NCBI RefSeq assembly: GCF_000718165.1
Contig: NZ_JOEY01000026.1
Location: forward strand, 82,300-146,299
Direction of reading: 5' to 3'
Length of the DNA: 64,000 nucleotides
Source: Streptomyces fulvoviolaceus
Lineage (GTDB): Bacteria; Actinomycetota; Actinomycetes; Streptomycetales; Streptomycetaceae
Position numbers and translations under genes: made by a program. Of the stretch, positions 1 to 64,000 are shown piece by piece. Within the stretch, counting starts at the first letter, position 1, and every line of letters starts with the position of its first letter. The notes below the pieces were generated by a model. The model saw nothing but the letters and a program-made list of their open reading frames with translations. It ran no database searches and had not been told where the DNA came from.

Positions 1-187
1 GTGAGATCGACGTCAGGGCTCATGCCGTTGCGGGTACCCGCCGTGGGGGCGCTTCTTCGGTGCCGGGTGCGGGTTCGTTGTGGCTGGTCGCGCCGTTCCC
101 CGCGCCCCTATGGGGCGGGTTCCCTGGTCCGGCACTTCGGGATAAGCGTTTGCCCAGGTCCGGGCGCGGGCCGCACAATGCGGTCCC
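1..187. other. Leader region before the ABC-F gene
   Basis: No gene can be supported here. Bases 68-117 are a copy of the dispersed 3' repeat described below. An ATG on the minus strand at 23 opens a frame that runs off the left edge (M-S-P-D-V-D-L), but no ribosome-binding site precedes it and only seven codons are visible, so it is not called. Confidence 0.4.
68..117 (+). repeat. Dispersed 3' intergenic repeat, copy 1
   Basis: It contains the shared core words TTGTGGCTGGTCGCG and TTCCCCGCGCCCCT and ends in a short CCCCTATGGGG hairpin. In the other six copies the element follows a stop codon in this orientation, so the rule predicts a plus-strand gene ending just left of the window. Confidence 0.75.
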
Positions 188-1807
188 ATGGGACATCTGG
201 AAGCCGCGCACCTCGAGTACTACCTCCCCGACGGGAGGGCACTGCTCGGCGATGTGTCCTTCCGGGTGGGCGAAGGGGCCGTCGTGGCCCTCGTAGGGCC
301 CAACGGCGCCGGTAAGACGACCCTGCTCCGGCTGATCTCGGGCGAGCTGAAGCCGCACGGCGGCACCGTCACGGTGAGTGGCGGCCTGGGTGTGATGCGC
401 CAGTTCGTGGGGTCCGTACGGGACGAGACGACCGTACGGGATCTGCTGGTGTCGGTCGCGCCGCCCCGCATCCGTGAGGCCGCGCAGGCCGTCGACAAGG
501 CCGAGCACGCCATGATGACCGTCGACGACGAGGCCGCCCAGCTCAAGTACGCGCAGGCCCTCTCCGACTGGGCAGAGGCACGCGGGTACGAGGCGGAGAC
601 GCTGTGGGACATGTGCACCACGGCCGCGCTCGGGGTGCCGTACGAGAAGGCGCAGTGGCGGCAGGTGCGGACCCTGTCCGGCGGCGAGCAGAAGCGGCTG
701 GTCCTGGAGGCCCTGCTGCGTGGCACGGACGAGGTGCTGCTGCTCGACGAGCCCGACAACTACCTCGACGTACCCGGCAAGCGCTGGCTGGAGGAGCGGC
801 TGAAGGAGACGCGCAAGACGGTCCTCTTCGTCTCCCACGACCGTGAGCTCCTCTCCCGCGCCGCCGAGAAGATCGTCTCGGTGGAGCCCTCGCCCGCGGG
901 GGCCGACGCCTGGGTGCACGGCGGCGGCTTCGCCACCTACCACGAGGCCCGGCAGGCCCGCTTCGCCCGCTTCGAGGAGCTGCGCAAACGCTGGGACGAG
1001 AAGCACGCCCAGCTGAAGAAGCTCGTGCTGACGCTCCGTCAAGCCGCCGAGAACAGCCCCGACATGGCCTCCCGCTACCGGGCCGCCCAGACCCGGCTGC
1101 GCAAGTACGAGGAGGCCGGACCGCCGCCGGAGCCGCCGCGCGAGCAGGACATCAAGATGCGGCTCAAGGGCGGCCGTACCGGCGTAAGGGCCGTCACCTG
1201 CAAGGGACTTGAACTCACCGGCCTGATGAAGCCCTTCGATCTGGAGGTCTTCTACGGCGAGCGGGTCGCCGTCCTCGGCTCCAACGGCTCCGGCAAGTCG
1301 CACTTCCTGCGACTGCTGGCCGGCGACACCGTGACGCACACGGGGGAGTGGAAGCTCGGTGCGCGCGTCGTGCCCGGGCACTTCGCCCAGACGCACGCGC
1401 ACCCCGAGCTGGAGGGCCGTACGCTCCTCGACATTCTGTGGAAGGAGCACGCCCAGGACCGGGGCGCCGCGATGTCCCGGCTGCGCCGCTACGAGCTGAC
1501 GGGCCAGGCCGAGCAGAGCTTCGAGCGGCTCTCCGGCGGCCAGCAGGCCCGCTTCCAGATCCTGCTCCTGGAGCTCCAGGGCGTCACGGCCCTGCTCCTC
1601 GACGAGCCGACCGACAACCTCGACCTGGAGTCCGCCGAGGCGCTCCAGGAGGGCCTGGAGGCCTTCGAGGGGACGGTCCTGTCCGTGACCCACGACCGCT
1701 GGTTCGCCCGCTCCTTCGACCGCTACCTGGTCTTCGGCAGCGACGGCCGCGTTCGCGAGACCGCGGAGCCGGTGTGGGACGAGCGGCGGGTGGAAAGGGC
1801 GCGCTGA
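188..1807 (+). CDS. ABC-F family ATP-binding protein
   Basis: This is a soluble tandem ABC ATPase of 539 residues with no membrane segment, the form of ABC-F ribosome-associated factors that act on translation or give antibiotic protection. The first nucleotide-binding domain has Walker A GPNGAGKT at about 37-44, signature LSGGEQ near 163 and Walker B LLLDEPDNYLD near 184. The second has GSNGSGKS near 364, LSGGQQ near 447 and LLLDEPTDNLD near 472. A charged helical linker (about 265-330, rich in K, R and E) joins the domains, as in ABC-F proteins. The usual EPTNHLD box is altered to EPDNYLD in domain 1 and EPTDNLD in domain 2. The specific target, resistance or housekeeping, cannot be told from the sequence. 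Confidence 0.9.
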   Translation: MGHLEAAHLEYYLPDGRALLGDVSFRVGEGAVVALVGPNGAGKTTLLRLISGELKPHGGTVTVSGGLGVMRQFVGSVRDETTVRDLLVSVAPPRIREAAQAVDKAEHAMMTVDDEAAQLKYAQALSDWAEARGYEAETLWDMCTTAALGVPYEKAQWRQVRTLSGGEQKRLVLEALLRGTDEVLLLDEPDNYLDVPGKRWLEERLKETRKTVLFVSHDRELLSRAAEKIVSVEPSPAGADAWVHGGGFATYHEARQARFARFEELRKRWDEKHAQLKKLVLTLRQAAENSPDMASRYRAAQTRLRKYEEAGPPPEPPREQDIKMRLKGGRTGVRAVTCKGLELTGLMKPFDLEVFYGERVAVLGSNGSGKSHFLRLLAGDTVTHTGEWKLGARVVPGHFAQTHAHPELEGRTLLDILWKEHAQDRGAAMSRLRRYELTGQAEQSFERLSGGQQARFQILLLELQGVTALLLDEPTDNLDLESAEALQEGLEAFEGTVLSVTHDRWFARSFDRYLVFGSDGRVRETAEPVWDERRVERAR

Positions 1808-1894
1808 ACCGGCGTTTCCCCCGTGTGGTTCGTAGAGTGGATGCAGGAAGGGCGAACGGACACTTCGAGCGGACACGACGAGCGGGGTATCACC

Positions 1895-2146
1895 ATGACC
1901 GGAGTCGACCCCAGCCGGCTGGACGACCAACAGCTCATGAAGGAGCTGGAGACGATCCACCGCACACGCCACGACACGCTGCTCTACGGCTCGAACGGCG
2001 CCCTGCGCGTGCACAACGAGCGCATGGCCCGGCTCGAGGGCGAGTACCTGCGCCGCAACCCGCGCCGCATGGTGGCCGCGAGCCGCACCCGCGAAGGGGC
2101 CCGGGAGCGCGGCCACGGCGAGTCGGCGACACCCGCCCTCGACTGA
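1895..2146 (+). CDS. Small DUF6158-like protein
   Basis: This is an 83-residue, charged, soluble protein with the core DDQQLMKELETIHRTRHDTL and EGEYLRRNP, which I associate with the actinomycete DUF6158 family of unknown function. The frame is open upstream to 1823, but the ATG at 1895 follows a purine-rich GAGCGGGG and begins with the family-like MTGVDP, so it is preferred. It starts 87 bp after the ABC-F stop codon on the same strand and could be co-transcribed. The sequence shows no catalytic motif, signal peptide or membrane segment. Confidence 0.75.
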   Translation: MTGVDPSRLDDQQLMKELETIHRTRHDTLLYGSNGALRVHNERMARLEGEYLRRNPRRMVAASRTREGARERGHGESATPALD

Positions 2147-2159
2147 GCCGACCGCGCGC

Positions 2160-2612
2160 TCAGTGGTGCGCCGGCGGCCGGTCCCAGTGGCGGTGTGCCG
2201 CGATCGCGGCCACGAACGCGCCCAGGAACTCCTCGCCGGCCGTGCCCGGCGCCATGTCCGTCACCACACCCCGGTCGCTCACCATCCGGTGGAACCCGGT
2301 CGACAGCCTGAGCCCCGTCGGCTCCAGCGCCGACAGGATCCCGACGCCCGAGCCGAACGCGCCCACCGGCTTCCCGTGCCGGTAGGCGTCCCGCACGAAG
2401 CGCATCGCGTCGGGGGCGGCGGTCGCGGGCGGGGTGCCGACCGGGCCGCCGGGCAGCAAGACGGCGTCGTACAGCACGGAGGGGACGGTCGGCAGACCGC
2501 GGTCGACCGTATATCGTTCGCCGTCGGCGCCCGCCACTGTGCCGTCCGTCGCCGCCAGTGCGTCGACGATCACGCCCTCCGCGGCCGGAATGCGATACGC
2601 ATGATGCTTCAA
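2160..2612 (-). CDS. Orphan catalase C-terminal (GATase/DJ-1-like) domain
   Basis: The 150 residues match the flavodoxin-like C-terminal domain of large-subunit catalases (KatE/HPII type): VPSVLYDAVLLPGG, a gap, then MRFVRDAYRHGKPVGAFGSG and the GVVTD and FLGAFVAAIAAHRHWDR tail. The catalase barrel is absent, and the first beta-alpha unit of the domain is also missing, since homology starts close to residue 14. The frame opens with a TTG at 2612 only 2 bp after AAAGGA; a GTG at 2573 is the alternative start. No catalase remnant is visible in the 67 bp before it. It is either a free-standing domain or a decayed catalase gene. In the catalases this domain has no known enzymatic role. Confidence 0.7.
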   Translation of the reverse strand: MKHHAYRIPAAEGVIVDALAATDGTVAGADGERYTVDRGLPTVPSVLYDAVLLPGGPVGTPPATAAPDAMRFVRDAYRHGKPVGAFGSGVGILSALEPTGLRLSTGFHRMVSDRGVVTDMAPGTAGEEFLGAFVAAIAAHRHWDRPPAHH

Positions 2613-2679
2613 CGTCCTTTCGTCGCATGGCAGTTGGTTGCGTCGCCGACGCGCTTCTTCTCCCGCGCGAGAGGGGCCG

Positions 2680-3066
2680 TCACTCCGGTTCCTCCGTGCC
2701 GGTCAGCTCCCGCGCGAGCTCCTGCACGGTGGCGTAGCGCTCCGTGGGCGGCAGGCCCTCCACGGCCTCGACGAGGACGTCGGGGGCGTTCCCGTGGCGC
2801 AGGGCGTGCGCCAGTTCCGGGGGCGTCGCGGGGAAGGAGCCGCGGCCCAGGATCCGGGCGAGCTCCAGCCGGACCGTCTCCAGCGTCGCTCCGGGCCGGC
2901 CGGGTGCGACGGTCCCGCCCCAGACCTCCGGATCGTCCTCGGCGGCCGGCTCCGGATCGTGCCACTCCGCGGTCCGGGTGGGGTGCCCGGAGCGCAGCAG
3001 ACCCTGCAGTTCGTGCTTCATCTCGTCGTCGCGGTGCCGGCTCAGCCGGTCGCTGCCTCGCTGCAT
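2680..3066 (-). CDS. DUF2795 domain protein
   Basis: The frame is open to 3564, but the 128-residue protein from the ATG at 3066 begins MQRGSDRLSRHRDDEMKHEL, which is how this family usually begins, and the upstream part looks like shadow sequence. The N-terminal part carries SGHPTRTAEWHDPEPAAEDD. The C-terminal half is a DUF2795-like helical domain with FPATPPELAHALRHGNAPDVL and LPPTERYATVQELARELTG. The function of the family is unknown. The gene lies 67 bp upstream of the catalase-domain ORF on the same strand, so the two may share a transcript. Confidence 0.75.
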   Translation of the reverse strand: MQRGSDRLSRHRDDEMKHELQGLLRSGHPTRTAEWHDPEPAAEDDPEVWGGTVAPGRPGATLETVRLELARILGRGSFPATPPELAHALRHGNAPDVLVEAVEGLPPTERYATVQELARELTGTEEPE

Positions 3067-3195
3067 GTCTCCGTCCAGATCTTCGGGGGTCCGCACCGCG
3101 TACCCGAGGACCGGAAGCCGACACAGGGTTTGCCGACCGGATGCCGGGAGACCCGGCACAGACCCCCCGCGCACATCTCTGGGGAAGGACAGGCC

Positions 3196-3381
3196 ATGGC
3201 GGTACTCGCTGTGCTCATCCCGCTGCTCATGCTCGGCGTGGTGCTGGCGCTGGGCCGATACGAGGAGCTGCTGCTGCCGGCGGAGGAGACGGACCGGCTC
3301 GAATCGGTCGCCCTGCCCGCCGCGGCCTCGCCCGCCATCGCCTCTCGCGGCCCGGCAGGAACTCCTGCCCCTTCGCCCTGA
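3196..3381 (+). CDS. Small single-pass membrane protein
   Basis: This is a 61-residue protein with an N-terminal hydrophobic helix (AVLAVLIPLLMLGVVLAL, about residues 2-19), a short charged stretch YEELLLPAEETDRLE and an Ala/Pro-rich tail. An AAGGA-type ribosome site lies just before the ATG. It is divergent from the DUF2795 gene. I do not recognise a family. Its stop codon lies inside the first unit of the 23-bp tandem repeat that follows, so the array formed against or extended into this gene. Confidence 0.6.
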   Translation: MAVLAVLIPLLMLGVVLALGRYEELLLPAEETDRLESVALPAAASPAIASRGPAGTPAPSP

Positions 3382-3460
3382 GACGAGTCGGCCCTTGGCC
3401 CCGAGGCGAGTAGTCCCATCGCGCCGAGGCGAGTAGCCCCTTCGCCCTGAGGTGAGGCAC
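3370..3460. repeat. Tandem array of four ~23-bp units
   Basis: Four degenerate units run 3370-3392, 3393-3415, 3416-3437 and 3438-3460. Each starts CC(C/A)TT or CCAT, has a central CC(T/C)GAG or GCCGAG, and units 2 and 3 share CGAGGCGAGTAG exactly. The array overlaps the 3' end of the small membrane protein gene and lies upstream of the sigma factor promoter region. Confidence 0.7.
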
Positions 3461-3652
3461 CTCGCGCGCCCCCGAAAACCTGCCCGGTGTTTGCGGCCGG
3501 AGGCCGGGGGCAGGCGCAATTCCAGTGCTTCGGACCGGAGGCACGTCCGTGGGAGCGGCTTCACGCCGCCGCGGCCGCGCCTGTCCGAACCACCGGCGCG
3601 CTCCCACGCTCACCGTCCAACCCAGAGCACATTCAAGGGAGTTGCGACGCAC

Positions 3653-4447
3653 ATGCCCACTCCAGTGAGCGCGAAGCACCACCCGCACGACGACGCCCCC
3701 GACACCGCGGACGCGTTCCGCAGTCTCGCCGAGCTCCCCGCGGGCCCGGAGCGCGACACGCTCCGCGGACAGATCGTCGAGGCCTGGCTGCCCATGGCCG
3801 ACCGGCTCGCGGGACGGTTCCGCAGCCGCGGCGAGAGCGTCGAGGACCTGCGCCAGGTCGCGGCCCTCGGCCTGGTCAAGGCCGTCGACCGGTACGACCC
3901 CGCACGCGGCAACGCCTTCGAGAGCTACGCCGTACCGACCATCACCGGCGAGATCAAGCGGCACTTCCGCGACCACATGTGGACCCTGCACGTGCCCCGC
4001 CGGGTCCAGGACCTGCGCAACCGTGTCCGCTTCGCCTGCCAGGACCTCTCGCAGACCGTCTCGGGCCGCAGGCCCACCGTCGCGGAGATCGCCGAGCACG
4101 CGCGCATGAGCGAGGAGGACGTCCTGGTCGGCCTCGAGGCCCTGGAGAGCTTCACGGCGCTGTCGCTGGACGCGGAACTGCCCGGCAGCGAGGACGGGTA
4201 CTCGCTGAGCGACGCGCTCGGCTCACCCGACCCGGCGCTGGACACGGTCGTGGACCGCGAGGCCGTGAAGCCCCGGCTGGCCGCCCTGCCCGAGCGGGAG
4301 CGGGCCATCCTCTACATGCGGTTCTTCGGCGACATGACGCAGAGCCGGATCGCCGAGCAGCTCGGCATCTCGCAGATGCACGTGTCCCGGCTGATCAACC
4401 GCTGCTGCGGGCGGATGCGCGAGCAGATCATGCGCGACGCCTCGTAG
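3653..4447 (+). CDS. SigB/SigF-family RNA polymerase sigma factor
   Basis: This 264-residue alternative sigma factor belongs to the actinobacterial SigB/F/G group that directs stress and differentiation genes. Region 2 is clear (VEDLRQVAALGLVKAVDRYDPARGNAFESYAVPTITGEIKRHFRDHMW), followed by the group-typical VPRRVQDL, a region 3 with AEIAEHARMSEEDV, and a region 4 helix-turn-helix with ERAILYMRFFGDMTQSRIAEQLGISQMHVSRLI. The ATG at 3653 sits 11 bp after AAGGGAG. No anti-sigma or anti-anti-sigma gene is adjacent, which is common for this group in Streptomyces. By remembered gene order it could correspond to sigK of S. coelicolor, but that needs an alignment. The 3' end is followed at once by a tandem repeat array. 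Confidence 0.93.
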   Translation: MPTPVSAKHHPHDDAPDTADAFRSLAELPAGPERDTLRGQIVEAWLPMADRLAGRFRSRGESVEDLRQVAALGLVKAVDRYDPARGNAFESYAVPTITGEIKRHFRDHMWTLHVPRRVQDLRNRVRFACQDLSQTVSGRRPTVAEIAEHARMSEEDVLVGLEALESFTALSLDAELPGSEDGYSLSDALGSPDPALDTVVDREAVKPRLAALPERERAILYMRFFGDMTQSRIAEQLGISQMHVSRLINRCCGRMREQIMRDAS

Positions 4448-4448
4448 G

Positions 4449-4527
4449 AAACCGGCTGCTTCAGAACCGGCTGCTCGCGAAAGAACCGGCTGCTGCAGAA
4501 CCGGCTGCTCGCGAAAGAACCGGCTCC
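4449..4527. repeat. Composite 34-bp tandem repeat (AACCGGCTGCT units)
   Basis: Five copies of an AACCGGCTGCT-type word are spaced alternately 15 and 19 bp apart, giving two full 34-bp composite periods plus a partial third. The longer spacer is CGCGAAAG in both periods; the shorter is TCAG or GCAG. The array begins two bases after the sigma factor stop codon. Confidence 0.85.
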
Positions 4528-4709
4528 TTCGCACGTCACCCGCTCGGCCCTCCCCGTCCCGCCAATGGCGCCCGGCCGCGCGCGCCCCGCTGCTCGGCGG
4601 GCTGTGATGGGTGCGGGTACGACCGTCGTGCCCATGGGCCCGTTGCCGGACTCCCGTCTGCCCGGTGTCGCCCGGCAGGGCCCAGCCGCCGGCCGAAGGA
4701 GCCCGCCCC

Positions 4710-5372
4710 ATGCGCCGCACCGCCCGTGCCCTGTCCGCCGTCGCCCTGGCCGGTGCCGTCCTGGGCAGCACCGTGCCCGCCGCCTTCGCGGACCCGGCCG
4801 CGGAGGTCGACCCGAGCACCGTCTCCCCGGGCGGCAGCATCACCGTGTCGGTCACCTGCGACCCGACCGGCGGCACCCCGCCCGACACCCTCGACGCCAC
4901 CTCGCAGGCCTTCGAGACGGGCACCGTCCGGCTGCAACTGGTCCCCGGCAACGAGGACGAGCTGACCGGCCCCGCCTACAGCGGCACCGCCCGGATCGCG
5001 GCCGCCGGGAACTTCGAGGAGGGCCCCGACGCGGTCGGCCGGGACTCCGCGTGGACCGTCGACGGCACTTGTCCGGCGGCGCCCGGCGGGCAGGGCAAGC
5101 CGTGGAGCGCCACGTTCGACGTCTCCCGCGGCAGTGGCGGCGGCAGCCGGTCGTGCACCGAGCCGCACGCCGATCCGCGCACCGAGCCGCAAGCCGAGCC
5201 GCGCGCCGATTCCTGCGCCAGCGCGGCCGTCCAGCGCGGGGTGCGGGCCGGCGAGGGCGGCACGTTCACGGAGTCCGTCCCCGCCCTGGTCGCCGGCGGG
5301 CTGCTGATCGCGGGCGCCATGGGAGCCGCCGTGTACCGGCTGCGGCGCAGGACACCTCCGGCCGACGCCTGA
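4710..5372 (+). CDS. Secreted, C-terminally membrane-anchored protein
   Basis: This is a 220-residue protein with a signal peptide (MRRTARALSAVALAGAVLGSTVPAAFA, about 1-27), an extracellular beta-rich region that includes VSPGGSITVSVTCDPTGG, a spacer with EP/DP-rich short repeats (about 150-172: EPHADP, TEPQAEP, RADS), and a C-terminal hydrophobic helix (ALVAGGLLIAGAMGAAVY) followed by RLRRR, a stop-transfer anchor. GAAGGAG lies 8 bp before the ATG. The layout is that of Streptomyces cell-surface proteins of unknown function. It lacks an LPXTG motif, so it is not a classical sortase substrate. Confidence 0.75.
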   Translation: MRRTARALSAVALAGAVLGSTVPAAFADPAAEVDPSTVSPGGSITVSVTCDPTGGTPPDTLDATSQAFETGTVRLQLVPGNEDELTGPAYSGTARIAAAGNFEEGPDAVGRDSAWTVDGTCPAAPGGQGKPWSATFDVSRGSGGGSRSCTEPHADPRTEPQAEPRADSCASAAVQRGVRAGEGGTFTESVPALVAGGLLIAGAMGAAVYRLRRRTPPADA

Positions 5373-5376
5373 CCCG

Positions 5377-5417
5377 GCCCGTGTGACGGGCGCAACCCGC
5401 ACGGGCGCTCATGCGCC
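5377..5417. terminator. Two small adjacent hairpins
   Basis: GCCCGT-GTG-ACGGGC (5377-5391) and GGCGC-TCAT-GCGCC (5404-5417) follow the stop codon at 5372 within 50 bp. The stems are short and GC-only with no U-tract, so a terminator role is only plausible. Confidence 0.35.
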
Positions 5418-5529
5418 GGCGGCGCCGTGGGTAACCACAGCGCGAGGGCACGAACCGCCCTGCACGACCGGCCGACACACCTGAGGCGACAGAGACAGCA
5501 GAAGACGAAGCCCCCTCACGGAGGTAACC

Positions 5530-6774
5530 ATGCGGACGGACCCGGAAGGCCACGGCCCCGTCCGCTACGGCCCGCCGCTCCCCGAGGACGGACTGCCCGT
5601 GCTGCCCGAGCTCACCGCCGTGCTCGCCGCGGCCGCCGCCCGCAGCCGGGCCGAGCCGGTCGGCGGCGGCACCGCCCTCCTCGAAGCCGCGTGCGGCTAC
5701 GGGAACCGGCGCGGCCTGCCCGCCGAGCCCGACCATGTCGTGGCCGCCCCCGGCGCCCCGTCCCTCCTGCTCGCGCTGACCGCCGCGCTCGGCGGCGACG
5801 TCCTGGTGCCCCGGCCCTGCGCCGCCTGGTGGGCGCCGTACGCGCGCCTGTTGGGAAGACCCTTCTTCCACGTGGCGACACCGGCCGAGTGCGGCGGTGT
5901 CCCGGATCCGTACGCCCTCCTGGAGACCGTGCGCAGGGTGCGCGCCGAAGGCGGTGACCCGCGCCTCCTGGTGCTGTCCGTCGCCGACGACCCCACCGCC
6001 ACCGTCCCTCCGCCCGAGTTGCTGCACGCGACGATCGAGGCCGCCGCCGGCGAGGGCCTGCACCTGGTCAGCGACGAGACCTGGCGCGACACCCTGCACC
6101 TCCCGCACGACACCGTGCTGCTCAGCCCCGCCGAGATGCTGCCCGACCGGGTCACCGTCGTCACCGACCTGGCCGGCGCCCTGCTGCCGACCGGCTGGCC
6201 GGCCGCGATCGCCCGCTTCCCGCCGGGCGGGGCCGAGAGCGGCCTACGCGCGCGTGTGCTCGACGTGCTCACCGCGCTCGGAGCCCGGGTCGCCGCACCG
6301 GTCGCCGCGGCGGCCGCCTACGCGCTCGCGGAACCCGAGCCGGTCACCGCCCGCCTCGCCGCCGCCGTACGCCTGCACGCGCGCGTGGCCGCCGCCGCGC
6401 ACGCCGCCGTTGTCGCGGCGGGCGCGCTCTCCCGGCCCCCGCGGGCCGGCCGCCATCTCTACGTCGATCTCGGCCCCCTGCGGCCCGCGCTCACCGCGCA
6501 GGGGGTCGGCGACGCCCAGGACCTGGAGGACTTCCTCACCGCCCGGCTCGGCATGCCCGCGCCCGGCGGTCACCGCTTCGGCGACGATCTCGGGGCGCTG
6601 CGCGTACGGCTGTCCACCGGCTCGCTGCTCGGCGGCACCGACGAGGAACGCGCGGAATGCCTCACGTCACCCTCACCGTTGGAACTGCCACACGTGCAAC
6701 GCGCGTTGATCACTTTGGAGTCGGTCTTCGACGAACTCCGCGACGACGCTCAGCGATGGGAGCCTCCTCGATGA
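5530..6774 (+). CDS. Aminotransferase class I/II-fold protein lacking all lysines
   Basis: These 414 residues follow the fold-type I aminotransferase plan: CGYGNRRGLP (entry region), AAPGAPSLLLAL (cofactor phosphate-binding turn), LVSDETWRD at the place of the conserved D-x-x-Y, VTDLAGALLPTGWPAA at the place of the SxSKxxGLAGxRxG cofactor lysine segment, and RVRLSTG near the substrate-carboxylate arginine. No lysine occurs anywhere in the protein, so the internal aldimine with PLP cannot form. The NPNNPTG motif is reduced to VADDPTATV and the Tyr of DxxY is Trp. A strong GGAGGT precedes the ATG. The stop codon overlaps the start of the next gene as ATGA, so the two are coupled. It is probably a non-catalytic or repurposed relative. 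Confidence 0.85.
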   Translation: MRTDPEGHGPVRYGPPLPEDGLPVLPELTAVLAAAAARSRAEPVGGGTALLEAACGYGNRRGLPAEPDHVVAAPGAPSLLLALTAALGGDVLVPRPCAAWWAPYARLLGRPFFHVATPAECGGVPDPYALLETVRRVRAEGGDPRLLVLSVADDPTATVPPPELLHATIEAAAGEGLHLVSDETWRDTLHLPHDTVLLSPAEMLPDRVTVVTDLAGALLPTGWPAAIARFPPGGAESGLRARVLDVLTALGARVAAPVAAAAAYALAEPEPVTARLAAAVRLHARVAAAAHAAVVAAGALSRPPRAGRHLYVDLGPLRPALTAQGVGDAQDLEDFLTARLGMPAPGGHRFGDDLGALRVRLSTGSLLGGTDEERAECLTSPSPLELPHVQRALITLESVFDELRDDAQRWEPPR

Positions 6775-7829
6775 CGCAGCAGTCCGAGTCGACCACGAGC
6801 ACGCCCACCCAGGAAGCCGACGATCCGGCGGTCCTGTCCTCCTTCGCTCCGTCCCCGCCCCTCACCGAACCCCGCCCGCCGGGCGAGCGGCGGGTGTGGC
6901 CGCGGTCCTTCCACGACCGCCTGACCGCCCCGCTGCCCGGTCTCAAGGCCATGGCCCGGTTCGCCCGAGAGGGCTCCGTACGACCGGGACGCGAAGGCCT
7001 CGCGGACATCCCCCGGCTGCCCTTCGAGCCCGCCCCGCTGCCCGCCGTCGACGCGCGCACCGTCGCCGTCTCCTGGGCGGGACACGCCAGCTGGGTCATC
7101 AGGATCGGCGGGCTGACCGTCCTCACCGACCCGGTCTGGTCCCGCCGCATCCTCGGCACCCCGGCCCGCATCACCCCGGTCGGCATCCCCTGGAACTCGC
7201 TGCCCCGCATCGACGCGGTCGTCATCAGCCACAACCACTACGACCACCTGGACGCCCCCACCCTGCGCCGCCTCCCGCGCGACACCCCCGTGTTCGCGCC
7301 GGCCGGGCTCGCTCGCTGGTTCCGCCGCCGCCGGTTCACCGCGGTCACCGAACTGGACTGGTGGGAGGCGGCCGAACTGGGCGGCGTCCGCTTCGACTTC
7401 GTGCCCGCCCACCACTGGTCCAAGCGCTCCCTCGTCGACACCTGTCGCACCCTGTGGGGCGGCTGGGTCCTCACCGCCCCCGACGGACAGCGCGTCTACT
7501 TCGCGGGCGACACGGGCTACGGCCACTGGTTCGCCCGCATCGGCCGCCGCTACCCCGGCATCGACCTCGCCCTGCTCCCCATCGGCGCCTACGACCCCCG
7601 CTGGTGGCTCAGCGACGTCCACTGCGACCCGGAGGAGGCGGTGCGAGCGGCCCAGGACCTGGGTGCGCGCCGCATGGCACCGATGCACTGGGCGACGTTC
7701 GTGTTGTCGGCGGAACCGGTACTGGAGCCGCTCACGCGGGTGCGGGCGGCGTGGGAGAAGGCGGGGTTGGACAGGGAGGACCTGTGGGACCTGCCAGTTG
7801 GAGGCTCACGCGTACTGCAGCTGACCTAG
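6771..7829 (+). CDS. MBL-fold hydrolase (UlaG/NAPE-PLD-like)
   Basis: This 352-residue metallo-beta-lactamase-fold enzyme has an N-terminal extension (about 1-90) that includes a cluster resembling the NAPE-PLD/lactonase entry segment, then VSWAGHASWVIRIGGLTVLTDPVWS. The metal-binding motif is SHNHYDHLD, followed by PAHHWSKR, FAGDTGYGHWF and a late MHW. These supply the usual two-metal ligands (HxHxDH, H, D, H). Likely chemistry is phosphodiester or lactone hydrolysis in the cytoplasm; there is no signal peptide. Start is the ATG at 6771, overlapping the preceding stop as ATGA with GGGAG upstream. The strict coupling suggests it works with the lysine-free aminotransferase-fold protein. Confidence 0.85.
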   Translation: MTQQSESTTSTPTQEADDPAVLSSFAPSPPLTEPRPPGERRVWPRSFHDRLTAPLPGLKAMARFAREGSVRPGREGLADIPRLPFEPAPLPAVDARTVAVSWAGHASWVIRIGGLTVLTDPVWSRRILGTPARITPVGIPWNSLPRIDAVVISHNHYDHLDAPTLRRLPRDTPVFAPAGLARWFRRRRFTAVTELDWWEAAELGGVRFDFVPAHHWSKRSLVDTCRTLWGGWVLTAPDGQRVYFAGDTGYGHWFARIGRRYPGIDLALLPIGAYDPRWWLSDVHCDPEEAVRAAQDLGARRMAPMHWATFVLSAEPVLEPLTRVRAAWEKAGLDREDLWDLPVGGSRVLQLT

Positions 7830-7870
7830 GGGCGCGGGGAACTGCGCGACCAGCCACAACGGACCCGCAC
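7829..7870 (-). repeat. Dispersed 3' intergenic repeat, copy 2
   Basis: It begins in the MBL stop codon and fills most of the convergent gap before dedA. Read on the minus strand it carries GGTCCGTTGTGGCTGGTCGC and AGTTCCCCGCGCCCC, so it is in the forward orientation after the DedA gene. Confidence 0.85.
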
Positions 7871-7884
7871 CCCGCAACGAAACA

Positions 7885-8505
7885 TCACCTGGCAGATCGA
7901 ACCCGTCTCCACACACTCGGCGCAGCGCTGATCGTAAGGGTCAGCGCGACCGCCGCCACCACACCTTCCCAAGGCTCGTTGAACAGCGACCCACCAAGAA
8001 TCCCGATCAGCTGATACGTCACTGCCCACGCCAGGCAGGCCGGTAGATTCCCCCGCGCAAACCGCCGCAACGGCCACTCGGCCATCAGGCAAGCCAACAT
8101 CACCGGAATCCGCCCCGCCGGCACCAGCCGAGACAACACCAGCACAGCCACACCATGATCCGCCAACTTCGCCTGCGCCTGCGCAAGCCTCTCCTCCGGC
8201 GCCCGCGACCGAATCGCCTCCAGCCACCGAGACCCGTTCCGCGATCCCATCCCACGCCGCCCGAGCCAGTACAACGCCATGTCCCCGAGGAACGCCGCCA
8301 GCGAGGCCGTAACAAAAACCAGCGCCAACGCGAACGGCGCCGTCTGATGAAACGCCACCACAGCCGCCGTACTCACCAACGCCCCCGTCGGCACCACCGG
8401 CACCAACGCCCCGAGCAGCACCAGCAGAAACAACGTCGGATACCCGATCGCCTGCTGCGTGGACTCGGGCGTCACACCCGTCGAGGCCGCGGCCAGCAGC
8501 ATCAC
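7885..8505 (-). CDS. DedA/SNARE-associated family membrane protein
   Basis: These 206 residues have the DedA pattern: a re-entrant hydrophobic N-terminus (TLFLLVLLGALVPVVPTGALVSTAAVVAF), a glycine-rich membrane segment ending in LGDMALYWLGRRG, a charged helix with EERLAQAQAKLADHG, then SRLVPAGRIPVMLACLMA, which is the family's R-x(3-5)-R/P segment, and C-terminal membrane helices. DedA proteins are linked to lipid scrambling and membrane homeostasis. The GTG at 8505 or the ATG at 8502 may be the start; both overlap the TGA of the upstream MBL gene, so the pair is an operon. Confidence 0.85.
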   Translation of the reverse strand: MMLLAAASTGVTPESTQQAIGYPTLFLLVLLGALVPVVPTGALVSTAAVVAFHQTAPFALALVFVTASLAAFLGDMALYWLGRRGMGSRNGSRWLEAIRSRAPEERLAQAQAKLADHGVAVLVLSRLVPAGRIPVMLACLMAEWPLRRFARGNLPACLAWAVTYQLIGILGGSLFNEPWEGVVAAVALTLTISAAPSVWRRVRSAR

Positions 8506-9275
8506 CGTGCGACCTCCAGCCGCACACTCTCCCCGTGCTCCAGCCGGTGCACGGCGACCCCGGGCGCGTACTCCGCCGCCAACCGCACGAACTCCGCACC
8601 CGGCGCGTGGAATTCGTGCGGGCGCACCGCGTCCATCGCGATGGGCCAGTACGTGCCGTAGTGCACCGGCACCGCGCTGCGCGGTGCCAGCCGGGCCAGC
8701 GCCTGGGCCGCGCGCCCCGCGTCCAGGTGCCCCTCGCCGAGGTACGGCCCCCAGCCGCCGACCGGCAGCAGCGCCACGTCGACCGGTCCGACCTCCTTGG
8801 CCATGTCGTCGAAGAGGCCGGTGTCCCCGGCGAAGTAGGTGCGCCCCTCACCTTCGACGACGTATCCGAGCGCGGGGGAGCGGTGCGGTCCGACCGGCAG
8901 CCGCCGCCCGTCGTGCCGCGCGGGCACGGCCCGTATCACCAGGTCACCGACCTGTGTCTCGTCCCCGGGGGCCACCTCGGCGACCTGGAGGTGGGTGAGC
9001 CGGCGCAGCGCCGGCACCGCCCGTGGTGCGCCCCGGGGCACGAGCAGGTGCGTGCCCGGGGCGAGCCGCGCCAGCGAGGGAACGTGCAGGTGGTCGGCGT
9101 GCAGATGGGAGACGAGTGCGACGTCCGCGCACCAGGCGCCGGGCGGCGGCACCGCACCACGTCGGCGGCGCAGATGCGCGAGGCGGCGGGCGAACAGAGG
9201 GTCGGTGAGCACGCGTACGTCCGAATCCGTGACCGTGCAGGTGGCGTGACCCCACCAGGTGATCTCCACCGGCAC
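8502..9275 (-). CDS. MBL-fold metallohydrolase (UlaG-like)
   Basis: This 257-residue cytoplasmic metallo-beta-lactamase-fold protein starts with the compact ITWWGHATCTVTDSDVRVLTDPLF. It has SHLHADHLHVPSL (HxHxDH), AVPARHDGRRL, the phosphate-side FAGDTGLFDD and VHYGTYWPI for the remaining metal ligands. This layout is close to the L-ascorbate-6-phosphate lactonase/UlaG group. It is translationally coupled to the downstream DedA gene, which suggests a membrane-lipid-related substrate, but that is inference. A second MBL protein at 6771-7829 is distinct in length and N-terminus. Confidence 0.85.
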   Translation of the reverse strand: MPVEITWWGHATCTVTDSDVRVLTDPLFARRLAHLRRRRGAVPPPGAWCADVALVSHLHADHLHVPSLARLAPGTHLLVPRGAPRAVPALRRLTHLQVAEVAPGDETQVGDLVIRAVPARHDGRRLPVGPHRSPALGYVVEGEGRTYFAGDTGLFDDMAKEVGPVDVALLPVGGWGPYLGEGHLDAGRAAQALARLAPRSAVPVHYGTYWPIAMDAVRPHEFHAPGAEFVRLAAEYAPGVAVHRLEHGESVRLEVAR

Positions 9276-9359
9276 CTCTTTGCCTCCTTCGCACGACTCC
9301 CCCGAAGCCTACGGGCAGGAGTAGGGTCGGCGGCGAAACCCGGAGGTGAGGGGGACACC

Positions 9360-9761
9360 ATGGGACCGGTTCGGGTCACGGCGATCGCGAGTCTGACGCC
9401 ACTTGAGGAGTTGGACGCAGACCCCTTCCTGGTGGACTCCCGCAGCCAGCACGCGATGTGCGCCCGCTGGGCCGCCGAACGGGGTTACACCGTCAGACGC
9501 GAGCTGTTGGTGCGCGGACTGCGCCCCGACCACTGCGTGCTGTGGGACGGCGTCCGGCCGGGCACCGACCTCTTCGTGGCCCCCAGCCGCCGGGTCCTGG
9601 AGAGTGCTCTGTCCTCCGTCGAGGAGTTCACCGAGGAGTGCGCCCGCCGCGGCGTACGGGTCGAGACGGTGGGCTTCGCGGAGCCCGCCTACGACGCCCA
9701 GATGAAGGCCCGGGTCCACCGGCGCCTGTCCATGCCGACGGCGGGATACGACGGCCGCTAG
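9360..9761 (+). CDS. Small protein resembling a serine-recombinase catalytic domain
   Basis: This 133-residue protein is not clearly assignable. Its order of elements resembles the N-terminal resolvase domain: a beta strand (VRVTAIASL), DSRSQHAMCARWAAERGYTV in the place of the C-x-x-W/YA-x-x-xG-W/YxV helix, a strand DLFVAPSRRVLESALSSVEEFTEEC in the place of the VxxxxRLxR segment, then ARRGVRVETVG. The catalytic N-terminal serine motif (YxRxS) and the DNA-binding C-terminal domain are absent. Start is the ATG at 9360 after GGAGGTGAGGGGG. It is divergent from the MBL gene. A degenerate resolvase-like fold is inference, and a plain hypothetical protein is the safe label. Confidence 0.65.
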   Translation: MGPVRVTAIASLTPLEELDADPFLVDSRSQHAMCARWAAERGYTVRRELLVRGLRPDHCVLWDGVRPGTDLFVAPSRRVLESALSSVEEFTEECARRGVRVETVGFAEPAYDAQMKARVHRRLSMPTAGYDGR

Positions 9762-9829
9762 CGACCCGTGTGACAGGCTGGTCCCAGGGCCCGCACCGAC
9801 GACGGGCCGGGACGTGAGGTGTACGGGGC

Positions 9830-11875
9830 GTGCGTGGAGGGCGTTGGCGGCGGGTCGCCAGTCAGGTCGGCCGGAGCGTCGCGGTGTGGGTCGTCTCCAC
9901 CCTCACGATGCTCGTCCTGGCAGGCATCCTGCCGGACTTCCGGCTCCAGTCCGTGGACGGCGACAGCGCCACCCGGATCGCCGTCACCGCGGCGTTCGGC
10001 GCCGGCGCCTTCGGTGTGCTGTCGGCCCTCGTCTGGCCGCTTCTCGTACGGCTGCTGCTGCTCGTGCCCGCGCTCGTGCTCGGGCTGCTGGTCTTCTTCC
10101 TCAACGGCGCGCTGCTGCTGATCGCGCTGCGCCTCAACCCCGCCGAGCGCGGCGACGCCGCCCCGGAGACCGCGGTCGTGGTCGCCGCCGTGATGTCCGC
10201 CGTCGCCTCCGCCACGGGTGGTGCGCTGGCCGTGCGCGACGACGACGCCTACCGGCGCCGGCTGTACCGCCTCGCCGACCGCCGCCGGGGCACCGGTCCG
10301 GCCATCCCCGCCACCCCCGGCATGGTCTTCATCCAGCTCGACGGCGTCGGCCACGACGTACTGACGGCCGCGGTGGGCAAGGGGCTGATGCCCACCGTCG
10401 CCAAGTGGCTGGGGGGCACCCACCGGCTCACCCCCTGGCGCACCGACTGGTCCAGCCAGACCGGCGCCAGCCAGCTCGGCATCCTGCACGGCAGCAACCA
10501 CGACGTCCCCGCCTTCCGCTGGTACGAGAAGGACACCGGGGAGGTGATGGTCAGCAACCGCCCGACCAGCGCCGCCGAACTCCAGCGCCGCGCCGTCGAG
10601 CGCACCGGCCACGGCGGGCTGCTCAGCGTCGACGGTGCCAGCCGCGGCAACCTCTTCGGCGGCGGCGCCGACGAGCAGGCCCTCGTCCTGTCCATCGCCA
10701 CCCGCCGCCGCAGCCGCGAGAACCGCTCCCGGGCGGGCTACTTCGCCTACTTCTCCGACCCGGCCAACGCCGTGCGCACCGCCATGTCCTTCGTCGCCGA
10801 GGTCGGCCGCGAGATCGGCCAGTCCACCCGTGCCCGCGTCCGCAAGGTGCGCCCGCGCGTGGGCCGCGGCGGCCTCTACCCCTTCGTCCGCGCCTTCGCG
10901 ACCGTCGTCGAACGCGACGTCGTGGTCGCCGCGGTGATGGGCGACATGCTCGCCGGCCGCACCGCCGTCTACGCCGACCTCGTGGCGTACGACGAAGTGG
11001 CACACCACTCCGGGCCGATGAGCCGCGACGCGGAGAAGGTGCTCGAACGCCTCGACCGCTCCCTCGCGTTGATCGAGCAGATCGCGGAGCACGCCCCGCG
11101 CGCGTACCGGATCGTCGTGCTGTCCGACCACGGCCAGAGCCCCGGCGAGACCTTCCGCACCCGCTACGGCCTCACCCTCGGCGACCTGGTCCGGGCCGGC
11201 TCCGGGCTGCCCGTGCCGCGCAAGGCCGAGCGCACTCACAGCGGCGCGGAGGCTCGCGCGGCGGTACGTGCGGCACTGCGGCGGCCGGTCGAGGAGAGGC
11301 GCGAGCACCGGCCCGCTCGCCGCGGTTCCGAGCCGATCGTGTTGGCCTCCGGCAACCTCGGTCTGGTGTCCTTCCCGGATGTGCCGCACCGGATGTCCAA
11401 GGAGGAGATCGATGCGCGGCATCCTGCTCTGCTGACGACGCTTGCCAACCATCCCGGGATCGGGTTTCTTCTCGTGCGGAGCGAAGAGCATGGTGGGGTG
11501 GTGCTCGGGCCGTTCGGTACGGAGATCCCTCTGGGGCAACTCGACGACGAGCCGGGCCCGTTGGCGGACTTCGGGCCGGGCGTGGCCGACGTGGTCCGCC
11601 GGACGCACTCCTTTCCGCACACCGCCGACATCATGGTGAACTCCTGGTACGACCCGGTCGAGGGCGAGGTCCTTGCCTTCGAGGAGCAGATCGGTTCGCA
11701 CGGGGGACTCGGGGGTGCGCAGGGGAAGCCGTTCTTGCTGTCGCCGGTCGCGCTGTCCGAGCCGCCCGAGGAAATCGCCGGGGCGGAGCAGATCCACCGG
11801 GTGCTGCGTGGTTGGCTCGATGAGGCGGGCGGACCCCAAGTGCCGTTGCCTGCTCGGCAGGAGAGGGCCGCGTAG
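9830..11875 (+). CDS. Holin-4 membrane domain fused to type I phosphodiesterase
   Basis: This is a 681-residue fusion. Residues about 10-130 form four membrane helices (VAVWVVSTLTMLVLAGIL, FGVLSALVWPLLVRLLLLVPALVLGLLVFFL, AVVVAAVMSAVASATGG) of the phage-holin-4-superfamily type. The remainder is an alkaline-phosphatase-superfamily phosphodiesterase/nucleotide pyrophosphatase: FIQLDGVGHDVL (metal Asp), DWSSQTGASQLGILHGSN (nucleophile region), AYDEVAHHSGPMS (Asp/His ligands), VVLSDHGQSPG (Asp-His) and a late SEEHGG. The enzyme domain is probably presented on one face of the membrane by the N-terminal helices. The start is the GTG at 9830. The substrate is unknown; a cell-envelope polymer or lipid headgroup is plausible. 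Confidence 0.8.
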   Translation: MRGGRWRRVASQVGRSVAVWVVSTLTMLVLAGILPDFRLQSVDGDSATRIAVTAAFGAGAFGVLSALVWPLLVRLLLLVPALVLGLLVFFLNGALLLIALRLNPAERGDAAPETAVVVAAVMSAVASATGGALAVRDDDAYRRRLYRLADRRRGTGPAIPATPGMVFIQLDGVGHDVLTAAVGKGLMPTVAKWLGGTHRLTPWRTDWSSQTGASQLGILHGSNHDVPAFRWYEKDTGEVMVSNRPTSAAELQRRAVERTGHGGLLSVDGASRGNLFGGGADEQALVLSIATRRRSRENRSRAGYFAYFSDPANAVRTAMSFVAEVGREIGQSTRARVRKVRPRVGRGGLYPFVRAFATVVERDVVVAAVMGDMLAGRTAVYADLVAYDEVAHHSGPMSRDAEKVLERLDRSLALIEQIAEHAPRAYRIVVLSDHGQSPGETFRTRYGLTLGDLVRAGSGLPVPRKAERTHSGAEARAAVRAALRRPVEERREHRPARRGSEPIVLASGNLGLVSFPDVPHRMSKEEIDARHPALLTTLANHPGIGFLLVRSEEHGGVVLGPFGTEIPLGQLDDEPGPLADFGPGVADVVRRTHSFPHTADIMVNSWYDPVEGEVLAFEEQIGSHGGLGGAQGKPFLLSPVALSEPPEEIAGAEQIHRVLRGWLDEAGGPQVPLPARQERAA

Positions 11876-11880
11876 GCGTT

Positions 11881-11962
11881 TGCCCGCGGGCCGGTGGGGG
11901 CTTGTCGCGCCCACGCGGCGGAGCCGCATATCGATGCAAGCCCCGCGCCCCTCAAGGGGCGC
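11881..11962 (+). repeat. Dispersed 3' intergenic repeat, copy 3 (long form)
   Basis: The core CGGGCCGGTGGGGGCTTGTC and the CCCCGCGCCCCT end are interrupted by the insert CACGCGGCGGAGCCGCATAT plus about six bases, with its own GCGGCGGAGCCGC hairpin. The element follows the phosphodiesterase stop codon by 5 bp. Confidence 0.85.
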
Positions 11963-12014
11963 GTCACCTGGGCGTTGGAAAATCAGCTGCGGTGGTTCCG
12001 CTCGCCGCACACAC

Positions 12015-12041
12015 TGTTCGAGTCACCCCCTCCCTCGAACA
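12015..12041 (+). promoter_or_regulatory. Inverted repeat in the moxR leader
   Basis: TGTTCGAG (12015-12022) and CTCGAACA (12034-12041) are perfect reverse complements separated by 11 bp. The dyad lies 6 bp before the CAGGAG ribosome site of the TTG start at 12062. It can be a repressor operator or an mRNA hairpin that affects initiation. Confidence 0.55.
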
Positions 12042-12061
12042 ACTCCCCAGGAGCCCCTGTC

Positions 12062-13123
12062 TTGCAGGCTGCCGTCACCGTCACGCCCTCCCGTATCCCG
12101 GAACTGCTGCTCGGTCTCGCGACCGTGCGGCCCGTCTTCGTCTGGGGTGCCCCCGGCATCGGAAAGTCCTCCCTGGTCAGGGAGTTCGCCGAGTCGCTGG
12201 GCCTGGAGTGCGTGAGTCTGCTCGGCACCCAGCTGGCCCCCGAGGACCTGATCGGGGTGCCGCAGATCCGCGACGGGCGGTCGGTGTTCTGCCCGCCGGA
12301 GGCGATCGCCCGTGACGAGCCGTACTGCCTGTTCCTGGACGAGCTGAACGCAGCCACGCCGGACGTGCAGAAGGCGTTCTACTCGCTGATCCTGGACCGC
12401 CGTATCGGCAACTACGAGCTGCCGAAGGGCTCGATCGTCATCGGCGCCGGAAACCGGGCGACGGACAACGCCCTCGCCCGGCCCATCGCCTCCGCCCTCG
12501 TCAACCGCCTCACCCACGTCCACCTGGAGGCCTCTCCGAAGGACTGGCTGACCTGGGCGGCGAGCAACGGCATCCACCCCTGGATCCTGGACCACCTCAC
12601 CGACCGCCCCGACCACCTGTGGTCCAAGCCGCCGAAGACCGAGGAGCCCTTCTCCACGCCCCGCTCCTGGCACATGCTCTCCGACGCGCTGCACTCCTTC
12701 GGTCACGGCCTCGACGAGGAGACCCTGAAGGTCCTCGCCCACGGCACGCTGACGCCCGCGCACGCCACCGCCTTCTGCGGCTACGTCAAGATCGTCCGTA
12801 GTCAGTTCGGCATCGAGGCGATCATCAAGGGCGACGCCCGCTGGCCGAACCGCATAGAGGACCGCGACCTGCTCTACTACCTCGCCGAGTCCTTCCGCGG
12901 GCGCCTGATCAAGGAACTGCCCGCGAGCAAGGAGCACATGTCGGCGAACGGCCGCCAGACCGCCTACCGCGCCAAGTCGCTGCTCGTGCAGCTCGCCGAG
13001 ATCTCCGTCGAGGTCGCGCAGACCGTCATCGCCTCCGACGCCGACGGCAATCCCCTACTGCCGTCGTGGTTCCTCGTCGAGGCGGCGCGGGACATGCCGC
13101 GGCTGGTGGAGGCGCGGCGATGA
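12062..13123 (+). CDS. MoxR-type AAA ATPase
   Basis: This 353-residue AAA+ ATPase has Walker A GAPGIGKS at about 29-36, Walker B YCLFLDELN, and sensor segment IGAGNRATDNALARPIASAL with the arginine-rich arm. MoxR ATPases act as chaperones that remodel or load metals into partner complexes, usually alongside a von Willebrand A protein. Here the downstream gene is exactly that, overlapping as ATGA at 13120-13123. The frame extends to 11894 but passes through the dispersed repeat. The TTG at 12062, 8 bp after CAGGAG, gives the family-typical N-terminus and is preferred. The client complex is unknown. Confidence 0.85.
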   Translation: MQAAVTVTPSRIPELLLGLATVRPVFVWGAPGIGKSSLVREFAESLGLECVSLLGTQLAPEDLIGVPQIRDGRSVFCPPEAIARDEPYCLFLDELNAATPDVQKAFYSLILDRRIGNYELPKGSIVIGAGNRATDNALARPIASALVNRLTHVHLEASPKDWLTWAASNGIHPWILDHLTDRPDHLWSKPPKTEEPFSTPRSWHMLSDALHSFGHGLDEETLKVLAHGTLTPAHATAFCGYVKIVRSQFGIEAIIKGDARWPNRIEDRDLLYYLAESFRGRLIKELPASKEHMSANGRQTAYRAKSLLVQLAEISVEVAQTVIASDADGNPLLPSWFLVEAARDMPRLVEARR

Positions 13124-14919
13124 GCCGGAACCCCGCCAACAAGACCAAGAAGAAGCGGGACCTCGCGGCGGAGGCCTTCGCCGAGGGGATGCGGCTGGTG
13201 AAGGCCAACCCGGCACTGGCGGCCGTGGAGTTCAGCGTCTGCCGGCACGAGGAGTGCAAGTTCGCGCCCCGCGACGGGCTCGTGTGCGTCGACTCCGACG
13301 GCGACCTGCACGCCCACCCCCACCGCCTCGCCGAACCCGCCGCCTGGGCCTGGGCGATCGCGCACGCCGTCCTCCACCTCGGCTTCGGGCACGTCCCGGC
13401 GGCGAAGGGCGAGCGCACCCAGCCCGACCGGTACGACCTCGCCGCGCGCTGCGTCGTCGTCAATCGCTTCCTGCTCAACTTCACCGTCGGCGAGACCCCG
13501 GAGGAGCTGCCCGCCTCCTACCCCGACGGCGACGAGGAGCACCTCGCCGCGCGCTGGCGGCGGGACGGGCTCCCGCCCGCGTACGAGCGCTGCGGCACGG
13601 CCGGTGACGAACCCGACCAGGTGCTCCTGCGGTGGGCGGGCTGGATGCAGCCCCCGGACTGGCAGCTGGCTTTCGCCACCGCCCTGACCCGGACCGTGTC
13701 CGCGGCGATGGACATGGCGGGCGGCCGCCGCGACTCCCTCGACGGCGAGGCGCCGCGGCTGCGCCCCTGGCAGCGGGCGCTGAGCTGGTTCATCTCCTCC
13801 TACCCCCTGCTCGGCGGCATCGCGGCCGGCATCAAACTCGTCGCCGACGCCGAACTCGCCCGCACCCACGGCATCTCCGTCGCGGCGGTGAACCCGGAGG
13901 CCGGCGAGATCTACATCAACCCGCTGCGCCGCTTCGACGACGAGGAGTGGCGGTTCATCCTGGCCCACGAGATGCTGCACGCCGCCCTGCGCCACGGCGA
14001 CCGCTGCGGCACCCGCGACCCCTACCTGTTCAACATCGCCTGCGACTACGTCATCAACGGCTGGCTCAGCGACATGCAGGTCGGCACCATGCCCGAGGGT
14101 CTGCTGTACGACCCGCGGCTCGCCGGCCTGTCCTCCGAGGAGGTCTACGACCGCATCGCCGGAGACCTGCGCCGCCGGCGCCGCCTGGCCACCCTCCGCG
14201 GCAAGGGCGTCGGCGACATCCTGGGCGGTCCGCTAGGCGCCCCCGGCGACTACTGCGACCTCGACGAGTTCTACCGCCGGGGTCTGGCCCGCGGCCTCGA
14301 CCTGCACGAGCAGCAGGAACGGGGCTATCTGCCCGGTGGTCTGGTCGAGGAGATCCGGGCGCTCAGCCATCCGCCGCTGCCCTGGGACGCCCGACTGGCC
14401 CGCTGGTTCGACGAGTTCGTGCCGAGTCCGCAGCCCGTACGGACGTACGCCCGCCCCGCGCGCCGGCAGGCGGCCACGCCCGACATCCCGCGCGCGGGCC
14501 GCTACTTCCCGCCCGAGGAGATCGCCCGCTGCACCTTCGGCGTGGTCCTCGACACCTCCGGCTCGATGGACCGGGTCCTGCTCGGCAAGGCGCTGGGAGC
14601 GATCGCCTCGTACGCCGAGGCGCGGGACGTACCGGCCGCCCGGGTCGTGTTCTGCGACGCGGCACCGCACGACGCCGGGTATCTGCCGGTCACGGAGATC
14701 GCCGGCCGGGTGCGGGTGCACGGCCGCGGCGGCACCGTGCTGCAGCCCGGCATCGACCTGCTGCACCGCGCCGACGACTTCCCGCCCGGCGCGCCGGTCC
14801 TCGTGATCACGGACGGCTGGTGCGACGTGCTGAGGGTGCGGCGCGAGCACGCCTATCTGATCCCGCAGGGGGCGCGGCTGCCGTTCACCGCGCGTGGACC
14901 GGTCTTCCGGGTGAGCTGA
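13120..14919 (+). CDS. DUF2201-type metallopeptidase-like/VWA protein
   Basis: This 599-residue partner of the MoxR ATPase has a long N-terminal and central region containing HEMLHAALRHGDR near residue 283, an HExxHxxxxH zinc motif as in the putative metallopeptidase domain of DUF2201 proteins, followed by DYVINGWL. The C-terminal part is a von Willebrand A-like domain with a MIDAS motif DTSGS at about 478-482, then a conserved TVLQPGIDLL and VITDGW. A MoxR ATPase with a VWA protein usually forms a metal- or cofactor-insertion or maturation complex. The zinc-binding motif is complete, so proteolysis is possible but unproven. It is coupled to moxR by an ATGA overlap. Confidence 0.85.
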   Translation: MSRNPANKTKKKRDLAAEAFAEGMRLVKANPALAAVEFSVCRHEECKFAPRDGLVCVDSDGDLHAHPHRLAEPAAWAWAIAHAVLHLGFGHVPAAKGERTQPDRYDLAARCVVVNRFLLNFTVGETPEELPASYPDGDEEHLAARWRRDGLPPAYERCGTAGDEPDQVLLRWAGWMQPPDWQLAFATALTRTVSAAMDMAGGRRDSLDGEAPRLRPWQRALSWFISSYPLLGGIAAGIKLVADAELARTHGISVAAVNPEAGEIYINPLRRFDDEEWRFILAHEMLHAALRHGDRCGTRDPYLFNIACDYVINGWLSDMQVGTMPEGLLYDPRLAGLSSEEVYDRIAGDLRRRRRLATLRGKGVGDILGGPLGAPGDYCDLDEFYRRGLARGLDLHEQQERGYLPGGLVEEIRALSHPPLPWDARLARWFDEFVPSPQPVRTYARPARRQAATPDIPRAGRYFPPEEIARCTFGVVLDTSGSMDRVLLGKALGAIASYAEARDVPAARVVFCDAAPHDAGYLPVTEIAGRVRVHGRGGTVLQPGIDLLHRADDFPPGAPVLVITDGWCDVLRVRREHAYLIPQGARLPFTARGPVFRVS

Positions 14920-14980
14920 GCCGGAGTGTGATCGGATGGAACCAGTAACCCGGAACCGGGACCACACGAAAGGAATGACC

Positions 14981-15409
14981 GTGGCTGCCACGCGCTCCGC
15001 ACACACTGTTTGGGAAGGCAACCTGCTCGAGGGCAACGGAGTCGTCACCTTCGACTCCTCCGGCGCCATCGACCAGCAGCCGGTGACCTGGGCTGCCCGC
15101 ACCCAGGAGGCGAACGGCAAGACCAGCCCCGAGGAGCTGATCGCGGCCGCCCACTCCAGCTGCTTCTCCATGGCGTTCTCGCACGCCCTCGCCGGGGCCG
15201 GCACCCCGCCCACCAAGCTCGTCACCTCGGCCGACGTCACGTTCGTGCCGGGTGAGGGCATCACCGGCGTCCACCTCACCGTCGAGGGCACCGTGCCGGG
15301 CCTCGACGAGGAGGGCTTCGTCGCCGCCGCCGAGCAGGCCAAGGTCAACTGCCCGGTCAGCCAGGCCCTCAAGGCCGTACCGATCACGCTGGACGCGAAG
15401 CTCGCCTGA
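14981..15409 (+). CDS. OsmC family peroxiredoxin
   Basis: These 142 residues have the OsmC fold and both catalytic cysteines: AHSSCFSMAFSHALA and KVNCPVSQALKAVPI, the pair that reduces organic hydroperoxides. The N-terminus HTVWEGNLLEGNGVVTFDSSG is family-typical. An ATG at 14975 touches the AAAGGA ribosome site directly; the GTG at 14981, six bases after it, gives MAATRSAHTVW, which fits the family better. It follows the VWA gene by 61 bp and may be independent. It is followed by a strong hairpin. Confidence 0.88.
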   Translation: MAATRSAHTVWEGNLLEGNGVVTFDSSGAIDQQPVTWAARTQEANGKTSPEELIAAAHSSCFSMAFSHALAGAGTPPTKLVTSADVTFVPGEGITGVHLTVEGTVPGLDEEGFVAAAEQAKVNCPVSQALKAVPITLDAKLA

Positions 15410-15426
15410 CACCGCGCCCGGACAAC

Positions 15427-15467
15427 ACGTCGCGCAGGCCGCCCACCTGGGGCTGCCTGCGCGACGT
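15427..15467. terminator. Perfect 13-bp stem terminator after osmC
   Basis: ACGTCGCGCAGGC (15427-15439) and GCCTGCGCGACGT (15455-15467) pair perfectly with a 15-base loop, 18 bp after the OsmC stop. No U-tract follows, as is usual in Streptomyces. Confidence 0.8.
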
Positions 15468-15520
15468 CGGTTTGCGGCAGTGGTGCGGGGTATGAAAACG
15501 AAGGCTTCGGAAGGATTTCG

Positions 15521-16909
15521 ATGGTGACGGGAACGTCCAACAGTGCGACCGTACTTGACTCCGCCACGCGTGAACTCACCCGCATTCTGCTTTTATTCAG
15601 TCTCGCCGGACGACTGCTCCCGCAGGCCTCCCCGCTCGGCGGCCTCGTCGACCAATGGGACTTCGGGCGCTTCGAGCCGCACCTGAGATCCGGCGGAGCG
15701 CTGCTTCCCGTGCCCGTCCTCGTCGAGCACGTGGCACCGGAGCAGCTGGAACTGCCGAACGGCGACCACGGCCTCGACCTCGCGTCCGTCAAGCTGATGG
15801 TCCTCGCCACCCCGCGCGGCGACGCCACGCTCGTCATGGACTGCGGATTCGCCGGGGAGACCGACTCCGGCGCCGTCGCCGCCTGGCTCGCGAGCACCTG
15901 CTTCGACCGCGAGCGGATCAAGCTGGGCGGAAAGTCCCTGCCCGAGGTCCTCAACCAGCGGCTCACCCCGCCGACCCAGCTGACCTTCGGCCAGAACGTG
16001 CACCAACTCGTCTTCCCCGGCGGACAGTTGCGCCACGACCTGTTGAGCACGGACGCCACCGACGTGGCCCGCCGGCCGACGCTGCTGAGCGAGATCGTCT
16101 ACCGCGGCAGGATGGCGCCGAACCACACGCCCGACCTCGACGCCAACATGCCGCCCAACCTGCGCAACCACGGCGTCACGCTCTCCGCCCACGGCCGCGG
16201 CGTGTCCATACAGGCCGGCTGGGCCCCGCACGTGGAGCACGGCCTGGCCCTGGTCGCCCTGGGCCTGATCTCGGCGCTGGCCGTCCTCCAGCGCACCCGG
16301 CTGGCCGCCTTCGAGACCATGCGGGCCAACGAGCGGGCCATGACGGACTCGCCGTACGAGGTCCGCTCGCTCATCTCCCGGCTCTCGGCGGACGTGAACG
16401 AGCTCCAGCTGGACCTGGCCTTCGGGGTCGAGGCCTACGTGGACAGCCTGCTGATCCCGGAAATGCTCATGGAGGGCTTCCAGACCTCGCTGCGCGACGC
16501 CCTCGGCATCCGCGACAGCCTGGACAACTCGGCCCGCATGGTCGAGCGGCTCACCTCCGTGATCAGCGCCCGCTCGGCCGCCCTGGACGCCGAGCTCGCG
16601 GAACGCGACGACCGCCGCGACCGTACGGTGTCGGCCCTCGTCGCCGTGGCCACGCTGATCGCCCTGCCGCCGACGCTGCTGCTGGCGTTCTTCGGGGTCA
16701 ACGGCACCAACGTGGACGATCACCGCTCCATCCTCGACCTCGGGCGGTACGGCACGGCGTACGTGCTGGCCTGGCTTCCCTTCGTCTCCCTCGCCGTGGT
16801 CGGATACCTCCTGCTCAGGCGGGTCAGCAGACGGTCCGGCACCCTCCTGTCCCGGCCCCACCAGGGCCCCGCACCGGTGCCCGCACCGCGTCCCTCACCC
16901 GGGAGTTGA
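15521..16909 (+). CDS. CorA-like membrane protein with a GVN motif
   Basis: This 462-residue protein has a long soluble N-terminal region, a helical segment (about 250-360, with [13 protein letters not shown] and [32 protein letters not shown]) resembling the CorA stalk, and two C-terminal membrane helices ([23 protein letters not shown] and [19 protein letters not shown]). The loop reads FFGVNGTNV, where CorA divalent-cation channels have GMN. It is therefore a divergent CorA relative whose selectivity is uncertain. A TTA leucine codon (codon 25, 15593-15595) implies dependence on the bldA tRNA. GAAGGA lies 8 bp before the ATG. Confidence 0.65.
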
Positions 16910-16914
16910 TCGAC

Positions 16915-17685
16915 ATGCCGCGACGACCTGCCGTATCGGCCCACCGCGGAGGATCCGAGCGAGCCGGCGCCGCCACCTGGGAGGCGTACGAGGACGCGAT
17001 CCTGTCCGGGGCGGAGTACGTCGAGTTCGACATCCGGCGTACGGCGGACGGCGTCTTCGTCGTCTACCACGACCCCCGGGTGGATCACACCGGCCCGCTG
17101 CTGTCCCGGATCACCCATGCCGAGCTGAACGAGCGGGCCGGATACGCCGTGCCGGTCATGGACGAGGTCATGTCCCTGATCGCCGGGAAGCTCATGGGCC
17201 ATCTCGACCTGAAGGAGATCGGTCAGGAGCGCGAGGTGATCGATCGCGCGATCGCCCTGCTCGGCGAGGACGGCTTCGTCGCCACCACCCTGGAGGACCG
17301 TTCCGTCGCCGCCATCAGCCAGGCGTACCCCGGGGTGCGCACCGCTCTGTCCCTGGGCCGCGACCGCAAGGAGATCGGGTCGCTGCGGCTGGCGGGCACC
17401 CGGCTGAGCGAGCTGCTGCCCATGCGCCGGGTCCGAGCCTGCGGGGCCGACGGGGTCGCCGTGCACCAGCGGCTGGCCCGCGCCAACGTGCTGCGCGAGG
17501 CGGCCCGGCACGGCCTGTTCAGCATGGTGTGGACGGTCGACGACGACGCCCTGATGCGGACGTTCCTCGGCGACCCGCGTGTGGACGTCCTGATCACCAA
17601 CCGGCCCCGGCGGGCCCTCGCCCTGCGCGGAGACCGGCACGACGATCAGCACGACGAGCGGCCACTGGGGTACCCCTCGCACTGA
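16915..17685 (+). CDS. Glycerophosphodiester phosphodiesterase
   Basis: These 256 residues begin directly with the GDPD catalytic strand: [24 protein letters not shown], then [19 protein letters not shown] (Glu-x-Asp metal ligands and the second catalytic His). Further family segments are [32 protein letters not shown] and DVLITNRP near the C-terminus. The enzyme hydrolyses glycerophosphodiesters to glycerol-3-phosphate and alcohol. No signal peptide is seen, so it acts in the cytoplasm. The ATG at 16915 follows the upstream stop by 5 bp with GGGAG at 16901, so the gene is probably co-transcribed with the CorA-like gene. Confidence 0.9.
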
Positions 17686-17702
17686 GCAGGCACTCCCGGG
17701 CC

Positions 17703-17723
17703 ATTGACAAGAGCGCACTCAAG
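17703..17723 (+). promoter_or_regulatory. HAIR-like (HspR) operator overlapping a -35 box
   Basis: ACTCAAG at 17717-17723 matches the right half of the HspR inverted repeat CTTGAGT-N7-ACTCAAG exactly. Seven bases upstream, the left half position reads ATTGACA, which keeps only the TTGA core. TTGACA (17704-17709) is also a good -35 hexamer. The site lies about 60 bp before the DnaK ATG, as expected for HspR repression of a chaperone gene. Confidence 0.55.
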
Positions 17724-17783
17724 TTTTGTGCTGGAGTGTGGGAAGCCTCTCTGGTGGGACTCCCTGGGCGGAAGGGGACGACG

Positions 17784-19655
17784 ATGGCACGTGCGGTCGG
17801 AATCGATCTGGGGACCACGAACTCGGTGGTTGCCGTGCTGGAGGGCGGCGAACCCACCGTCGTCGCCAATGCGGAGGGGGCCAGGACCACACCGTCGGTC
17901 GTGGCCTTCGCCAAGAACGGCGAGGTGCTCGTCGGTGAGGTGGCGAAACGGCAGGCCGTGACGAACATCGAGCGCACCGCGCGCTCCGTGAAACGGCACA
18001 TGGGAAACGCGGACTGGCGCTTCCCGGACGAGGGCTCCGTGGACGGCACCCGGTACCGGGCGCAGGAGCTGTCCGCGCGGGTCCTGCAGAAGCTGAAGCG
18101 GGACGCGGAGGCCTACCTCGGCGAGGACGTCACCGACGCGGTGATCACCGTACCGGCGTACTTCGACGACGCGCAGCGGCAGGCGACGAAGGAGGCGGGA
18201 GAGATCGCGGGCCTGAAGGTCCTGCGGATCATCAACGAGCCCACCGCGGCCGCCCTCGCCTACGGCCTCGACCGCGGCGAGGAACAGACCGTCCTCGTCT
18301 TCGACCTGGGCGGCGGCACCTTCGACGTGTCGCTCCTCGAGATCGGCGACGGGGTCATCGAGGTCAAGGCCACCAACGGTGACACACACCTCGGCGGCGA
18401 CGACTGGGACCAGCGGGTCGTCGAGTACCTCGTCAAAAAGTTCCGGGGCCAGAACGGCGTCGACCTCGGCAAGGACAAGATGGCGCTGCAGCGGCTCCGC
18501 GAGGGCGCCGAGAAGGCCAAGATCGAGCTCTCCAGCTCGTCCGAGACGACGATCAACCTCCCCTACATCACCGCCTCCGCCGAGGGACCCCTGCACCTCG
18601 ACGAGAAGATGACCCGCGCCCAGTTCCAGGAGCTCACCGCCGACCTGCTCGACCGCTGCAAGACCCCCTTCCACCAGGCGGTCAAGGACGCGGGCATCAA
18701 GCTCTCGGTGGTCGACCACGTCATCCTCGTCGGCGGCTCCACCCGGATGCCCGCGGTCACCGAGCTGGTCAAGGAACTCACCGGCAAGGACCCGCACAAG
18801 GGCGTCAACCCGGACGAGGTCGTGGCCGTCGGCGCGACCCTCCAGGCGGGCGTCATCCGCGGCGACGTCAAGGATGTCCTGCTGCTCGACGTCACCCCGC
18901 TGTCCCTCGGCATCGAGACCAAGGGCGGCATCATGACGAAGCTCATCGAACGCAACACCACGATCCCCACCCGCCGTTCGGAGATCTTCACGACGGCGAC
19001 CGACAACCAGCCCTCGGTCGGCATCCAGGTCTACCAGGGCGAGCGTGAAATCGCCGCGTACAACAAGAAGTTGGGCGTCTTCGACCTGACCGGGCTCCCT
19101 CCCGCCCCGCGTGGGGTCCCGCAGATCGAGGTCGCCTTCGACATCGACGCGAACGGCATCATGCACGTCTCGGCCAAGGACCTGGCGACGGGCCGCGAGC
19201 AGAAGATGACGGTGACCGGCGGCTCGGCCCTCCCCAAGGACGACATCGACCGCATGATGCGCGAGGCCGAGCAGTACGCCGAGGAGGACCGCGGGCGCCG
19301 CGAGGCGGCCGAGACCCGCAACCACGCCGAACAACTCGTCTACCAGACCGAGAAGTTCCTCCGTGAGAACGACGACAAGGTCCCGGCCGACACCAAGAGT
19401 GAGGTCGAGGCGGCGATCGCGGAACTGAAGCAACTCCTGGAGGAGAACGCCGAGATCAACGCCCTGCGCACCGGCGTCGAGAAGCTCGCCTCGGTCAGCC
19501 AGAAGATGGGCCAGGCGATGTATGCCCAGGCCCAGGCTTCCCAGGAGACCCCCACGGAGGACGGCGGTTCGCACACCTCACCGCAGGATGAGGAAGGCGT
19601 GGTCGACGCGGAGATCGTCGACGAGGAGAAGGACCAGAAGGGCGGGGCGGCCTGA
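17784..19655 (+). CDS. dnaK: Hsp70 chaperone DnaK (paralogue)
   Basis: This 623-residue Hsp70 has [18 protein letters not shown] (phosphate 1), [39 protein letters not shown] and, in the substrate domain, [23 protein letters not shown] and [16 protein letters not shown], all consistent with an active chaperone. The C-terminal lid ends in [16 protein letters not shown]. No grpE, dnaJ or hspR is adjacent, so this looks like a second dnaK copy outside the usual dnaK-grpE-dnaJ-hspR operon; an HspR-like site precedes it. GAAGGGG lies before the ATG. A 39-bp gap separates it from a small membrane protein on the same strand. Confidence 0.95.
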
Positions 19656-19694
19656 GACTCCCCGCGGGACCGGACTTCACGAAGGGATACGAAC

Positions 19695-19877
19695 ATGGGA
19701 AAGAACAGGACGCGGCGCGCACGGTTAGCGGCTCTGGCGGCCGGGGCACTGCTGGCGGGGGTGGCGGCCGTGGCCGTGCACGGGGTCGTGTACACGCCGG
19801 ACAACCGGGATTGGAGTTCCGAGGCCGGCCAGCACGAGGGCAACATCGTCACCCCGGCCGGCCACCACGACAGCTGA
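19695..19877 (+). CDS. Small TTA-containing membrane or secreted protein
   Basis: This is a 60-residue protein: a basic start MGKNRTRRARL, one hydrophobic helix AALAAGALLAGVAAVAVHGVVY, then a polar tail with EAGQHEGNIVTPAGHHDS. It can be a membrane-anchored or secreted peptide. GAAGGGA precedes the ATG. Codon 11 is TTA (19725-19727), so translation should need the bldA tRNA. It follows dnaK by 39 bp on the same strand and is likely in the same transcript. I do not recognise a family. Confidence 0.6.
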   Translation: MGKNRTRRARLAALAAGALLAGVAAVAVHGVVYTPDNRDWSSEAGQHEGNIVTPAGHHDS

Positions 19878-19883
19878 CCGCGG

Positions 19884-20606
19884 CTACGCCCCCGTCTTCT
19901 CCCACCCCCGCCGCTCCGGACGCGGCCCCAACTGCTCGGGGTCGCGGCTGCGGTACACGACATACGGGCGGAACAGGTATTGCACCGGCGCGCTGAACAT
20001 GTGGACCAGGCGGGTGTAGGGGACCAGCGCGATCAACGCCATGCCGATCACCGCGTGGACCTGGTACAGCACCGGCACGCCCTCCATCAGGTCGGTGTCC
20101 GGCTGCAACCTGAACAGGCTGCGGGCCCAAGGGGCGATGGACTCACGGTAGTTGTAGCCGTCGCCGGAGGCATGGGTGAGCTTGGCGACCATGCCCATCA
20201 CGATCGCGCCGAGCAGGACGACGTACATGAGCTTGTCGTTCACGGTCGTCGCGCGGAACACGGGCGCCTTGGTGCGCCGGCGGTAGATCAGGAGCGCGAT
20301 GCCGAAGACCGTGAGGACGCCTGCCGCCGTGCCGCCGTAGAGCGAGAAGAGGTGGTACGTGTGCTCGCTGACGCCTATCGAGTCGGTCCAGGACATCGGG
20401 ATGAACAGGCCGACGAGGTGGCCGGCGAGCACGAAGAGGATGCCGTAGTGGAAGGCGTTGGAGGCGATGTTGAGCAGCTTCGACTCGTAGATCTGCGAGG
20501 AGCGGGTGGTCCAGCCGTACTTGTCGTAGCGGTAGCGCCAGATCAGGCCGGCGACGAGCAGGGCGACGGTGACGTACGGCAGGACGCCCCAGAGGAGTGT
20601 GGTCAT
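19884..20606 (-). CDS. narI: Respiratory nitrate reductase gamma subunit
   Basis: This is the membrane cytochrome b subunit that passes quinol electrons to NarH. It has 240 residues with five hydrophobic segments, NarI-like: VLPYVTVALLVAGLIWRYRYDKYGW, FHYGILFVLAGHLVGLFIP, an AAGVLTVFGIALLIYRRR helix, KLMYVVLLGAIVMGMVAKL and HAVIGMALIALVPYTRLVHMFSAP. The histidines in FHYG/GHLVG and YQVHAV/LVHMF are the expected axial haem ligands. The final gene of narGHJI, it overlaps the narJ stop as ATGA at 20603-20606. Start is the ATG at 20606; the longer frame upstream is narJ shadow. Confidence 0.95.
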   Translation of the reverse strand: MTTLLWGVLPYVTVALLVAGLIWRYRYDKYGWTTRSSQIYESKLLNIASNAFHYGILFVLAGHLVGLFIPMSWTDSIGVSEHTYHLFSLYGGTAAGVLTVFGIALLIYRRRTKAPVFRATTVNDKLMYVVLLGAIVMGMVAKLTHASGDGYNYRESIAPWARSLFRLQPDTDLMEGVPVLYQVHAVIGMALIALVPYTRLVHMFSAPVQYLFRPYVVYRSRDPEQLGPRPERRGWEKTGA

Positions 20607-21094
20607 CGGCGTACCCCGGTCGCGGTCGGCAGTGTGGCGCATACGGCATCCAGGACGGACGCGTACGGAGTACCGAAGGCGGTGAGCCGGGAGCGGAGCT
20701 GCTCCAGGCCGTCCCGGTGTTCGGTGAGCAGGCCGATGTCGCCGGTGCGGGCCGCGAACTCCAGCACCGCCGGCAGGAAGTCGGGCAGCTCCTCGCCGGT
20801 GAACTCCAGACCGGCCTCGCGGTAGACCTCCTTGAACCGGACCAGAGACATACCGCGCCGCCGGGTGTCCCCGTCCTGCCACCAGCTCAGATAGAGGCTG
20901 TGCCGGTTCTTGAAGTCGAAGACCTGGACGTAGTGCGCGGCCAGTTCCTGCGGGGGAGTCACCGCCGCGTGGTCGGTGAACTCCCTCAGCTGCGGGGCGG
21001 CTTCGCGCAGGAGCGGGAGCCGGGCGCGGAAGTCGTCGTCGGGGTACGTCAGGCAGAGCGCCGCCGCCTGGTAGAGCACTGCGTCCGAGGGCAT
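20603..21094 (-). CDS. narJ: Nitrate reductase assembly chaperone NarJ
   Basis: This 163-residue NarJ/TorD-type chaperone carries the conserved YVQVFDFKNRHSLYLSW segment and GEELPDFLPAVLEFAA, matching NarJ proteins that help insert the molybdenum cofactor into NarG. It starts at ATG 21094, whose first base is the last base of the narH TGA, and ends in overlap with narI. Its position between narH and narI is the canonical narGHJI order. Confidence 0.95.
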   Translation of the reverse strand: MPSDAVLYQAAALCLTYPDDDFRARLPLLREAAPQLREFTDHAAVTPPQELAAHYVQVFDFKNRHSLYLSWWQDGDTRRRGMSLVRFKEVYREAGLEFTGEELPDFLPAVLEFAARTGDIGLLTEHRDGLEQLRSRLTAFGTPYASVLDAVCATLPTATGVRR

Positions 21095-22698
21095 CAGACC
21101 TCCTCCGCGTCGTCCGCGGTCCGAGCGGTCTGCCGCTTGCGCAGCGCGTGGAAGTTCTCCACGGACACCAGCGGCAGCTGCCTGCGTCCCGAGTCCTGGC
21201 CGAACGGCCCGTCGCCGCCCATGCCCGGGCCGTCCTCGTAGTCGAGGCTGCAGTTGTCCGGGAGCGCGGACTCCTCCAGGCGGCGCGCGTCGCCGACGGC
21301 GGCCGTCGGGATCACGTACCGGTCCTCGTACTTGGCGATCGCCAGCAGCCGGTACATCTCCTCGATCTCGGAGGGCTGCATGCCGACGGCGGAGGCGACG
21401 TCCGCGTCGGGTTCCTCGCCCAGGTTGAGCGCCCGCATGTGGGCGCGCATCGCGGCCAGCTTCTCCAGCGAGGCCCGCACCGGCCCGGTGTCACCCGCGG
21501 TGAACACCTCTGCCAGGTACTCCAGCGGGATGCGCAGCGTGTCGATCGCGCCGAAGAGATTGCCGGCGTCCTCGCCGTCGTGCCCGGTCTCCGACAGAGC
21601 GTCCACCACCGGCGACAGCGGCGGGATGTACCAGACCATCGGCATGGTCCGGTACTCCGGATGGAGGGGGAGAGCCACTCGGTACTTGCTGATCAGCGCC
21701 CGCACGGGGGAGCGGCGGGCCGCCTCCATCCAGTCGTACGAGATCCCCGCTTCCTCGCACGCCCGCTGCACCGCGTGGTCGTCGGGGTCGAGGAAGACGC
21801 CCAACTGGGCCTCGTACAGGTCCTTTTCGTCCTTCACGGACGCGGCCGCGGTCACCTTGTCGGCGTCGTAGAGGACGACCCCGAGATAGCGCAGCCGCCC
21901 GACGCACGTCTCGGAGCACACCGTCGGCAGTCCGACCTCGAGGCGCGGGTAGCACATCGTGCACTTCTCGGCCTTGCCGGTGCGGTGGTTGAAGTACACC
22001 TTCTTGTACGGGCATCCGGTCACGCACATCCGCCAGCCCCGGCACTGGTCCTGGTCGACCAGCACGATGCCGTCCTCGGCCCGCTTGTACATCGCGCCGG
22101 ACGGACAGGACGCCACGCAGGACGGGTTCAGGCAGTGCTCGCAGATGCGCGGCAGATAGAACATGAAGGTCTGCTCGAACTCGAACTTCACCTTGTCGGC
22201 GGCCTGTTGGCGGGTGCGCTCGACCATCGGGTCGAGGTCGCCGTAGGCGGGGGCGCCCGCCAGGTTGTCGTCCCAGTTCGAGGACCACTCGATCTTCATC
22301 GGTTTGCCGTCGAGCTGGGAGACGGGCTGCGCGACCGGGTAGTCGTCGCCGAGCGGGGCGTCGGTGAGGTTCTTGTAGTCGTAGGTCCAGGGCTCGTAGT
22401 AGTCCTTGATCTCCGGGAGCCTGGGGTTGGAGAAGATGCCGGCGAGTTTCTTGAAGCGGCCGCCCGCCTTGAGCTTCAGCGCGCCGCGCCGGTTCAGCTC
22501 CCAGCCGCCGCGCCACTTCTCCTGGTCCTCGTAGCGGCGCGGATAGCCCTGGCCGGGGCGGGTCTCGACGTTGTTGAACCAGACGTACTCCATGCCCTGC
22601 CGGTTGGTCCACGCCTGCTTGCAGGTCACCGAGCAGGTGTGGCAGCCGATGCACTTGTCGAGGTTCATGACCATCGCGATCTGGGCCATCGGACGCAT
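21094..22698 (-). CDS. narH: Respiratory nitrate reductase beta subunit
   Basis: This 534-residue iron-sulfur subunit transfers electrons from NarI to NarG at the cytoplasmic membrane face. The four cysteine groups are visible: CIGCHTCSVTCK (C16, C19, C22, C26), CEHCLNPSCVASCP, CRGWRMCVTGCPYKK and CTMCYPRL with a following TCVGR. The Trp in CRGW replaces a Cys, which is the NarH hallmark of a [3Fe-4S] cluster. The ATG at 22698 overlaps the narG stop (ATGA); MAQIAMVMN three codons later is an alternative start. The downstream narJ start overlaps its stop. Confidence 0.97.
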   Translation of the reverse strand: MRPMAQIAMVMNLDKCIGCHTCSVTCKQAWTNRQGMEYVWFNNVETRPGQGYPRRYEDQEKWRGGWELNRRGALKLKAGGRFKKLAGIFSNPRLPEIKDYYEPWTYDYKNLTDAPLGDDYPVAQPVSQLDGKPMKIEWSSNWDDNLAGAPAYGDLDPMVERTRQQAADKVKFEFEQTFMFYLPRICEHCLNPSCVASCPSGAMYKRAEDGIVLVDQDQCRGWRMCVTGCPYKKVYFNHRTGKAEKCTMCYPRLEVGLPTVCSETCVGRLRYLGVVLYDADKVTAAASVKDEKDLYEAQLGVFLDPDDHAVQRACEEAGISYDWMEAARRSPVRALISKYRVALPLHPEYRTMPMVWYIPPLSPVVDALSETGHDGEDAGNLFGAIDTLRIPLEYLAEVFTAGDTGPVRASLEKLAAMRAHMRALNLGEEPDADVASAVGMQPSEIEEMYRLLAIAKYEDRYVIPTAAVGDARRLEESALPDNCSLDYEDGPGMGGDGPFGQDSGRRQLPLVSVENFHALRKRQTARTADDAEEV

Positions 22699-25600
22699 CA
22701 GTACTCGACCTCCTGGCTGCGGCGGCGGATCACGGTGACCTCGTCGCGCTGGTTGCCCGTCGGGCCCAGGTAGTTGAACGCCCAGCTCAACTGGGCGTAG
22801 CCGCCTACGAGATGGGACGGTTTGAGGATGAGACGGGTGAGCGAGTTGTGGATGCCGCCGCGCTTGCCCGTGGTCTCCGTCTTCGGGACGTTCACCGTGC
22901 GCTCCTGCGCGTGGTGCATGTAGACCGTGCCGGCCGGCATCCGGTGCGAGACGACCGCCCGGGCCACGACCACACCGTTGCGGTTGACCGCCTCGATCCA
23001 GTCGTTGTCCTGCACGCCGATCGCCTCCGCGTCCTGCGGGGACATCCAGATGCTCTGGCCGCCGCGGGACAGGGCCAGCATGAACAGGTTGTCCTGGTAC
23101 TCGGAGTGGATGGACCACTTGTTGTGCGGGGTGAGGTAACGGACCGTCACCTGCCGTTCCCCGTCGGGTCCGAGGACCGGTTCGCCGAACAGCCGGTTCA
23201 TGTCGAGCGGCGGCCGGTACACCGGGAGCGCCTCGCCCAGCTCGTGGATCCAGTCGTGGTCGAGGAAGAGGTGCTGACGGCCCGTCAAGGTGTGCCAGGG
23301 CTTGAGGTGTTCGGTGTTCTGCGTGAACGCCGTGTACCGGCGACCGCCGGACTCGCTGCCCGACCACTCCGGCGAGGTGATCACCGGCACGGGCGCGGCC
23401 TGCGTGTCCGCGTACGTGACCCGCTTGCCCTCGTGCTCGGCGGCCAGGTGGGCCATCTCCTGGCCGGTGCGCTCCTCCAGGGTGTGGAAGCCCTGGGTGG
23501 CGAGCCGCCCGTTGGTGGTGCCGGACAGGGCGAGGATGGTGTTGGCGGCCTTGACCGCCGTATCGATGAGAGGCCGGCCGTCCGGCGAGACGCCGTTGAG
23601 CTGCCGCAGGTGCTCCACCTCCTCGTCCGGCCGGAGGGCGATCCCCTTGGCGGGCAGGCCCAGTTGCTCCACCAGCGGGCCCAGCGCCCGGAACTTCGCG
23701 CCGATCGCCGTGTAGTCCCGCTCGACGACCGTCAGGTTCGGCAGGGTCTTCCCGGGCACGGGATCGCACTCCCCGCGCTTCCAGTCCAGGACGACCCCGC
23801 CGGGCTGGGCCGTCTCGCCCGGGGTGTCGTGCTGCATCGGGGTCGCCACCAGGTCCTTGCGCACGCCCAGATGCAGGACCGCCATCTCGCTCAGCCGGTC
23901 GGCCAGCGCCTTGAACGTGTCGAAGTCGGTGCGCGCCTGCCACGGCGGGTCCACGGCCGGGGTGAAGGAGTGCACGTAGGGATGCATGTCGGTCGACGAC
24001 AGGTCGTGCTTCTCGTACCAGGTCGCGGCAGGGAGTACGACGTCCGAGAGCAGCGTCGAGGAGGTCTGCCGGAAGTCCAGCGACAGCAGCAGGTCGAGCT
24101 TGCCCTCGGGTGCCTCGTCCCGCCAGGTCACGTCCCGCGGCCGCTCACCCGCAGCGGCTTCCTCGGCGTTCAGGGACGACTGCGTGCCGAGCAGGTGCTT
24201 GGTGAAGTACTCGGCGCCCTTCGCCGACGAGCCCAGCAGGTTCGCCCGCCAAAGGGTCAGCACCCGCGGCCAGTTGCCCGGGGCGTCCGGGTCCTCGCAC
24301 GCGAAGTTCAGTGTCCCCGCGCGGAGTTCGGCCACAACCTTCGCCACCGGATCACCGAAGGCCGCGCCCAGCTCCAGCGGATTGCGGTCGAAGGTCGGAT
24401 ACGACGGCATCCACCCCGAACGCGCCGACAGGGCAAGGCAGTCCGCGCCCGTCATCCCCTTGAACCGGCCCTCACCGAGCGGCGAGGCCAGCACATCGGC
24501 GGTGAACCTGTCGTAGCGCCACTGGTCGGTGTTGAGGAACCAGTACCCGGCGCCGATCATCTGCCGCGGCGGCCGCGACCAGTCCGACGCGGCGGCCAGG
24601 GTCGCCCAGCCGGTCACCGGGCGGCACTTCTCCTGGCCCACGTAGTGTGCCCAGCCGCCGCCGTTACGGCCCTGGCAGCCGGTCAGCTGGAGCAGGGCGA
24701 GGAAAGCGCGGTAGATCGTCTCGGAGTGGAACCAGTGGTTGGTGCCCGCGCCCATGAGGATCATGCAGCGGCCCTTGGAGCGCTCGGCGGTCCGCGCGAA
24801 CTCCCGGGCGATCTTGACGCACTTGGCGGCCGGGACGGAGGTGTGCACCTCCTGCCAGGCGGGTGTGCCGGGGGCGTCCGCGTCCTCGTAGGAGGCCGGC
24901 CAGCTGCCGGGGAGGCCGGGGCGCTGTACGCCGTACTGCGCCAGCAGCAGGTCGAACACGGTCGTGACGAGGGGGCCGTCGGCACCGCCCAGCCGCGTCG
25001 CCGGCACCCCGCGTCGTACGACCTCGCCGCGTCCCTGTCCGTGCTCGCCACCCTCGGTGTCGAAGCGGGGGAGCAGCACCTCGACGTTGCCGGACGCCTG
25101 ATGGCCGTACAGGCTCAACTCCGGTTCGATCGGGCCGAGTTCGAGGTTCCAGCGACCCTTGCCGGAGTCCGTCCAGCGGAAGCCGAGGGAGCCGTTCGGG
25201 ACGACCGCCCGGCCGCTCGCCGCGTCCAGCACGACCGTCTTCCACTCGGCGCCCTCGCCCTGCTGGCCGAGGTCCGAGGCGCGCAGGAACTTGGACGGGA
25301 CGTAGCCGCCGTCCTTCTCGGTGAGGGTGATCAGGAAGGGCAGGTCGGTGAACTTCCGTACGTAGTCCGCGAAGAACGGTGTCTCGCGGTCGACGAAGAA
25401 CTCCTTGAGGATCACATGGCCCATCGCCAGGGCCAGCGCGCCGTCCGTGCCGGGGTGCGGGTGCAGCCACTCGTCGGCGAACTTGGCGTTGTCCGCGTAG
25501 TCGGGCGCCACGACCACGACCTTCTGGCCGCGGTAGCGGGCCTCCGCCATCCAGTGCGCGTCCGGTGTACGGGTCACGGGGACGTTCGAGCCCCACATCA

Positions 25601-26390
25601 TCAGGTAGGCCGCGTCCCACCAGTCACCCGACTCGGGTACGTCCGTCTGGTCACCGAAGACCTGCGGGGAGGCGACGGGAAGGTCGGCGTACCAGTCGTA
25701 GAACGACAGCATCGGGGCGCCGATCAGCGAGTGGAAGCGGGCGCCCGCCGCGTGCGACACCATCGACATCGCCGGGATGGGGGAGAAGCCGGCGATGCGG
25801 TCGGGGCCGTACTCCTTGATGGTGTGGACGTGTGCGGCGGCGACGATCTCGACCGCCTCGTCCCAGGTCGCCCGGACCAGGCCGCCCTTGCCGCGGGCCT
25901 GCTGGTAGCGGCGGCGGCGCTCGGGGTCGTTCTGGATGTCCGCCCAGGCCAGCACCGGGTCGCCGGTGCGGGCGAGGGCCTCGCGGTACAGCTCCAGGAG
26001 GACGCCGCGGACGTACGGGTAGCGCACCCGGGTGGGGGAGTACGTGTACCAGGAGAAGGCGGCGCCGCGGGGGCAGCCGCGGGGCTCGTACTCGGGGCGG
26101 TCGGGGCCCACCGACGGGTAGTCCGTCTGCTGGGTCTCCCAGGTGATGATGCCGTCCTTGACGTACACCTTCCAGCGGCAGGAACCGGTGCAGTTCACGC
26201 CGTGCGTGGAGTTCACGACCTTGTCGTGGCTCCAGCGGTCCCGGTAGAAGGCATCCGCCTCGCGCCCGCCGGTCAGCCCGATGCTGTGCAGGTCGGGCGC
26301 GGCCTTGCCGGGCCGGAAGAACCGCCCGGCGCGCAGCAGCATGGCGCCCGGCTCGGTCGGCGGCGTCGGCGGTATCCGGGTGTCGGTCAC
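22698..26390 (-). CDS. narG: Respiratory nitrate reductase alpha subunit
   Basis: The 1230-residue molybdenum subunit reduces nitrate to nitrite in the membrane-bound NarGHI complex. The FS0 cluster motif is H63-x3-C67-x3-C71-x34-C106, the same spacing as E. coli NarG. The Mo-ligand region reads LSFYDWYADLP, with the aspartate in place. WGSNVPVTRTPDAHWMAEARYRG, GWAHYVGQEKCRPVTG and the C-terminal AGTVYMHHAQERTVNVP are NarG signatures. No Tat signal is present, so it faces the cytoplasm. The start is the GTG at 26390, eight bases after GGGAG; the open frame to 26462 lacks support. That ribosome site lies inside a 10-bp stem described separately. By remembered gene order this may correspond to Nar1 of S. 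coelicolor, the spore enzyme. Confidence 0.97.
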   Translation of the reverse strand: MTDTRIPPTPPTEPGAMLLRAGRFFRPGKAAPDLHSIGLTGGREADAFYRDRWSHDKVVNSTHGVNCTGSCRWKVYVKDGIITWETQQTDYPSVGPDRPEYEPRGCPRGAAFSWYTYSPTRVRYPYVRGVLLELYREALARTGDPVLAWADIQNDPERRRRYQQARGKGGLVRATWDEAVEIVAAAHVHTIKEYGPDRIAGFSPIPAMSMVSHAAGARFHSLIGAPMLSFYDWYADLPVASPQVFGDQTDVPESGDWWDAAYLMMWGSNVPVTRTPDAHWMAEARYRGQKVVVVAPDYADNAKFADEWLHPHPGTDGALALAMGHVILKEFFVDRETPFFADYVRKFTDLPFLITLTEKDGGYVPSKFLRASDLGQQGEGAEWKTVVLDAASGRAVVPNGSLGFRWTDSGKGRWNLELGPIEPELSLYGHQASGNVEVLLPRFDTEGGEHGQGRGEVVRRGVPATRLGGADGPLVTTVFDLLLAQYGVQRPGLPGSWPASYEDADAPGTPAWQEVHTSVPAAKCVKIAREFARTAERSKGRCMILMGAGTNHWFHSETIYRAFLALLQLTGCQGRNGGGWAHYVGQEKCRPVTGWATLAAASDWSRPPRQMIGAGYWFLNTDQWRYDRFTADVLASPLGEGRFKGMTGADCLALSARSGWMPSYPTFDRNPLELGAAFGDPVAKVVAELRAGTLNFACEDPDAPGNWPRVLTLWRANLLGSSAKGAEYFTKHLLGTQSSLNAEEAAAGERPRDVTWRDEAPEGKLDLLLSLDFRQTSSTLLSDVVLPAATWYEKHDLSSTDMHPYVHSFTPAVDPPWQARTDFDTFKALADRLSEMAVLHLGVRKDLVATPMQHDTPGETAQPGGVVLDWKRGECDPVPGKTLPNLTVVERDYTAIGAKFRALGPLVEQLGLPAKGIALRPDEEVEHLRQLNGVSPDGRPLIDTAVKAANTILALSGTTNGRLATQGFHTLEERTGQEMAHLAAEHEGKRVTYADTQAAPVPVITSPEWSGSESGGRRYTAFTQNTEHLKPWHTLTGRQHLFLDHDWIHELGEALPVYRPPLDMNRLFGEPVLGPDGERQVTVRYLTPHNKWSIHSEYQDNLFMLALSRGGQSIWMSPQDAEAIGVQDNDWIEAVNRNGVVVARAVVSHRMPAGTVYMHHAQERTVNVPKTETTGKRGGIHNSLTRLILKPSHLVGGYAQLSWAFNYLGPTGNQRDEVTVIRRRSQEVEY

Positions 26391-26449
26391 GTGCGCTCCC
26401 TTGCTTGCCCGTGGCTGCTTCGAACCTAGGGCTGGGCAGGGGAGCGCAC
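26391..26449 (-). promoter_or_regulatory. RBS-covering inverted repeat in the narG leader
   Basis: On the narG strand, GTGCGCTCCC (revcomp of 26440-26449) and GGGAGCGCAC (revcomp of 26391-26400) pair perfectly over 10 bp with a 39-base loop. The 3' arm contains the GGGAG ribosome site and abuts the GTG start codon at 26390. If it folds in mRNA it would hide the initiation region. Confidence 0.6.
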
Positions 26450-26471
26450 CTGTTGACGGCACCCGTCCGGG

Positions 26472-27284
26472 TCAGAGCTTGCGGGCGACCCCCGCGTACA
26501 CGGGCACGATGCCCTCCGCCTGGGCCGCCACGTCCTCGGCCTCCGGGCGCCACCCGTAGGCCGGGATCACACCGGGACCCAGCAGCTCCAGGCCGTCGAA
26601 GAAGCGGGAGAACTCGACCAGCGGACGGGGATGGAAGGGCACCCCGCTGCGGTGGAAGTGCTGCGTGGCCTTCTCGACGTCCTCCGGGCTGAGGTCCGGG
26701 GTGACCTGGGACAGGATCACGTAGCTGCCCGGGGCGAGCACGTCGACGTACCTCTTCAGCAGGCCGTGCACGTCGTCGCCGTCGGGATCGTCGTTCAGAT
26801 AGTGGGTCAGTGCCACCAGCGACAGCGCGATCGGCTGCGTGAAGTCCAGGGACTCGCCCGCCTGGGCCAGCAGGGTGTCGACGTCGCGGATGTCGGCGTG
26901 CACGTAGTCGGTGCTGCCCTCGGCCGAGCCGTGCAGCAGCGCCTGCGCGTGCCGGAGCACGATCGGGTCGTTGTCCGCGTACACCACCTTCGCCTCCGGG
27001 GCGACGCTCTGGGCGACCTGGTGCAGGTTGGGCTCGGTGGGGATGCCGGTGCCGATGTCCAGGAACTGGCGTATCCCGGCCTCGGCGACGGTCCGCACGG
27101 CCCGGTGCATGAAACGGCGGTTGGCGCGCGCCCCGCGCAGCACGGTGCCGTCCACCTCGAGGATCTTGCGGGCCAGTGCCTCGTCCACCGGGTAGTTGTC
27201 CTTGCCGCCCAGCCACCAGTCGTAGACCCGGGCGGGGTGCGGTCGGCTGGTGTCGATTCTGGGCGCGGCGTCGGATCCGGTCAT
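26472..27284 (-). CDS. SAM-dependent methyltransferase, DUF574 family
   Basis: These 270 residues match the actinobacterial S-adenosyl methyltransferase family PF04672/DUF574: IDTSRPHPARVYDWWLGGKDNYPVDE at the N-terminus, RFMHRAVRTVAEAGIRQFLDIGTGIPT (SAM motif I as DIGTG), VVYADNDPIVLRHAQALL and LDFTQPIALSLVALTHYLND. These proteins are typically encoded beside XRE-DUF5753 regulators, as here; their substrate is unknown. The gene ends 81 bp before narG on the same strand, so read-through into nar is possible. Confidence 0.9.
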   Translation of the reverse strand: MTGSDAAPRIDTSRPHPARVYDWWLGGKDNYPVDEALARKILEVDGTVLRGARANRRFMHRAVRTVAEAGIRQFLDIGTGIPTEPNLHQVAQSVAPEAKVVYADNDPIVLRHAQALLHGSAEGSTDYVHADIRDVDTLLAQAGESLDFTQPIALSLVALTHYLNDDPDGDDVHGLLKRYVDVLAPGSYVILSQVTPDLSPEDVEKATQHFHRSGVPFHPRPLVEFSRFFDGLELLGPGVIPAYGWRPEAEDVAAQAEGIVPVYAGVARKL

Positions 27285-27334
27285 GCGGTGCCTTCTCCCC
27301 TTGTGTAGTCACTCGCGTGAGGCGGTTCGTCGGT

Positions 27335-28198
27335 TCAGAAGTCCTCGCGGCGTTCCCGCAGGAGCTTCTTGGTGCGCTCGGCGGACGCGGCGCGCGCCGA
27401 CATGTGGTCCAGGACCTCCAGGTGCGTGGCGACCTCCGTGCGGGAGTCGAGATACAGCGCGCCGGTGAGGTACTCGGTGAAGACCATGTCGGGCAGCTCC
27501 GGCTCGCCGAAGCGGAACAGCGAGAAGGGCGCGTACGTCCCCGGGTGCGGGCCCTCCTCGAACTCGGCGACCTGGAGCGTGACGCGGTCGCGCTCGGCGA
27601 ACTCCAGGAGTTTGTCGAGCTGTTCGCGCATGACCTCGCCATGGATGCTCACCGGGCGGCGCAGCACCGTCTCGTCCATGATCACCCACAGGTGGGGCGG
27701 GTTCGGGCGCTCCAGCAGTGGCTGCCGGGCCATGCGCAGGGACACGTGCCGCTCGATCGTCTCCGGCCCCGCCCGGCCGATCGTGCCGGCCTCCATGACG
27801 GCGCGCGCGTAGTCCTCGGTCTGCAGCAGACCGGGGACGAAGTGCGGCTCGTAGGAGCGGATGATCCGGGCGGCGCCCTCCAGGCTCACGTACAGGCTGA
27901 ACCAGTCCGGCAGCACGTCGTGGAACCGCTGCCACCAGCCCGGCTGGTTCGCCTCCTCGGCCAGCGCGACGAACGCGGCCGCCTCCTCCTCGGCGACGCC
28001 GTACGTCTCGAGCAGCACCTGGACGTACGGGATCTTCAGTGCGACGTCGGCCATCTCCATCCGCCGTACGGTCGCGGGGGCCACCCGCAGTACCTGCGCG
28101 GCCTCCTCACGCTTGAGGCCGGCCGCCTCCCGCAGTTCCTGCAGGCGTTTCCCGAGCACCACCTGGCCCACGGTGGGCGCAGGGCGCCGCTCACTCAC
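27335..28198 (-). CDS. XRE-DUF5753 transcriptional regulator
   Basis: This 287-residue regulator has an N-terminal helix-turn-helix (LGKRLQELREAAGLKREEAAQVLRVAPATVRRMEMADVAL) and a DUF5753 C-terminal domain (YEPHFVPGLLQTEDYARAVMEA, QPLLERPNPPHLWVIMDETVLRRP). In Streptomyces such proteins often pair with small DUF397 proteins; none is present, and its partner is instead the DUF574 methyltransferase 50 bp downstream. The start is the GTG at 28198. It probably controls its own short operon and perhaps nar expression by read-through, which is inference. A dyad lies upstream at 28292-28308. Confidence 0.88.
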   Translation of the reverse strand: MSERRPAPTVGQVVLGKRLQELREAAGLKREEAAQVLRVAPATVRRMEMADVALKIPYVQVLLETYGVAEEEAAAFVALAEEANQPGWWQRFHDVLPDWFSLYVSLEGAARIIRSYEPHFVPGLLQTEDYARAVMEAGTIGRAGPETIERHVSLRMARQPLLERPNPPHLWVIMDETVLRRPVSIHGEVMREQLDKLLEFAERDRVTLQVAEFEEGPHPGTYAPFSLFRFGEPELPDMVFTEYLTGALYLDSRTEVATHLEVLDHMSARAASAERTKKLLRERREDF

Positions 28199-28291
28199 GC
28201 CACGCCTCCCCTACGTGTCGAAGCTCCCGTGCAGTGTGCCATGTTCCGCTGCCGGTCTCACCGGTCACGGCTGCTTCCTCGTCACCACTCC

Positions 28292-28308
28292 ATTACCTCA
28301 CGGGTAAT
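28292..28308. promoter_or_regulatory. Inverted repeat ATTACC-N5-GGTAAT
   Basis: The dyad sits in the 225-bp divergent gap between the XRE-DUF5753 gene and the membrane protein gene. Its AT-rich arms stand out from the GC-rich background. It is a candidate operator for one of the flanking genes. Confidence 0.5.
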
Positions 28309-28423
28309 CGACCGGTGCCCGTACGGACGAGATCGTGGTGGCAACGGGTTCCGGGCCGGCGCACTCCGGTCCGGGATCCGTATCCCGCACACTGCCGACG
28401 ACCTCGACGGAGGCTGATCCGCC

Positions 28424-28849
28424 ATGTCCGCAACCCAGCTCGCCGCACTCGCCCGGACCGCCGACACCCAGGCCATGCTGCGTCGCTTCCTGGCCCTGGA
28501 CGCGCTGGTGACCGGGGCGAACGGGCTCGCCTACCTCGCCGCGTCCGGTCCGCTCGGCGGGTTCCTCGGCGTCGACTCCGCGCTGCTGCTCGGGCTCGGG
28601 GCCTTCCTCCTGGTGTACGCGGCCGGGGTGGGCGTGCCGGCCTCGCGCGAACGGCCGCCGGTGCTCGCCGTGCGGGCCGTGATCGAGGCCAACCTCGCCT
28701 GGGCCGTGCTGAGTTGTCTGTCCCTCGCCCTGTGGCTGACGCCGAGCACGGCGGGCGCGGTGTGGACCGTGCTCCAGGCGGTCACCGTGGCAGGGTTCGC
28801 CCTGCTGCAGCAGATGGCCCTGAAGGCCCGTCAGGACAGCACCGACTGA
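28424..28849 (+). CDS. Four-helix integral membrane protein
   Basis: These 141 residues have four hydrophobic helices: ALVTGANGLAYLAASGPLGGF, ALLLGLGAFLLVYAAGVGV, AVIEANLAWAVLSCLSLALWL and AVWTVLQAVTVAGFALLQQM. The N-terminus (MSATQLAALARTADTQ) and C-terminus are polar. GGAGG lies upstream of the ATG. The family is unrecognised. Its 3' end overlaps the convergent MmyB-type XRE regulator by 19 bp. Small membrane proteins paired with such regulators are common in Streptomyces, so functional linkage is possible but not shown. Confidence 0.7.
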   Translation: MSATQLAALARTADTQAMLRRFLALDALVTGANGLAYLAASGPLGGFLGVDSALLLGLGAFLLVYAAGVGVPASRERPPVLAVRAVIEANLAWAVLSCLSLALWLTPSTAGAVWTVLQAVTVAGFALLQQMALKARQDSTD

Positions 28850-29655
28850 AGGTACTTGACCGTCGCCGGGTCGGCCGGGAGGAACGTCTCGATGGCCAGC
28901 TCGGCGACGGTCACGTCCATGGGCGTGTTGAAGGTGGAGATGGAGGAGATGAAGGACAGGATCCGGCCCTCGTGCTCGATCTGCATCGGCAGCGCGAAGT
29001 GGGGGACGGGATCGGCCAGTTGGTCGTCGTTGTCGTCGTCCGTCTCCGGCACCGGATACGCCGCGACCTCCTCGTACAGCGCCCGCAGCGGCTCCGAGCG
29101 GCGCAGGGCGATCTGCCGCTCCATCTGGTCGAGCAGATGCCCGCGCCACGCGCGCAGGTTGCGGATGCGCGGTGCCAGGCCCTGCGGGTGCAGGGTGAGC
29201 CGCATCGCGTTCAGCGGGGGTGTCAGCAGGGACTCCGGGACGCCGTCCAGGAGCATCAGGATGCCCCGGTTCGCGGCCACGACGTCGTACGTCGCGTCGA
29301 CCACGACCGCCGGGTAGGGCTCGTAGCCCTGGATCAGACGCTCGATGCCCTCGCGCAGGGCGTCCAGTCCCGGGTCGTCCAACGGTGTCTCCGGGTAGCG
29401 CGGGGCGTAACCGGCCGCCAGCAGCAGTGCGTTGCGCTCCCGCACCGGGACGTCCAGGTGCTCGGCCAGCCGCAGCACCATCTCCTCGCTCGGCCGGGAG
29501 CGGCCCGTCTCGACGAAGCTGATGTGCCGGGCCGAGGAGTCGGCACGCAGTGCCAGCTCCAGCTGACTGACCCGCCGCTGCTCCCGCCAGGCCCGCAGGA
29601 GCGGGCCGACACCCTTGGCGCCGGCGGTGGCGGAATCGGACGTGGGAGCGGCCAT
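28831..29655 (-). CDS. XRE regulator with MmyB-like ligand domain
   Basis: This 274-residue regulator has an N-terminal helix-turn-helix (LLRAWREQRRVSQLELALRADSSARHISFVETGRSRPSEEMVLRLAEHLDVP) followed by the MmyB-like ligand-binding domain: RNALLLAAGYAPRYPETPL, PYPAVVVDATYDVVAANRGILMLL, RNLRAWRGHLLDQMERQIALR, and a C-terminal TPMDVTVAELAIETFLP. These domains may bind fatty-acid-like ligands in homologues. The start is the ATG at 29655. Its 3' end overlaps the convergent membrane protein gene. The divergent gene upstream encodes the pterin dehydratase. Confidence 0.88.
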   Translation of the reverse strand: MAAPTSDSATAGAKGVGPLLRAWREQRRVSQLELALRADSSARHISFVETGRSRPSEEMVLRLAEHLDVPVRERNALLLAAGYAPRYPETPLDDPGLDALREGIERLIQGYEPYPAVVVDATYDVVAANRGILMLLDGVPESLLTPPLNAMRLTLHPQGLAPRIRNLRAWRGHLLDQMERQIALRRSEPLRALYEEVAAYPVPETDDDNDDQLADPVPHFALPMQIEHEGRILSFISSISTFNTPMDVTVAELAIETFLPADPATVKYLQSVLS

Positions 29656-29787
29656 ACGGATGACAGTAACCGAGGAGCGGCCCAAGGTGTCCGCCGTCGA
29701 CCACCGGGAACCCTCCTGACCAGGGCCGCAGCGCTTCGGTTGTGGCAGGCTGAAGAAGAACCCCCACCCCGGGAAGGGAGCACGGCC

Positions 29788-30093
29788 ATGCCCGTGGAAC
29801 CGCTGTCGCAGAAGGAGATCGAGGACCGGCTCGCGGAGCTGCCGGGCTGGTCGCTCGACGGAGACCGCATCGCCCGCACCTACCGGCTCGGCACGCACTT
29901 CGCCGCGACCGCGATGGTCGTACACATCGCCCAGGTCCAGGACAAGCTCGACCACCACTCCGACCTCACTCTCGGTTACAACACCGTCTCCCTGACCGTG
30001 AACACGCACAGCGTGGGCGGGGCCGTGACGGAGATGGACTTCAAGCTGGCGCGCAAGGTGGAGGCGCTCGCCCCCGGCCACGGAGCCCAGTGA
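29788..30093 (+). CDS. 4a-hydroxytetrahydrobiopterin dehydratase (PCD)
   Basis: This 101-residue protein has the PCD/DCoH fold with the active-site core VVHIAQVQDKLDHHSDLTLGYNTVSLTVNTHSVGGAVTEMDFKLARKVE, including the HHxD histidines. It dehydrates pterin-4a-carbinolamine to recycle tetrahydropterin after aromatic hydroxylation. GGGAAGGGAG precedes the ATG. Its stop overlaps the next gene, a methyltransferase, as GTGA at 30090-30093, so they are translationally coupled; there is no aromatic amino acid hydroxylase nearby. Confidence 0.9.
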   Translation: MPVEPLSQKEIEDRLAELPGWSLDGDRIARTYRLGTHFAATAMVVHIAQVQDKLDHHSDLTLGYNTVSLTVNTHSVGGAVTEMDFKLARKVEALAPGHGAQ

Positions 30094-30842
30094 GGCAGGT
30101 GCTCGACTACGACAAGGAGGCCGACGCCTACGACACCTCCCGCGGCGGCGAGCCGAGAGCCGCCGCTGCCGCGGACGCCGTGCTCGGCCTGGTCCCCGCC
30201 GCCGCCCGCCGGCTCCTCGATGTCGCCTGCGGCACGGGGATCGTCACCCGGCGGCTCGCGACGGCCCGGCCCGGCCTCGGGGTGACGGGCGCGGACCTCA
30301 CGCACGCGATGGCCCGGATGGCCGCCGTACGCCTGCCGGGTGCGATCGTCCTGGCCGACAGCCGCCAACTGCCGTTCCCGGACGGGGCGTTCGACGCCGT
30401 CAGCAGTGTGTGGCTGCTGCATCTGCTGGACGCGCCCGGCGACGTACGGGCCGTCGTCGCCGAGTGTGCGCGCGTGCTGCGGCCCGGCGGGGTGTATGTC
30501 ACGACCGTCGACAAGGCCGCCTCCCACAACGTCGGCAGCGACATCGACGGGGTGCTCGCCTCCCGCCCGCCCCGGCCGGCCGCCGATGCCGCGGCCGGCG
30601 TCGGGGCGTACGCCGCCGAAGCGGGCCTGCGCCCCCTCGGCCGGGCCCGCTTCCAGGGCCGCGGTCAGGGCCGCAGCCCCCGCCGCGCCATCGCCGACCT
30701 GCGGCGCGGCTGGTTCATGACGCTGCCGCCGGGTTCCTCGCTGAGTGAGGGGTTCGCCACCCGGCTGGCGGCCCTGCCGGACCAGGACCGTCCGCGGGCC
30801 GATCCCGTGTTCACGCTCCGGTCGTTCCGGAAGGCCGGCTGA
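30090..30842 (+). CDS. Class I SAM-dependent methyltransferase
   Basis: This 250-residue cytoplasmic methyltransferase has YDKEADAYDTSRGGEPRAAAAADAVLG, SAM motif I LLDVACGTGIVTRRLA, GVTGADLTHAMARMAAVR, LPFPDGAFDAVSSVWLLHLLD and the post-motif ECARVLRPGGVYVTTVD. The GTG at 30090 overlaps the pterin dehydratase stop. The gene ends by overlapping 32 bp with the convergent DUF1579-like gene. The substrate cannot be inferred. Confidence 0.85.
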   Translation: MRQVLDYDKEADAYDTSRGGEPRAAAAADAVLGLVPAAARRLLDVACGTGIVTRRLATARPGLGVTGADLTHAMARMAAVRLPGAIVLADSRQLPFPDGAFDAVSSVWLLHLLDAPGDVRAVVAECARVLRPGGVYVTTVDKAASHNVGSDIDGVLASRPPRPAADAAAGVGAYAAEAGLRPLGRARFQGRGQGRSPRRAIADLRRGWFMTLPPGSSLSEGFATRLAALPDQDRPRADPVFTLRSFRKAG

Positions 30843-31287
30843 AGTCCATGTACCAGTTGGTCACCCAGGTGTCCCCGCCGTCCACCGAGAAGGCCTGCTC
30901 CCAACGGGCGGCGCTGTCGGAGATCCCCGACCACACGAACCGCACCCGCACGTCCTTCCCGTCGTGCGTGTCGTCGCCGTAGAACTCGCCGCGACCGCCC
31001 TCGAAGCGGCCGATCACCGGCGGGAAGAGCCTTCCGGTGGTGTTGGACGACCAGTTCAGCGACCACTCCCGCGTGTCCACGTCGAACAGCCGCAGCGTCA
31101 GTCCCTTCGCGCCCAGGTACGGCATGTCGATCTCGTCGATGTTGGCGGCCCCGTCGAACAGCGGCCGGCACCAGTGCGTCGCCGGGAACTCCACCCAGTC
31201 GCTGTCGGGGGCGAGGAAGTCGGCGCGGCGACGGTTCAGCACTTCCCACTCGCCGTGGAAGAAGTCGAAGTCGTGCGGGCTGCTCAT
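30811..31287 (-). CDS. DUF1579-like hypothetical protein
   Basis: These 158 residues start HDFDFFHGEWEVLNRRR, an opening found in DUF1579-like/calycin-type proteins, with WVEFPATHWCRPLFDGAANIDEI and repeated aromatic strands (RLFDVDTREWSLNWSSNTTGR, DVRVRFVWSGIS, WYMDFSR). The pattern suggests a beta-barrel that could bind a small ligand. It overlaps the upstream gene on the same strand as ATGA (31284-31287), so the pair is an operon. The start is the ATG at 31287. The function is unknown. Confidence 0.7.
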   Translation of the reverse strand: MSSPHDFDFFHGEWEVLNRRRADFLAPDSDWVEFPATHWCRPLFDGAANIDEIDMPYLGAKGLTLRLFDVDTREWSLNWSSNTTGRLFPPVIGRFEGGRGEFYGDDTHDGKDVRVRFVWSGISDSAARWEQAFSVDGGDTWVTNWYMDFSRPSGTTGA

Positions 31288-31781
31288 GAGCGGTCTCCGG
31301 TGGTTCCGTCGGGCAGGGAATCGGCCAAGTAGGCGGCCAGGTCCGGGACTTCGGGCACCAGCATGTGGCGTACCCAGGCGTCCCGCTCGTGCAGGACCGG
31401 CGGCAGTTCGAAGACGCAGCCGATCCACGGCAGGCCGGGCTTGACGAAGTGGGTGGGGTCGTTGTCCGGGCAGCCGAGCACCGCCTGGCCCGCCGCCGCG
31501 TTCCCGTAGTGCAGGACGTTGTCCCACACCCAGCTGTACGCGTTGACGTAGGCACCGTCGTCATCGCCCCGGTGCAGCACGACGAAGGTCGCGGGCGGTG
31601 TGCCGTCCGGCTCCGGCAGCAGCTCCGGGAGGATCTCGTACGCCGCCTTCTCGACCTCGGGCGCGATGCCGGCCGGGTCCGCGGTGACGTGGTACCGCTT
31701 GATCCGCCGCCCGGCCACCTCGATCGGCGGCAGCACGGTCAGCAGTTTCTCCTTGAAGCGTTGTTTCTCCGTGAAGGCCAT
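31284..31781 (-). CDS. Conserved hypothetical, operon mate of the DUF1579-like gene
   Basis: This is a 165-residue soluble protein: FTEKQRFKEKLLTVLPPIEVAGRRIKRYHVTADP, then PEVEKAAYEILPELLPEPDGTPPATFVVLHRGDDDGAYVNAYSWVWDNVLHYGNAAAG. No catalytic motif is recognised. It starts 18 bp from the centre-left of the ACTTCACTG dyad and is divergent from the WYL regulator, which probably controls it. The stop overlaps the next gene start. Confidence 0.65.
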   Translation of the reverse strand: MAFTEKQRFKEKLLTVLPPIEVAGRRIKRYHVTADPAGIAPEVEKAAYEILPELLPEPDGTPPATFVVLHRGDDDGAYVNAYSWVWDNVLHYGNAAAGQAVLGCPDNDPTHFVKPGLPWIGCVFELPPVLHERDAWVRHMLVPEVPDLAAYLADSLPDGTTGDRS

Positions 31782-31799
31782 GGACAGGACGTTAGGACC

Positions 31800-31828
31800 A
31801 CTTCACTGACACCATGTGGCAGTGAAGT
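31800..31828. promoter_or_regulatory. Operator overlapping the WYL regulator start
   Basis: ACTTCACTG (31800-31808) and CAGTGAAGT (31820-31828) are a perfect 9-bp inverted repeat with an 11-base spacer. The right arm covers the GTG start codon at 31822, and the left arm lies 18 bp before the divergent gene. It fits an autoregulatory site controlling both genes. Confidence 0.65.
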
Positions 31829-32772
31829 CCAGCCGACTCGTCTCGATCCTCCTGCTGCTCCAGACCCGGGGCCGGATGACCGCCGCCCAGCTCGCCGAGG
31901 AGCTGGAGGTGTCCGTGCGGACCGTCTACCGGGACGTGGACGCGCTGAGTGCGGCGGGCGTCCCGCTGTACGGCGATGCCGGCCACGCCGGCGGCTACCG
32001 CCTCCTCGACGGCTACCGCACCCGGCTGACCGGCCTCACCACCGACGAGGCCGAGGCCCTCTTCCTCTCCGGCGTCCCCGGCCCCGCCGCCGAGCTGGGT
32101 CTGGGGTCCGTCCTGGCGGCCGCCCAGCTCAAGGTCCGTGCCGCGCTGCCGGCGGAGCTACGCCCCCACGCCGACCGGATCAGCGGCCGCTTCCACCTCG
32201 ACACGACCGGCTGGTACGCGGACGCCGACGAGGCGCCGTACCTCCCGGCGGTCGCGGACGCGGTGTGGAACAGCCGAGTGCTGCACGTCCTGTACCGGCG
32301 CTGGGCCGAACCCACCGACGTGGAGCGCCGTCTGGAGCCGTACGGGCTCGTGCTGAAGGCGGGCCGCTGGTACGTCGTCGCGGGCCCGGGTCCGCGCACC
32401 TTCCGTGTCGACCAGATTCTCGAACTCGCCGGGTCCGACGAGGAGTTCACCCGGCCGGACGACTTCGACCTGGCCGCCTACTGGGATGTGTATCAGCGCG
32501 ACTTCCACGACCGGCTGTACCGGAGCGAGGCGGTGGTGCGGCTGGCGCCGGGCGTGACGCTCGCCAGGGCGGTCAACGGGCGTGCCCAGCCGGATGGTTG
32601 GACCCTGGCAACCGTCCCCGTCGAGTCCGTCGACCAGGCACTCGGGGAGTTCCTGCGGCTGGGTTTGGACGTCGAGGTCCTGGAACCGCCGGAACTGCGC
32701 GAGAAGGTGGCCCGAACGATCGCCGAACTGGCCGAAAGATACGGCAACGTCGGGGCGCACAGCGGCGACTGA
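31822..32772 (+). CDS. WYL-domain transcriptional regulator
   Basis: This is a DeoR/YafY-type regulator of 316 residues. The N-terminal helix-turn-helix is RGRMTAAQLAEELEVSVRTVYRDVDALSAAGVPLYGDAGHAGGYRLLDGY. The WYL core follows (VLHVLYRRWAEPTDVERRLEPYGLVLKAGRWYVVAGPGPRTFRVDQI), plus a C-terminal WCX-like extension (EAVVRLAPGVTLARA, EFLRLGLDVEVLEPPELREKVARTIAEL). GTG at 31816 or 31822 may be the start; both lie within the operator dyad, which suggests a leaderless or near-leaderless transcript. The PL11 lyase gene follows after 39 bp on the same strand. Confidence 0.88.
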   Translation: MKSSRLVSILLLLQTRGRMTAAQLAEELEVSVRTVYRDVDALSAAGVPLYGDAGHAGGYRLLDGYRTRLTGLTTDEAEALFLSGVPGPAAELGLGSVLAAAQLKVRAALPAELRPHADRISGRFHLDTTGWYADADEAPYLPAVADAVWNSRVLHVLYRRWAEPTDVERRLEPYGLVLKAGRWYVVAGPGPRTFRVDQILELAGSDEEFTRPDDFDLAAYWDVYQRDFHDRLYRSEAVVRLAPGVTLARAVNGRAQPDGWTLATVPVESVDQALGEFLRLGLDVEVLEPPELREKVARTIAELAERYGNVGAHSGD

Positions 32773-32811
32773 GTGGACGGAACCCGTCCGTCCTCTCAGG
32801 AGGTACGTCTC

Positions 32812-34689
32812 GTGCAGCACCCGCACCCGCACAAGCACCGCAGACGAAGGGCCGTCCTCTCCGCGCTGGGCGCCGCCGCGGCACTGGTCGCCGCCGGGCT
32901 CACCCAGCTCGCCACCGGTACGGCCGAGGCCGCCACCGCCCGCCAGGTCGAGGCCCTCGACCGGGGTGTCGTCAGCGTCCACACCGACGCCGGCAACCTG
33001 GTCAGCTGGCGCTGGCTCGGCACCGACCCGAACGACGTCTCCTTCAACGTCTACCGGGCCGGTGCGTTGGTCAACTCGACCCCGATCACCGGCTCCACGA
33101 ACTACTTCCACTCCGGCGCCCCCTCCCAGGCCGACTACACGATCCGCGCGATCGTCGGCGGCGTGGAGCAGGCCGACTCGGTGCACGCGATCCAGTTCCG
33201 CACCGGCTACAAGGACGTCCCGATCAGCCCGCCCTCGGGCGGCACGACCCCCGACGGCGTCGCCTACACCTACGAGGCCAACGACGCCTCCGTCGCCGAC
33301 CTCGACGGCGACGGCGCGCTGGACTTCGTGCTGAAGTGGCAGCCGACGAACGCCAAGGACAACTCCCAGTCCGGCTACACCGGCAACACCATCCTCGACG
33401 GCGTCAAGCTCGACGGCACCCGGCTGTGGCGCATCGACCTGGGCCGCAACATCCGCTCCGGCGCGCACTACACGCAGTTCCAGGCGTACGACTACGACGG
33501 CGACGGCAAGGCCGAGATCGCCATGAAGACGGCGGACGGCACGGTCGACGGAACCGGCGCGGTGATCGGCAGTTCGTCGGCCGACTACCGCAATTCGAGC
33601 GGCTACATCCTCTCCGGCCCCGAGTACCTGACCATGTTCAACGGCCAGACCGGCAAGGCGATGCAGACCGTCGACTACGTCCCGGCCCGCGGCACCGTCT
33701 CGTCCTGGGGCGACTCGTACGGCAACCGTGTCGACCGCTTCCTCGCGGGCACGGCGTACCTGGACGGCGCCCGGCCCTCGGTCATCATGGCGCGCGGCTA
33801 CTACACCCGTACGGTGATCGCCGCCTGGGACTGGCGGGGCGGCGCCTTCCCCCGCCGCTGGACCTTCGACACCAACTCCTCGACCAACACCGGCAAGGGG
33901 TACGACGGTCAGGGCTCGCACAGCCTCTCCGTCGGGGACGTCGACAACGACGGCAAGGACGAGATCGTCTACGGTGCGATGGCCGTCGACGACAACGGCA
34001 ACGGGCTGTGGACCACGAAGACCGGGCACGGCGACGCCCAGCACCTCGGCGATCTCGACCCGGCGCACTCCGGTCTGGAGTACTTCAAGGTCTCGGAGTC
34101 GACCTCGCAGCCGGCCGAGCTGTACATCAACCCGGCGAACGGCACGGTCAATTGGAGCCTGGCCGCGTGCTGCGACAACGGGCGCGGCGTCGCGGGTGAC
34201 ATCTGGGCCGGCAACGACGGCGCCGAGGTCTGGTCGGCCTCCGACTCGTCCATCCGCGACGAGGCCGGCGCGACGAAGGGCCGCGAGCCGTCCTCGGTCA
34301 ACTTCCTGTCCTGGTGGGACGGGGACACGACCCGCGAACTCCTCGACGGCACCCACATCGACAAGTACGGCACGTCCTCCGACACCCGCCTGCTGACCGG
34401 CTCCTCGGTCCACTCCAACAACAGCACCAAGGCGACGCCGTCCCTGTCCGGCGACATCTTCGGTGACTGGCGCGAGGAGGTCGTCTGGCCGACGTCGGGC
34501 AACACGGCGCTCAGGATCTACTCGACGCCGACGGAAACGAGCACGAAGATCACGACCCTGCTGCACGACACGATGTACCGCACGGGCCTGGCCTGGCAGA
34601 ACACCGCCTACAACCAGCCCCCGCACCCGAGCTTCTTCATCGGCAACGGGATGGCGACGGCACCTCGGCCGACGGTCTACACACCGTGA
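32812..34689 (+). CDS. Secreted rhamnogalacturonan lyase, PL11
   Basis: These 625 residues start with a signal peptide (basic HKHRRRR, hydrophobic AVLSALGAAAALVAAGL, Ala-rich cleavage AEAA). The mature enzyme is a PL11 beta-propeller lyase: RQVEALDRGVVSVHTDAGNLVSWRWLGTDP, FNVYRAG, DASVADLDGDGALDFVLKWQP, YDYDGDGKAEIAMKTADGTVDG (calcium-binding DGDG blades), VDNDGKDEIVYGAMAVDDNG and LACWxCxDNG-like WSLAACCDNGRG. It cleaves the pectin backbone by beta-elimination. No CBM is attached. CAGGAGGT precedes the GTG. It begins 39 bp after the WYL gene and ends at a strong hairpin. Confidence 0.9.
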   Translation: MQHPHPHKHRRRRAVLSALGAAAALVAAGLTQLATGTAEAATARQVEALDRGVVSVHTDAGNLVSWRWLGTDPNDVSFNVYRAGALVNSTPITGSTNYFHSGAPSQADYTIRAIVGGVEQADSVHAIQFRTGYKDVPISPPSGGTTPDGVAYTYEANDASVADLDGDGALDFVLKWQPTNAKDNSQSGYTGNTILDGVKLDGTRLWRIDLGRNIRSGAHYTQFQAYDYDGDGKAEIAMKTADGTVDGTGAVIGSSSADYRNSSGYILSGPEYLTMFNGQTGKAMQTVDYVPARGTVSSWGDSYGNRVDRFLAGTAYLDGARPSVIMARGYYTRTVIAAWDWRGGAFPRRWTFDTNSSTNTGKGYDGQGSHSLSVGDVDNDGKDEIVYGAMAVDDNGNGLWTTKTGHGDAQHLGDLDPAHSGLEYFKVSESTSQPAELYINPANGTVNWSLAACCDNGRGVAGDIWAGNDGAEVWSASDSSIRDEAGATKGREPSSVNFLSWWDGDTTRELLDGTHIDKYGTSSDTRLLTGSSVHSNNSTKATPSLSGDIFGDWREEVVWPTSGNTALRIYSTPTETSTKITTLLHDTMYRTGLAWQNTAYNQPPHPSFFIGNGMATAPRPTVYTP

Positions 34690-34694
34690 ACGAC

Positions 34695-34730
34695 GGTGGG
34701 TGCGCGCCTCCTCGGAGACGCGCACCCACC
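34695..34730. terminator. Perfect 12-bp stem, bidirectional terminator
   Basis: GGTGGGTGCGCG (34695-34706) pairs with CGCGCACCCACC (34719-34730), and the 12-base loop can form extra pairs. It lies between the convergent ends of PL11 (34689) and the MmpS-like gene (34751). Confidence 0.85.
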
Positions 34731-34750
34731 CGCTCGGCTGATGTCGAGGT

Positions 34751-35359
34751 CTAGCTGAAGCCGCCGCTGAAGTCGCTGTTGAGCTGCGCGGAGCAGATGT
34801 TGTAACCGCCCTGGGCCCGGCCGGTCTTCGTCTTTCCGTCGATGGTGACGGAGCACTGGATGTCGCCGCCGCCCATGAGCTGGGCCGTCACCTGGTAGTA
34901 GAGGGAGTCCTCGTCGACGGTCAGGGTCTTCTTCAGGGGCAGCCCTTTGCCCTCCAGGTTGGTCCCGTCGCTGCCGTAGGTGATGTCGAGACCCGAGGGG
35001 GCCGAGCCCCACACCTTGAACACCGCCTTGCCGCTGGGAGCGGCGTCGGCCGTGTCCGCCGTGTCTGCCTTGGCCTTGGCCGTCCTGGTGACGGTCACGG
35101 TGGGCGCCGGCTCGGCCTCGTCGTCCGCCTGGACCTCGGCCCGGGCCGTCACGGTCACGGTGGGGGCGGGCTCGGCTGAGGTCTTCTCACCGTCGCCGCC
35201 GTTTCCGGCCGAGCCGATGCCCACGCCGAGGAGAAGGATGACCACGGCGACGGGAATGAGGACTCGTTTGCGAGCCCAGCCCGGTCGCGGTGCGGGCAGG
35301 ACGGGCGGCGGCCCGAACCCGGGCGGAGGCGGCGGTGGCGGCGGCTGGGTGTACGACAT
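34751..35359 (-). CDS. MmpS-like membrane-anchored protein
   Basis: These 202 residues have a proline-rich cytoplasmic N-terminus (MSYTQPPPPPPPPGFGPPP), one membrane helix RVLIPVAVVILLLGVGIGSA, a Thr/Val/Glu-rich linker in which APTVTVT occurs twice, and a C-terminal domain (VFKVWGSAPSGLDITYGSDGT, YYQVTAQLMGGGDIQCSVTIDGKTKTGRAQGGYNICSAQL) matching the MmpS family of transport accessory proteins. MmpS proteins assist MmpL exporters in mycobacteria; no MmpL gene is nearby. The start is the ATG at 35359; the upstream 48 codons of open frame are not supported. Confidence 0.8.
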   Translation of the reverse strand: MSYTQPPPPPPPPGFGPPPVLPAPRPGWARKRVLIPVAVVILLLGVGIGSAGNGGDGEKTSAEPAPTVTVTARAEVQADDEAEPAPTVTVTRTAKAKADTADTADAAPSGKAVFKVWGSAPSGLDITYGSDGTNLEGKGLPLKKTLTVDEDSLYYQVTAQLMGGGDIQCSVTIDGKTKTGRAQGGYNICSAQLNSDFSGGFS

Positions 35360-35483
35360 GGTCCCCCCTGAGGTGTTTCGTGGGAGGTGAGCGTAACGGG
35401 AGTTGTGAAGAGAACGTGAGGGATGTGTCGGTAAGGTGATCCAGTTGTGACCGTGCCGTCCGAAAGGCGCAGAGGTACAGGGA

Positions 35484-35513
35484 AGGGCGCGTGCCGGGTG
35501 CGGCACGCGCCCT
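35484..35513. terminator. Perfect 13-bp stem after the GH74 gene
   Basis: AGGGCGCGTGCCG (35484-35496) and CGGCACGCGCCCT (35501-35513) are separated by GGTG. It starts 12 bp past the GH74 stop on its downstream side. Confidence 0.85.
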
Positions 35514-35524
35514 CGACAGCCTGG

Positions 35525-38182
35525 TCAGACGACCGTGCAGCTCTGATCGCCCAGCTTGAACGCGGTCGGTTTCGTGTTCGTGCCCGACCAGTTCCCCGTG
35601 AAGCCGAAGCTCACGGACGAGCCCGCCGCCACGTTGGCGTTCCAGCCCACGTTCTTCGCCGTCACCGCCGAACCCGACTGGGTGTACTCGGCGTTCCAGA
35701 GCTGGCCGATCGTCTGGCCCTCCGCGAAGGTCCAGCCAAGTGACCAGCCACTCCAGGCACTTGAGCCCGTGTTGGCCAGCTGGACGTCCGCCTGGAAGCC
35801 GCCCGACCACTGGTTGGTGACCTCGTACGTCACCGTGCAGGCGCCGGTCGGCGTCGGGGTCGGATCCGTGCCGCCGTCGTCTCCGCCGCTGGTGTCGGAG
35901 CTGTTGCCGTAGACGACACCGCGGCCGTTGGTCGACACGTACACCCGGCCGTAGACCCGCGGGTCACCGGTGATCGCCGCACCCGTCCAACCCCACTGGT
36001 GGGCATCGTCGTTGATACGGGTCCAGGTCGCGCCCTTGTCGGTCGAGCGGAAGATGCCGCGTACGCCGCCGATCTTCGCGCTGGTGTAGAGCGTCTGGTA
36101 CGACGCCCCCGTGGCCGCCTTGCCGAAGCCGATGGTGTCCGCCTGCTCGACGCCCGAGATCTTCGTGAAGGTCGCGCCGGCGTCCGTCGAGTGCCACAGG
36201 CCGTACGCGCCGTCCGTCGCCCCGCCCGCCAGCCAGACGTCGCCCTTCGTGCCGGGCAGCGCCTTGAAGCGGACGCTGTCGCCGGCGGGGAGACCGGTCG
36301 CCGAGGACGCGGTGAAGGTCGCGCCGCCGTCCGTACTGACGTAGAACTTCCCGGACTTGAAGCCGTAGAAGGTCTGCGAATCAACCCGGTCGGACTCGAC
36401 GATCGCGCCGGACGGGATCCCGCTCGACGCCGACCACGACGAGCCGAAGCCCGTCGCGTACTGCACGCCCGTGCCCGCCGGACTCCAGACGAACCGGCTG
36501 CCGTCGGCCGCCGCAGCGACCGTTCCGCCGCCGCTGACACCCGAAGGGTCGCTTCCCGCGAACCAGTTGGCCCCGTTGTCCGTCGAGAACGCGATGTGCG
36601 GGCCCGAGTCGAGGTTGCCGACGCGGACGACCGTGTTCGGGTTCGTCTCGGCGAAGTCCAGGCTGGTGGTCGAGGTGAAGTTCGGCGAGGTGTACATCAT
36701 CGACGGGACCTTGGTCAGGTCCGTGTGCCGGAAGCCGCCGATGTCACCGAGGGCGCTCAGCAGAGGGGCGCCCGAGGGCGGCGACGCGAGGTCGTTGACC
36801 GCCGTCTCCTCCAGGCCCTGCACCATCGGCTTGATGGTGAACTGGCTGCCGGAGTCCCAGTTGGTGAGGTTCTCGGTGCCGTAGACCGTCGCGCCCGTGC
36901 CGTACATCATGTGGTTCGAGTTGAAGGGGTCGATCTCCAGCGACTCGGTCATCCAGCCGAGCTTCGGGGTCTGTTCGGGCGGTGACGGGTTGGCGCCCCA
37001 GGTCAGCCACGGGGAGGACGAGACGTCCATCGTGTAGCGGTTCGAGCGGTTGGGGTACGACGTGTAGTCCCACGCCTTCGTCCAGGTGCCGCCGCTGTCC
37101 GTGGAGCGGAAGATCTGGGTGTCCGGCCACCAGGAGCTGTAGGCGGTGGCCATGACCGTGCCGGGGTGCTGACGGTCGACGGTCAGTCCGCTGAAGCCGT
37201 AGTAGGTGTCGGCCTCGGCGACCGGGCTGATGTTCGTCCAGGTGCCGGTCGCGGTCGCGTACCGCCACAGCTGGCCCTTGCCGCCGTCGTAGGGGCCGCC
37301 CTTGTCGCTGTAGGCGAGGTACAGATAGCCGTTCTCGGCATCCAGGACGCCCTTGTGGGCGAGATATCCCGTCGGCTGCCCGGCGACCCGCGACCAGGTC
37401 GCGCCCGCGTCCGTCGACCGGTACACCGAGTTCTGGAGGTCCGCGACCCCGACGTAGATGGTCTGCGTCGCGCTCCCGGACGTGCCCGTGGACTCGTCGA
37501 AGGTGACCCAGGTGATGCCCTGGTTGTCGCTGGCGTAGCCGCTCGTGTCGCTCGGATCCTGCTGGTAGTTGCCGACGTTGGGGAAGTTCGTCACCTGCGA
37601 CCAGGTGACACCGGAGTCCGTCGAGCGCCACAGACCCTTGCCGCTGGGGGCTCCGAGATACAGCACGCTGTTCTTGTTCGGGTCGACGGTCAGGCGCTCG
37701 CCCATGCCCCGACCCGGCATGTTGCCGCCCAGCTTGAAGGGCAGGTCGGCCTTCTGCCAGCTCGCGCCCCGGTCCGCGGAGCGCATGACGGCGCCGTTCT
37801 TCGGATCCCAGCTGTTGGTGTACGTCCCGACGGCCGCGTACACCCTGTCCGGGTCCACCGAGTCGGAGGCCAGGCTGACCACGCCCGTGTGTCCCCAGTC
37901 GTCCCAGCCGACCGAGTCCAGCAGCGGGGTCCAGGTCTTGGTCGACTCCTGCCAGCGGTAGGCGCCGCCGATGTCGGTACGGGCGTACGCCAGGTTCTTC
38001 TCGGAGCGGTTGAAGACGATGCCGGGGACGAAGCCGCCGCCGTCGATCCGGGCGTTGTTCCAGGTGTAGGTGTCGGCGGCGATGACCGCCTTCGCGGCGG
38101 GCGCGGCCAACGCGGGCGGCGTGCCCGCGAGCAGGCCGGCCGCGAGCGCCAGCACCGCCGTGAGGATGCGGGTTCTTCGCAC
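35525..38182 (-). CDS. Secreted GH74 xyloglucanase with C-terminal CBM2
   Basis: These 885 residues have a signal peptide (RRTRILTAVLALAAGLLAGTPPALA), a GH74 double beta-propeller (YTWNNARIDGGGFVPGIVFNRSEKNLAYARTDIGGAYRW; many TDIGG, SxDxGxxW and STDSGVTW Asp-box blades), a linker SDTSGGDDGGTDPTPTPT and a CBM2 module (CTVTYEVTNQWSGGFQADVQLANTGSSAWSGW to GDQSCTVV, with the two terminal cysteines). It hydrolyses xyloglucan in plant walls. The start is the GTG at 38182 after GGAAAGGAA. A LacI-type site lies 28 bp upstream and a perfect hairpin further upstream. Unlike its neighbours, its CBM2 is C-terminal. Confidence 0.92.
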   Translation of the reverse strand: MRRTRILTAVLALAAGLLAGTPPALAAPAAKAVIAADTYTWNNARIDGGGFVPGIVFNRSEKNLAYARTDIGGAYRWQESTKTWTPLLDSVGWDDWGHTGVVSLASDSVDPDRVYAAVGTYTNSWDPKNGAVMRSADRGASWQKADLPFKLGGNMPGRGMGERLTVDPNKNSVLYLGAPSGKGLWRSTDSGVTWSQVTNFPNVGNYQQDPSDTSGYASDNQGITWVTFDESTGTSGSATQTIYVGVADLQNSVYRSTDAGATWSRVAGQPTGYLAHKGVLDAENGYLYLAYSDKGGPYDGGKGQLWRYATATGTWTNISPVAEADTYYGFSGLTVDRQHPGTVMATAYSSWWPDTQIFRSTDSGGTWTKAWDYTSYPNRSNRYTMDVSSSPWLTWGANPSPPEQTPKLGWMTESLEIDPFNSNHMMYGTGATVYGTENLTNWDSGSQFTIKPMVQGLEETAVNDLASPPSGAPLLSALGDIGGFRHTDLTKVPSMMYTSPNFTSTTSLDFAETNPNTVVRVGNLDSGPHIAFSTDNGANWFAGSDPSGVSGGGTVAAAADGSRFVWSPAGTGVQYATGFGSSWSASSGIPSGAIVESDRVDSQTFYGFKSGKFYVSTDGGATFTASSATGLPAGDSVRFKALPGTKGDVWLAGGATDGAYGLWHSTDAGATFTKISGVEQADTIGFGKAATGASYQTLYTSAKIGGVRGIFRSTDKGATWTRINDDAHQWGWTGAAITGDPRVYGRVYVSTNGRGVVYGNSSDTSGGDDGGTDPTPTPTGACTVTYEVTNQWSGGFQADVQLANTGSSAWSGWSLGWTFAEGQTIGQLWNAEYTQSGSAVTAKNVGWNANVAAGSSVSFGFTGNWSGTNTKPTAFKLGDQSCTVV

Positions 38183-38209
38183 GGGGGTTCCTTTCCGATG
38201 CGGGGTGGG

Positions 38210-38223
38210 GGTAAGCGCTTTCC
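38210..38223 (-). promoter_or_regulatory. LacI-type operator upstream of GH74
   Basis: GGTAAGCGCTTTCC contains the palindromic core AAGCGCTT (38213-38220), typical of LacI-family binding sites. It is related to but distinct from the CebR-type boxes of the other cellulases. Confidence 0.55.
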
Positions 38224-38238
38224 TTGCATCGCGAGAGT

Positions 38239-38277
38239 TGCCGGGCGACCCCCAGTGCGGGAGGGGGTCGCCCGGCA
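38239..38277. terminator. Perfect 15-bp stem hairpin between GH48 and GH74
   Basis: TGCCGGGCGACCCCC (38239-38253) pairs with GGGGGTCGCCCGGCA (38263-38277), loop AGTGCGGGA. It is downstream of GH48 and upstream of the GH74 operator, so it can terminate GH48 transcripts and insulate GH74. Confidence 0.8.
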
Positions 38278-38354
38278 GATCGGCCCCGCCGTCAGGTGAC
38301 GAGACCACGTACACGGAGCTTTCAAGCGGTTCCGAGGAAAGGGCGGTGAGTGGT

Positions 38355-38407
38355 GCGCCCCCTGAGGGGCGCGGGGAACTGCGCGACCAGCCACAACGGA
38401 CCCGCAG
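38355..38407 (-). repeat. Dispersed 3' intergenic repeat, copy 4
   Basis: On the minus strand it reads CTGCGGGTCCGTTGTGGCTG, then TCGCGCAGTTCCCCGCGCCC and a GCGCCCC-TGA-GGGGCGC type end hairpin. It is downstream of the GH48 stop codon by 38 bp, in the forward orientation. Confidence 0.9.
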
Positions 38408-38445
38408 TCAATACACAGCCCAACCCGCGGAGCGCTTGGCGGGGA

Positions 38446-41361
38446 CTATTCGAGAAGCTCCGCATACGAACCCATGGCCAAGGCGATGTCCGCCTGAGCC
38501 CAGAACCGGTGATACGTGAAGGAGGGCGCGGCCCCGCCCGCCAGATACGCCTCGATCTTCGACCACGCCGGATCGTCCTCGTAGAACGACCGGATGGAGT
38601 CGAAGGTCGACGACGAGTTGATCGCGTCGCCGTTCGGCATGGTGCCGGTCCAGCCGCTCGGGACGTACACGCCGTCATCGAAGCGGTTGTAGTCGGCGCG
38701 GGTCTCCGGGACGGCGATGCCCAGGTCGTCCTGGTAGTTGTCCCACATGCCGTCGAGGAGCGCCTTGGCCGTGGTCGCGGCCTCGGTGTCACCGGACCGG
38801 TCCGCGTAGTACGTCAGGGTCTTGGCGTACGCGGCGGCCACACCGACGTCGTTGGTGTAGTCGGCGACGGTGACGTGAAGTCCGCTGTTGGCACCGGGAC
38901 TTGACGCGTTCCAGGTGTCGGGCTGCCCCGACCACTGAAGTGTCGACGGGATCAGGTACGTGCCGTCCGGGTTGATCGTGGTCTTGGACAGCGCCCAGTC
39001 GACCCACTTGTCGAGGACCGTCTTGGCCTGCGCGTTCCCCGTCTGCTGGTAGTACTCGGCGACCCGCTCCATCGACCACGCCTGGAAGCCGAACCACTGG
39101 TTGGACGGCGGGTCGTGGTAGACGGGCTGCTGGTCGTAGTACATGCCGTAGAAGGTGGAGGTGCCGGACGGCGGGGATGCGTAACGACCGGCCCAGCTGT
39201 TGGTCGCACCGCCCGCGATGGCACCCTCGTTGGACTGCAGCCAGCGGTAGAACTCCAGCTGCCGGGTCAGCGAGGTGCCCCAATCGGCCGCGCCCGTCGA
39301 CGACTTGGGCTTCAGGTCGGCGTACGAACTCAGCGCGTAGGCGGCCAGGGGGTTCTGGTAGCCGCCGTGCGTGTGGCTGGAGCCGATGCGCCAGGCCCAG
39401 CCCGCCGCGGTGTCGGTCGCGCCGCCCCAGGCGTAGTACCAGGACATCAGGTAGTGCGAGGCGTCCTTGCCGGTCCCGGCCGCGCAGGTGGTCGGGCCGA
39501 CGCAGTTGCCGACCTTCTTGAAGTACTTGTCGTACATCGAGTAGCGCAGGTAGTCGCCCATCTTCGCGGCCTTGCCGACGGTCGCGGAGACGTCACCGCC
39601 CTTGCCCTGCTCCTTGGCCCAGACGTCCGCCCAGTACGCGGCCTGCACCGCACGTGCGTCGGCGTCCGGGGCGTTGGTGAACTTCCACTGCTTGGAGTAG
39701 GAGGCGTCACCGGTGAAGAGGTCCAGGTACCCGTTCGTACCGCCGTACTTGAACTGGTCGCAGGTCGGCTGCGGCACCGTCTCCCACACCGACTCCTGCG
39801 CGCCGCGCTGGAAGGTGTTGATGTACGACGGTCCGGTGTCGGCCGGGCCCGCCTCACAGTTGCCCGGCGAGTTGCCGTAGCCGTAGACGTTGTCGACGTC
39901 CTGCAGCCAGTGCATGCCGTAGACGTCGTCCGTGCTGTACGCCGACTTCAGTTCGGCGGCGATCGGGTCCGGGCCGACCGGGACCGACGAGTTGAGCGCC
40001 GCCGGGTACTCGTTGGGGGTGTCCAGCTCGGGCGCGTACGTCGCCGGCTTCGAGGCGTTGTAGAAGGAGTTGGTCGGCTGGTCGGCGTGGGTCGGGATCA
40101 TGTACTTCTCCATGATGTCCCAGGCCCCGTTGAACTTCGACCAGTCACCGCTGACCTTGCCGTACATGGCCTGCAGCCAGAGAAGGTAGCTGTACGCCTC
40201 CGACGTGGTCTCGTGGCCGTGGTCCGGCGCCTCGACGATCAGCGTCTCGACCGAGTGGTAGGGGATGCCCTCGGGCGAGAAGTAGCCGCTGGCCGGGTTG
40301 GTGATCTTGCCGTACAGCTCCAGGAACCGGGCGTCGTACTCGCCCGCCGCCGCGATCTGGGTGACCGTCACCGAGGACTTGGCATGGCCGGTCGCCGTCG
40401 ACTCGAAGGTCGCCGCGCCCGTGCCGGAGGAGTCTGCCGTGACGGTGACGTTCTGGGCGGTGTTCCAGTTCGACGGGGTGAAGGTCAGGGAAGCCCCGCC
40501 GGTCACGGACAGGCCCGAGTTGCCGCTCGCGCGGGCGGTAGTCACGGTCACGTTCGCGGACGGCTGCGTCGACAGCCTCACCCCGAACGTGCCCGTCTCG
40601 CCCTGCTGGACGGCCAGTTGGGTGGTCGAGGCGACGACCGTGGGACCCGAGGCGACCGTGATGCCCACCGGGGTGGACTCCGCCGACGCGCCCAGGCTGT
40701 CGTACGCCTTCGCCAGGAGAGAATGACTGCCCACGGTCAAACTTGAGGCCGAAAGAGAGTAGGGCGAGGTCGTGTCCGTACCCAGCAGCGTGGTGTTGTC
40801 GTAGAACTCCACCTTGCTGATCGTCGCGCTGTCCGCGGCCGCGGCGGTCGCCGCGAGCGGGACGGCGTCGCCCTGGGTGTAGACGGCGCCGGCCGCCGGG
40901 CTGGTCAGCACGGTGATCGGCGGCTGGTGCGCACCGGTGCAACTGGTGCCGTTGATCGCGAAGTTCGTGGGGGCGGCGTTCGTGCCGCTGTAGGTGAACT
41001 GCGCGCCGGTGGTGACGGCGGCGCCGGCGGCGATCGTCGCGTTGTACGAGGCGCTCGTCACCGTGACCGCCTGGCCGGACTGGGACCAGGTGCCGTTCCA
41101 GCCGTTCGACAACTTCTGGCTGCCGGCGTAGCTGTAGGTCAGCGTCCAGCCGTCGATGGCGTCCGTGCCGCGGTTGGTGATCGTCAGGTCCGCGGTGAAG
41201 CCGGCGCCCCAGTCGTTTGTCTTGTAGTCAACGCTGCACTGAACTGCGGCTGCCTGGGCGGGAGTTGAACCCGAACTCAACATCGCGAACGGCAGTGCCA
41301 GGGCCGCCACGACGGCGGTCCATAAGCGCCGGACAGTCCGGCGTCTCCTTCTGGGGGGCAT
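38446..41361 (-). CDS. Secreted GH48 cellulase with N-terminal CBM2
   Basis: These 971 residues begin with a Tat-like basic signal peptide ([29 protein letters not shown], ending TPAQAA), then CBM2 (about 38-140, [23 protein letters not shown] to INGTSCTG), a bacterial Ig-like domain (about 145-235, [25 protein letters not shown]), a Calx-beta-like region (about 240-340, [19 protein letters not shown]) and the GH48 domain from [45 protein letters not shown] carries the catalytic glutamate. GH48 enzymes are processive exoglucanases. The start is the ATG at 41361. It diverges from GH5 across a region with CebR-type boxes. Confidence 0.95.
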
Positions 41362-41391
41362 GTGCTGGTTCCTCCTTGCGGCTCGGAGAAG

Positions 41392-41458
41392 TCAAGGCTT
41401 GAACCAGTGGGAGCGCTCCCATGGTGGAGGTGAGGGGGATAGGGGTCAAGGTGCTTGA
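41392..41458. promoter_or_regulatory. Two TCAAG-CTTGA dyads flanking the GH48 box
   Basis: TCAAG-G-CTTGA (41392-41402) and TCAAG-GTG-CTTGA (41446-41458) flank the CebR-type box. On the minus strand, the second contains TTGACC, usable as a -35 for GH48. Their pairing around the operator suggests a second regulator or spaced promoter elements. Confidence 0.45.
41408..41421. promoter_or_regulatory. CebR-type operator of GH48
   Basis: TGGGAGCGCTCCCA is a perfect 14-bp palindrome identical to the established Streptomyces CebR box, which binds the cellobiose-responsive repressor. It lies 46 bp upstream of the GH48 start codon. Confidence 0.85.
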
Positions 41459-41462
41459 AGAG

Positions 41463-41529
41463 TCGAAAAGATTCGATGGGTGGGGCTCGGGAAAAGTCAA
41501 GTGACTCCTCTGTTCTTTGCCGTCACTTG
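41463..41529. promoter_or_regulatory. Further dyads in the GH48/GH5 divergent region
   Basis: TCGAA-AAGA-TTCGA lies at 41463-41476. CAAGTGAC (41498-41505) and GTCACTTG (41522-41529) form a perfect 8-bp inverted repeat. Both lie between the two CebR-type boxes and probably belong to promoters or additional regulator sites. Confidence 0.45.
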
Positions 41530-41551
41530 GCGCTAGCTTCATGGGCACCAG

Positions 41552-41565
41552 TGGGAGCGATTCCA
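41552..41565. promoter_or_regulatory. Degenerate CebR-type operator of GH5/GH6
   Basis: TGGGAGCGATTCCA differs from the perfect box by two bases in its right half. It lies 47 bp before the GH5 start, mirroring the GH48 box, so both arms of the divergent region carry a site at nearly the same distance. Confidence 0.75.
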
Positions 41566-41612
41566 TCAGTCGACGCGTCCGTAACGACGCGCTGATCTGC
41601 AAGGAGTCGCTC

Positions 41613-43109
41613 ATGCGACACCCCCCGCGTCACCCCCCGCGTTCAGTACTTTTAGCCGTCGCCGGTGCGGTCGCCCTTCTCGGGTCCGTGACGGTGCCGG
41701 TGGTCACGGCCTCCGGGGCCGCCCCCGCGTGCACGGTGGAGTACTCCGTCACCAGCCAGTGGGACACCGGCTTCCAGGGCGCCGTGACGATCACCAACAA
41801 CACGGCGGCGCTGAGCAGTTGGGCGCTCACCTTCGACCTCGCAGCCGGCCAGAAGCTCAACCAGGGCTGGAACGCCAAGTGGTCCCAGTCCGGTACGGCC
41901 GTCACCGCGGCCAACGAGAGCTACAACGGCTCGCTGGCCTCCGGTGCGAGCGTTGGTGCCGGGTTCCTCGCCTCCTGGTCGGGGAGCAACGCCGTACCGA
42001 CGTCGTTCAAGCTGAACGGCGTCGCGTGCAACGTGGATGCCGAGCCGTCGCCCACGCCGACACCGACCGACCCGGCGCCGGACCCGGATGACGGCACGGT
42101 GCCCGCCCTGCACGTTTCCGGCAACAAGCTCGTGGACGCCGACGGCACCACCCGTCGCCTGCTCGGCGTGAACCGGTCCGGCGGCGAGTTCATGTGCGTC
42201 CAGGGCCGAGGTATCTGGGACGGCCCGGTCGACGACGCCTCCGTGAAGGCCATCGCCGACTGGAACGCCAACACCGTGCGCATACCGCTCAACGAGGAGT
42301 GCTGGCTGGGCCTTTCCAACATCGACCCTGCGTACGCAGGCGCCAACTACATCAACGCCGTCAAGGACCTCGTGACTAAGGTCAAGGCCAACGGCATGAC
42401 GCCGCTGCTCGAACTGCACTGGTCCTACGGGCAGTACACCGGCAACTCGGCCGGCTGCTCCGACGTGCACGCCAGCTGTCAGAAGCCGATGCCGAACATG
42501 CAGTACACGCCGTCCTTCTGGGCCTCGGTGGCGAACACCTTCAAGGACGACGCGACGGTCGTGTTCGACCTGTTCAACGAGCCCTACCCGGACCGCGCCA
42601 CCGCCACGACCACCCAGGCGTGGGAGTGCTGGCGAGACGGCGGCACCTGCTCCGGCATCGGATACGAAGTCGCCGGTATGCAGGATCTGGTCGACAGCAT
42701 CCGGGGTACCGGCGCCACGAACCCGATCCTGGTCGGCGGGCTCGCCTACTCGAACGACCTGAGCCAGTGGCTGACGTACAAGCCGAGCGACCCGGCGGGC
42801 AATCTCGCCGCCGCCTGGCACGTGTACAACTTCAACACCTGCTCCACCGAGAGCTGCTGGAACTCCACGCTCGCCCCGGTGGCCGCCCAAGTCCCCCTCG
42901 TGGCAGGGGAGATCGGCGAGAACACCTGCTCGCACGGTTTCGTCGACCAGGTCATGAAGTGGTTCGACGACCGCGGCCTGTCCTACCTGGGCTGGACCTG
43001 GAACACCTGGGACTGCTCCTCCGGACCGTCCCTGATCACCGGCTACGACGGCACACCCACCGCGTACGGCATCGGCCTGCGCGACCACCTGCGCTCACTC
43101 GACGGATAA
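41613..43109 (+). CDS. Secreted GH5 endoglucanase with N-terminal CBM2
   Basis: These 498 residues have a signal peptide (RSVLLAVAGAVALLGSVTVPVVTAS), CBM2 (about 37-140, ACTVEYSVTSQWDTGFQGAVTI to LNGVACNVD), a Pro/Thr linker (PSPTPTPTDPAPDPDDG) and a GH5 barrel (LHVSGNKLVDADGTTRRLLGVNRSGGEFMC). Catalytic residues lie in VFDLFNEPYPD (acid/base Glu) and LVAGEIGENTC (nucleophile Glu). AAGGAG precedes the ATG. Codon 14 is TTA (41652-41654) inside the signal peptide, so bldA control is expected. It is 44 bp before GH6 on the same strand and likely co-transcribed with it. Confidence 0.95.
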   Translation: MRHPPRHPPRSVLLAVAGAVALLGSVTVPVVTASGAAPACTVEYSVTSQWDTGFQGAVTITNNTAALSSWALTFDLAAGQKLNQGWNAKWSQSGTAVTAANESYNGSLASGASVGAGFLASWSGSNAVPTSFKLNGVACNVDAEPSPTPTPTDPAPDPDDGTVPALHVSGNKLVDADGTTRRLLGVNRSGGEFMCVQGRGIWDGPVDDASVKAIADWNANTVRIPLNEECWLGLSNIDPAYAGANYINAVKDLVTKVKANGMTPLLELHWSYGQYTGNSAGCSDVHASCQKPMPNMQYTPSFWASVANTFKDDATVVFDLFNEPYPDRATATTTQAWECWRDGGTCSGIGYEVAGMQDLVDSIRGTGATNPILVGGLAYSNDLSQWLTYKPSDPAGNLAAAWHVYNFNTCSTESCWNSTLAPVAAQVPLVAGEIGENTCSHGFVDQVMKWFDDRGLSYLGWTWNTWDCSSGPSLITGYDGTPTAYGIGLRDHLRSLDG

Positions 43110-43153
43110 CTCCCGACGGACAACTCCCTCGACCGAGAAGGAAACCCGCACTC

Positions 43154-44875
43154 ATGAGTCGTACGAGAACCGCACTGCTCGCCGCCCTGGCGCTGGTCGC
43201 CGGGGCCTCCGGGACGGCCCTTGCCGTCGTCCCAGGGGATGTCGGCATCGCCGCCGTCCCCTGCACCGTGGACTACAAGGTGCAGAACCAGTGGGACACC
43301 GGCTTCACCGCCGCCGTCACCATCACCAACAACACCACGGCCAAGTCGAGTTGGTCGCTGAAGTGGTCGTACGCCGGAAACCAGCAGATCACCAGCGGCT
43401 GGAACGCCAAGATCACCCAGAGCGGGACCGCCGTCACCGCGGCGAACGAGTCCTACAACGGCACGCTCGCCACCGGCGGTTCCCTCAGCTTCGGCTTCAA
43501 CGGCAGCTACAGCGGCACCAATGCCGTCCCGGCCGCCTTCACCCTCGACGGTGTGACCTGCAACGTCGACGACGGAGCCACTCCCACGCCGACGGATCCG
43601 ACGGACCCCGGGGACCCGAGCGCCGAGCGCGTCGACAACCCCTACAACGGCGCCCAGGTGTACGTGAACCCGGAGTGGTCCGCGAAGGCCGCCGCGGAGA
43701 CGGGCGGCAGCCGTATCTCCAACCAGCCCACCGGGGTCTGGCTCGACCGGATCGCCGCCATCAACGGCGTGAACGGCGGCATGGGCCTGCGCGACCACCT
43801 CGACGCGGCCCTGGAGCAGAAGGGCTCCGGCGAAGAGGTCATCCAGCTGGTGATCTACAACCTGCCCGGCCGCGACTGTGCCGCCCTCGCTTCCAACGGC
43901 GAGCTCGGCCCGACGGAGATCGACCGGTACAAGACCGAGTACATCGACCCGATCGCCGCGATCCTCGCCGACCCGGCTTACGCCTCGCTGCGGATCGTCA
44001 CCACCATCGAGATCGACTCGCTGCCCAACCTCGTCACCAACACCGGCAGCCGGCCCACGGCCACCCCCGCATGCGACGTGATGAAGGCCAACGGCAACTA
44101 CCAGAAGGGCGTCGGCTACGCCCTGAACAAGCTCGGTGACGTGCCCAACGTCTACAACTACATCGACGCCGGTCACCACGGCTGGATCGGTTGGGACGAC
44201 AACTTCGCCCCCAGCGCCACCGTGATGAAGGAGGCGGCGACCTCCGAGGGCGCCACCGTCAACGACGTCCACGGCTTCATCACCAACACGGCCAACTACA
44301 GCGCCCTGAAGGAGAACAACTTCACCATCAACGACACCGTGGCCGGCAAGTCGGTCCGCGAGTCGAAGTGGGTCGACTGGAACCGGTACGTCGACGAGCT
44401 GTCCTTCGCCCAGGCCTTCCGCAACCAGCTGGTCACCACCGGCTTCAACTCCGGCATCGGCATGCTGATCGACACCTCCCGCAACGGCTGGGGCGGCACC
44501 GCACGGCCCACCGGACCCGGTGCGGTGACGGACGTCGACACGTATGTCAACGGAGGCCGCTACGACCGCCGTATCCACATCGGCAACTGGTGCAACCAGT
44601 CCGGGGCCGGTCTCGGCGAGCGTCCGCAGGCCAACCCGGCCGCCGGCATCGACGCCTACGTCTGGATGAAGCCTCCGGGCGAGTCCGACGGCTCCAGCAC
44701 GGAGATCGCCAACGATGAGGGCAAGGGGTTCGACCGGATGTGCGACCCGACGTATACGGGTAACCCGCGCAACGGCAACAACCTGTCCGGTGCGTTGCCG
44801 AACTCGCCGCTGTCGGGGCACTGGTTCTCGGCGCAGTTCCAGCAGCTGATGCAGAACGCCTATCCGGCGCTGTAG
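43154..44875 (+). CDS. Secreted GH6 cellobiohydrolase with N-terminal CBM2
   Basis: These 573 residues have a signal peptide (MSRTRTALLAALALVAGASGTALA), CBM2 (VPCTVDYKVQNQWDTGFTAAVTI to LDGVTCNVD), linker TPTPTDPTDPGDP and a GH6 domain (YVNPEWSAKAAAE, IYNLPGRDCAALASNGEL, TTIEIDSLPNLVTNTG, YIDAGHHGWIGWDDN). The aspartate-rich GH6 motifs are present, as are the long loops (KENNFTINDTVAGKS, NQSGAGLGERPQANP) typical of tunnel-type cellobiohydrolases. GH6 acts from the non-reducing end, complementary to GH48. GAAGGA lies about 11 bp before the ATG. It has no TTA codon, unlike GH5. Confidence 0.95.
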   Translation: MSRTRTALLAALALVAGASGTALAVVPGDVGIAAVPCTVDYKVQNQWDTGFTAAVTITNNTTAKSSWSLKWSYAGNQQITSGWNAKITQSGTAVTAANESYNGTLATGGSLSFGFNGSYSGTNAVPAAFTLDGVTCNVDDGATPTPTDPTDPGDPSAERVDNPYNGAQVYVNPEWSAKAAAETGGSRISNQPTGVWLDRIAAINGVNGGMGLRDHLDAALEQKGSGEEVIQLVIYNLPGRDCAALASNGELGPTEIDRYKTEYIDPIAAILADPAYASLRIVTTIEIDSLPNLVTNTGSRPTATPACDVMKANGNYQKGVGYALNKLGDVPNVYNYIDAGHHGWIGWDDNFAPSATVMKEAATSEGATVNDVHGFITNTANYSALKENNFTINDTVAGKSVRESKWVDWNRYVDELSFAQAFRNQLVTTGFNSGIGMLIDTSRNGWGGTARPTGPGAVTDVDTYVNGGRYDRRIHIGNWCNQSGAGLGERPQANPAAGIDAYVWMKPPGESDGSSTEIANDEGKGFDRMCDPTYTGNPRNGNNLSGALPNSPLSGHWFSAQFQQLMQNAYPAL

Positions 44876-44884
44876 TGAATTCGG

Positions 44885-44935
44885 CTGCGGGCCGGTGGGG
44901 GCTGGTCGCGCAGTTCCCCGCGCCCCTTTAGGGCG
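44885..44935 (+). repeat. Dispersed 3' intergenic repeat, copy 5
   Basis: CTGCGGGCCGGTGGGGGCTG and TCGCGCAGTTCCCCGCGCCC are present, with a CCCC-TTTA-GGGC end. It starts 9 bp after the GH6 stop in the convergent gap before the PhyH gene. Confidence 0.9.
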
Positions 44936-44955
44936 TTGCAGTCCGCCGGGGTTGG

Positions 44956-45726
44956 TCAGCTCTGTTGGACCAAGCCCCGGCGGATCGCGTACTCCACCGG
45001 TGAGTAGGTGCCGTCGGGGCGGTCCAGCTCGTGGGGAACGGCCGACATGAGGGGTGGCTGGGCCATGAAGCGGGGGTGGGTGCCGTGGTGGGGCTGGGCT
45101 GCGTGGACCAGGAAGGGGTGGCACAGGTAGACGTCTCCTGGGCTGCCCGTGGCGTGGGCGAGCGGGCGATGGGCGGAAGCCTCCGCGACCTTCGGGCCCA
45201 GCTCCAGGAAGGGCGCGCCGTGTTCGCCGTACGGCTCCAGGACCGGCGGTACGTCGAGATGCGAGCCGACCCGGATGCGGGTCGGGGCGTCGGCCTCGGT
45301 GACCTCGGTGAACAGGAACAGCATCAGCAGCGCTCGGTCCTTGGAGCGCAGGTTCGTGTGATAGGTGGAGCCTCCTTCGGGGAGGTAGCTGGCTTCGATG
45401 TGCCAGCCCGCGTCGTCCGGCTCCTCCTCGTGCGGGAAACGCAGCGGGAAGCTGCCCAGCGAGTAGCGCGACTGCCAGCGGTCCTCGCCGACCAGCAGGT
45501 CGAACGCCTCATGCAGCGCACAGGAGTTGACGGCCGCCGCGAACGGGCCCTGCGCCATGTCGGACACCCAGAACACCGGGTCCTTCCAGGTGGCAGGGTC
45601 CTCGGGGTCGTACCCCGTCTCCCGCCACAGCAGCCGGGCGCAGTGCTCGGCGACGCGCGGCGGGAAGGCACCCTCCAGCTTCACGAACCCGTCGCTGAGG
45701 AACCGCTCCACAAGCTCGTCGTCCAT
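44956..45726 (-). CDS. Phytanoyl-CoA dioxygenase (PhyH) family protein
   Basis: These 256 residues follow the PhyH-type Fe(II)/2-oxoglutarate oxygenase plan: FLSDGFVKLEGAFPP start, WHIEASYLPEG around the first ligand pair, RIRVGSHLDVPPVLEPYGEHG, and LCHPFLVHAAQPHHGTHPRFMAQ with the distal His. The first ligands read His-x-Glu instead of the usual His-x-Asp. Substrate is unknown. Start is set at the ATG at 45726 (MDDELVERF); the longer frame upstream is unsupported. It is divergent from the His-rich methyltransferase. Confidence 0.8.
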   Translation of the reverse strand: MDDELVERFLSDGFVKLEGAFPPRVAEHCARLLWRETGYDPEDPATWKDPVFWVSDMAQGPFAAAVNSCALHEAFDLLVGEDRWQSRYSLGSFPLRFPHEEEPDDAGWHIEASYLPEGGSTYHTNLRSKDRALLMLFLFTEVTEADAPTRIRVGSHLDVPPVLEPYGEHGAPFLELGPKVAEASAHRPLAHATGSPGDVYLCHPFLVHAAQPHHGTHPRFMAQPPLMSAVPHELDRPDGTYSPVEYAIRRGLVQQS

Positions 45727-45848
45727 GGGGCCATCGTCGGCGACCTCGCAGCCGCGGTGCACCTCATTTTTGCCGTCGTGGCAACAGTGGTGGCCCCCTC
45801 GCGGTGAGTCGGCGCACGCTGGCCGCACACCGACGAGAGGCTGACCCC

Positions 45849-46736
45849 ATGGCGCACACCCACGACCACAACCACGGCCACCACCACGACCACACCGACA
45901 TCGACTGGGCCGAGATGGCCTCGCTGCTGGAAACCCAGGCGGAGCTGTTCACACCCCTGTACGAGCGGGCCCTGGCCTGGCTCGGGCACAAGCAGACCGA
46001 GCCGGGGCTGATCGTCGATGCGGGCAGCGGGCCCGGTGTCGTCTCCTGTCTGCTCGCGGAGGCCTTCCCGGGCGCCAGGGTCGTAGCCGTCGACGGCACG
46101 GAGCCGCTGCTGGAACGAGCCGGCGCCCGGGCCGCCCGGCTCGGCGTCGCCGACCGCTTCGGCACCCTCGTCGGTGAACTGCCCGGCGCCCTGGCCGACT
46201 TGGACTACCCCGCCGACCTGCTGTGGGCCAGCCGCAGCCTGCACCACCTCGGCGACCAGCGCGCCGCCCTCGCCGCCTTCGCGGCACGACTGGCGCCCGG
46301 CGGCACGCTGGCTCTCATGGAGGGTGGTCTGCCGGCCCGGTTCCTGCCCCGGGACATCGGCATCGGCCGGCCCGGCCTGCAGTCACGCCTCGACGCGCTG
46401 GAGGAGGAGTGGTTCGCCGAGATGCGCGCGGAGCTGCCCGGCCACGTCGCCGAGACCGAGGACTGGCCCGCACTGATGGCCACCGCGGGTCTTCGGCACA
46501 CCGGCACCCGTAGCTTCATGCTTGACCTCCCCGCGCCGACCACGGACCGGGCCCGCGTCTACGTAGCCGCCGTGCTCTCCCGTCTTCGTGACGGCTTCGG
46601 CGACCACCTCGATGCGACCGACCGTGCGACCCTCGACCGGCTCCTGGATCCCGAGGACGCGGCGAGCGTGCATCGGCGGGCGGACGTGTTCGTGCTGGCG
46701 GTGCACACGGTGCATACCGCTGTGCGGACCGGGTGA
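45849..46736 (+). CDS. SAM-dependent methyltransferase with His-rich N-terminus
   Basis: This 295-residue enzyme has SAM motif I LIVDAGSGPGVVSCLLAEAFPGARVVAVDG, DLLWASRSLHHLGDQRAAL and LAPGGTLALMEGG, consistent with a class I methyltransferase. The N-terminus MAHTHDHNHGHHHDHTDID has eight histidines within residues 3-15, a natural metal-binding tag. The start codon at 45849 is the only sensible one. The histidines suggest Zn or Ni sensing, storage or metal-controlled activity, but no metal-transport gene is nearby. It may be divergent-regulated with PhyH. Confidence 0.8.
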   Translation: MAHTHDHNHGHHHDHTDIDWAEMASLLETQAELFTPLYERALAWLGHKQTEPGLIVDAGSGPGVVSCLLAEAFPGARVVAVDGTEPLLERAGARAARLGVADRFGTLVGELPGALADLDYPADLLWASRSLHHLGDQRAALAAFAARLAPGGTLALMEGGLPARFLPRDIGIGRPGLQSRLDALEEEWFAEMRAELPGHVAETEDWPALMATAGLRHTGTRSFMLDLPAPTTDRARVYVAAVLSRLRDGFGDHLDATDRATLDRLLDPEDAASVHRRADVFVLAVHTVHTAVRTG

Positions 46737-46775
46737 GTGGCGCCAGCGGATGTGCCGGGTCAGGTTGTCGGGCGG

Positions 46776-46825
46776 CTGCGGGTTTCTTGTGGCTGGTCGC
46801 GCAGTTCCCCGCGCCCCTCAGGGGG
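46776..46825 (+). repeat. Dispersed 3' intergenic repeat, copy 6
   Basis: CTGCGGGTTTCTTGTGGCTG, TCGCGCAGTTCCCCGCGCCC and a CCCCTCAGGGG end hairpin. It lies 39 bp after the methyltransferase stop in the convergent gap before GT39. Confidence 0.9.
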
Positions 46826-46841
46826 TGCCGGCCAGCCCCGA

Positions 46842-48266
46842 TCAGGAGGTCCCGCACGTTCCCGGGTGGACGTACTCGGTGATCCGCGCACCCTGCAAGT
46901 ACCGGGTCCCGCACTCCTCGAAGTGGTCGGCGAGCACCTGGCGCTTGGCCTCCTCCTGCGGTGTGCGGTCCAGTGGTTGGCCTGCGGGGTCGCCCACGGC
47001 GAGGATGCGCGTCGCCGCCAGCATGCGGGCGCGGATGACCGGTGCGGCCACCTCCGTGCCGTACAGCGTGGCCGAGTCGGCCGGACCCCGGTTCAGCGCG
47101 AGGTCGCGCAACCCGCGCACGGAGTCCGGTTCGGGCAGCGACCACACGCGGCGCCGTGACGGCAGGTAGACGATCCCGTCGGCACTCGATGTGGACACGG
47201 CTCGGGCGATCGCGGCGACATCGTCGGTACGGCTCTGCGGCGTGCGCAGGTGCAGGGTCACCGGCAGCAGCGCGAGCACGGTCGCCCCGGCCGCGAGGAG
47301 CGTGATGGCCCGGATCCGCCCGGCCGCGCGGACCAGCCGGTCGAGGGCGGCGCCGACCAGCAGGGCGGTGCCCGCATGGCCGTAGAGGACGTAGCGGTCG
47401 ACGTACAGCGCCTTGAGCGGGGTGAGGAGGATGAGCAGGAGCCCGGGCAGGATCAGGAGGGGCAGAGCCAGCGGGATGAGTCCCGCGCTGCGGCCGCCCC
47501 TCAGCGGCGCCGCGCAGACCACCCCCAGCAGGGTCACCCCGGCGAAGCCCACCAGTGCACCGGCCCCGATGCCGCCGATCCACGCCACCTGGTCCGACTG
47601 GCGGCTGCTCAGCACGGCGAGCGGGGCGAGGCCGGCGCAGACCGCGAGTGCCACTCGTATGCCGCTACGGCGGACCGAGCGCGGCAGGGCCACGAGGTGC
47701 GCGGCGAGGGCCAGGACGGCGAACTCGTGGAGCAGGCACGCCATCAGCATGACCGTGCCGTAGCCGGCCCAGGCCCGCCCGGTGCGCTGCTCCACCGCCC
47801 GGAGCAGCAGGTAGGACGCCCAGACGACCAGGGCGCAGACGACTGCGTACGACCGTCCCTCCTGCGCATAGCGCTGCACCGGCGGCAGCAGTGCGAAGAC
47901 GACCCCGGCGAGCAGTCCCGCGCGCGGCCCGGCGAGGCGGCGTCCCAGCAGGGCCAGCGTCCCGGTCGCCACCACGGTCGCCAGCACCGAGGGCAGTCGG
48001 AGCACGAGCAGCGGGTCAGCCCAGCCGCACACGCGGAACAGGCCGTGCAGGAGCAGGTAGTACAACCCGTGCACGGCGTCGGCGTGCCCCAGCGTCGCCC
48101 ACAGGTCCGGCAGCGAGCGCCGCGCCATGTCGTACGTCACCGCCTCGTCCCGCCACATGCTGCCGCCGCGCCGGACGCCCCACAGACCGAGGGCGAGGGA
48201 CAGTGCTGCGGGGGCGAGCACGTGCCGGAGGGCCCGGGAAGCGGGTGCGGACGCGGCGGGTGGCAA
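46842..48266 (-). CDS. GT39-like membrane glycosyltransferase
   Basis: These 474 residues have about ten membrane helices and the acidic loop WRDEAVTYDMARRSLPDLW after the first helix, typical of GT-C/GT39 glycosyltransferases that use lipid-linked sugars. Further conserved loops are LLPPVQRYAQEGRSYA and LKALYVDRYVLYGH. The C-terminal soluble part contains LPSRRRVWSLPEPDSVRGL and is probably extracellular. The start is TTG at 48266 by longest frame, without a clear ribosome site; an internal start is possible. The acceptor is unknown. Confidence 0.75.
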   Translation of the reverse strand: MPPAASAPASRALRHVLAPAALSLALGLWGVRRGGSMWRDEAVTYDMARRSLPDLWATLGHADAVHGLYYLLLHGLFRVCGWADPLLVLRLPSVLATVVATGTLALLGRRLAGPRAGLLAGVVFALLPPVQRYAQEGRSYAVVCALVVWASYLLLRAVEQRTGRAWAGYGTVMLMACLLHEFAVLALAAHLVALPRSVRRSGIRVALAVCAGLAPLAVLSSRQSDQVAWIGGIGAGALVGFAGVTLLGVVCAAPLRGGRSAGLIPLALPLLILPGLLLILLTPLKALYVDRYVLYGHAGTALLVGAALDRLVRAAGRIRAITLLAAGATVLALLPVTLHLRTPQSRTDDVAAIARAVSTSSADGIVYLPSRRRVWSLPEPDSVRGLRDLALNRGPADSATLYGTEVAAPVIRARMLAATRILAVGDPAGQPLDRTPQEEAKRQVLADHFEECGTRYLQGARITEYVHPGTCGTS

Positions 48267-48488
48267 CCGGACGGGCCGTAGGAGGGGTCCAGGTGAGTGT
48301 GTGGTGGCGATGGCTGACTCCGGTGCGTGGCGGGAGGCGCGGGGCCCTGTGGGCCGGCCGCGTGACGGCGTGCACCGACGAGTTCAGACGTCAACGGATT
48401 GTTGGGCAGCCCTGGTTCGGCGTACCAATCAATTCGCGGGAGCCTGTTGCCGGCGTGTGGGACGGCCGTGACCGAGGGGGAGAAGGGC
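48267..48488. other. Divergent gap between GT39 and the STAND gene
   Basis: No ORF or clear dyad is recognised. The stretch near 48385-48430 (GATTGTTGGGCAG, CAATCAATTCG) is locally AT-rich and may hold the STAND promoter. Confidence 0.3.
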
Positions 48489-51400
48489 ATGGGGCGCAGG
48501 GAGAAACCGCTGGATCCGGGGGCGGGAGCCGTGCAGCGGTTCGCGTACGGACTGCGCAAGCTGCGCGACGAGGCGGGCACCCCGACCTACCGTGCGATGG
48601 CGTTCGCCGCCGGCTACTCGGCGCCCACGCTCTCCGCCGCGGCGGGCGGCGAACGGCTCCCTAGCCTGCCGGTGCTCCTGGCCTACGTCAGTGCGTGCGG
48701 TGGCGACACGGGGGAGTGGGAGCAACGGTGGCGGGAGGCGGTCGGCGAGGCCCGGGTGTTCGAGGACTCCGACGACGATCCCGGTCCCTATCCGGGGCTC
48801 GCCCGGTTCGAGACCGGCGACGGGGAGCACTTCCACGGCCGGGACGAACTGATCGACGAACTGGTCCGCCTCACCGCCCGCACGAGGTTCGCGGCGGTCG
48901 TCGGCGCGTCGGGCAGCGGCAAGTCGTCGTTGCTGCGGGCGGGGTTGATCCCCGCGCTGCGAGGAACGGCGGGGCCCTCCCACCTCGCCGCCATCCGCCT
49001 CCTCACCCCCGGCCCGCACCCCCTCCGCACCCACGAGGCCCTGTTCACCCCGCACGACGCCCCGGGCGACACCCTCCTCGTCGTCGACCAGTTCGAGGAG
49101 GTCTTCACGCTCTGCGCCGACCCCGCCGAACGCGCCCGGTTCCTCGGGCAGTTGCTGGAGGCGGCGGACCCGGCGTCCCGGCTGCGCGTGGTGATCGCCG
49201 TACGCGCCGACTTCTACGGCCGCTGCGCCGAGCACGGCCGACTCGCCGAAGCGCTGCGGGACTCCACGCTGCTCATCGGACCGATGCCGCCCGCCGCGCT
49301 GCGGGAGGCGGTGGTGCGGCCGGCCGCCGCCCAACGACTCGTGGTCGAACGCGCCTTGACCGCCCGCATCGTCACGGACGTGGCCGGCGAGCCGGGCGGT
49401 CTGCCGCTGATGGCCCACGCCCTGCGCGAGGTCTGGCGGCGGCGCACCGGCAAGACGCTCACGCTCGCCGCGTACGAGGCCGTCGGCGGCGTCCGGGGCG
49501 CCGTCGCACACACCGCGGAAGCCGTCCACTCCCGGTGCACGTCCGCCGAAGCCACCGCCCTGCGGGCCCTGTTGCTGCGTCTGGTGAGCCCCGGCGAGGG
49601 CACCGAGGACACCCGGCGCCCCGTGGACCGGGCGGAACTCGACGCCGACGAGACGACGGCCGCCCTTCTGGAGCGCCTTGTCGACAGCCGCCTGCTGACC
49701 GTCGACGGCGACACCGTCGACCTCGCCCACGAGGCACTGATCGGCGCCTGGCCACGACTGCGCTCCTGGCTCGACGAAGATCGCGAGCGACTGCGCCTGC
49801 ATCGTCGCCTGACCGAAGGGGCTGTCACCTGGGCCGAGTTGGGGCGGGACACGGGAGCGCTCTACCGGGGCACCCGGCTGACGGAGGCGCGCGAGGCCTT
49901 CGGCGAAGAGGGCACCGAGTTGAACCGGCTCGAACGCGATTTCCTGGCCGCCAGTGTCGAGGCGTACGAACGCGGCCGCCGCGCCGCGGCCCGCGCCGCC
50001 CGTCGGCTGCGCGCGCTCACCGGCGGGCTCGCCGTCCTGCTGTGCCTGGCCGTGGTCGCGGGCGCGGCAGCCTGGCGGCAGAGCGGGGTCAGCGCACGGC
50101 AGCGCGACGAGGCCGAGGCCCGCAGCGCCGCCGCCCTGGCCGACTCGCTCCACACCGCCGAGCCGCGCACCGCGATGCGCCTGGCCCTCGCCGCCTGGCG
50201 CACCGCCGACCTGCCCGAGACGCGCGAAGCGCTGCGCACGGCCGCGGCACAGAGCGAACAGGACCTGTTCACCCAGCCCGAGGAGGGCGGCCGCGCCCTG
50301 AACGCGCCGTCCTGGCTCAGCGGGGACGGCAGGATCCTGACGACCGTCGTCCATGACAAGGCCGTGCAGTGGGATGTGCCCGGACACCGCCGCGTCCGCA
50401 CGGTGGAGCGCCGCGGCCTGTCCGAGCACGTGGTCGACGTCAGCGACGACGGCCGGCTGGTCGCCCAGCGCGACGCGGACGGCGAGGGCGTGGTGGTGCG
50501 TTCGCTGGTGGACGGCAGTACGCATCGGTTCCCGGTCGGTTCGTGGACCGACGCCGATGTCCAGTTCGGGCCGAGCGGGCACACGCTCCTCGTACGGCGT
50601 CCGGTGCCGGACTCCGGCGGGCGCGCCACGCTCACGGTGTGGGACCTGCGCCGGCAGCGGATGCTGTTCCGGTACGAGCGGGGCAGCGACGACGGCGCGA
50701 TACCCGTGCTGAGCCGCGACGAGCGCCACCTCGCCTGGTGCGAGGACGACGGCACCCGCCTGCGGGTCGTCGACGGTGTCGAGGGCCGCCTCGTCACCGG
50801 AGACGTGCCCGCCGCGACCGAACGATCCCTCTGCGCGTCGGGGGACCTCACCTTCACCTCCGATCAGCGGGCCGTGGCGGCCGGGACCTCCGAGGGGATC
50901 GTCACCTGGGACTTCCGGGCAGGCCGCGAACGCACCCGGCTGCCGCTCGCGGGCGGCGCGCACCACGTCGAGTTCTCCGGTGCCTACGCCATGGCCTGGG
51001 GCGGGGACTCCTTCAGCCTGTGGCGCACGGACCTTCCCGACCCCGGGGACAGTGGCACGTTCGAACCGCTCCTCACCTATCCCGTGGCGGAATCCACCAT
51101 CAGCAGCATTCGACTGGACCCCGGCGAGAACGTGCTGCGCTATCTCGAGGGCGGACGGACCAGCGTCGTTCACACCCTCTCGCTGCACGGGCTGATGGAC
51201 GGCGCCTGGCGGGAGAAGGCAGCGTCCGGGCAGACACGGCGCCCCACCGTCCACGGCACCGAGCTGGTGGCGGTCGATGCCGCCGGCCGCACCGCGCTGA
51301 CCATGGAGGGAACTCTCGTCGACCGGTCAACGGGCAAGCCACGCAAGGGAGCCGAGGGAGTCGCCGGCGAGGACCTCCTCACCGGGGCGGTCTTCAGCCC

Positions 51401-51833
51401 GGACGGCGGATTCCTCGCCGCCGCCGACTACCAGGGCCGCCTCACCCTCTGGGACGCGCGCACCTGGCGCCGGATCACCGTCCTGAGAACCGCCGGCTCC
51501 ACGGTGCACAGGGAGGCCCTGGCGTTCTCCGCCGACGGCTCGCTGCTCGCGGCCAGTGCGGCCGACGGAACCGTCCAGGTGTGGGAGACGGCCTCACCCA
51601 CCCTGCGGGCGGCCACGCTCCGGGCCGGAGACGTTCCGGCGCTCGCCCTCCGATTCACGGCGGACGGCGGCCAGTTGCACATCGCCACCCCTCATCTCGC
51701 CGAGCGCACCCTCCCGTTGGACCCGCACCGAGCGGCCACCGAGATCTGCGCCCGGGCGGAGGGCGGCCTCACCGAGCCGGAGTGGCACCGCTACTTCCCG
51801 TCCGCCGAGTACCGCCGCACCTGCGGCGCTTGA
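48489..51833 (+). CDS. HTH-STAND ATPase with TM helix and WD40 repeats
   Basis: The 1114-residue protein has an N-terminal helix-turn-helix-like region (about 15-85), an nSTAND1-type NTPase (PYPGLARFETGDGEHFHGRDELIDELVRL; Walker A GASGSGKS 139-146; Walker B LLVVDQFEEVF near 197-206), an arm domain, a single hydrophobic helix ALTGGLAVLLCLAVVAGAAAW near 511-531, and a C-terminal WD40 propeller with degenerate repeats (AVQWDVPGHRRVRTV, LTVWDLRRQRMLFRY, LTLWDARTWRRITVL, VQVWETASPTLRAATL). Such STAND proteins act as signal-sensing switches. The GTG at 48468 is possible but GAGAAGGG points to the ATG at 48489. No effector gene is adjacent; whether it is regulatory or defensive is unknown. Confidence 0.85.
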   Translation: MGRREKPLDPGAGAVQRFAYGLRKLRDEAGTPTYRAMAFAAGYSAPTLSAAAGGERLPSLPVLLAYVSACGGDTGEWEQRWREAVGEARVFEDSDDDPGPYPGLARFETGDGEHFHGRDELIDELVRLTARTRFAAVVGASGSGKSSLLRAGLIPALRGTAGPSHLAAIRLLTPGPHPLRTHEALFTPHDAPGDTLLVVDQFEEVFTLCADPAERARFLGQLLEAADPASRLRVVIAVRADFYGRCAEHGRLAEALRDSTLLIGPMPPAALREAVVRPAAAQRLVVERALTARIVTDVAGEPGGLPLMAHALREVWRRRTGKTLTLAAYEAVGGVRGAVAHTAEAVHSRCTSAEATALRALLLRLVSPGEGTEDTRRPVDRAELDADETTAALLERLVDSRLLTVDGDTVDLAHEALIGAWPRLRSWLDEDRERLRLHRRLTEGAVTWAELGRDTGALYRGTRLTEAREAFGEEGTELNRLERDFLAASVEAYERGRRAAARAARRLRALTGGLAVLLCLAVVAGAAAWRQSGVSARQRDEAEARSAAALADSLHTAEPRTAMRLALAAWRTADLPETREALRTAAAQSEQDLFTQPEEGGRALNAPSWLSGDGRILTTVVHDKAVQWDVPGHRRVRTVERRGLSEHVVDVSDDGRLVAQRDADGEGVVVRSLVDGSTHRFPVGSWTDADVQFGPSGHTLLVRRPVPDSGGRATLTVWDLRRQRMLFRYERGSDDGAIPVLSRDERHLAWCEDDGTRLRVVDGVEGRLVTGDVPAATERSLCASGDLTFTSDQRAVAAGTSEGIVTWDFRAGRERTRLPLAGGAHHVEFSGAYAMAWGGDSFSLWRTDLPDPGDSGTFEPLLTYPVAESTISSIRLDPGENVLRYLEGGRTSVVHTLSLHGLMDGAWREKAASGQTRRPTVHGTELVAVDAAGRTALTMEGTLVDRSTGKPRKGAEGVAGEDLLTGAVFSPDGGFLAAADYQGRLTLWDARTWRRITVLRTAGSTVHREALAFSADGSLLAASAADGTVQVWETASPTLRAATLRAGDVPALALRFTADGGQLHIATPHLAERTLPLDPHRAATEICARAEGGLTEPEWHRYFPSAEYRRTCGA

Positions 51834-51908
51834 CTTCGAGAACGCTCCAACTGATCTACTCCCGACTGTCGAAGCCTGGGAACGCAGGCGAGAACACTGG
51901 GGGTACCC

Positions 51909-52610
51909 ATGACCGACACACCGGTCGCACTCATCACCGGCGGCGGCAGCGGCATCGGCGCCGCCGTCGCCCGGCAACTGCTCGGCGCCGGGCACCGGGT
52001 GGCCGTCACCGGCCGCGGCGAACCCCGTCTGCGTGCCTTCGCCGAGGAACTCGGAAACCCCGCCGGTCTGTTGACCCTCGTGGGCAACGCGGCCGAGTAC
52101 GACGAGGTACGGTCGGCGGTCGACCGTACGCTCAAGGAGTTCGGCCGGCTGGACACGGTCGTGGCCAACGCCGGTTTCGCCACCCACGACTCGGTCGCCG
52201 GGGGCGACCCCGCCGGCTGGACCGAGATGGTGCTGACCAACGTCCTCGGCCCCGCTCTCCTGATCCGCGCCTCCATCGACGCGCTCAAGGAGAGCCGTGG
52301 GCGGATCGTGCTGATCGGCAGCGTCGCCGGGTTCGTGAACACCCCGGGCAACATCTACGGGGCGACGAAGTGGGCGGTGACCGGACTGGCCGAGAACGTG
52401 CGCCGCGAGGTCACCGAGTTCGGTATCGGGGTCACCCTGGTCGCGCCCGGCCGGGTGGAGACGCCGTTCTGGGACAGCCGCGGCAGCTTGCCGCCCGGCG
52501 ACCTCCTCACCGCCGACCAGATCGCCGACACGATCGTGTGGGCCGTACGGCAGCCGGAGGGCGTCGACGTGAACACGGTCGTCGTACGGCCGATCGGGCA
52601 GCCCAACTGA
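51909..52610 (+). CDS. Short-chain dehydrogenase/reductase
   Basis: This 233-residue SDR has the glycine-rich ITGGGSGIGAAVARQLL cofactor site, NAGFATHDSV (NAG motif), LIGSVAGFVNTPG with the catalytic Ser and YGATKWAVTGLAENV with Tyr-x3-Lys. NADP(H) is suggested by the basic VTGRGEPRL after strand 2. Substrate unknown. The ATG at 51909 follows the STAND stop by 75 bp. A strong bidirectional hairpin follows. Confidence 0.88.
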   Translation: MTDTPVALITGGGSGIGAAVARQLLGAGHRVAVTGRGEPRLRAFAEELGNPAGLLTLVGNAAEYDEVRSAVDRTLKEFGRLDTVVANAGFATHDSVAGGDPAGWTEMVLTNVLGPALLIRASIDALKESRGRIVLIGSVAGFVNTPGNIYGATKWAVTGLAENVRREVTEFGIGVTLVAPGRVETPFWDSRGSLPPGDLLTADQIADTIVWAVRQPEGVDVNTVVVRPIGQPN

Positions 52611-52613
52611 CGC

Positions 52614-52650
52614 GAACGGCCCCGCTCCCCACAGGGGAGCGGGGCCGTTC
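52614..52650. terminator. Perfect 17-bp stem, bidirectional terminator
   Basis: GAACGGCCCCGCTCCCC (52614-52630) pairs perfectly with GGGGAGCGGGGCCGTTC (52634-52650) across an ACA loop, between the convergent ends of the SDR and AKR genes. Confidence 0.92.
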
Positions 52651-52659
52651 GCCGTGCTG

Positions 52660-53496
52660 TCAGGCCACGTTGAACGTCGACGGGTCCGGACCCAGCCGCC
52701 GGTCCTCGTTCAGCGCGCTGATCGCCGCGAGGTCCTCGGCGTCCAGGCTGAAGTCGAAGACCTCGATGTTCTCCTTGATCCGGGACGGCGTCACGGACTT
52801 GGGGATCACGACGTTGCCGAGCTGGAGGTGCCAGCGCAGCACGATCTGGGCCGGGGTGCGGCCGTGCTTCTGCGCGATGGCCACGATCGCCGGAACCTCC
52901 AGGAGGCCCTTGCCCGAGCCCAGCGGCGACCAGGCCTCGGTCGCGATGCCCTGCTCGGCGTGGTACTCGCGGCCCGCGTGCTGCTGCAGATGCGGGTGGA
53001 GCTCGATCTGGTCGACCGCCGGAATGATGGAGGTCTCGGCGATGAGCCGCTCCAGGTGGTCGACCTCGAAGTTGGAGACGCCGATGGCACGGATCCGGCC
53101 GTCGGCGTGCAGCTTCTCGAACGCCTTGTAGGAGTCGATGTACAGGTCACGGGCCGGGGTCGGCCAGTGGATCAGGTACAGGTCGACGTACTCCACACCG
53201 AGCTTCTCCAGGGAGGTGTCGAACGCGCGCAGCGTCGAGTCGTACCCCTGGTCGCTGTTCCAGAGCTTGGTGGTGAGGAAGATGTCCTCGCGGGGGACGC
53301 CGGAGGCGGCGATGGCCTTGCCGGTGCCTTCTTCGTTGCCGTAGATCGCCGCTGTGTCGATGCTGCGGTACCCGGCCTCCAACGCGGTGGCGACCGCCCG
53401 CTCCGCCTCGTCGTCCGGCACCTGCCAGACACCGAAGCCCAGCTGGGGCATCTCGACGCCGTTGTTGAGGATGATCGGGGGGACCTTGCTGCTCAC
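52660..53496 (-). CDS. Aldo/keto reductase
   Basis: This 278-residue AKR has the whole catalytic tetrad: YRSIDTAAIYGNE (Asp, Tyr), LTTKLWNSDQG (Lys) and LYLIHWPTP (His), with NADPH-site segments IPKSVTPSRIKENIEVFDFSL. It is close to AKR5-type enzymes such as 2,5-diketo-gluconate reductase. Start is the GTG at 53496 (VSSKVPPIILNNGVEMP), which begins the AKR fold properly; the 16 upstream codons are not supported. It is monocistronic, ending at the shared terminator. Confidence 0.92.
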   Translation of the reverse strand: MSSKVPPIILNNGVEMPQLGFGVWQVPDDEAERAVATALEAGYRSIDTAAIYGNEEGTGKAIAASGVPREDIFLTTKLWNSDQGYDSTLRAFDTSLEKLGVEYVDLYLIHWPTPARDLYIDSYKAFEKLHADGRIRAIGVSNFEVDHLERLIAETSIIPAVDQIELHPHLQQHAGREYHAEQGIATEAWSPLGSGKGLLEVPAIVAIAQKHGRTPAQIVLRWHLQLGNVVIPKSVTPSRIKENIEVFDFSLDAEDLAAISALNEDRRLGPDPSTFNVA

Positions 53497-53595
53497 GAGC
53501 TCTTGATCCTTACGGTTGCCGACAGGTGGTACGCCCATCGTCAACGATCAGAGGGTGCTGTGCATTCCTGAGCGCAGAATCAGCCGGAAACAACC

Positions 53596-55422
53596 TCAGG
53601 CTCGGTACAGTGCCTCGACCTCATTGGCGTACGCGTTCTCGATCGCCTTGCGCTTCAGCTTCAGCGACGGGGTCAGCAGGCCGTGCTCCTCGGTGAACGG
53701 CTGGGCCAGTATGCGGAAGGTGCGGATCGACTCGGCCTGGGAGACCAGAGTGTTGGCGGCGACCACCGCGCGGCGCACCTCGGTCTCCAGGTCGGCGTCG
53801 CGCACCAGATCGGCCGGGAGCATCTGTGGCTTGTTCCGCATCGTCAGCCAGTGCTCGACGGCCTCCTGGTCGAGGGTCACCAGCGCGGCGATGTAGGGGC
53901 GGTCGTTGCCGACGACGATGCACTGGGAGACCAGCGGGTGGTCGCGCACCCGCTCCTCCAGCACGCCGGGGGAGACGCTCTTGCCACCGGAGGTGACCAG
54001 GATCTCCTTCTTGCGGCCGGTGATGGTCAGGTAGCCGTCCTCGTCGAGCGCGCCCAGGTCACCGGTGGCCAGCCAGCCGTCGTGCAGGGTCTCGTCGGTG
54101 GCCTTCTGGTTGTTGAGATAGCCCTGGAAGACGTTGTGGCCGTGCAGCCAGATCTCGCCGTCGTCCGCGATGTGCACGGTCATGCCCGGGATGGGCTGCC
54201 CGACGGTGCCGTAACGGGTGCGCTCGGGCGGGTTGGCGGTCGCGGCCGCCGTCGTCTCGGTGAGGCCGTAGCCCTCGTAGATGTGCACGCCCGCGCCCGC
54301 GAAGAACAGCCCCAGCCGGCGGTCCATCCCCGAGCCGCCGGTCATCGCGTGCCGGATACGCCCGCCCATCGCCGCCCGCAGCTTGGAGTAGACGAGCTTG
54401 TCGAAGAGCTGGTGCTGCATGCGCACACCCGCCGACGGACCGGGCCCGGTGCCCCAGGCCTTGGCCTCCATCGCCTCCGCGTACTTGACCGCGATCTCGA
54501 CGGCCTTCTCGAAGGGACCGGCCTTGCCCTCCTTCTCGGCCTTGCGGCGGGACGCGTTGAACACCTTCTCGAAGATGTACGGCACGCCGAGGAAGAACGT
54601 CGGCTTGAACGCGGCGAGGTCGGGCAGCAGGGCGGCGGCGTTCAGCTGCGGCTGGTGGCCGAACTTGACCTTGCCGCGGATCGCGGCGATCTGCACCATC
54701 CGGCCGAAGACGTGCGCGAGCGGCAGGAACAGCAGGGTCGCCGCCTCGTCGCCCTTCTTCGAGTGGAACACCGGCTCCCAGCGCTCGATGACGGTGTCCG
54801 CCTCGTACATGAAGTTGCCGTGGGTGATGACACAGCCCTTGGGACGGCCGGTCGTGCCCGAGGTGTAGATGATCGTCGCGATCGAGTCCGGGGTGACGGC
54901 CTGACGGTGGCGGTGCACTATCTCGTCGTCGAGGTAGGCGCCCGCGTCGTACAGCTCCTGCACCGCGCCGGCGTCCAGCTGCCACAGCTGGTGCAGCTGC
55001 GGCAGCCGGTCGATGACGGTGGCGATCGTCATCGCGTGGTCCTCGTGCTCCACGATCGCGGCCGTGCACTCGGCGTCGTAGAGCGCCCAGAAGCACTGTT
55101 CGGCCGAGGAGGTCGGGTAGAGCGGCACCACCTGGGCGCCGATCGACAGCAGCGCGAAGTCGAAGAGCGTCCACTCGTAGCGGGTGCGGGACATGACGGC
55201 GACCCGGTCGCCGAACCGGATGCCCCGGGCGAGCAGCCCCTTGGCGAGGGCCAGGACCTCGTCCCGGAACTCCGCCGCCGTCACGTCCCGCCACTGCCCG
55301 TCGTCGTCCTTACGGCCGAGCGCGAGATACAGCGGGTCCTCCTGGGCATGTTGGAAGACGACGTCGGCCAGTCCGCCCACCGGGGGTGCCAACGCCAACG
55401 GAGGGTTGGTGAACTCGCGCAA
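53596..55422 (-). CDS. Long-chain fatty acid-CoA ligase
   Basis: This 608-residue adenylate-forming enzyme has the P-loop YTSGTTGRPKGCVITHGN, the A5-like YEGYGLTETTAA, GEIWLHGHNVFQGYLNNQKATDE, the hinge DLGALDEDGYLTITGRKKEILVTSGGKSVSP and a C-terminal LKLKRKAIENAYANEV, with the lysine of LKLKRK fitting the catalytic Lys. It activates long-chain acids with ATP and CoA. The start is TTG at 55422 after AGGAG. The 251-bp upstream gap contains a dyad. Confidence 0.92.
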   Translation of the reverse strand: MREFTNPPLALAPPVGGLADVVFQHAQEDPLYLALGRKDDDGQWRDVTAAEFRDEVLALAKGLLARGIRFGDRVAVMSRTRYEWTLFDFALLSIGAQVVPLYPTSSAEQCFWALYDAECTAAIVEHEDHAMTIATVIDRLPQLHQLWQLDAGAVQELYDAGAYLDDEIVHRHRQAVTPDSIATIIYTSGTTGRPKGCVITHGNFMYEADTVIERWEPVFHSKKGDEAATLLFLPLAHVFGRMVQIAAIRGKVKFGHQPQLNAAALLPDLAAFKPTFFLGVPYIFEKVFNASRRKAEKEGKAGPFEKAVEIAVKYAEAMEAKAWGTGPGPSAGVRMQHQLFDKLVYSKLRAAMGGRIRHAMTGGSGMDRRLGLFFAGAGVHIYEGYGLTETTAAATANPPERTRYGTVGQPIPGMTVHIADDGEIWLHGHNVFQGYLNNQKATDETLHDGWLATGDLGALDEDGYLTITGRKKEILVTSGGKSVSPGVLEERVRDHPLVSQCIVVGNDRPYIAALVTLDQEAVEHWLTMRNKPQMLPADLVRDADLETEVRRAVVAANTLVSQAESIRTFRILAQPFTEEHGLLTPSLKLKRKAIENAYANEVEALYRA

Positions 55423-55615
55423 ACCCCGCTCCCCGCTCCTTGGCGCTCTCTTGAGTGATGCTCCGCACAGCGCCGTGAAAGCTACCCCACCCGGAGACGG
55501 GACGGGAGGGGTGCCGAAGCCGAGCAGTGCTCACGTATGCACTGGTCAGTGATGGAAAATGCGCTCACATGCGGAAGGGTCGGACACAAAGCTGACGGTT
55601 GAGTAAGTTTCGGCA

Positions 55616-55652
55616 CCGTAATCTCCACTGAATCTGTACGACCCGATTACGG
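55616..55652. promoter_or_regulatory. Inverted repeat CCGTAATC-N21-GATTACGG
   Basis: Two perfect 8-bp arms (55616-55623 and 55645-55652) lie in the AT-richer gap of 55423-55673 between the MFS stop and the acyl-CoA ligase start, both on the minus strand. A candidate operator for the ligase promoter. Confidence 0.5.
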
Positions 55653-55673
55653 CGCACGACCTTGCAGAAAGGG

Positions 55674-57173
55674 TCATCCCCGGGATGCCGTCTCCTCCTC
55701 TGTCAGCGTCGCGGGCGCGGAATCCGTCACCCCGGTCCCGGCCGCGCGCTCCTTCCTGACCAGGCCGAGCACCAGCGCCGCCCCGATCGTGCCGACCACA
55801 CCCATCACCACGAACGCCGAGTTGAGCCCCGAGGCGAACGCGGAACGCAGGGTGTGCGCGGAGAACGCGCCCCGCAGGGCCGCGGCGCCGCCGCCGGCCA
55901 GGGTGTGCGCCGCGTCCTGCGGCAGCGTGTCCCGCATCCGGGAGGTCAGTACGGTCCCGCAGACGGCCACCCCGAGCGCGTAGCCCAGCTGCCGGAACGT
56001 GTTCACCGCACCGCCCGCCATGCCCGCCCGCCCCGGCGGCATCGCGGCCAGCGCCGCACCGGCGATCGCCGGCGACACCAGCCCCGTGCCCACACCCACC
56101 AGAACCAGCCCCGGCGCGAGCGCCGTCCAGCCCGATCCCGCGTCCAGCACCGCCTGGCAGAAGGACCCCGAACCGACCAGCAGCAGCCCGCCGCCGATCG
56201 TCAGCCGGGCCGGCACCCCGTGCAGCAGCCGCCCGCCGAGGATCGCGACCACGACCGCCGCCCCCGTCAGCGGCAGCAGCGTCAGACCGGCGCGCACCGG
56301 ACTCATCCCCAGCAGCGTCTGCATCCAGATCGAGGTGTACGCGATCACACCGAACGCCACGCCGTTGAAGGCGAGCGCCCCCGCCATGACCCCCACGAAC
56401 GCGGGCTTGCGCAGCAGCGACAGGTCGAGCAGCGGATGCGCGGCCCGGCGCTCCACCAGCACGAAGCACACCAGCGCGAGCGCGGCGAGCCCGAAGGAGG
56501 CCAGCGCGCCCGACGCGGTCCAGCCGTCCTCACCGGCCCGCACCACCGCATACGTCGTCCCGCCCGCGAACCCCGCGAACGTCACCGTGCCCAGCCAGTC
56601 CACCCGCATCCCCCGCGGGCCGCGCGACTCCGGCACCACCCGCAGCGTCAGCCACACGGCGACCACGCTCACCGGCAGGTTCACGAAGAAGATCCACCGC
56701 CAGCCGGGCCCCTCGGCCAGCAGCCCGCCGAGCACCGGTCCGACCGCCGCGGCCCCGCCGCTGACCGCACCCCACACCCCGAGCGCGGCCGAGCGCTGCC
56801 GCCCCTGGTAGACGGAGCCGAGCAGCGGCAGCGTCGTCGCGAACATCGCGGCGGCGCCCACCCCCTGCACGGCACGGGCGGCCACCAGCGTCCCGGGCCC
56901 GGACGCGAGCCCGCACAGCAGCGATGCCGCCGCGAACAGCACCACGCCCGCCACATGCACCCGGCGCCGCCCCAGAATGTCCGCGGCCGCCCCGGCCCCC
57001 AGCAGCAGCGCCGCCAGCGCGAGCGCGTACCCGTCCACCACCCACTGCAGATCGCTCAGCGACGCGTGCAGAGACCCCGCCATGTCCGGCAGGGCGACCA
57101 CCACGATCGTCACGTCCAGCAACAACATGAACGTGCCCAGGCATATAGCCGTGAGCGGCCCCCATGTACGCAT
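55674..57173 (-). CDS. DHA2-type MFS drug exporter
   Basis: These 499 residues have 14 predicted membrane helices of the EmrB/QacA type: LGTFMLLLDVTIVVVALPDMAGSL (motif D1), LGAGAAADILGRRRVHVAG (motif A), GVGAAAMFATTLPLLGSVYQGRQRSAALGVWGAVSGGAAAVGPVLGGLL (motif C region). The proton-drug antiport family usually gives resistance to amphipathic compounds. It is divergent from a double-Lrp regulator, with an operator-like dyad between them. Start is the ATG at 57173. Confidence 0.9.
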   Translation of the reverse strand: MRTWGPLTAICLGTFMLLLDVTIVVVALPDMAGSLHASLSDLQWVVDGYALALAALLLGAGAAADILGRRRVHVAGVVLFAAASLLCGLASGPGTLVAARAVQGVGAAAMFATTLPLLGSVYQGRQRSAALGVWGAVSGGAAAVGPVLGGLLAEGPGWRWIFFVNLPVSVVAVWLTLRVVPESRGPRGMRVDWLGTVTFAGFAGGTTYAVVRAGEDGWTASGALASFGLAALALVCFVLVERRAAHPLLDLSLLRKPAFVGVMAGALAFNGVAFGVIAYTSIWMQTLLGMSPVRAGLTLLPLTGAAVVVAILGGRLLHGVPARLTIGGGLLLVGSGSFCQAVLDAGSGWTALAPGLVLVGVGTGLVSPAIAGAALAAMPPGRAGMAGGAVNTFRQLGYALGVAVCGTVLTSRMRDTLPQDAAHTLAGGGAAALRGAFSAHTLRSAFASGLNSAFVVMGVVGTIGAALVLGLVRKERAAGTGVTDSAPATLTEEETASRG

Positions 57174-57242
57174 GTCCTCAACTCCTCGTCCGTGGGATGC
57201 GTCTTCCTCCGTACGATGGGTGGGACCGGGCGATCACAGCGG

Positions 57243-57273
57243 CTGTCGGCATTCAACCGGCGGAATCCGACAG
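57243..57273. promoter_or_regulatory. Dyad between MFS and Lrp genes
   Basis: CTGTCGG-C-ATTC-N8-GAAT-CCGACAG: 7-bp and 4-bp arms match on both sides with one unpaired base. It lies 12 bp before the Lrp start and about 70 bp before the MFS start, so it can regulate both genes. Confidence 0.6.
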
Positions 57274-57284
57274 GGGTGAGTCTG

Positions 57285-58265
57285 ATGGAGACGGAATTCC
57301 ACACCATCGACAAGCTCGACCTTCAGGTGATGTCGGCGCTGGAGGTCGACGGCCGGGCCTCCTTCAGCCGGATCGGGGCGGTGCTCGGGGTCTCCGACCA
57401 GACCGTCGCCCGCCGCTACCGCAGGCTGTGCGCCGAGGGCGGGCTGCGGGTCGTGGCGATGCGGGACTCCCACGCCCTCGGCCAGGACCAGTGGATGCTG
57501 CGGGTGCGGTGCGCGCCCGACAACGCCCTGGCCATCGGCGAAGCGCTCGCCAAGCGCCCCGACACGTACTGGATCGGGCTCGCCTCCGGCGGCACGGAGG
57601 TTCTCTGTCTGACCCGGCCGCGCAGCCCCGGCGACCACGACGACCTGCTTCTCGGGAAGCTGCCGCGGACGCCTCGTGTCATGGAGATCCGCGCGCATCA
57701 ACTGCTTCATCGGTTCTACGGCGGGGTCAACGGGTGGGTCCGCAAGCTGCATGCCCTGACCGACGAGCAGACCGCCGCGCTGGCCCCCGTACCGGTGCCC
57801 GCGGCGGGGCCGGCCCGTATCGAGGCGGAGGACGAGCCGCTGCTGGCGGTCCTGGAACGGGACGGACGCGCGACCTATCCCGAACTCCAACGCGCCACCG
57901 GGCGCTCCGAGTCAGCGGTCAAGCGGCGGCTGGCCGCGCTGCTCGGGTCGGGTGCGGTGTATATCGACGTGGAGTACAACCCGGAGATCTTCGATCATCC
58001 GGTTGCGGCGGTGCTGTGGATCACGGCCGCGCCGGGTGCGCTGCAGGCCGTCGGGGAGGCTCTTGCCGGCCACGACGAGATCGCCCACGCGTCCGCTACC
58101 GCGGGGGCCACGAATATCTGCGCTACCGCGCTTGCTCGTAGCTCGGCGGATCTTTATGCCTATTTGAGCGGGCCGTTGGGGCGGTTGGAGGGGGTTCAGC
58201 ATGTGGAGACGACGCCGTTTCTGCGGCGGGTGAAGCAGCTGACGTATCCGCTGGCGGCGCGGTGA
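57285..58265 (+). CDS. Double Lrp/AsnC-family regulator
   Basis: This 326-residue regulator consists of two Lrp/AsnC units. The first helix-turn-helix is KLDLQVMSALEVDGRASFSRIGAVLGVSDQTVARRYRRL, and the second EPLLAVLERDGRATYPELQRATGRSESAVKRRLAALL, each followed by an AsnC-type effector domain. The fusion makes an intramolecular dimer. The ATG at 57285 is preferred; a GTG at 57276 is possible. It probably regulates the divergent MFS exporter through the dyad at 57243-57273. Confidence 0.88.
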   Translation: METEFHTIDKLDLQVMSALEVDGRASFSRIGAVLGVSDQTVARRYRRLCAEGGLRVVAMRDSHALGQDQWMLRVRCAPDNALAIGEALAKRPDTYWIGLASGGTEVLCLTRPRSPGDHDDLLLGKLPRTPRVMEIRAHQLLHRFYGGVNGWVRKLHALTDEQTAALAPVPVPAAGPARIEAEDEPLLAVLERDGRATYPELQRATGRSESAVKRRLAALLGSGAVYIDVEYNPEIFDHPVAAVLWITAAPGALQAVGEALAGHDEIAHASATAGATNICATALARSSADLYAYLSGPLGRLEGVQHVETTPFLRRVKQLTYPLAAR

Positions 58266-58280
58266 GTGGTTTGTTGTCTG

Positions 58281-58355
58281 CTGCGCCGTCGTGGCTGGTC
58301 GCGCCCACGCGGCGGAGCCGCATATCGACACAGCCCCGCGCCCCTATGGGGCGCG
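58281..58355 (+). repeat. Dispersed 3' intergenic repeat, copy 7 (long form)
   Basis: The long form again carries the CACGCGGCGGAGCCGCATAT insert seen in copy 3, within GTGGCTGGTCGCGCC and CCCCGCGCCCCTATGGGGCG. It begins 15 bp after the Lrp stop in the convergent gap before the LysR gene. Confidence 0.9.
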
Positions 58356-58361
58356 TTGTAG

Positions 58362-59228
58362 TCACCGTTTGTGCAAGCGGTCGCCGGCCGCCAAGATTGC
58401 CGCTGCCAGTGCGTCTGCTGCTCCCTGGGCTGCCGTACGTCTTTGGCCATGGACCAGGACGAAGTCGACCTGGCCCAGTTCCGGGAGGCCCGCGCGGTCG
58501 GGCATGCGGACCAGACCCGGGGGGACGAGGCCGCGGGAGTGGGCCATCACACCCAAGCCCGCACGGGCCGCCGCGATCAGCCCGTTGAGGCTGCCGCTCG
58601 TGCACACGATGCGCCACTCGCGCCCCTGCCGCTCCAGCGCCTCCAGGGCGAGCGCGCGGGTGATGCCCGGCGGCGGATAGACGATCAGCGGCACCGGACG
58701 GTCCGCGTCGAGGCGCAGCCGCTCCGCACCGATCCACACCAGCCGGTCGTGCCAGACCAGTTCGCCCCGCGGCTCGTCCTGCCGCCGCTTGGCCAGCACC
58801 AGGTCCAGTTTCCCGGCGTCGAGTTGCTCGTGCAACGTGCCCGACAGCTCGACCGTCAGCTCCAGATCGACCTCGGGATGGTCGTGACGGAACCCCTCCA
58901 GGATCTCCGGCAGCCGGGTCAGCACGAAGTCCTCCGAGGCGCCGAAACGCAGTCGCCCGCGCACCCGGGTCCCGGTGAAGAAGGCCGTCGCCTGCTCGTG
59001 CACCTCCAGGAGCCGGCGGGCGAAACCGAGCATCGCCTCCCCGTCCTCCGTCAGCTCCACGGAGTGCGTGTCCCGGGTGAACAGCTGCCGCCCGGCGGCA
59101 TCCTCCAGGCGCCGTACATGCTGGCTGACGGTCGACTGACGCAGCCCGAGCCGCCGGGCGGCCTGCGTGAAGCTCAACGTCTGCGCCACCGCCAGGAACG
59201 TACGCAACTGCGACGGGTCGTACACCAC
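58362..59228 (-). CDS. LysR-family regulator
   Basis: This 288-residue regulator has a typical N-terminal helix-turn-helix (QLRTFLAVAQTLSFTQAARRLGLRQSTVSQHVRRLEDAAGRQLFTR) and a substrate-binding domain (GRLRFGASEDFVLTRLPEILEGFRHDHPEVDLEL). It is divergent from a BASS-type transporter, the usual target relation for LysR proteins. A T-N11-A box lies 9 bp upstream of its start. The start is the GTG at 59228. Confidence 0.9.
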   Translation of the reverse strand: MVYDPSQLRTFLAVAQTLSFTQAARRLGLRQSTVSQHVRRLEDAAGRQLFTRDTHSVELTEDGEAMLGFARRLLEVHEQATAFFTGTRVRGRLRFGASEDFVLTRLPEILEGFRHDHPEVDLELTVELSGTLHEQLDAGKLDLVLAKRRQDEPRGELVWHDRLVWIGAERLRLDADRPVPLIVYPPPGITRALALEALERQGREWRIVCTSGSLNGLIAAARAGLGVMAHSRGLVPPGLVRMPDRAGLPELGQVDFVLVHGQRRTAAQGAADALAAAILAAGDRLHKR

Positions 59229-59236
59229 CCCAGGCT

Positions 59237-59251
59237 ATCGCGAAACGTGAT
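59237..59251. promoter_or_regulatory. Candidate LysR T-N11-A box
   Basis: ATCGCGAAACGTGAT is an imperfect palindrome with the T-N11-A pattern (59238-59250) of LysR-type binding sites. It lies in the divergent gap, 9 bp from the LysR start codon and about 127 bp from the BASS start. Confidence 0.45.
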
Positions 59252-59377
59252 GACAGTCAGAGTGGTATGCCGGATTCCCGATCGCGGGCCGGAAGAGGAC
59301 GATGGAGAGGGGATCCGTTGTCCTGGAGGCCCCCGCACCGCCCTGTACCGCTGTCGAGCACGAGCAAGTGGAGAACC

Positions 59378-60442
59378 GTGAAGCGCCTGCGATGGCCGGC
59401 CTGGATGCCGGTCGACCCCTACATCCTGCTGCTGCTCGGCACGGTGGGCCTCGCTGCCCTCGTACCGGCACGCGGGACGTCCGCAGACGTGGCGTCCGGC
59501 GCCTCCACGGCGGCGATCGCCTTCCTCTTCTTCCTCTACGGCGCCCGCCTGTCCACCCGCGAGGCGCTGGACGGACTCAAGCACTGGCGGCTCCACGTCA
59601 CCGTGCTGGCCTGCACCTTCCTCGTCTTCCCGCTGCTCGGCCTCGCCGCCCGCGGACTCGTCCCGGTCTTCCTGACCGACCCGCTCTACCAGGGCCTGCT
59701 CTTCCTCACCCTCGTCCCCTCCACCATCCAGTCGTCGATCGCCTTCACCTCCATGGCCCGCGGCAACGTGCCCGCCGCGATCTGCGCCGGCTCCTTCTCC
59801 TCCCTGGTGGGCATCGTCATCACCCCGCTGCTCGCGGCCGCCCTGCTCGGCAGCGGCAGCGGGGGCTTCTCGGCCGACTCGCTCCTCGAGATCGTGCTGC
59901 AACTCCTGGTGCCGTTCCTCGCCGGGCAGTTGCTGCGCCGCTGGATCGGTGGCTTCATCACCCGCCACAAGAAGGTCCTCGGCCTCGTCGACCGCGGCTC
60001 GATCCTCCTCGTCGTCTACACCGCGTTCAGCGAGGGCATGGTCCAGGGCATCTGGCACAAGGTCAGCCCCGCCCGCCTGGCCGGACTGCTGGTGGTGGAG
60101 GCCGTCCTGCTCGCGGTGATGCTGGCACTGACCTGGTACGGCGCGAAGGCCCTCCGCTTCAACCGCGAGGACCGGATCGCGATCCAGTTCGCCGGCTCGA
60201 AGAAGTCCCTCGCCTCCGGACTCCCCATGGCGAGCGTCCTGTTCGGCGCGCACGCCTCGCTCGCGGTGCTGCCGCTGATGCTCTTCCACCAGATGCAGCT
60301 GATGGTGTGCGCGGTGATCGCCAAGCGCCGCTCGCACGACCCGGTCGGCGAGGACGCCACCGCACCGGGCGAGGAGGTCACCGGGTCGGCGTCAGCCGCA
60401 GCGTCACGAACCGCGGTCGGTACAGGGACACGTTCCGGCTGA
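59378..60442 (+). CDS. BASS (bile acid:sodium symporter)-type transporter
   Basis: These 354 residues have nine to ten membrane helices and the SBF/BASS motifs: FLFFLYGARLSTREALDGLKHWRLHV, GLLFLTLVPSTIQSSIAFTSMARGNVPAAICAGSFSSLVGIVITPLL (the crossing helix region) and FAGSKKSLASGLPMASVLF. The fold transports organic anions with sodium; bacterial substrates vary. The preferred start is the GTG at 59378 (VKRLRWPAWMPVDPY) with TGGAGA just before it; the frame extends to 59267 without support. Its 3' end overlaps the convergent DUF4185 gene by 65 bp. Confidence 0.85.
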   Translation: MKRLRWPAWMPVDPYILLLLGTVGLAALVPARGTSADVASGASTAAIAFLFFLYGARLSTREALDGLKHWRLHVTVLACTFLVFPLLGLAARGLVPVFLTDPLYQGLLFLTLVPSTIQSSIAFTSMARGNVPAAICAGSFSSLVGIVITPLLAAALLGSGSGGFSADSLLEIVLQLLVPFLAGQLLRRWIGGFITRHKKVLGLVDRGSILLVVYTAFSEGMVQGIWHKVSPARLAGLLVVEAVLLAVMLALTWYGAKALRFNREDRIAIQFAGSKKSLASGLPMASVLFGAHASLAVLPLMLFHQMQLMVCAVIAKRRSHDPVGEDATAPGEEVTGSASAAASRTAVGTGTRSG

Positions 60443-61607
60443 TCTGCGCCGAAGCCCCCGCCGTCTCCAGCCAGTTGACGTCGTAGCTCAGCACCACCCG
60501 CCCGTCGCCCGCGAGTTCGGGATGCGTCTGCGGGTTGTAGGCGGCGACCTGGGCGTGGGGCAGCGCCGGGCTGAAGTCCTTCGTCGGCCCGTGCCACGGT
60601 CCGGCCGGGGAGCAGGCCCAGTACGAGGTCACGGTGGACAGCCCCTTCGTCCCCGCGGCCATGGTGAACAGCACATACGTCCCGTCCGCCCGCACGACCG
60701 AGAACGCGCTGCCCACCCCGGTACGCCGCCCGTCCCCGAGCACCGCACGCGGACGGGCACCCGCGGTCCAAGCGGCCCCGTCCCAGTACCGCCAGGCACC
60801 CGGCTCCCCGAGCCTGCCCTCCGGCACCCGCGCCACATACGCCGACGAGGCGGGCCGGGACGCGGCCTGACCGTCGTCGCCCCCGAAGACGTACGTCCAG
60901 CCGTCCTCCTCGACCAGCGTCGTACCGAACAGGACACGCCGGGACGGATCCTGGACCAGCTGCTCGTCGAGGACCTTGGTGATCGACTCGACGCGCAGAT
61001 CGGGCAGGGACAGGGTGGCGACCTCGGTGGCGGTGGGCACGCCGTAGATCCAGGGGGACTGACCGGCGGTCCGCACCCACAGCAACACCCGTACGACCTT
61101 TTCGTCCGACCCGGGGGAGCGGGGCTCGACCCGGGCCGCGACCGGCCAGCGCCACTGGTTGGGGGCCGGGTCGGGGAACAGGGGCGTCGGGAGAGTGCTC
61201 TCCAGGCGCCGGTCGCGCATCACCACCGCCGAGTTGCGCACCAGCGGCGCGGTGGTGTCCCGCCAGGCGTAGGACTCGCCGACCGGATTCGGCGGGCCGT
61301 ACACCTGGCCGAGATAGGTGTCCGAGAACAGCCACAGCACCCGGCCGTCCGGCAACTGCACCGAGTGGGTGCCGTCACCGCCGGTCCAGTCGTCGACACG
61401 GGACGCGTCGTCGCCGTAGCGGGCGAACTCGGCGGTGAGCCGCTCGTCCGTCGACCATGAGCCGACGGCACGCGGCACGCAGCCGGCACCGCCCTCCCGT
61501 TCGCCGTCGTCCGGGAGGGCGGTGAGCAGCACAGCCGCGAGCGCCAGGGTCAGCAACAGCCCGACCCCGGCCGCCGTCCGCTGCCGCGCTCGCGCGTCCT
61601 CGGGCAC
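60378..61607 (-). CDS. Membrane-anchored DUF4185 protein
   Basis: These 409 residues start with a hydrophobic signal/anchor helix (VGLLLTLALAAVLLTALP) and a DUF4185 domain with WSTDERLTAEFARYGDDASRVDDWTGGDGTHSVQLPDGRVLWLFSDTYLG, RNSAVVMRD and MVTxxxYWxCSPAGPWHGP-like STVTSYWACSPAGPWHG. The domain is related to five-bladed propeller glycoside hydrolases, so a polysaccharide role is plausible. The start is the GTG at 61607. The 65-bp overlap with BASS suggests mutual antisense. Confidence 0.78.
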   Translation of the reverse strand: MPEDARARQRTAAGVGLLLTLALAAVLLTALPDDGEREGGAGCVPRAVGSWSTDERLTAEFARYGDDASRVDDWTGGDGTHSVQLPDGRVLWLFSDTYLGQVYGPPNPVGESYAWRDTTAPLVRNSAVVMRDRRLESTLPTPLFPDPAPNQWRWPVAARVEPRSPGSDEKVVRVLLWVRTAGQSPWIYGVPTATEVATLSLPDLRVESITKVLDEQLVQDPSRRVLFGTTLVEEDGWTYVFGGDDGQAASRPASSAYVARVPEGRLGEPGAWRYWDGAAWTAGARPRAVLGDGRRTGVGSAFSVVRADGTYVLFTMAAGTKGLSTVTSYWACSPAGPWHGPTKDFSPALPHAQVAAYNPQTHPELAGDGRVVLSYDVNWLETAGASAQISRNVSLYRPRFVTLRLTPTR

Positions 61608-61736
61608 GGTTCGGGACGTTAGTGGGTGGGGGGCGCGGGGTCCATGGGCAGTCGGGGGACGATGCCGCGCAGGAGGCGTCGCCGGTGGTGAGCGCGGCGC
61701 GGGCGAACCCCCTACGGAGCGGATCGTCGCCGGTGG
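61608..61736. other. Gap between DUF4185 and collagen-like gene
   Basis: No gene or hairpin is recognised; both neighbours are on the minus strand. The collagen-like gene is upstream of DUF4185 and may read through. Confidence 0.3.
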
Positions 61737-62498
61737 TCAGCCGGGTTCACGTCGACGCCATGGGCGCAGCAAGGCCGGAAGTACGGCTGCGGGGCCCGGA
61801 CTTGGTGCCGGAACGGCTGCGCCGGCTCTGCGGCAGACCAGGGCGTCCGGGTCGTCGACCGGTACCTGGAGGGTGTAGCCGTCCGGACAGGCCGGCCCGG
61901 GGTCGCCCTTGGGGCCGGGATCGCCTTTCGGGCCCTGCACGCCCTGGGGGCCGTCGGTGCCCGAGGGGCCCGCCGGCCCCGTGGTGCCCGCCGAGCCGTC
62001 CGTTCCGTGCGATCCCGGGTCGCCGGGCGGGCCGGAGGGGCCGGGTGAGCCCTCCGGGCCTTCGGGGCCCTCGGGTCCTTCCGGTCCCGGCGGTCCCGAC
62101 GGGCCGGGCTCACCGCTGGAGCCGGCCGCGCCGGGGTCGCCGGGGGCGCCGCCTGTGCCCGGCACTCCCCGCTCGCCCTTCTCACCGCGCTCGCCGGGCA
62201 GCGCGGCGGGCACCCGGACACGGTCGATCAGGTCGTCGACCGCCTCGGAGGGATCGGGTGCCGCCGGGGTGCCGCCACCGGCCTCGACCTGGGCGCGCAG
62301 GTCGCGCACGTCCTGCGCCAGCGTGGACAGGGCCTTGCCCCGGCGGTCGGCCTCGGCGCGCATCTGTTCGGCGCGGCGGTCCCCGGCGTCGATCCGCGCC
62401 CAGAGGATCACCGCGACACCCGAGAGCGCGATCAGCACGCAGACGAGGAAGACGCTGCGCCACCGCCGGGCGAGCAGCCGCTCGAAACGTGACGTCAC
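61737..62498 (-). CDS. Membrane-anchored collagen-like protein
   Basis: This 253-residue protein has a basic start and a membrane helix ([21 protein letters not shown], about 15-35), a coiled-coil stalk ([32 protein letters not shown]), 34 uninterrupted Gly-X-Y triplets (from [13 protein letters not shown] to GDPGPA, rich in GPP, GPE and GDP), and a C-terminal two-cysteine knob [19 protein letters not shown]. Such layouts form collagen-like trimeric stalks on phage tails or bacterial surfaces. It overlaps the holin-like gene stop as GTGA, so they are coupled. The start is the GTG at 62498 after GGGAGGT. Confidence 0.8.
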
Positions 62499-62767
62499 GA
62501 CGTACCTCCCATGCGGTGGATGTCGAGCCTGAGCCGCGCGATCTCCGACTGGTCGGCGGTGTGCAGCGTCGATAACTCGCTGATACGGCTGTCCCGTTCG
62601 GCCACCTGGCGTTCCAGGCGGTCGCGCTCGGCCTGCAGCTTCTCGGTCAGGCTGGAGTACCCGGTCAGCGCGTTCTCCCCGCGCTTGCCCAGGTACGCCA
62701 CTACAGCCGCGCCCAACACACCCGCACAGGCGAGTAACGAGCCGAGCAGGGTGGTCCCGGCATCCAA
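62495..62767 (-). CDS. Holin-like protein with TM helix and coiled coil
   Basis: The 90-residue protein has an N-terminal membrane helix ([21 protein letters not shown]) and a coiled coil ([43 protein letters not shown]). This layout recalls phage DUF2746-type holin-like proteins. The start is TTG at 62767 after AGGAGG (spacing 7). A TTA codon (62573-62575 on the plus strand as TAA) again points to bldA dependence. It is coupled to the collagen-like gene. Confidence 0.7.
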
Positions 62768-62903
62768 GTGACTGCCTCCTACTGACCGACGGGCCGTATA
62801 TCGGACGGCCCATTGCACTCCCGGAGTAACGAGCCGGGGCGCGTGGGGTTGTGCGGTGCCGGGCCACTACTCCGGACGGGTGGTGACGGGGAGTCAGGGA
62901 TGA

Positions 62904-63095
62904 CGAACGCCGGTTTCAGAGGCGGGAGTTGTCGGGGTTCGGTCAGGGACGCGGCGTCACGAGGGCGCACGCCTGCTGAAGCGCTGCGAGAAGGTGGCCC
63001 GTAGAGCGAACGACGAGCTGCTCACCCCGCTCTCGGCGGCCGAACGCGACCAGTTCATGTGCCTGTTGATCCGGATTTCCGGTACGGAGGGCTGA
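62904..63095 (+). pseudogene. 3' remnant of a MarR-family regulator gene
   Basis: A plus-strand frame open from 62904 has no start codon with a ribosome site and matches only the C-terminal end of MarR-family regulators: RLLKRCEKVARRANDELLTPLSAAERDQFMCLLIRISGTEG, stop at 63093-63095. The wing and helix-turn-helix parts are gone; the first recognisable residue is near 62966. The break lies close to the phage-like module, which suggests the loss occurred with an insertion or deletion there. Confidence 0.75.
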
Positions 63096-63114
63096 CGACG
63101 GATAACGTTCCGTC

Positions 63115-63642
63115 ATGACCGCACCCCTCGCACTCGACCCCGCGCGCACCGCGCTCGTCCTGGTCGACCTGATGGACCGCATCGTCGGACTGCCGCTGGA
63201 ACCCCGCAAGGGAACCGAAGTCCTCGCCGCCGCCGAGGAGTTGGCCACCCAGTTCCGCTCGGTCGGTGCCCTCGTCGTCCTCATCCGCGTCGAACGCCCC
63301 ACGGTCGCCGAGCAACCGCCCGGCAGCGGCCTGGCCGCCGGACTGCTCCGGCTCGGCGACGTCGAGATCGTCAAGCGGACCATCGGCGGCTTCCAGGGCA
63401 CCGGCCTCGACGGCCGCCTGCGCGAACACGGCATCACCACCCTCGTGTTCGGCGGCATCGCCACCAACCTCGGCGTCGAGTCCACCGCCCGCGCCGCCGG
63501 CGACCTCGACTACGACCTCGTTTTCGTCGAGGACGCGATGGCCGCGTTCACTGCGGCGGAGCACGAGGCCTCGGTACGGCTGGACTTCCCTCGGCTGGGC
63601 TCGGTGGTGCGCACGGCGGATGTGCACTTCACGAGCGACTGA
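63115..63642 (+). CDS. Isochorismatase-fold hydrolase without the Cys nucleophile
   Basis: This 175-residue protein has the isochorismatase fold: ALVLVDLMDRIVGLPLEP (catalytic Asp), VEIVKRTIGGFQGTGLDGRLREHG (Lys) and FGGIATNLGVESTARAAGDLDYDLVFVEDAMAAF, in which the usual nucleophile Cys is Gly. True isochorismatases also have Gly at this place, whereas amidohydrolases need the Cys; other subfamilies share the GVESTAR sequence. Its MarR-type regulator is truncated just upstream. The substrate is unknown. Start is the ATG at 63115. Confidence 0.85.
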   Translation: MTAPLALDPARTALVLVDLMDRIVGLPLEPRKGTEVLAAAEELATQFRSVGALVVLIRVERPTVAEQPPGSGLAAGLLRLGDVEIVKRTIGGFQGTGLDGRLREHGITTLVFGGIATNLGVESTARAAGDLDYDLVFVEDAMAAFTAAEHEASVRLDFPRLGSVVRTADVHFTSD

Positions 63643-63654
63643 GCGCGGTCGGGC

Positions 63655-64000
63655 TCAGCCCTGGGTGGCCGCGGCCCGCAGGGTGATGCGGTCCTCGCCC
63701 GCGTACACGTTCATGTTGCTGCCCCGCAGGAAGCCGACCAGGGTCAGGCCCGTCTCCGCGGCAAGGTCCACTGCCAGGGAGGACGGGGCCGAGACCGCCG
63801 CGAGGACCGGGATGCCGGCCATCACGGCCTTCTGGGCCAGTTCGAAGGAGGCGCGTCCTGAGACGAGCAGGATGGTGCGGGATAGCGGCAGGTCGCCGTT
63901 TTGCAGGGCGCGGCCGACGAGTTTGTCGACGGCGTTGTGGCGGCCGACGTCCTCGCGGATGTCGAGGAGTTCGCCGTGTTCGGTGAACAGGGCTGCGGCG
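63655..64000 (-). CDS. fdhD: Formate dehydrogenase accessory protein FdhD (3' part)
   Basis: The frame is open to the right edge and gives the C-terminal ~115 residues of Fdh[66 protein letters not shown] and [22 protein letters not shown]. FdhD transfers sulfur to the molybdenum cofactor of formate dehydrogenase. The start codon is outside the window. It is convergent with the isochorismatase-fold gene, 12 bp away. Confidence 0.93.

Follow-up and report, generated by a model that had tools for sequence, protein, structure and literature searches.

A conserved lysine-less family with a predicted aminotransferase fold, linked but not bound to the gene of a NAPE-PLD-like hydrolase

Streptomyces fulvoviolaceus encodes a lysine-less homologue of PLP-dependent enzymes that is maintained by selection. 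The gene lies in the window, a 64,000-nucleotide stretch of contig NZ_JOEY01000026.1, and its product is here called the pseudo-aminotransferase. Alignments and a phylogenetic tree place it in a conserved, single-clade family that lacks the catalytic lysine and is predicted to have the aminotransferase fold. Genome comparisons link the gene, without binding it, to an intact-looking gene for a putative NAPE-PLD-like hydrolase of the metallo-beta-lactamase (MBL) fold. Since the parts that hold vitamin B6 have been lost and the MBL is the usual neighbor, a new job for this protein is probable.

Results

The two genes overlap, and each matches a Pfam family. The features of the gene pair are collected in Table 1. 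The first-pass annotation had reported a 414-residue protein without lysine and an ATGA overlap with the MBL gene, and both are confirmed; the overlap, formed by the stop of the first gene and the start of the second, is at 6771-6774. ATG 6756 is an alternative start for the MBL. The Pfam model Aminotran_1_2 (PF00155) matches the pseudo-aminotransferase with an E-value of 5e-07 and 29.7 bits, compared with a gathering score of 19.7, and Lactamase_B_2 matches the MBL with 169 bits. Neither protein reaches the cut-off of any NCBIfam model, and the best NCBIfam match of the pseudo-aminotransferase (1.4e-06, 27.7 bits) compares with a cut-off of 366. The fold-type-I aminotransferase fold is present in a predicted model.

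An alignment of 14 upstream regions has its best conserved part at the GGAGGT that precedes the pseudo-aminotransferase. The sequence GGGTA[AC] is seen farther upstream in L001, L031, L004, L006, and L007, a related sequence occurs in L013, and none was seen in the other rows. As a candidate promoter element this motif is suggestive only; we take it to be a possible SigB-type -10 element. A sigma factor gene with Sigma70 regions 2, 3, and 4 is found slightly upstream, at about 3653-4447.

Table 1. Positions of genes, sequence signals, and key residues in the window. Residue counts refer to the 71-row family alignment and to 37 lysine-bearing sister rows.
Feature	Position	Strand	Evidence or conservation
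Pseudo-aminotransferase, 414 aa, ATG start, 0 Lys	5530..6774	+	ORF, Pfam, relatives, predicted model
Putative NAPE-PLD-like MBL-fold hydrolase, 352 aa from ATG 6771; stop ends 7829	6771..7829	+	
GGGTAA/GGGTAC motif upstream of the pseudo-aminotransferase gene	5429..5434	+	14-row upstream alignment
Shine-Dalgarno-like GGAGGT for the pseudo-aminotransferase	5520..5525	+	Sequence
Shine-Dalgarno-like GGGAG for the MBL, within the pseudo-aminotransferase coding sequence	6758..6762	+	Sequence
Asp153-Asp154	5986..5991	+	Both Asp in 71/71 rows
Asp182-Glu183 of SDE	6073..6078	+	71/71 rows
Trp185, replacing Tyr of SDEIY	6082..6084	+	W 54, Y 5, F 5, other 7 of 71
Gly216, catalytic lysine column	6175..6177	+	G 47, A 17, E 5, P 1, Q 1 of 71; sisters K 37/37 (26 of them from a scan biased toward lysine)
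Pro224, replacing the GGWR arginine	6199..6201	+	P 61, R 1, other 9 of 71; sisters R 37/37
Arg358, retained	6601..6603	+	R 68, H 3 of 71
HNHYDH metal motif of the MBL	7230..7247	+	Each of four ligand residues in 57/57 relatives

The loss of lysine from the catalytic column, rather than freedom from lysine as such, is the meaningful invariant of the family. Lysine occurs in this column in 0/120 best homologues and in 0/55 and 0/71 aligned rows, which bears out the proposal of an aminotransferase fold without its catalytic lysine. Because that lysine is missing, no internal aldimine can form through lysine. That the protein has no lysine anywhere is in part incidental, since among the 120 best homologues (at least 83% identity) 73 have a lysine in the C-terminal column 397 and only 41 have none. 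Lysine-free sequences make up 42 of the 70 orthologue rows, window included. Within the window such a protein is unusual, at one of the 35 crudely called open reading frames of at least 150 aa.

Most residues that hold PLP in the sister family have been replaced. The pocket columns were tied to the aspartate aminotransferase (AspAT) of T. thermophilus by a profile alignment of the sister family, and the PLP roles of the compared residues are assumed to be those of aspartate aminotransferase. In alignment with lysine-bearing relatives, the segments quoted in the first-pass annotation fall in the expected columns: VTDLAGALLPTG at residues 211-222, VADDPTATV at 151-159, and SDETW, which holds the Trp185 that stands for the D-x-x-Y tyrosine. 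The phosphate-cup serine, found in 36/37 sisters, is mostly alanine in the family (55/71), and the stacking tryptophan (36/37 sisters) has become alanine or proline (62/71). The DEIY tyrosine of all 37 sisters is tryptophan in 54/71 rows and is kept in 5/71, and the PLP-contacting asparagine of PDNPTG (36/37) has become Asp154 in all 71. The PLP-contacting set of NPTG Asn, DEIY Tyr, phosphate-cup Ser, and GWR Arg is thus not found in the pseudo-aminotransferase. Binding of PLP without a Schiff base is formally conceivable.

Some acidic and arginine residues of the pocket are retained. Asp153, Asp182, and Glu183 are invariant in the family and in the 37 sister rows. The SDE aspartate is not invariant across all sisters, because three further lysine-bearing relatives (L262, L263, and L264) carry asparagine. 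Presumably its column is that of the aspartate which touches the pyridine nitrogen in real aminotransferases. Arg358 aligns through the sister profile with the C-terminal arginine of T. thermophilus AspAT, which we take to be the substrate-carboxylate arginine, and Arg360 is kept in 70/71 rows. Since Asp153, Asp182, Glu183, and Arg358 are common to the sisters, only Asp154 is new in this set. The rest of the pocket is largely variable (columns 76, 77, 98, 216, and 221). Outside this set, the helix positions Glu132, Arg136, and Glu170 are each invariant in the 71 rows and variable in the sisters, and they could form a new surface.

The 71-row set, which includes the window protein, was made by removing near-duplicate, partial, and lysine-bearing rows. 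Eleven of the sister rows came from a whole-protein search and 26 from a contig scan with two peptide patterns. These 26 rows, and 32 rows of the tree described below, are a biased test of lysine conservation because one of the patterns contains the lysine. The whole-protein searches of the family and class samples are unbiased in this respect.

The pseudo-aminotransferase is under purifying selection and evolves quickly. Its dN/dS is 0.21-0.30 in comparison with ten close relatives, that of the MBL is 0.11-0.32, and six pairs of pseudo-aminotransferases from loci without the MBL give 0.15-0.39; these Nei-Gojobori values are rough at such G+C. It is the fastest of five neighboring genes, with a mean distance of 0.49 compared with 0.26-0.30; a protein under loose constraint would give this result too.

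Three simpler accounts of the missing lysine were rejected. A sequencing error or pseudogene is ruled out because the relatives keep the open frame and the motifs and dN/dS is below 1. A compensating lysine at another position fails as a general rule, since the only frequent lysine is the C-terminal one of column 397 and many rows have none. An effect of base composition on the catalytic column is rejected because the lysine is retained at all 26 loci of relatives from other actinobacterial families.

The tree suggests that the lysine was lost once, within an actinobacterial family that otherwise keeps it. In a tree of 107 rows, of which 32 come from the lysine-pattern scan, the pseudo-aminotransferases form one clade of 56 rows (SH-aLRT 100) that nests within the lysine-bearing family (support 98 and 98). 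Six aminotransferases of greater distance served as the outgroup. The deepest row, L057, has lost the lysine and kept the GWR arginine, and it looks like an early stage of the loss.

The family appears to be restricted to one group of genera. At E<=1e-20, 217 of the 297 genomes in the family sample gave a match, and they represent 14 of its 17 genera. In five of these genera (g15, g16, g17, g18, and g27) the matches listed are only 39-45% identical, which is the sister range, and those retrieved from g16, g18, and g27 carry the lysine. Lysine-less rows come from nine of the 17 genera (g1, g19, g20, g21, g22, g25, g26, g29, and g30), and these nine are also the genera with MBL matches. The order sample gave matches at 1e-40 in 223/245 genomes from two of eight genera, both inside the family, and the class sample gave matches in 66/296 genomes, of which 28 are Streptomyces and 38 are outside the family. 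Relatives from 22 of these 38 genomes were examined; all keep the lysine, the asparagine, the tyrosine, and the GWR arginine, and no MBL was found near them in the DNA examined, where some flanks are about 1.5 kb. Because the examined outsiders keep the lysine and show no MBL in this DNA, the loss of lysine and the link to the MBL are confined, as sampled, to one group of genera.

The MBL gene looks intact, and its product resembles NAPE-PLD. NAPE-PLD (4qn9) is the closest solved relative by sequence (E 2.2e-60), and it aligns over MBL residues 96-349. The seven columns that we take to be metal ligands are conserved in 57, 57, 57, 57, 57, 56, and 55 of 57 relatives, where gaps account for the missing cells, and these columns are intact in the window protein. 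The MBL differs in being bacterial, and its first 95 residues are unaligned.

The pseudo-aminotransferase and the MBL are usually neighbors, and either can occur without the other. Coordinates of both genes were available in 117 genomes, from 150 of the 217 genomes with an aminotransferase match and 133 of the 170 with an MBL. In 115 of these the MBL follows immediately, in the same orientation, and in the other two the genes are at contig ends. In 24 of 55 paired loci a start codon is at -4. The first-pass annotation had called the pair a likely functional unit; the neighborhood is genuine, and the unit is not obligatory. In 25 of the 150 genomes with a pseudo-aminotransferase there is no MBL match at 1e-60, which is not proof of absence because few candidates were scored per genome. 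At 17 inspected loci from these genomes no MBL was found downstream of the pseudo-aminotransferase. The family motifs of the pseudo-aminotransferase are kept in the 16 such loci shown and in L048 (G147), which was also examined. MBL presence or absence changes nine times on the pseudo-aminotransferase tree, in a set that was chosen to be rich in rows lacking the MBL; the loci were chosen for a missing MBL, so their share in the alignment sets is not a frequency, which is given by 25/150. In L101 (G306) a stop codon interrupts the conserved PAHHWSKR segment of the MBL, and the adjacent pseudo-aminotransferase is intact.

The MBL is seldom found alone. At least four of 170 genomes have the MBL without the pseudo-aminotransferase, a lower bound because 18 others gave their aminotransferase match as an E-value only. 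Three of the four (G278, G296, and G311) have no match at 1e-20, and in G278 and G311 the contig ends where the MBL starts. In the fourth, G157, the only match is a lysine-bearing sister. Another long open frame lies upstream of the MBL in G296 and G157. L083 and L084 have the MBL and no pseudo-aminotransferase, and by eye the long frame that precedes the MBL there resembles a BTAD-type transcriptional regulator.

Several neighboring genes are conserved along with the pair. A second, UPF0173-like MBL gene (8502-9275, minus strand) overlaps by four bases the gene of a DedA/VTT-domain membrane protein (7885-8505, minus strand), and this pair (7885-9275) is convergent to the pseudo-aminotransferase and MBL genes. 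The gene at 9830-11875, conserved in the neighborhood, encodes a single protein that combines a type I phosphodiesterase domain with a 4-TM holin-like domain. The DedA, second-MBL, and phosphodiesterase neighbors are kept at 16 of the 17 inspected MBL-less loci (G032 was read in L085). Over 12 loci, the distances of the pseudo-aminotransferase correlate with those of the MBL at 0.65 and with those of three neighboring genes at 0.58-0.79; this mirror-tree comparison of 12 loci gave no signal of specific contact with the MBL.

Discussion

The pseudo-aminotransferase resembles class I/II aminotransferases in fold and differs from them in the cofactor site. In a predicted model its whole fold is like that of these enzymes (PF00155; T. 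thermophilus AspAT, 1bjw; prephenate aminotransferase, 5wmh/6f77), and it shares with them the SDE acid pair and the C-terminal arginine. However, it has no catalytic lysine, its GSK serine, NPTG asparagine, GWR arginine, and stacking tryptophan are replaced, and the tyrosine is mostly tryptophan. The lysine-bearing sisters (L034, L033, L256, and others) are 36-45% identical to the window protein, with similar length and the same order of motifs. In contrast to it they keep the PLP residues, their loci look biosynthetic by eye or lie beside a LysR-like gene, and there is no NAPE-PLD-like MBL in the DNA examined.

There are precedents for PLP-enzyme homologues that lack the lysine. The AZINs are regulators, and AZIN1, AZIN2, PDXDC1, and mouse Ldc1 belong to eukaryotes and to other enzyme families. 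The cited passages describe these four as PLP-enzyme homologues without the conserved catalytic lysine (PMC11016064), and SPTLC1/LCB1 of serine palmitoyltransferase as a homologue without the PLP lysine (PMC3794620, PMC11016064). By analogy, the LCB1-type heterodimer is the nearest precedent in kind. No literature on the pseudo-aminotransferase family was found among open-access papers judged by title and abstract.

The reading preferred here, which falls a little short of probable, is that the pseudo-aminotransferase is a pseudoenzyme that, free of PLP, binds a small ligand or else holds a partner protein, acting as a non-catalytic sensor or scaffold that tunes or feeds the MBL where it is present. 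The sequences and tree suggest descent from a lysine-bearing actinobacterial class-I aminotransferase. The lysine and most of the residues that hold PLP were apparently lost a single time, ahead of the divergence of the nine carrier genera. The fold is predicted to be kept, and presumably the dimer as well. The vacated cofactor site would be lined by Asp153, Asp154, Asp182, and Glu183 together with the retained carboxylate-binding arginine, and it could accept a small ligand; alternatively the protein may hold another protein. Where the MBL is present the pair is probably co-transcribed, and here the overlap suggests translational coupling. The pseudo-aminotransferase would probably tune or feed the hydrolase, whose metal ligands are intact, and it must also have a role independent of the MBL. 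The first-pass annotation was probably right in proposing a non-PLP role.

The more specific proposal of that annotation, that the pseudo-aminotransferase forms one complex with the MBL and is dedicated to it as an allosteric or substrate-presenting subunit, is rather unlikely. The near-constant adjacency on one strand, the shared nine genera, the start codons at -4, the rarity of the MBL alone, and the lack of such an MBL beside lysine-bearing relatives in the DNA examined all speak for it. The two genes are not always together, however, as an obligate two-component system would be: the pseudo-aminotransferase remains under selection in genomes without an MBL match, presence and absence have changed repeatedly, L083 and L084 retain the MBL without the pseudoenzyme, and the mirror-tree signal is no better than for the neighbors. 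It is possible, though doubtful, that the emptied pocket has been rebuilt around the new invariant aspartate as a PLP-independent sensor or active site that controls the hydrolase where present. New catalysis proper, in an acid-lined and possibly metal-binding site formed by Asp153/154, Asp182/Glu183, and Arg358, is distinctly unlikely. The fixation of Asp154, the invariance of the other acids, and the near-invariance of Arg358 and Arg360 would fit such a site, but Asp153, Asp182, Glu183, and Arg358 are conserved in the sisters as well, which leaves only Asp154 as new, and much of the remaining pocket varies.

A dead subunit that pairs with an active aminotransferase, as LCB1 does with its active homologue, is improbable. 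According to the cited passages (PMC3794620), hLCB2 is the partner of hLCB1/SPTLC1, which lacks the lysine-containing residue set, and the predicted fold of the pseudo-aminotransferase is intact. Against this, the window genome has no close homologue that could serve as partner, its other matches being only 24% and 31% identical, and no aminotransferase gene adjoins the pseudo-aminotransferase. The tyrosine at the column of sister Tyr50, which we assume to contact the cofactor of the other subunit, is also lost in the family. Least probable is a relic in slow decay without selected function. Its faster evolution than the neighboring genes and the partial matches in some genomes, some of them at contig ends, would agree with decay, but dN/dS is well below 1 and invariant residues persist across nine genera.

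The family has wider implications. If the emptied pocket was indeed rebuilt around Asp154 as a sensor or active site, which is doubtful, the aminotransferase fold has been reused in bacteria as a cofactor-free receptor. As a natural experiment, the family shows a PLP enzyme turning into something else: the lysine-bearing sisters, L057, and the rest of the lysine-less clade make an ordered series, and the repeated absence of the MBL allows a comparison that tests how the two partners depend on each other. Metabolic models based on annotation would be wrong here, because most of the named records listed for the lysine-less family read PLP-dependent aminotransferase. Four orthologues (P0006, P0009, P0050, and P0108) are annotated 'aminopeptidase', and neither name fits.

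The lysine-bearing relatives show other gene arrangements. In L074 and L075 of the lysine-bearing sister lineage (locus position about 1400-3680) the aminotransferase forms one fusion with another protein, about 300 residues long, which by eye resembles the separate downstream gene of L032 and L033. In another actinobacterial family (L254, L256, and L251) the lysine-bearing relative is divergent to a gene that looks LysR-like by eye.
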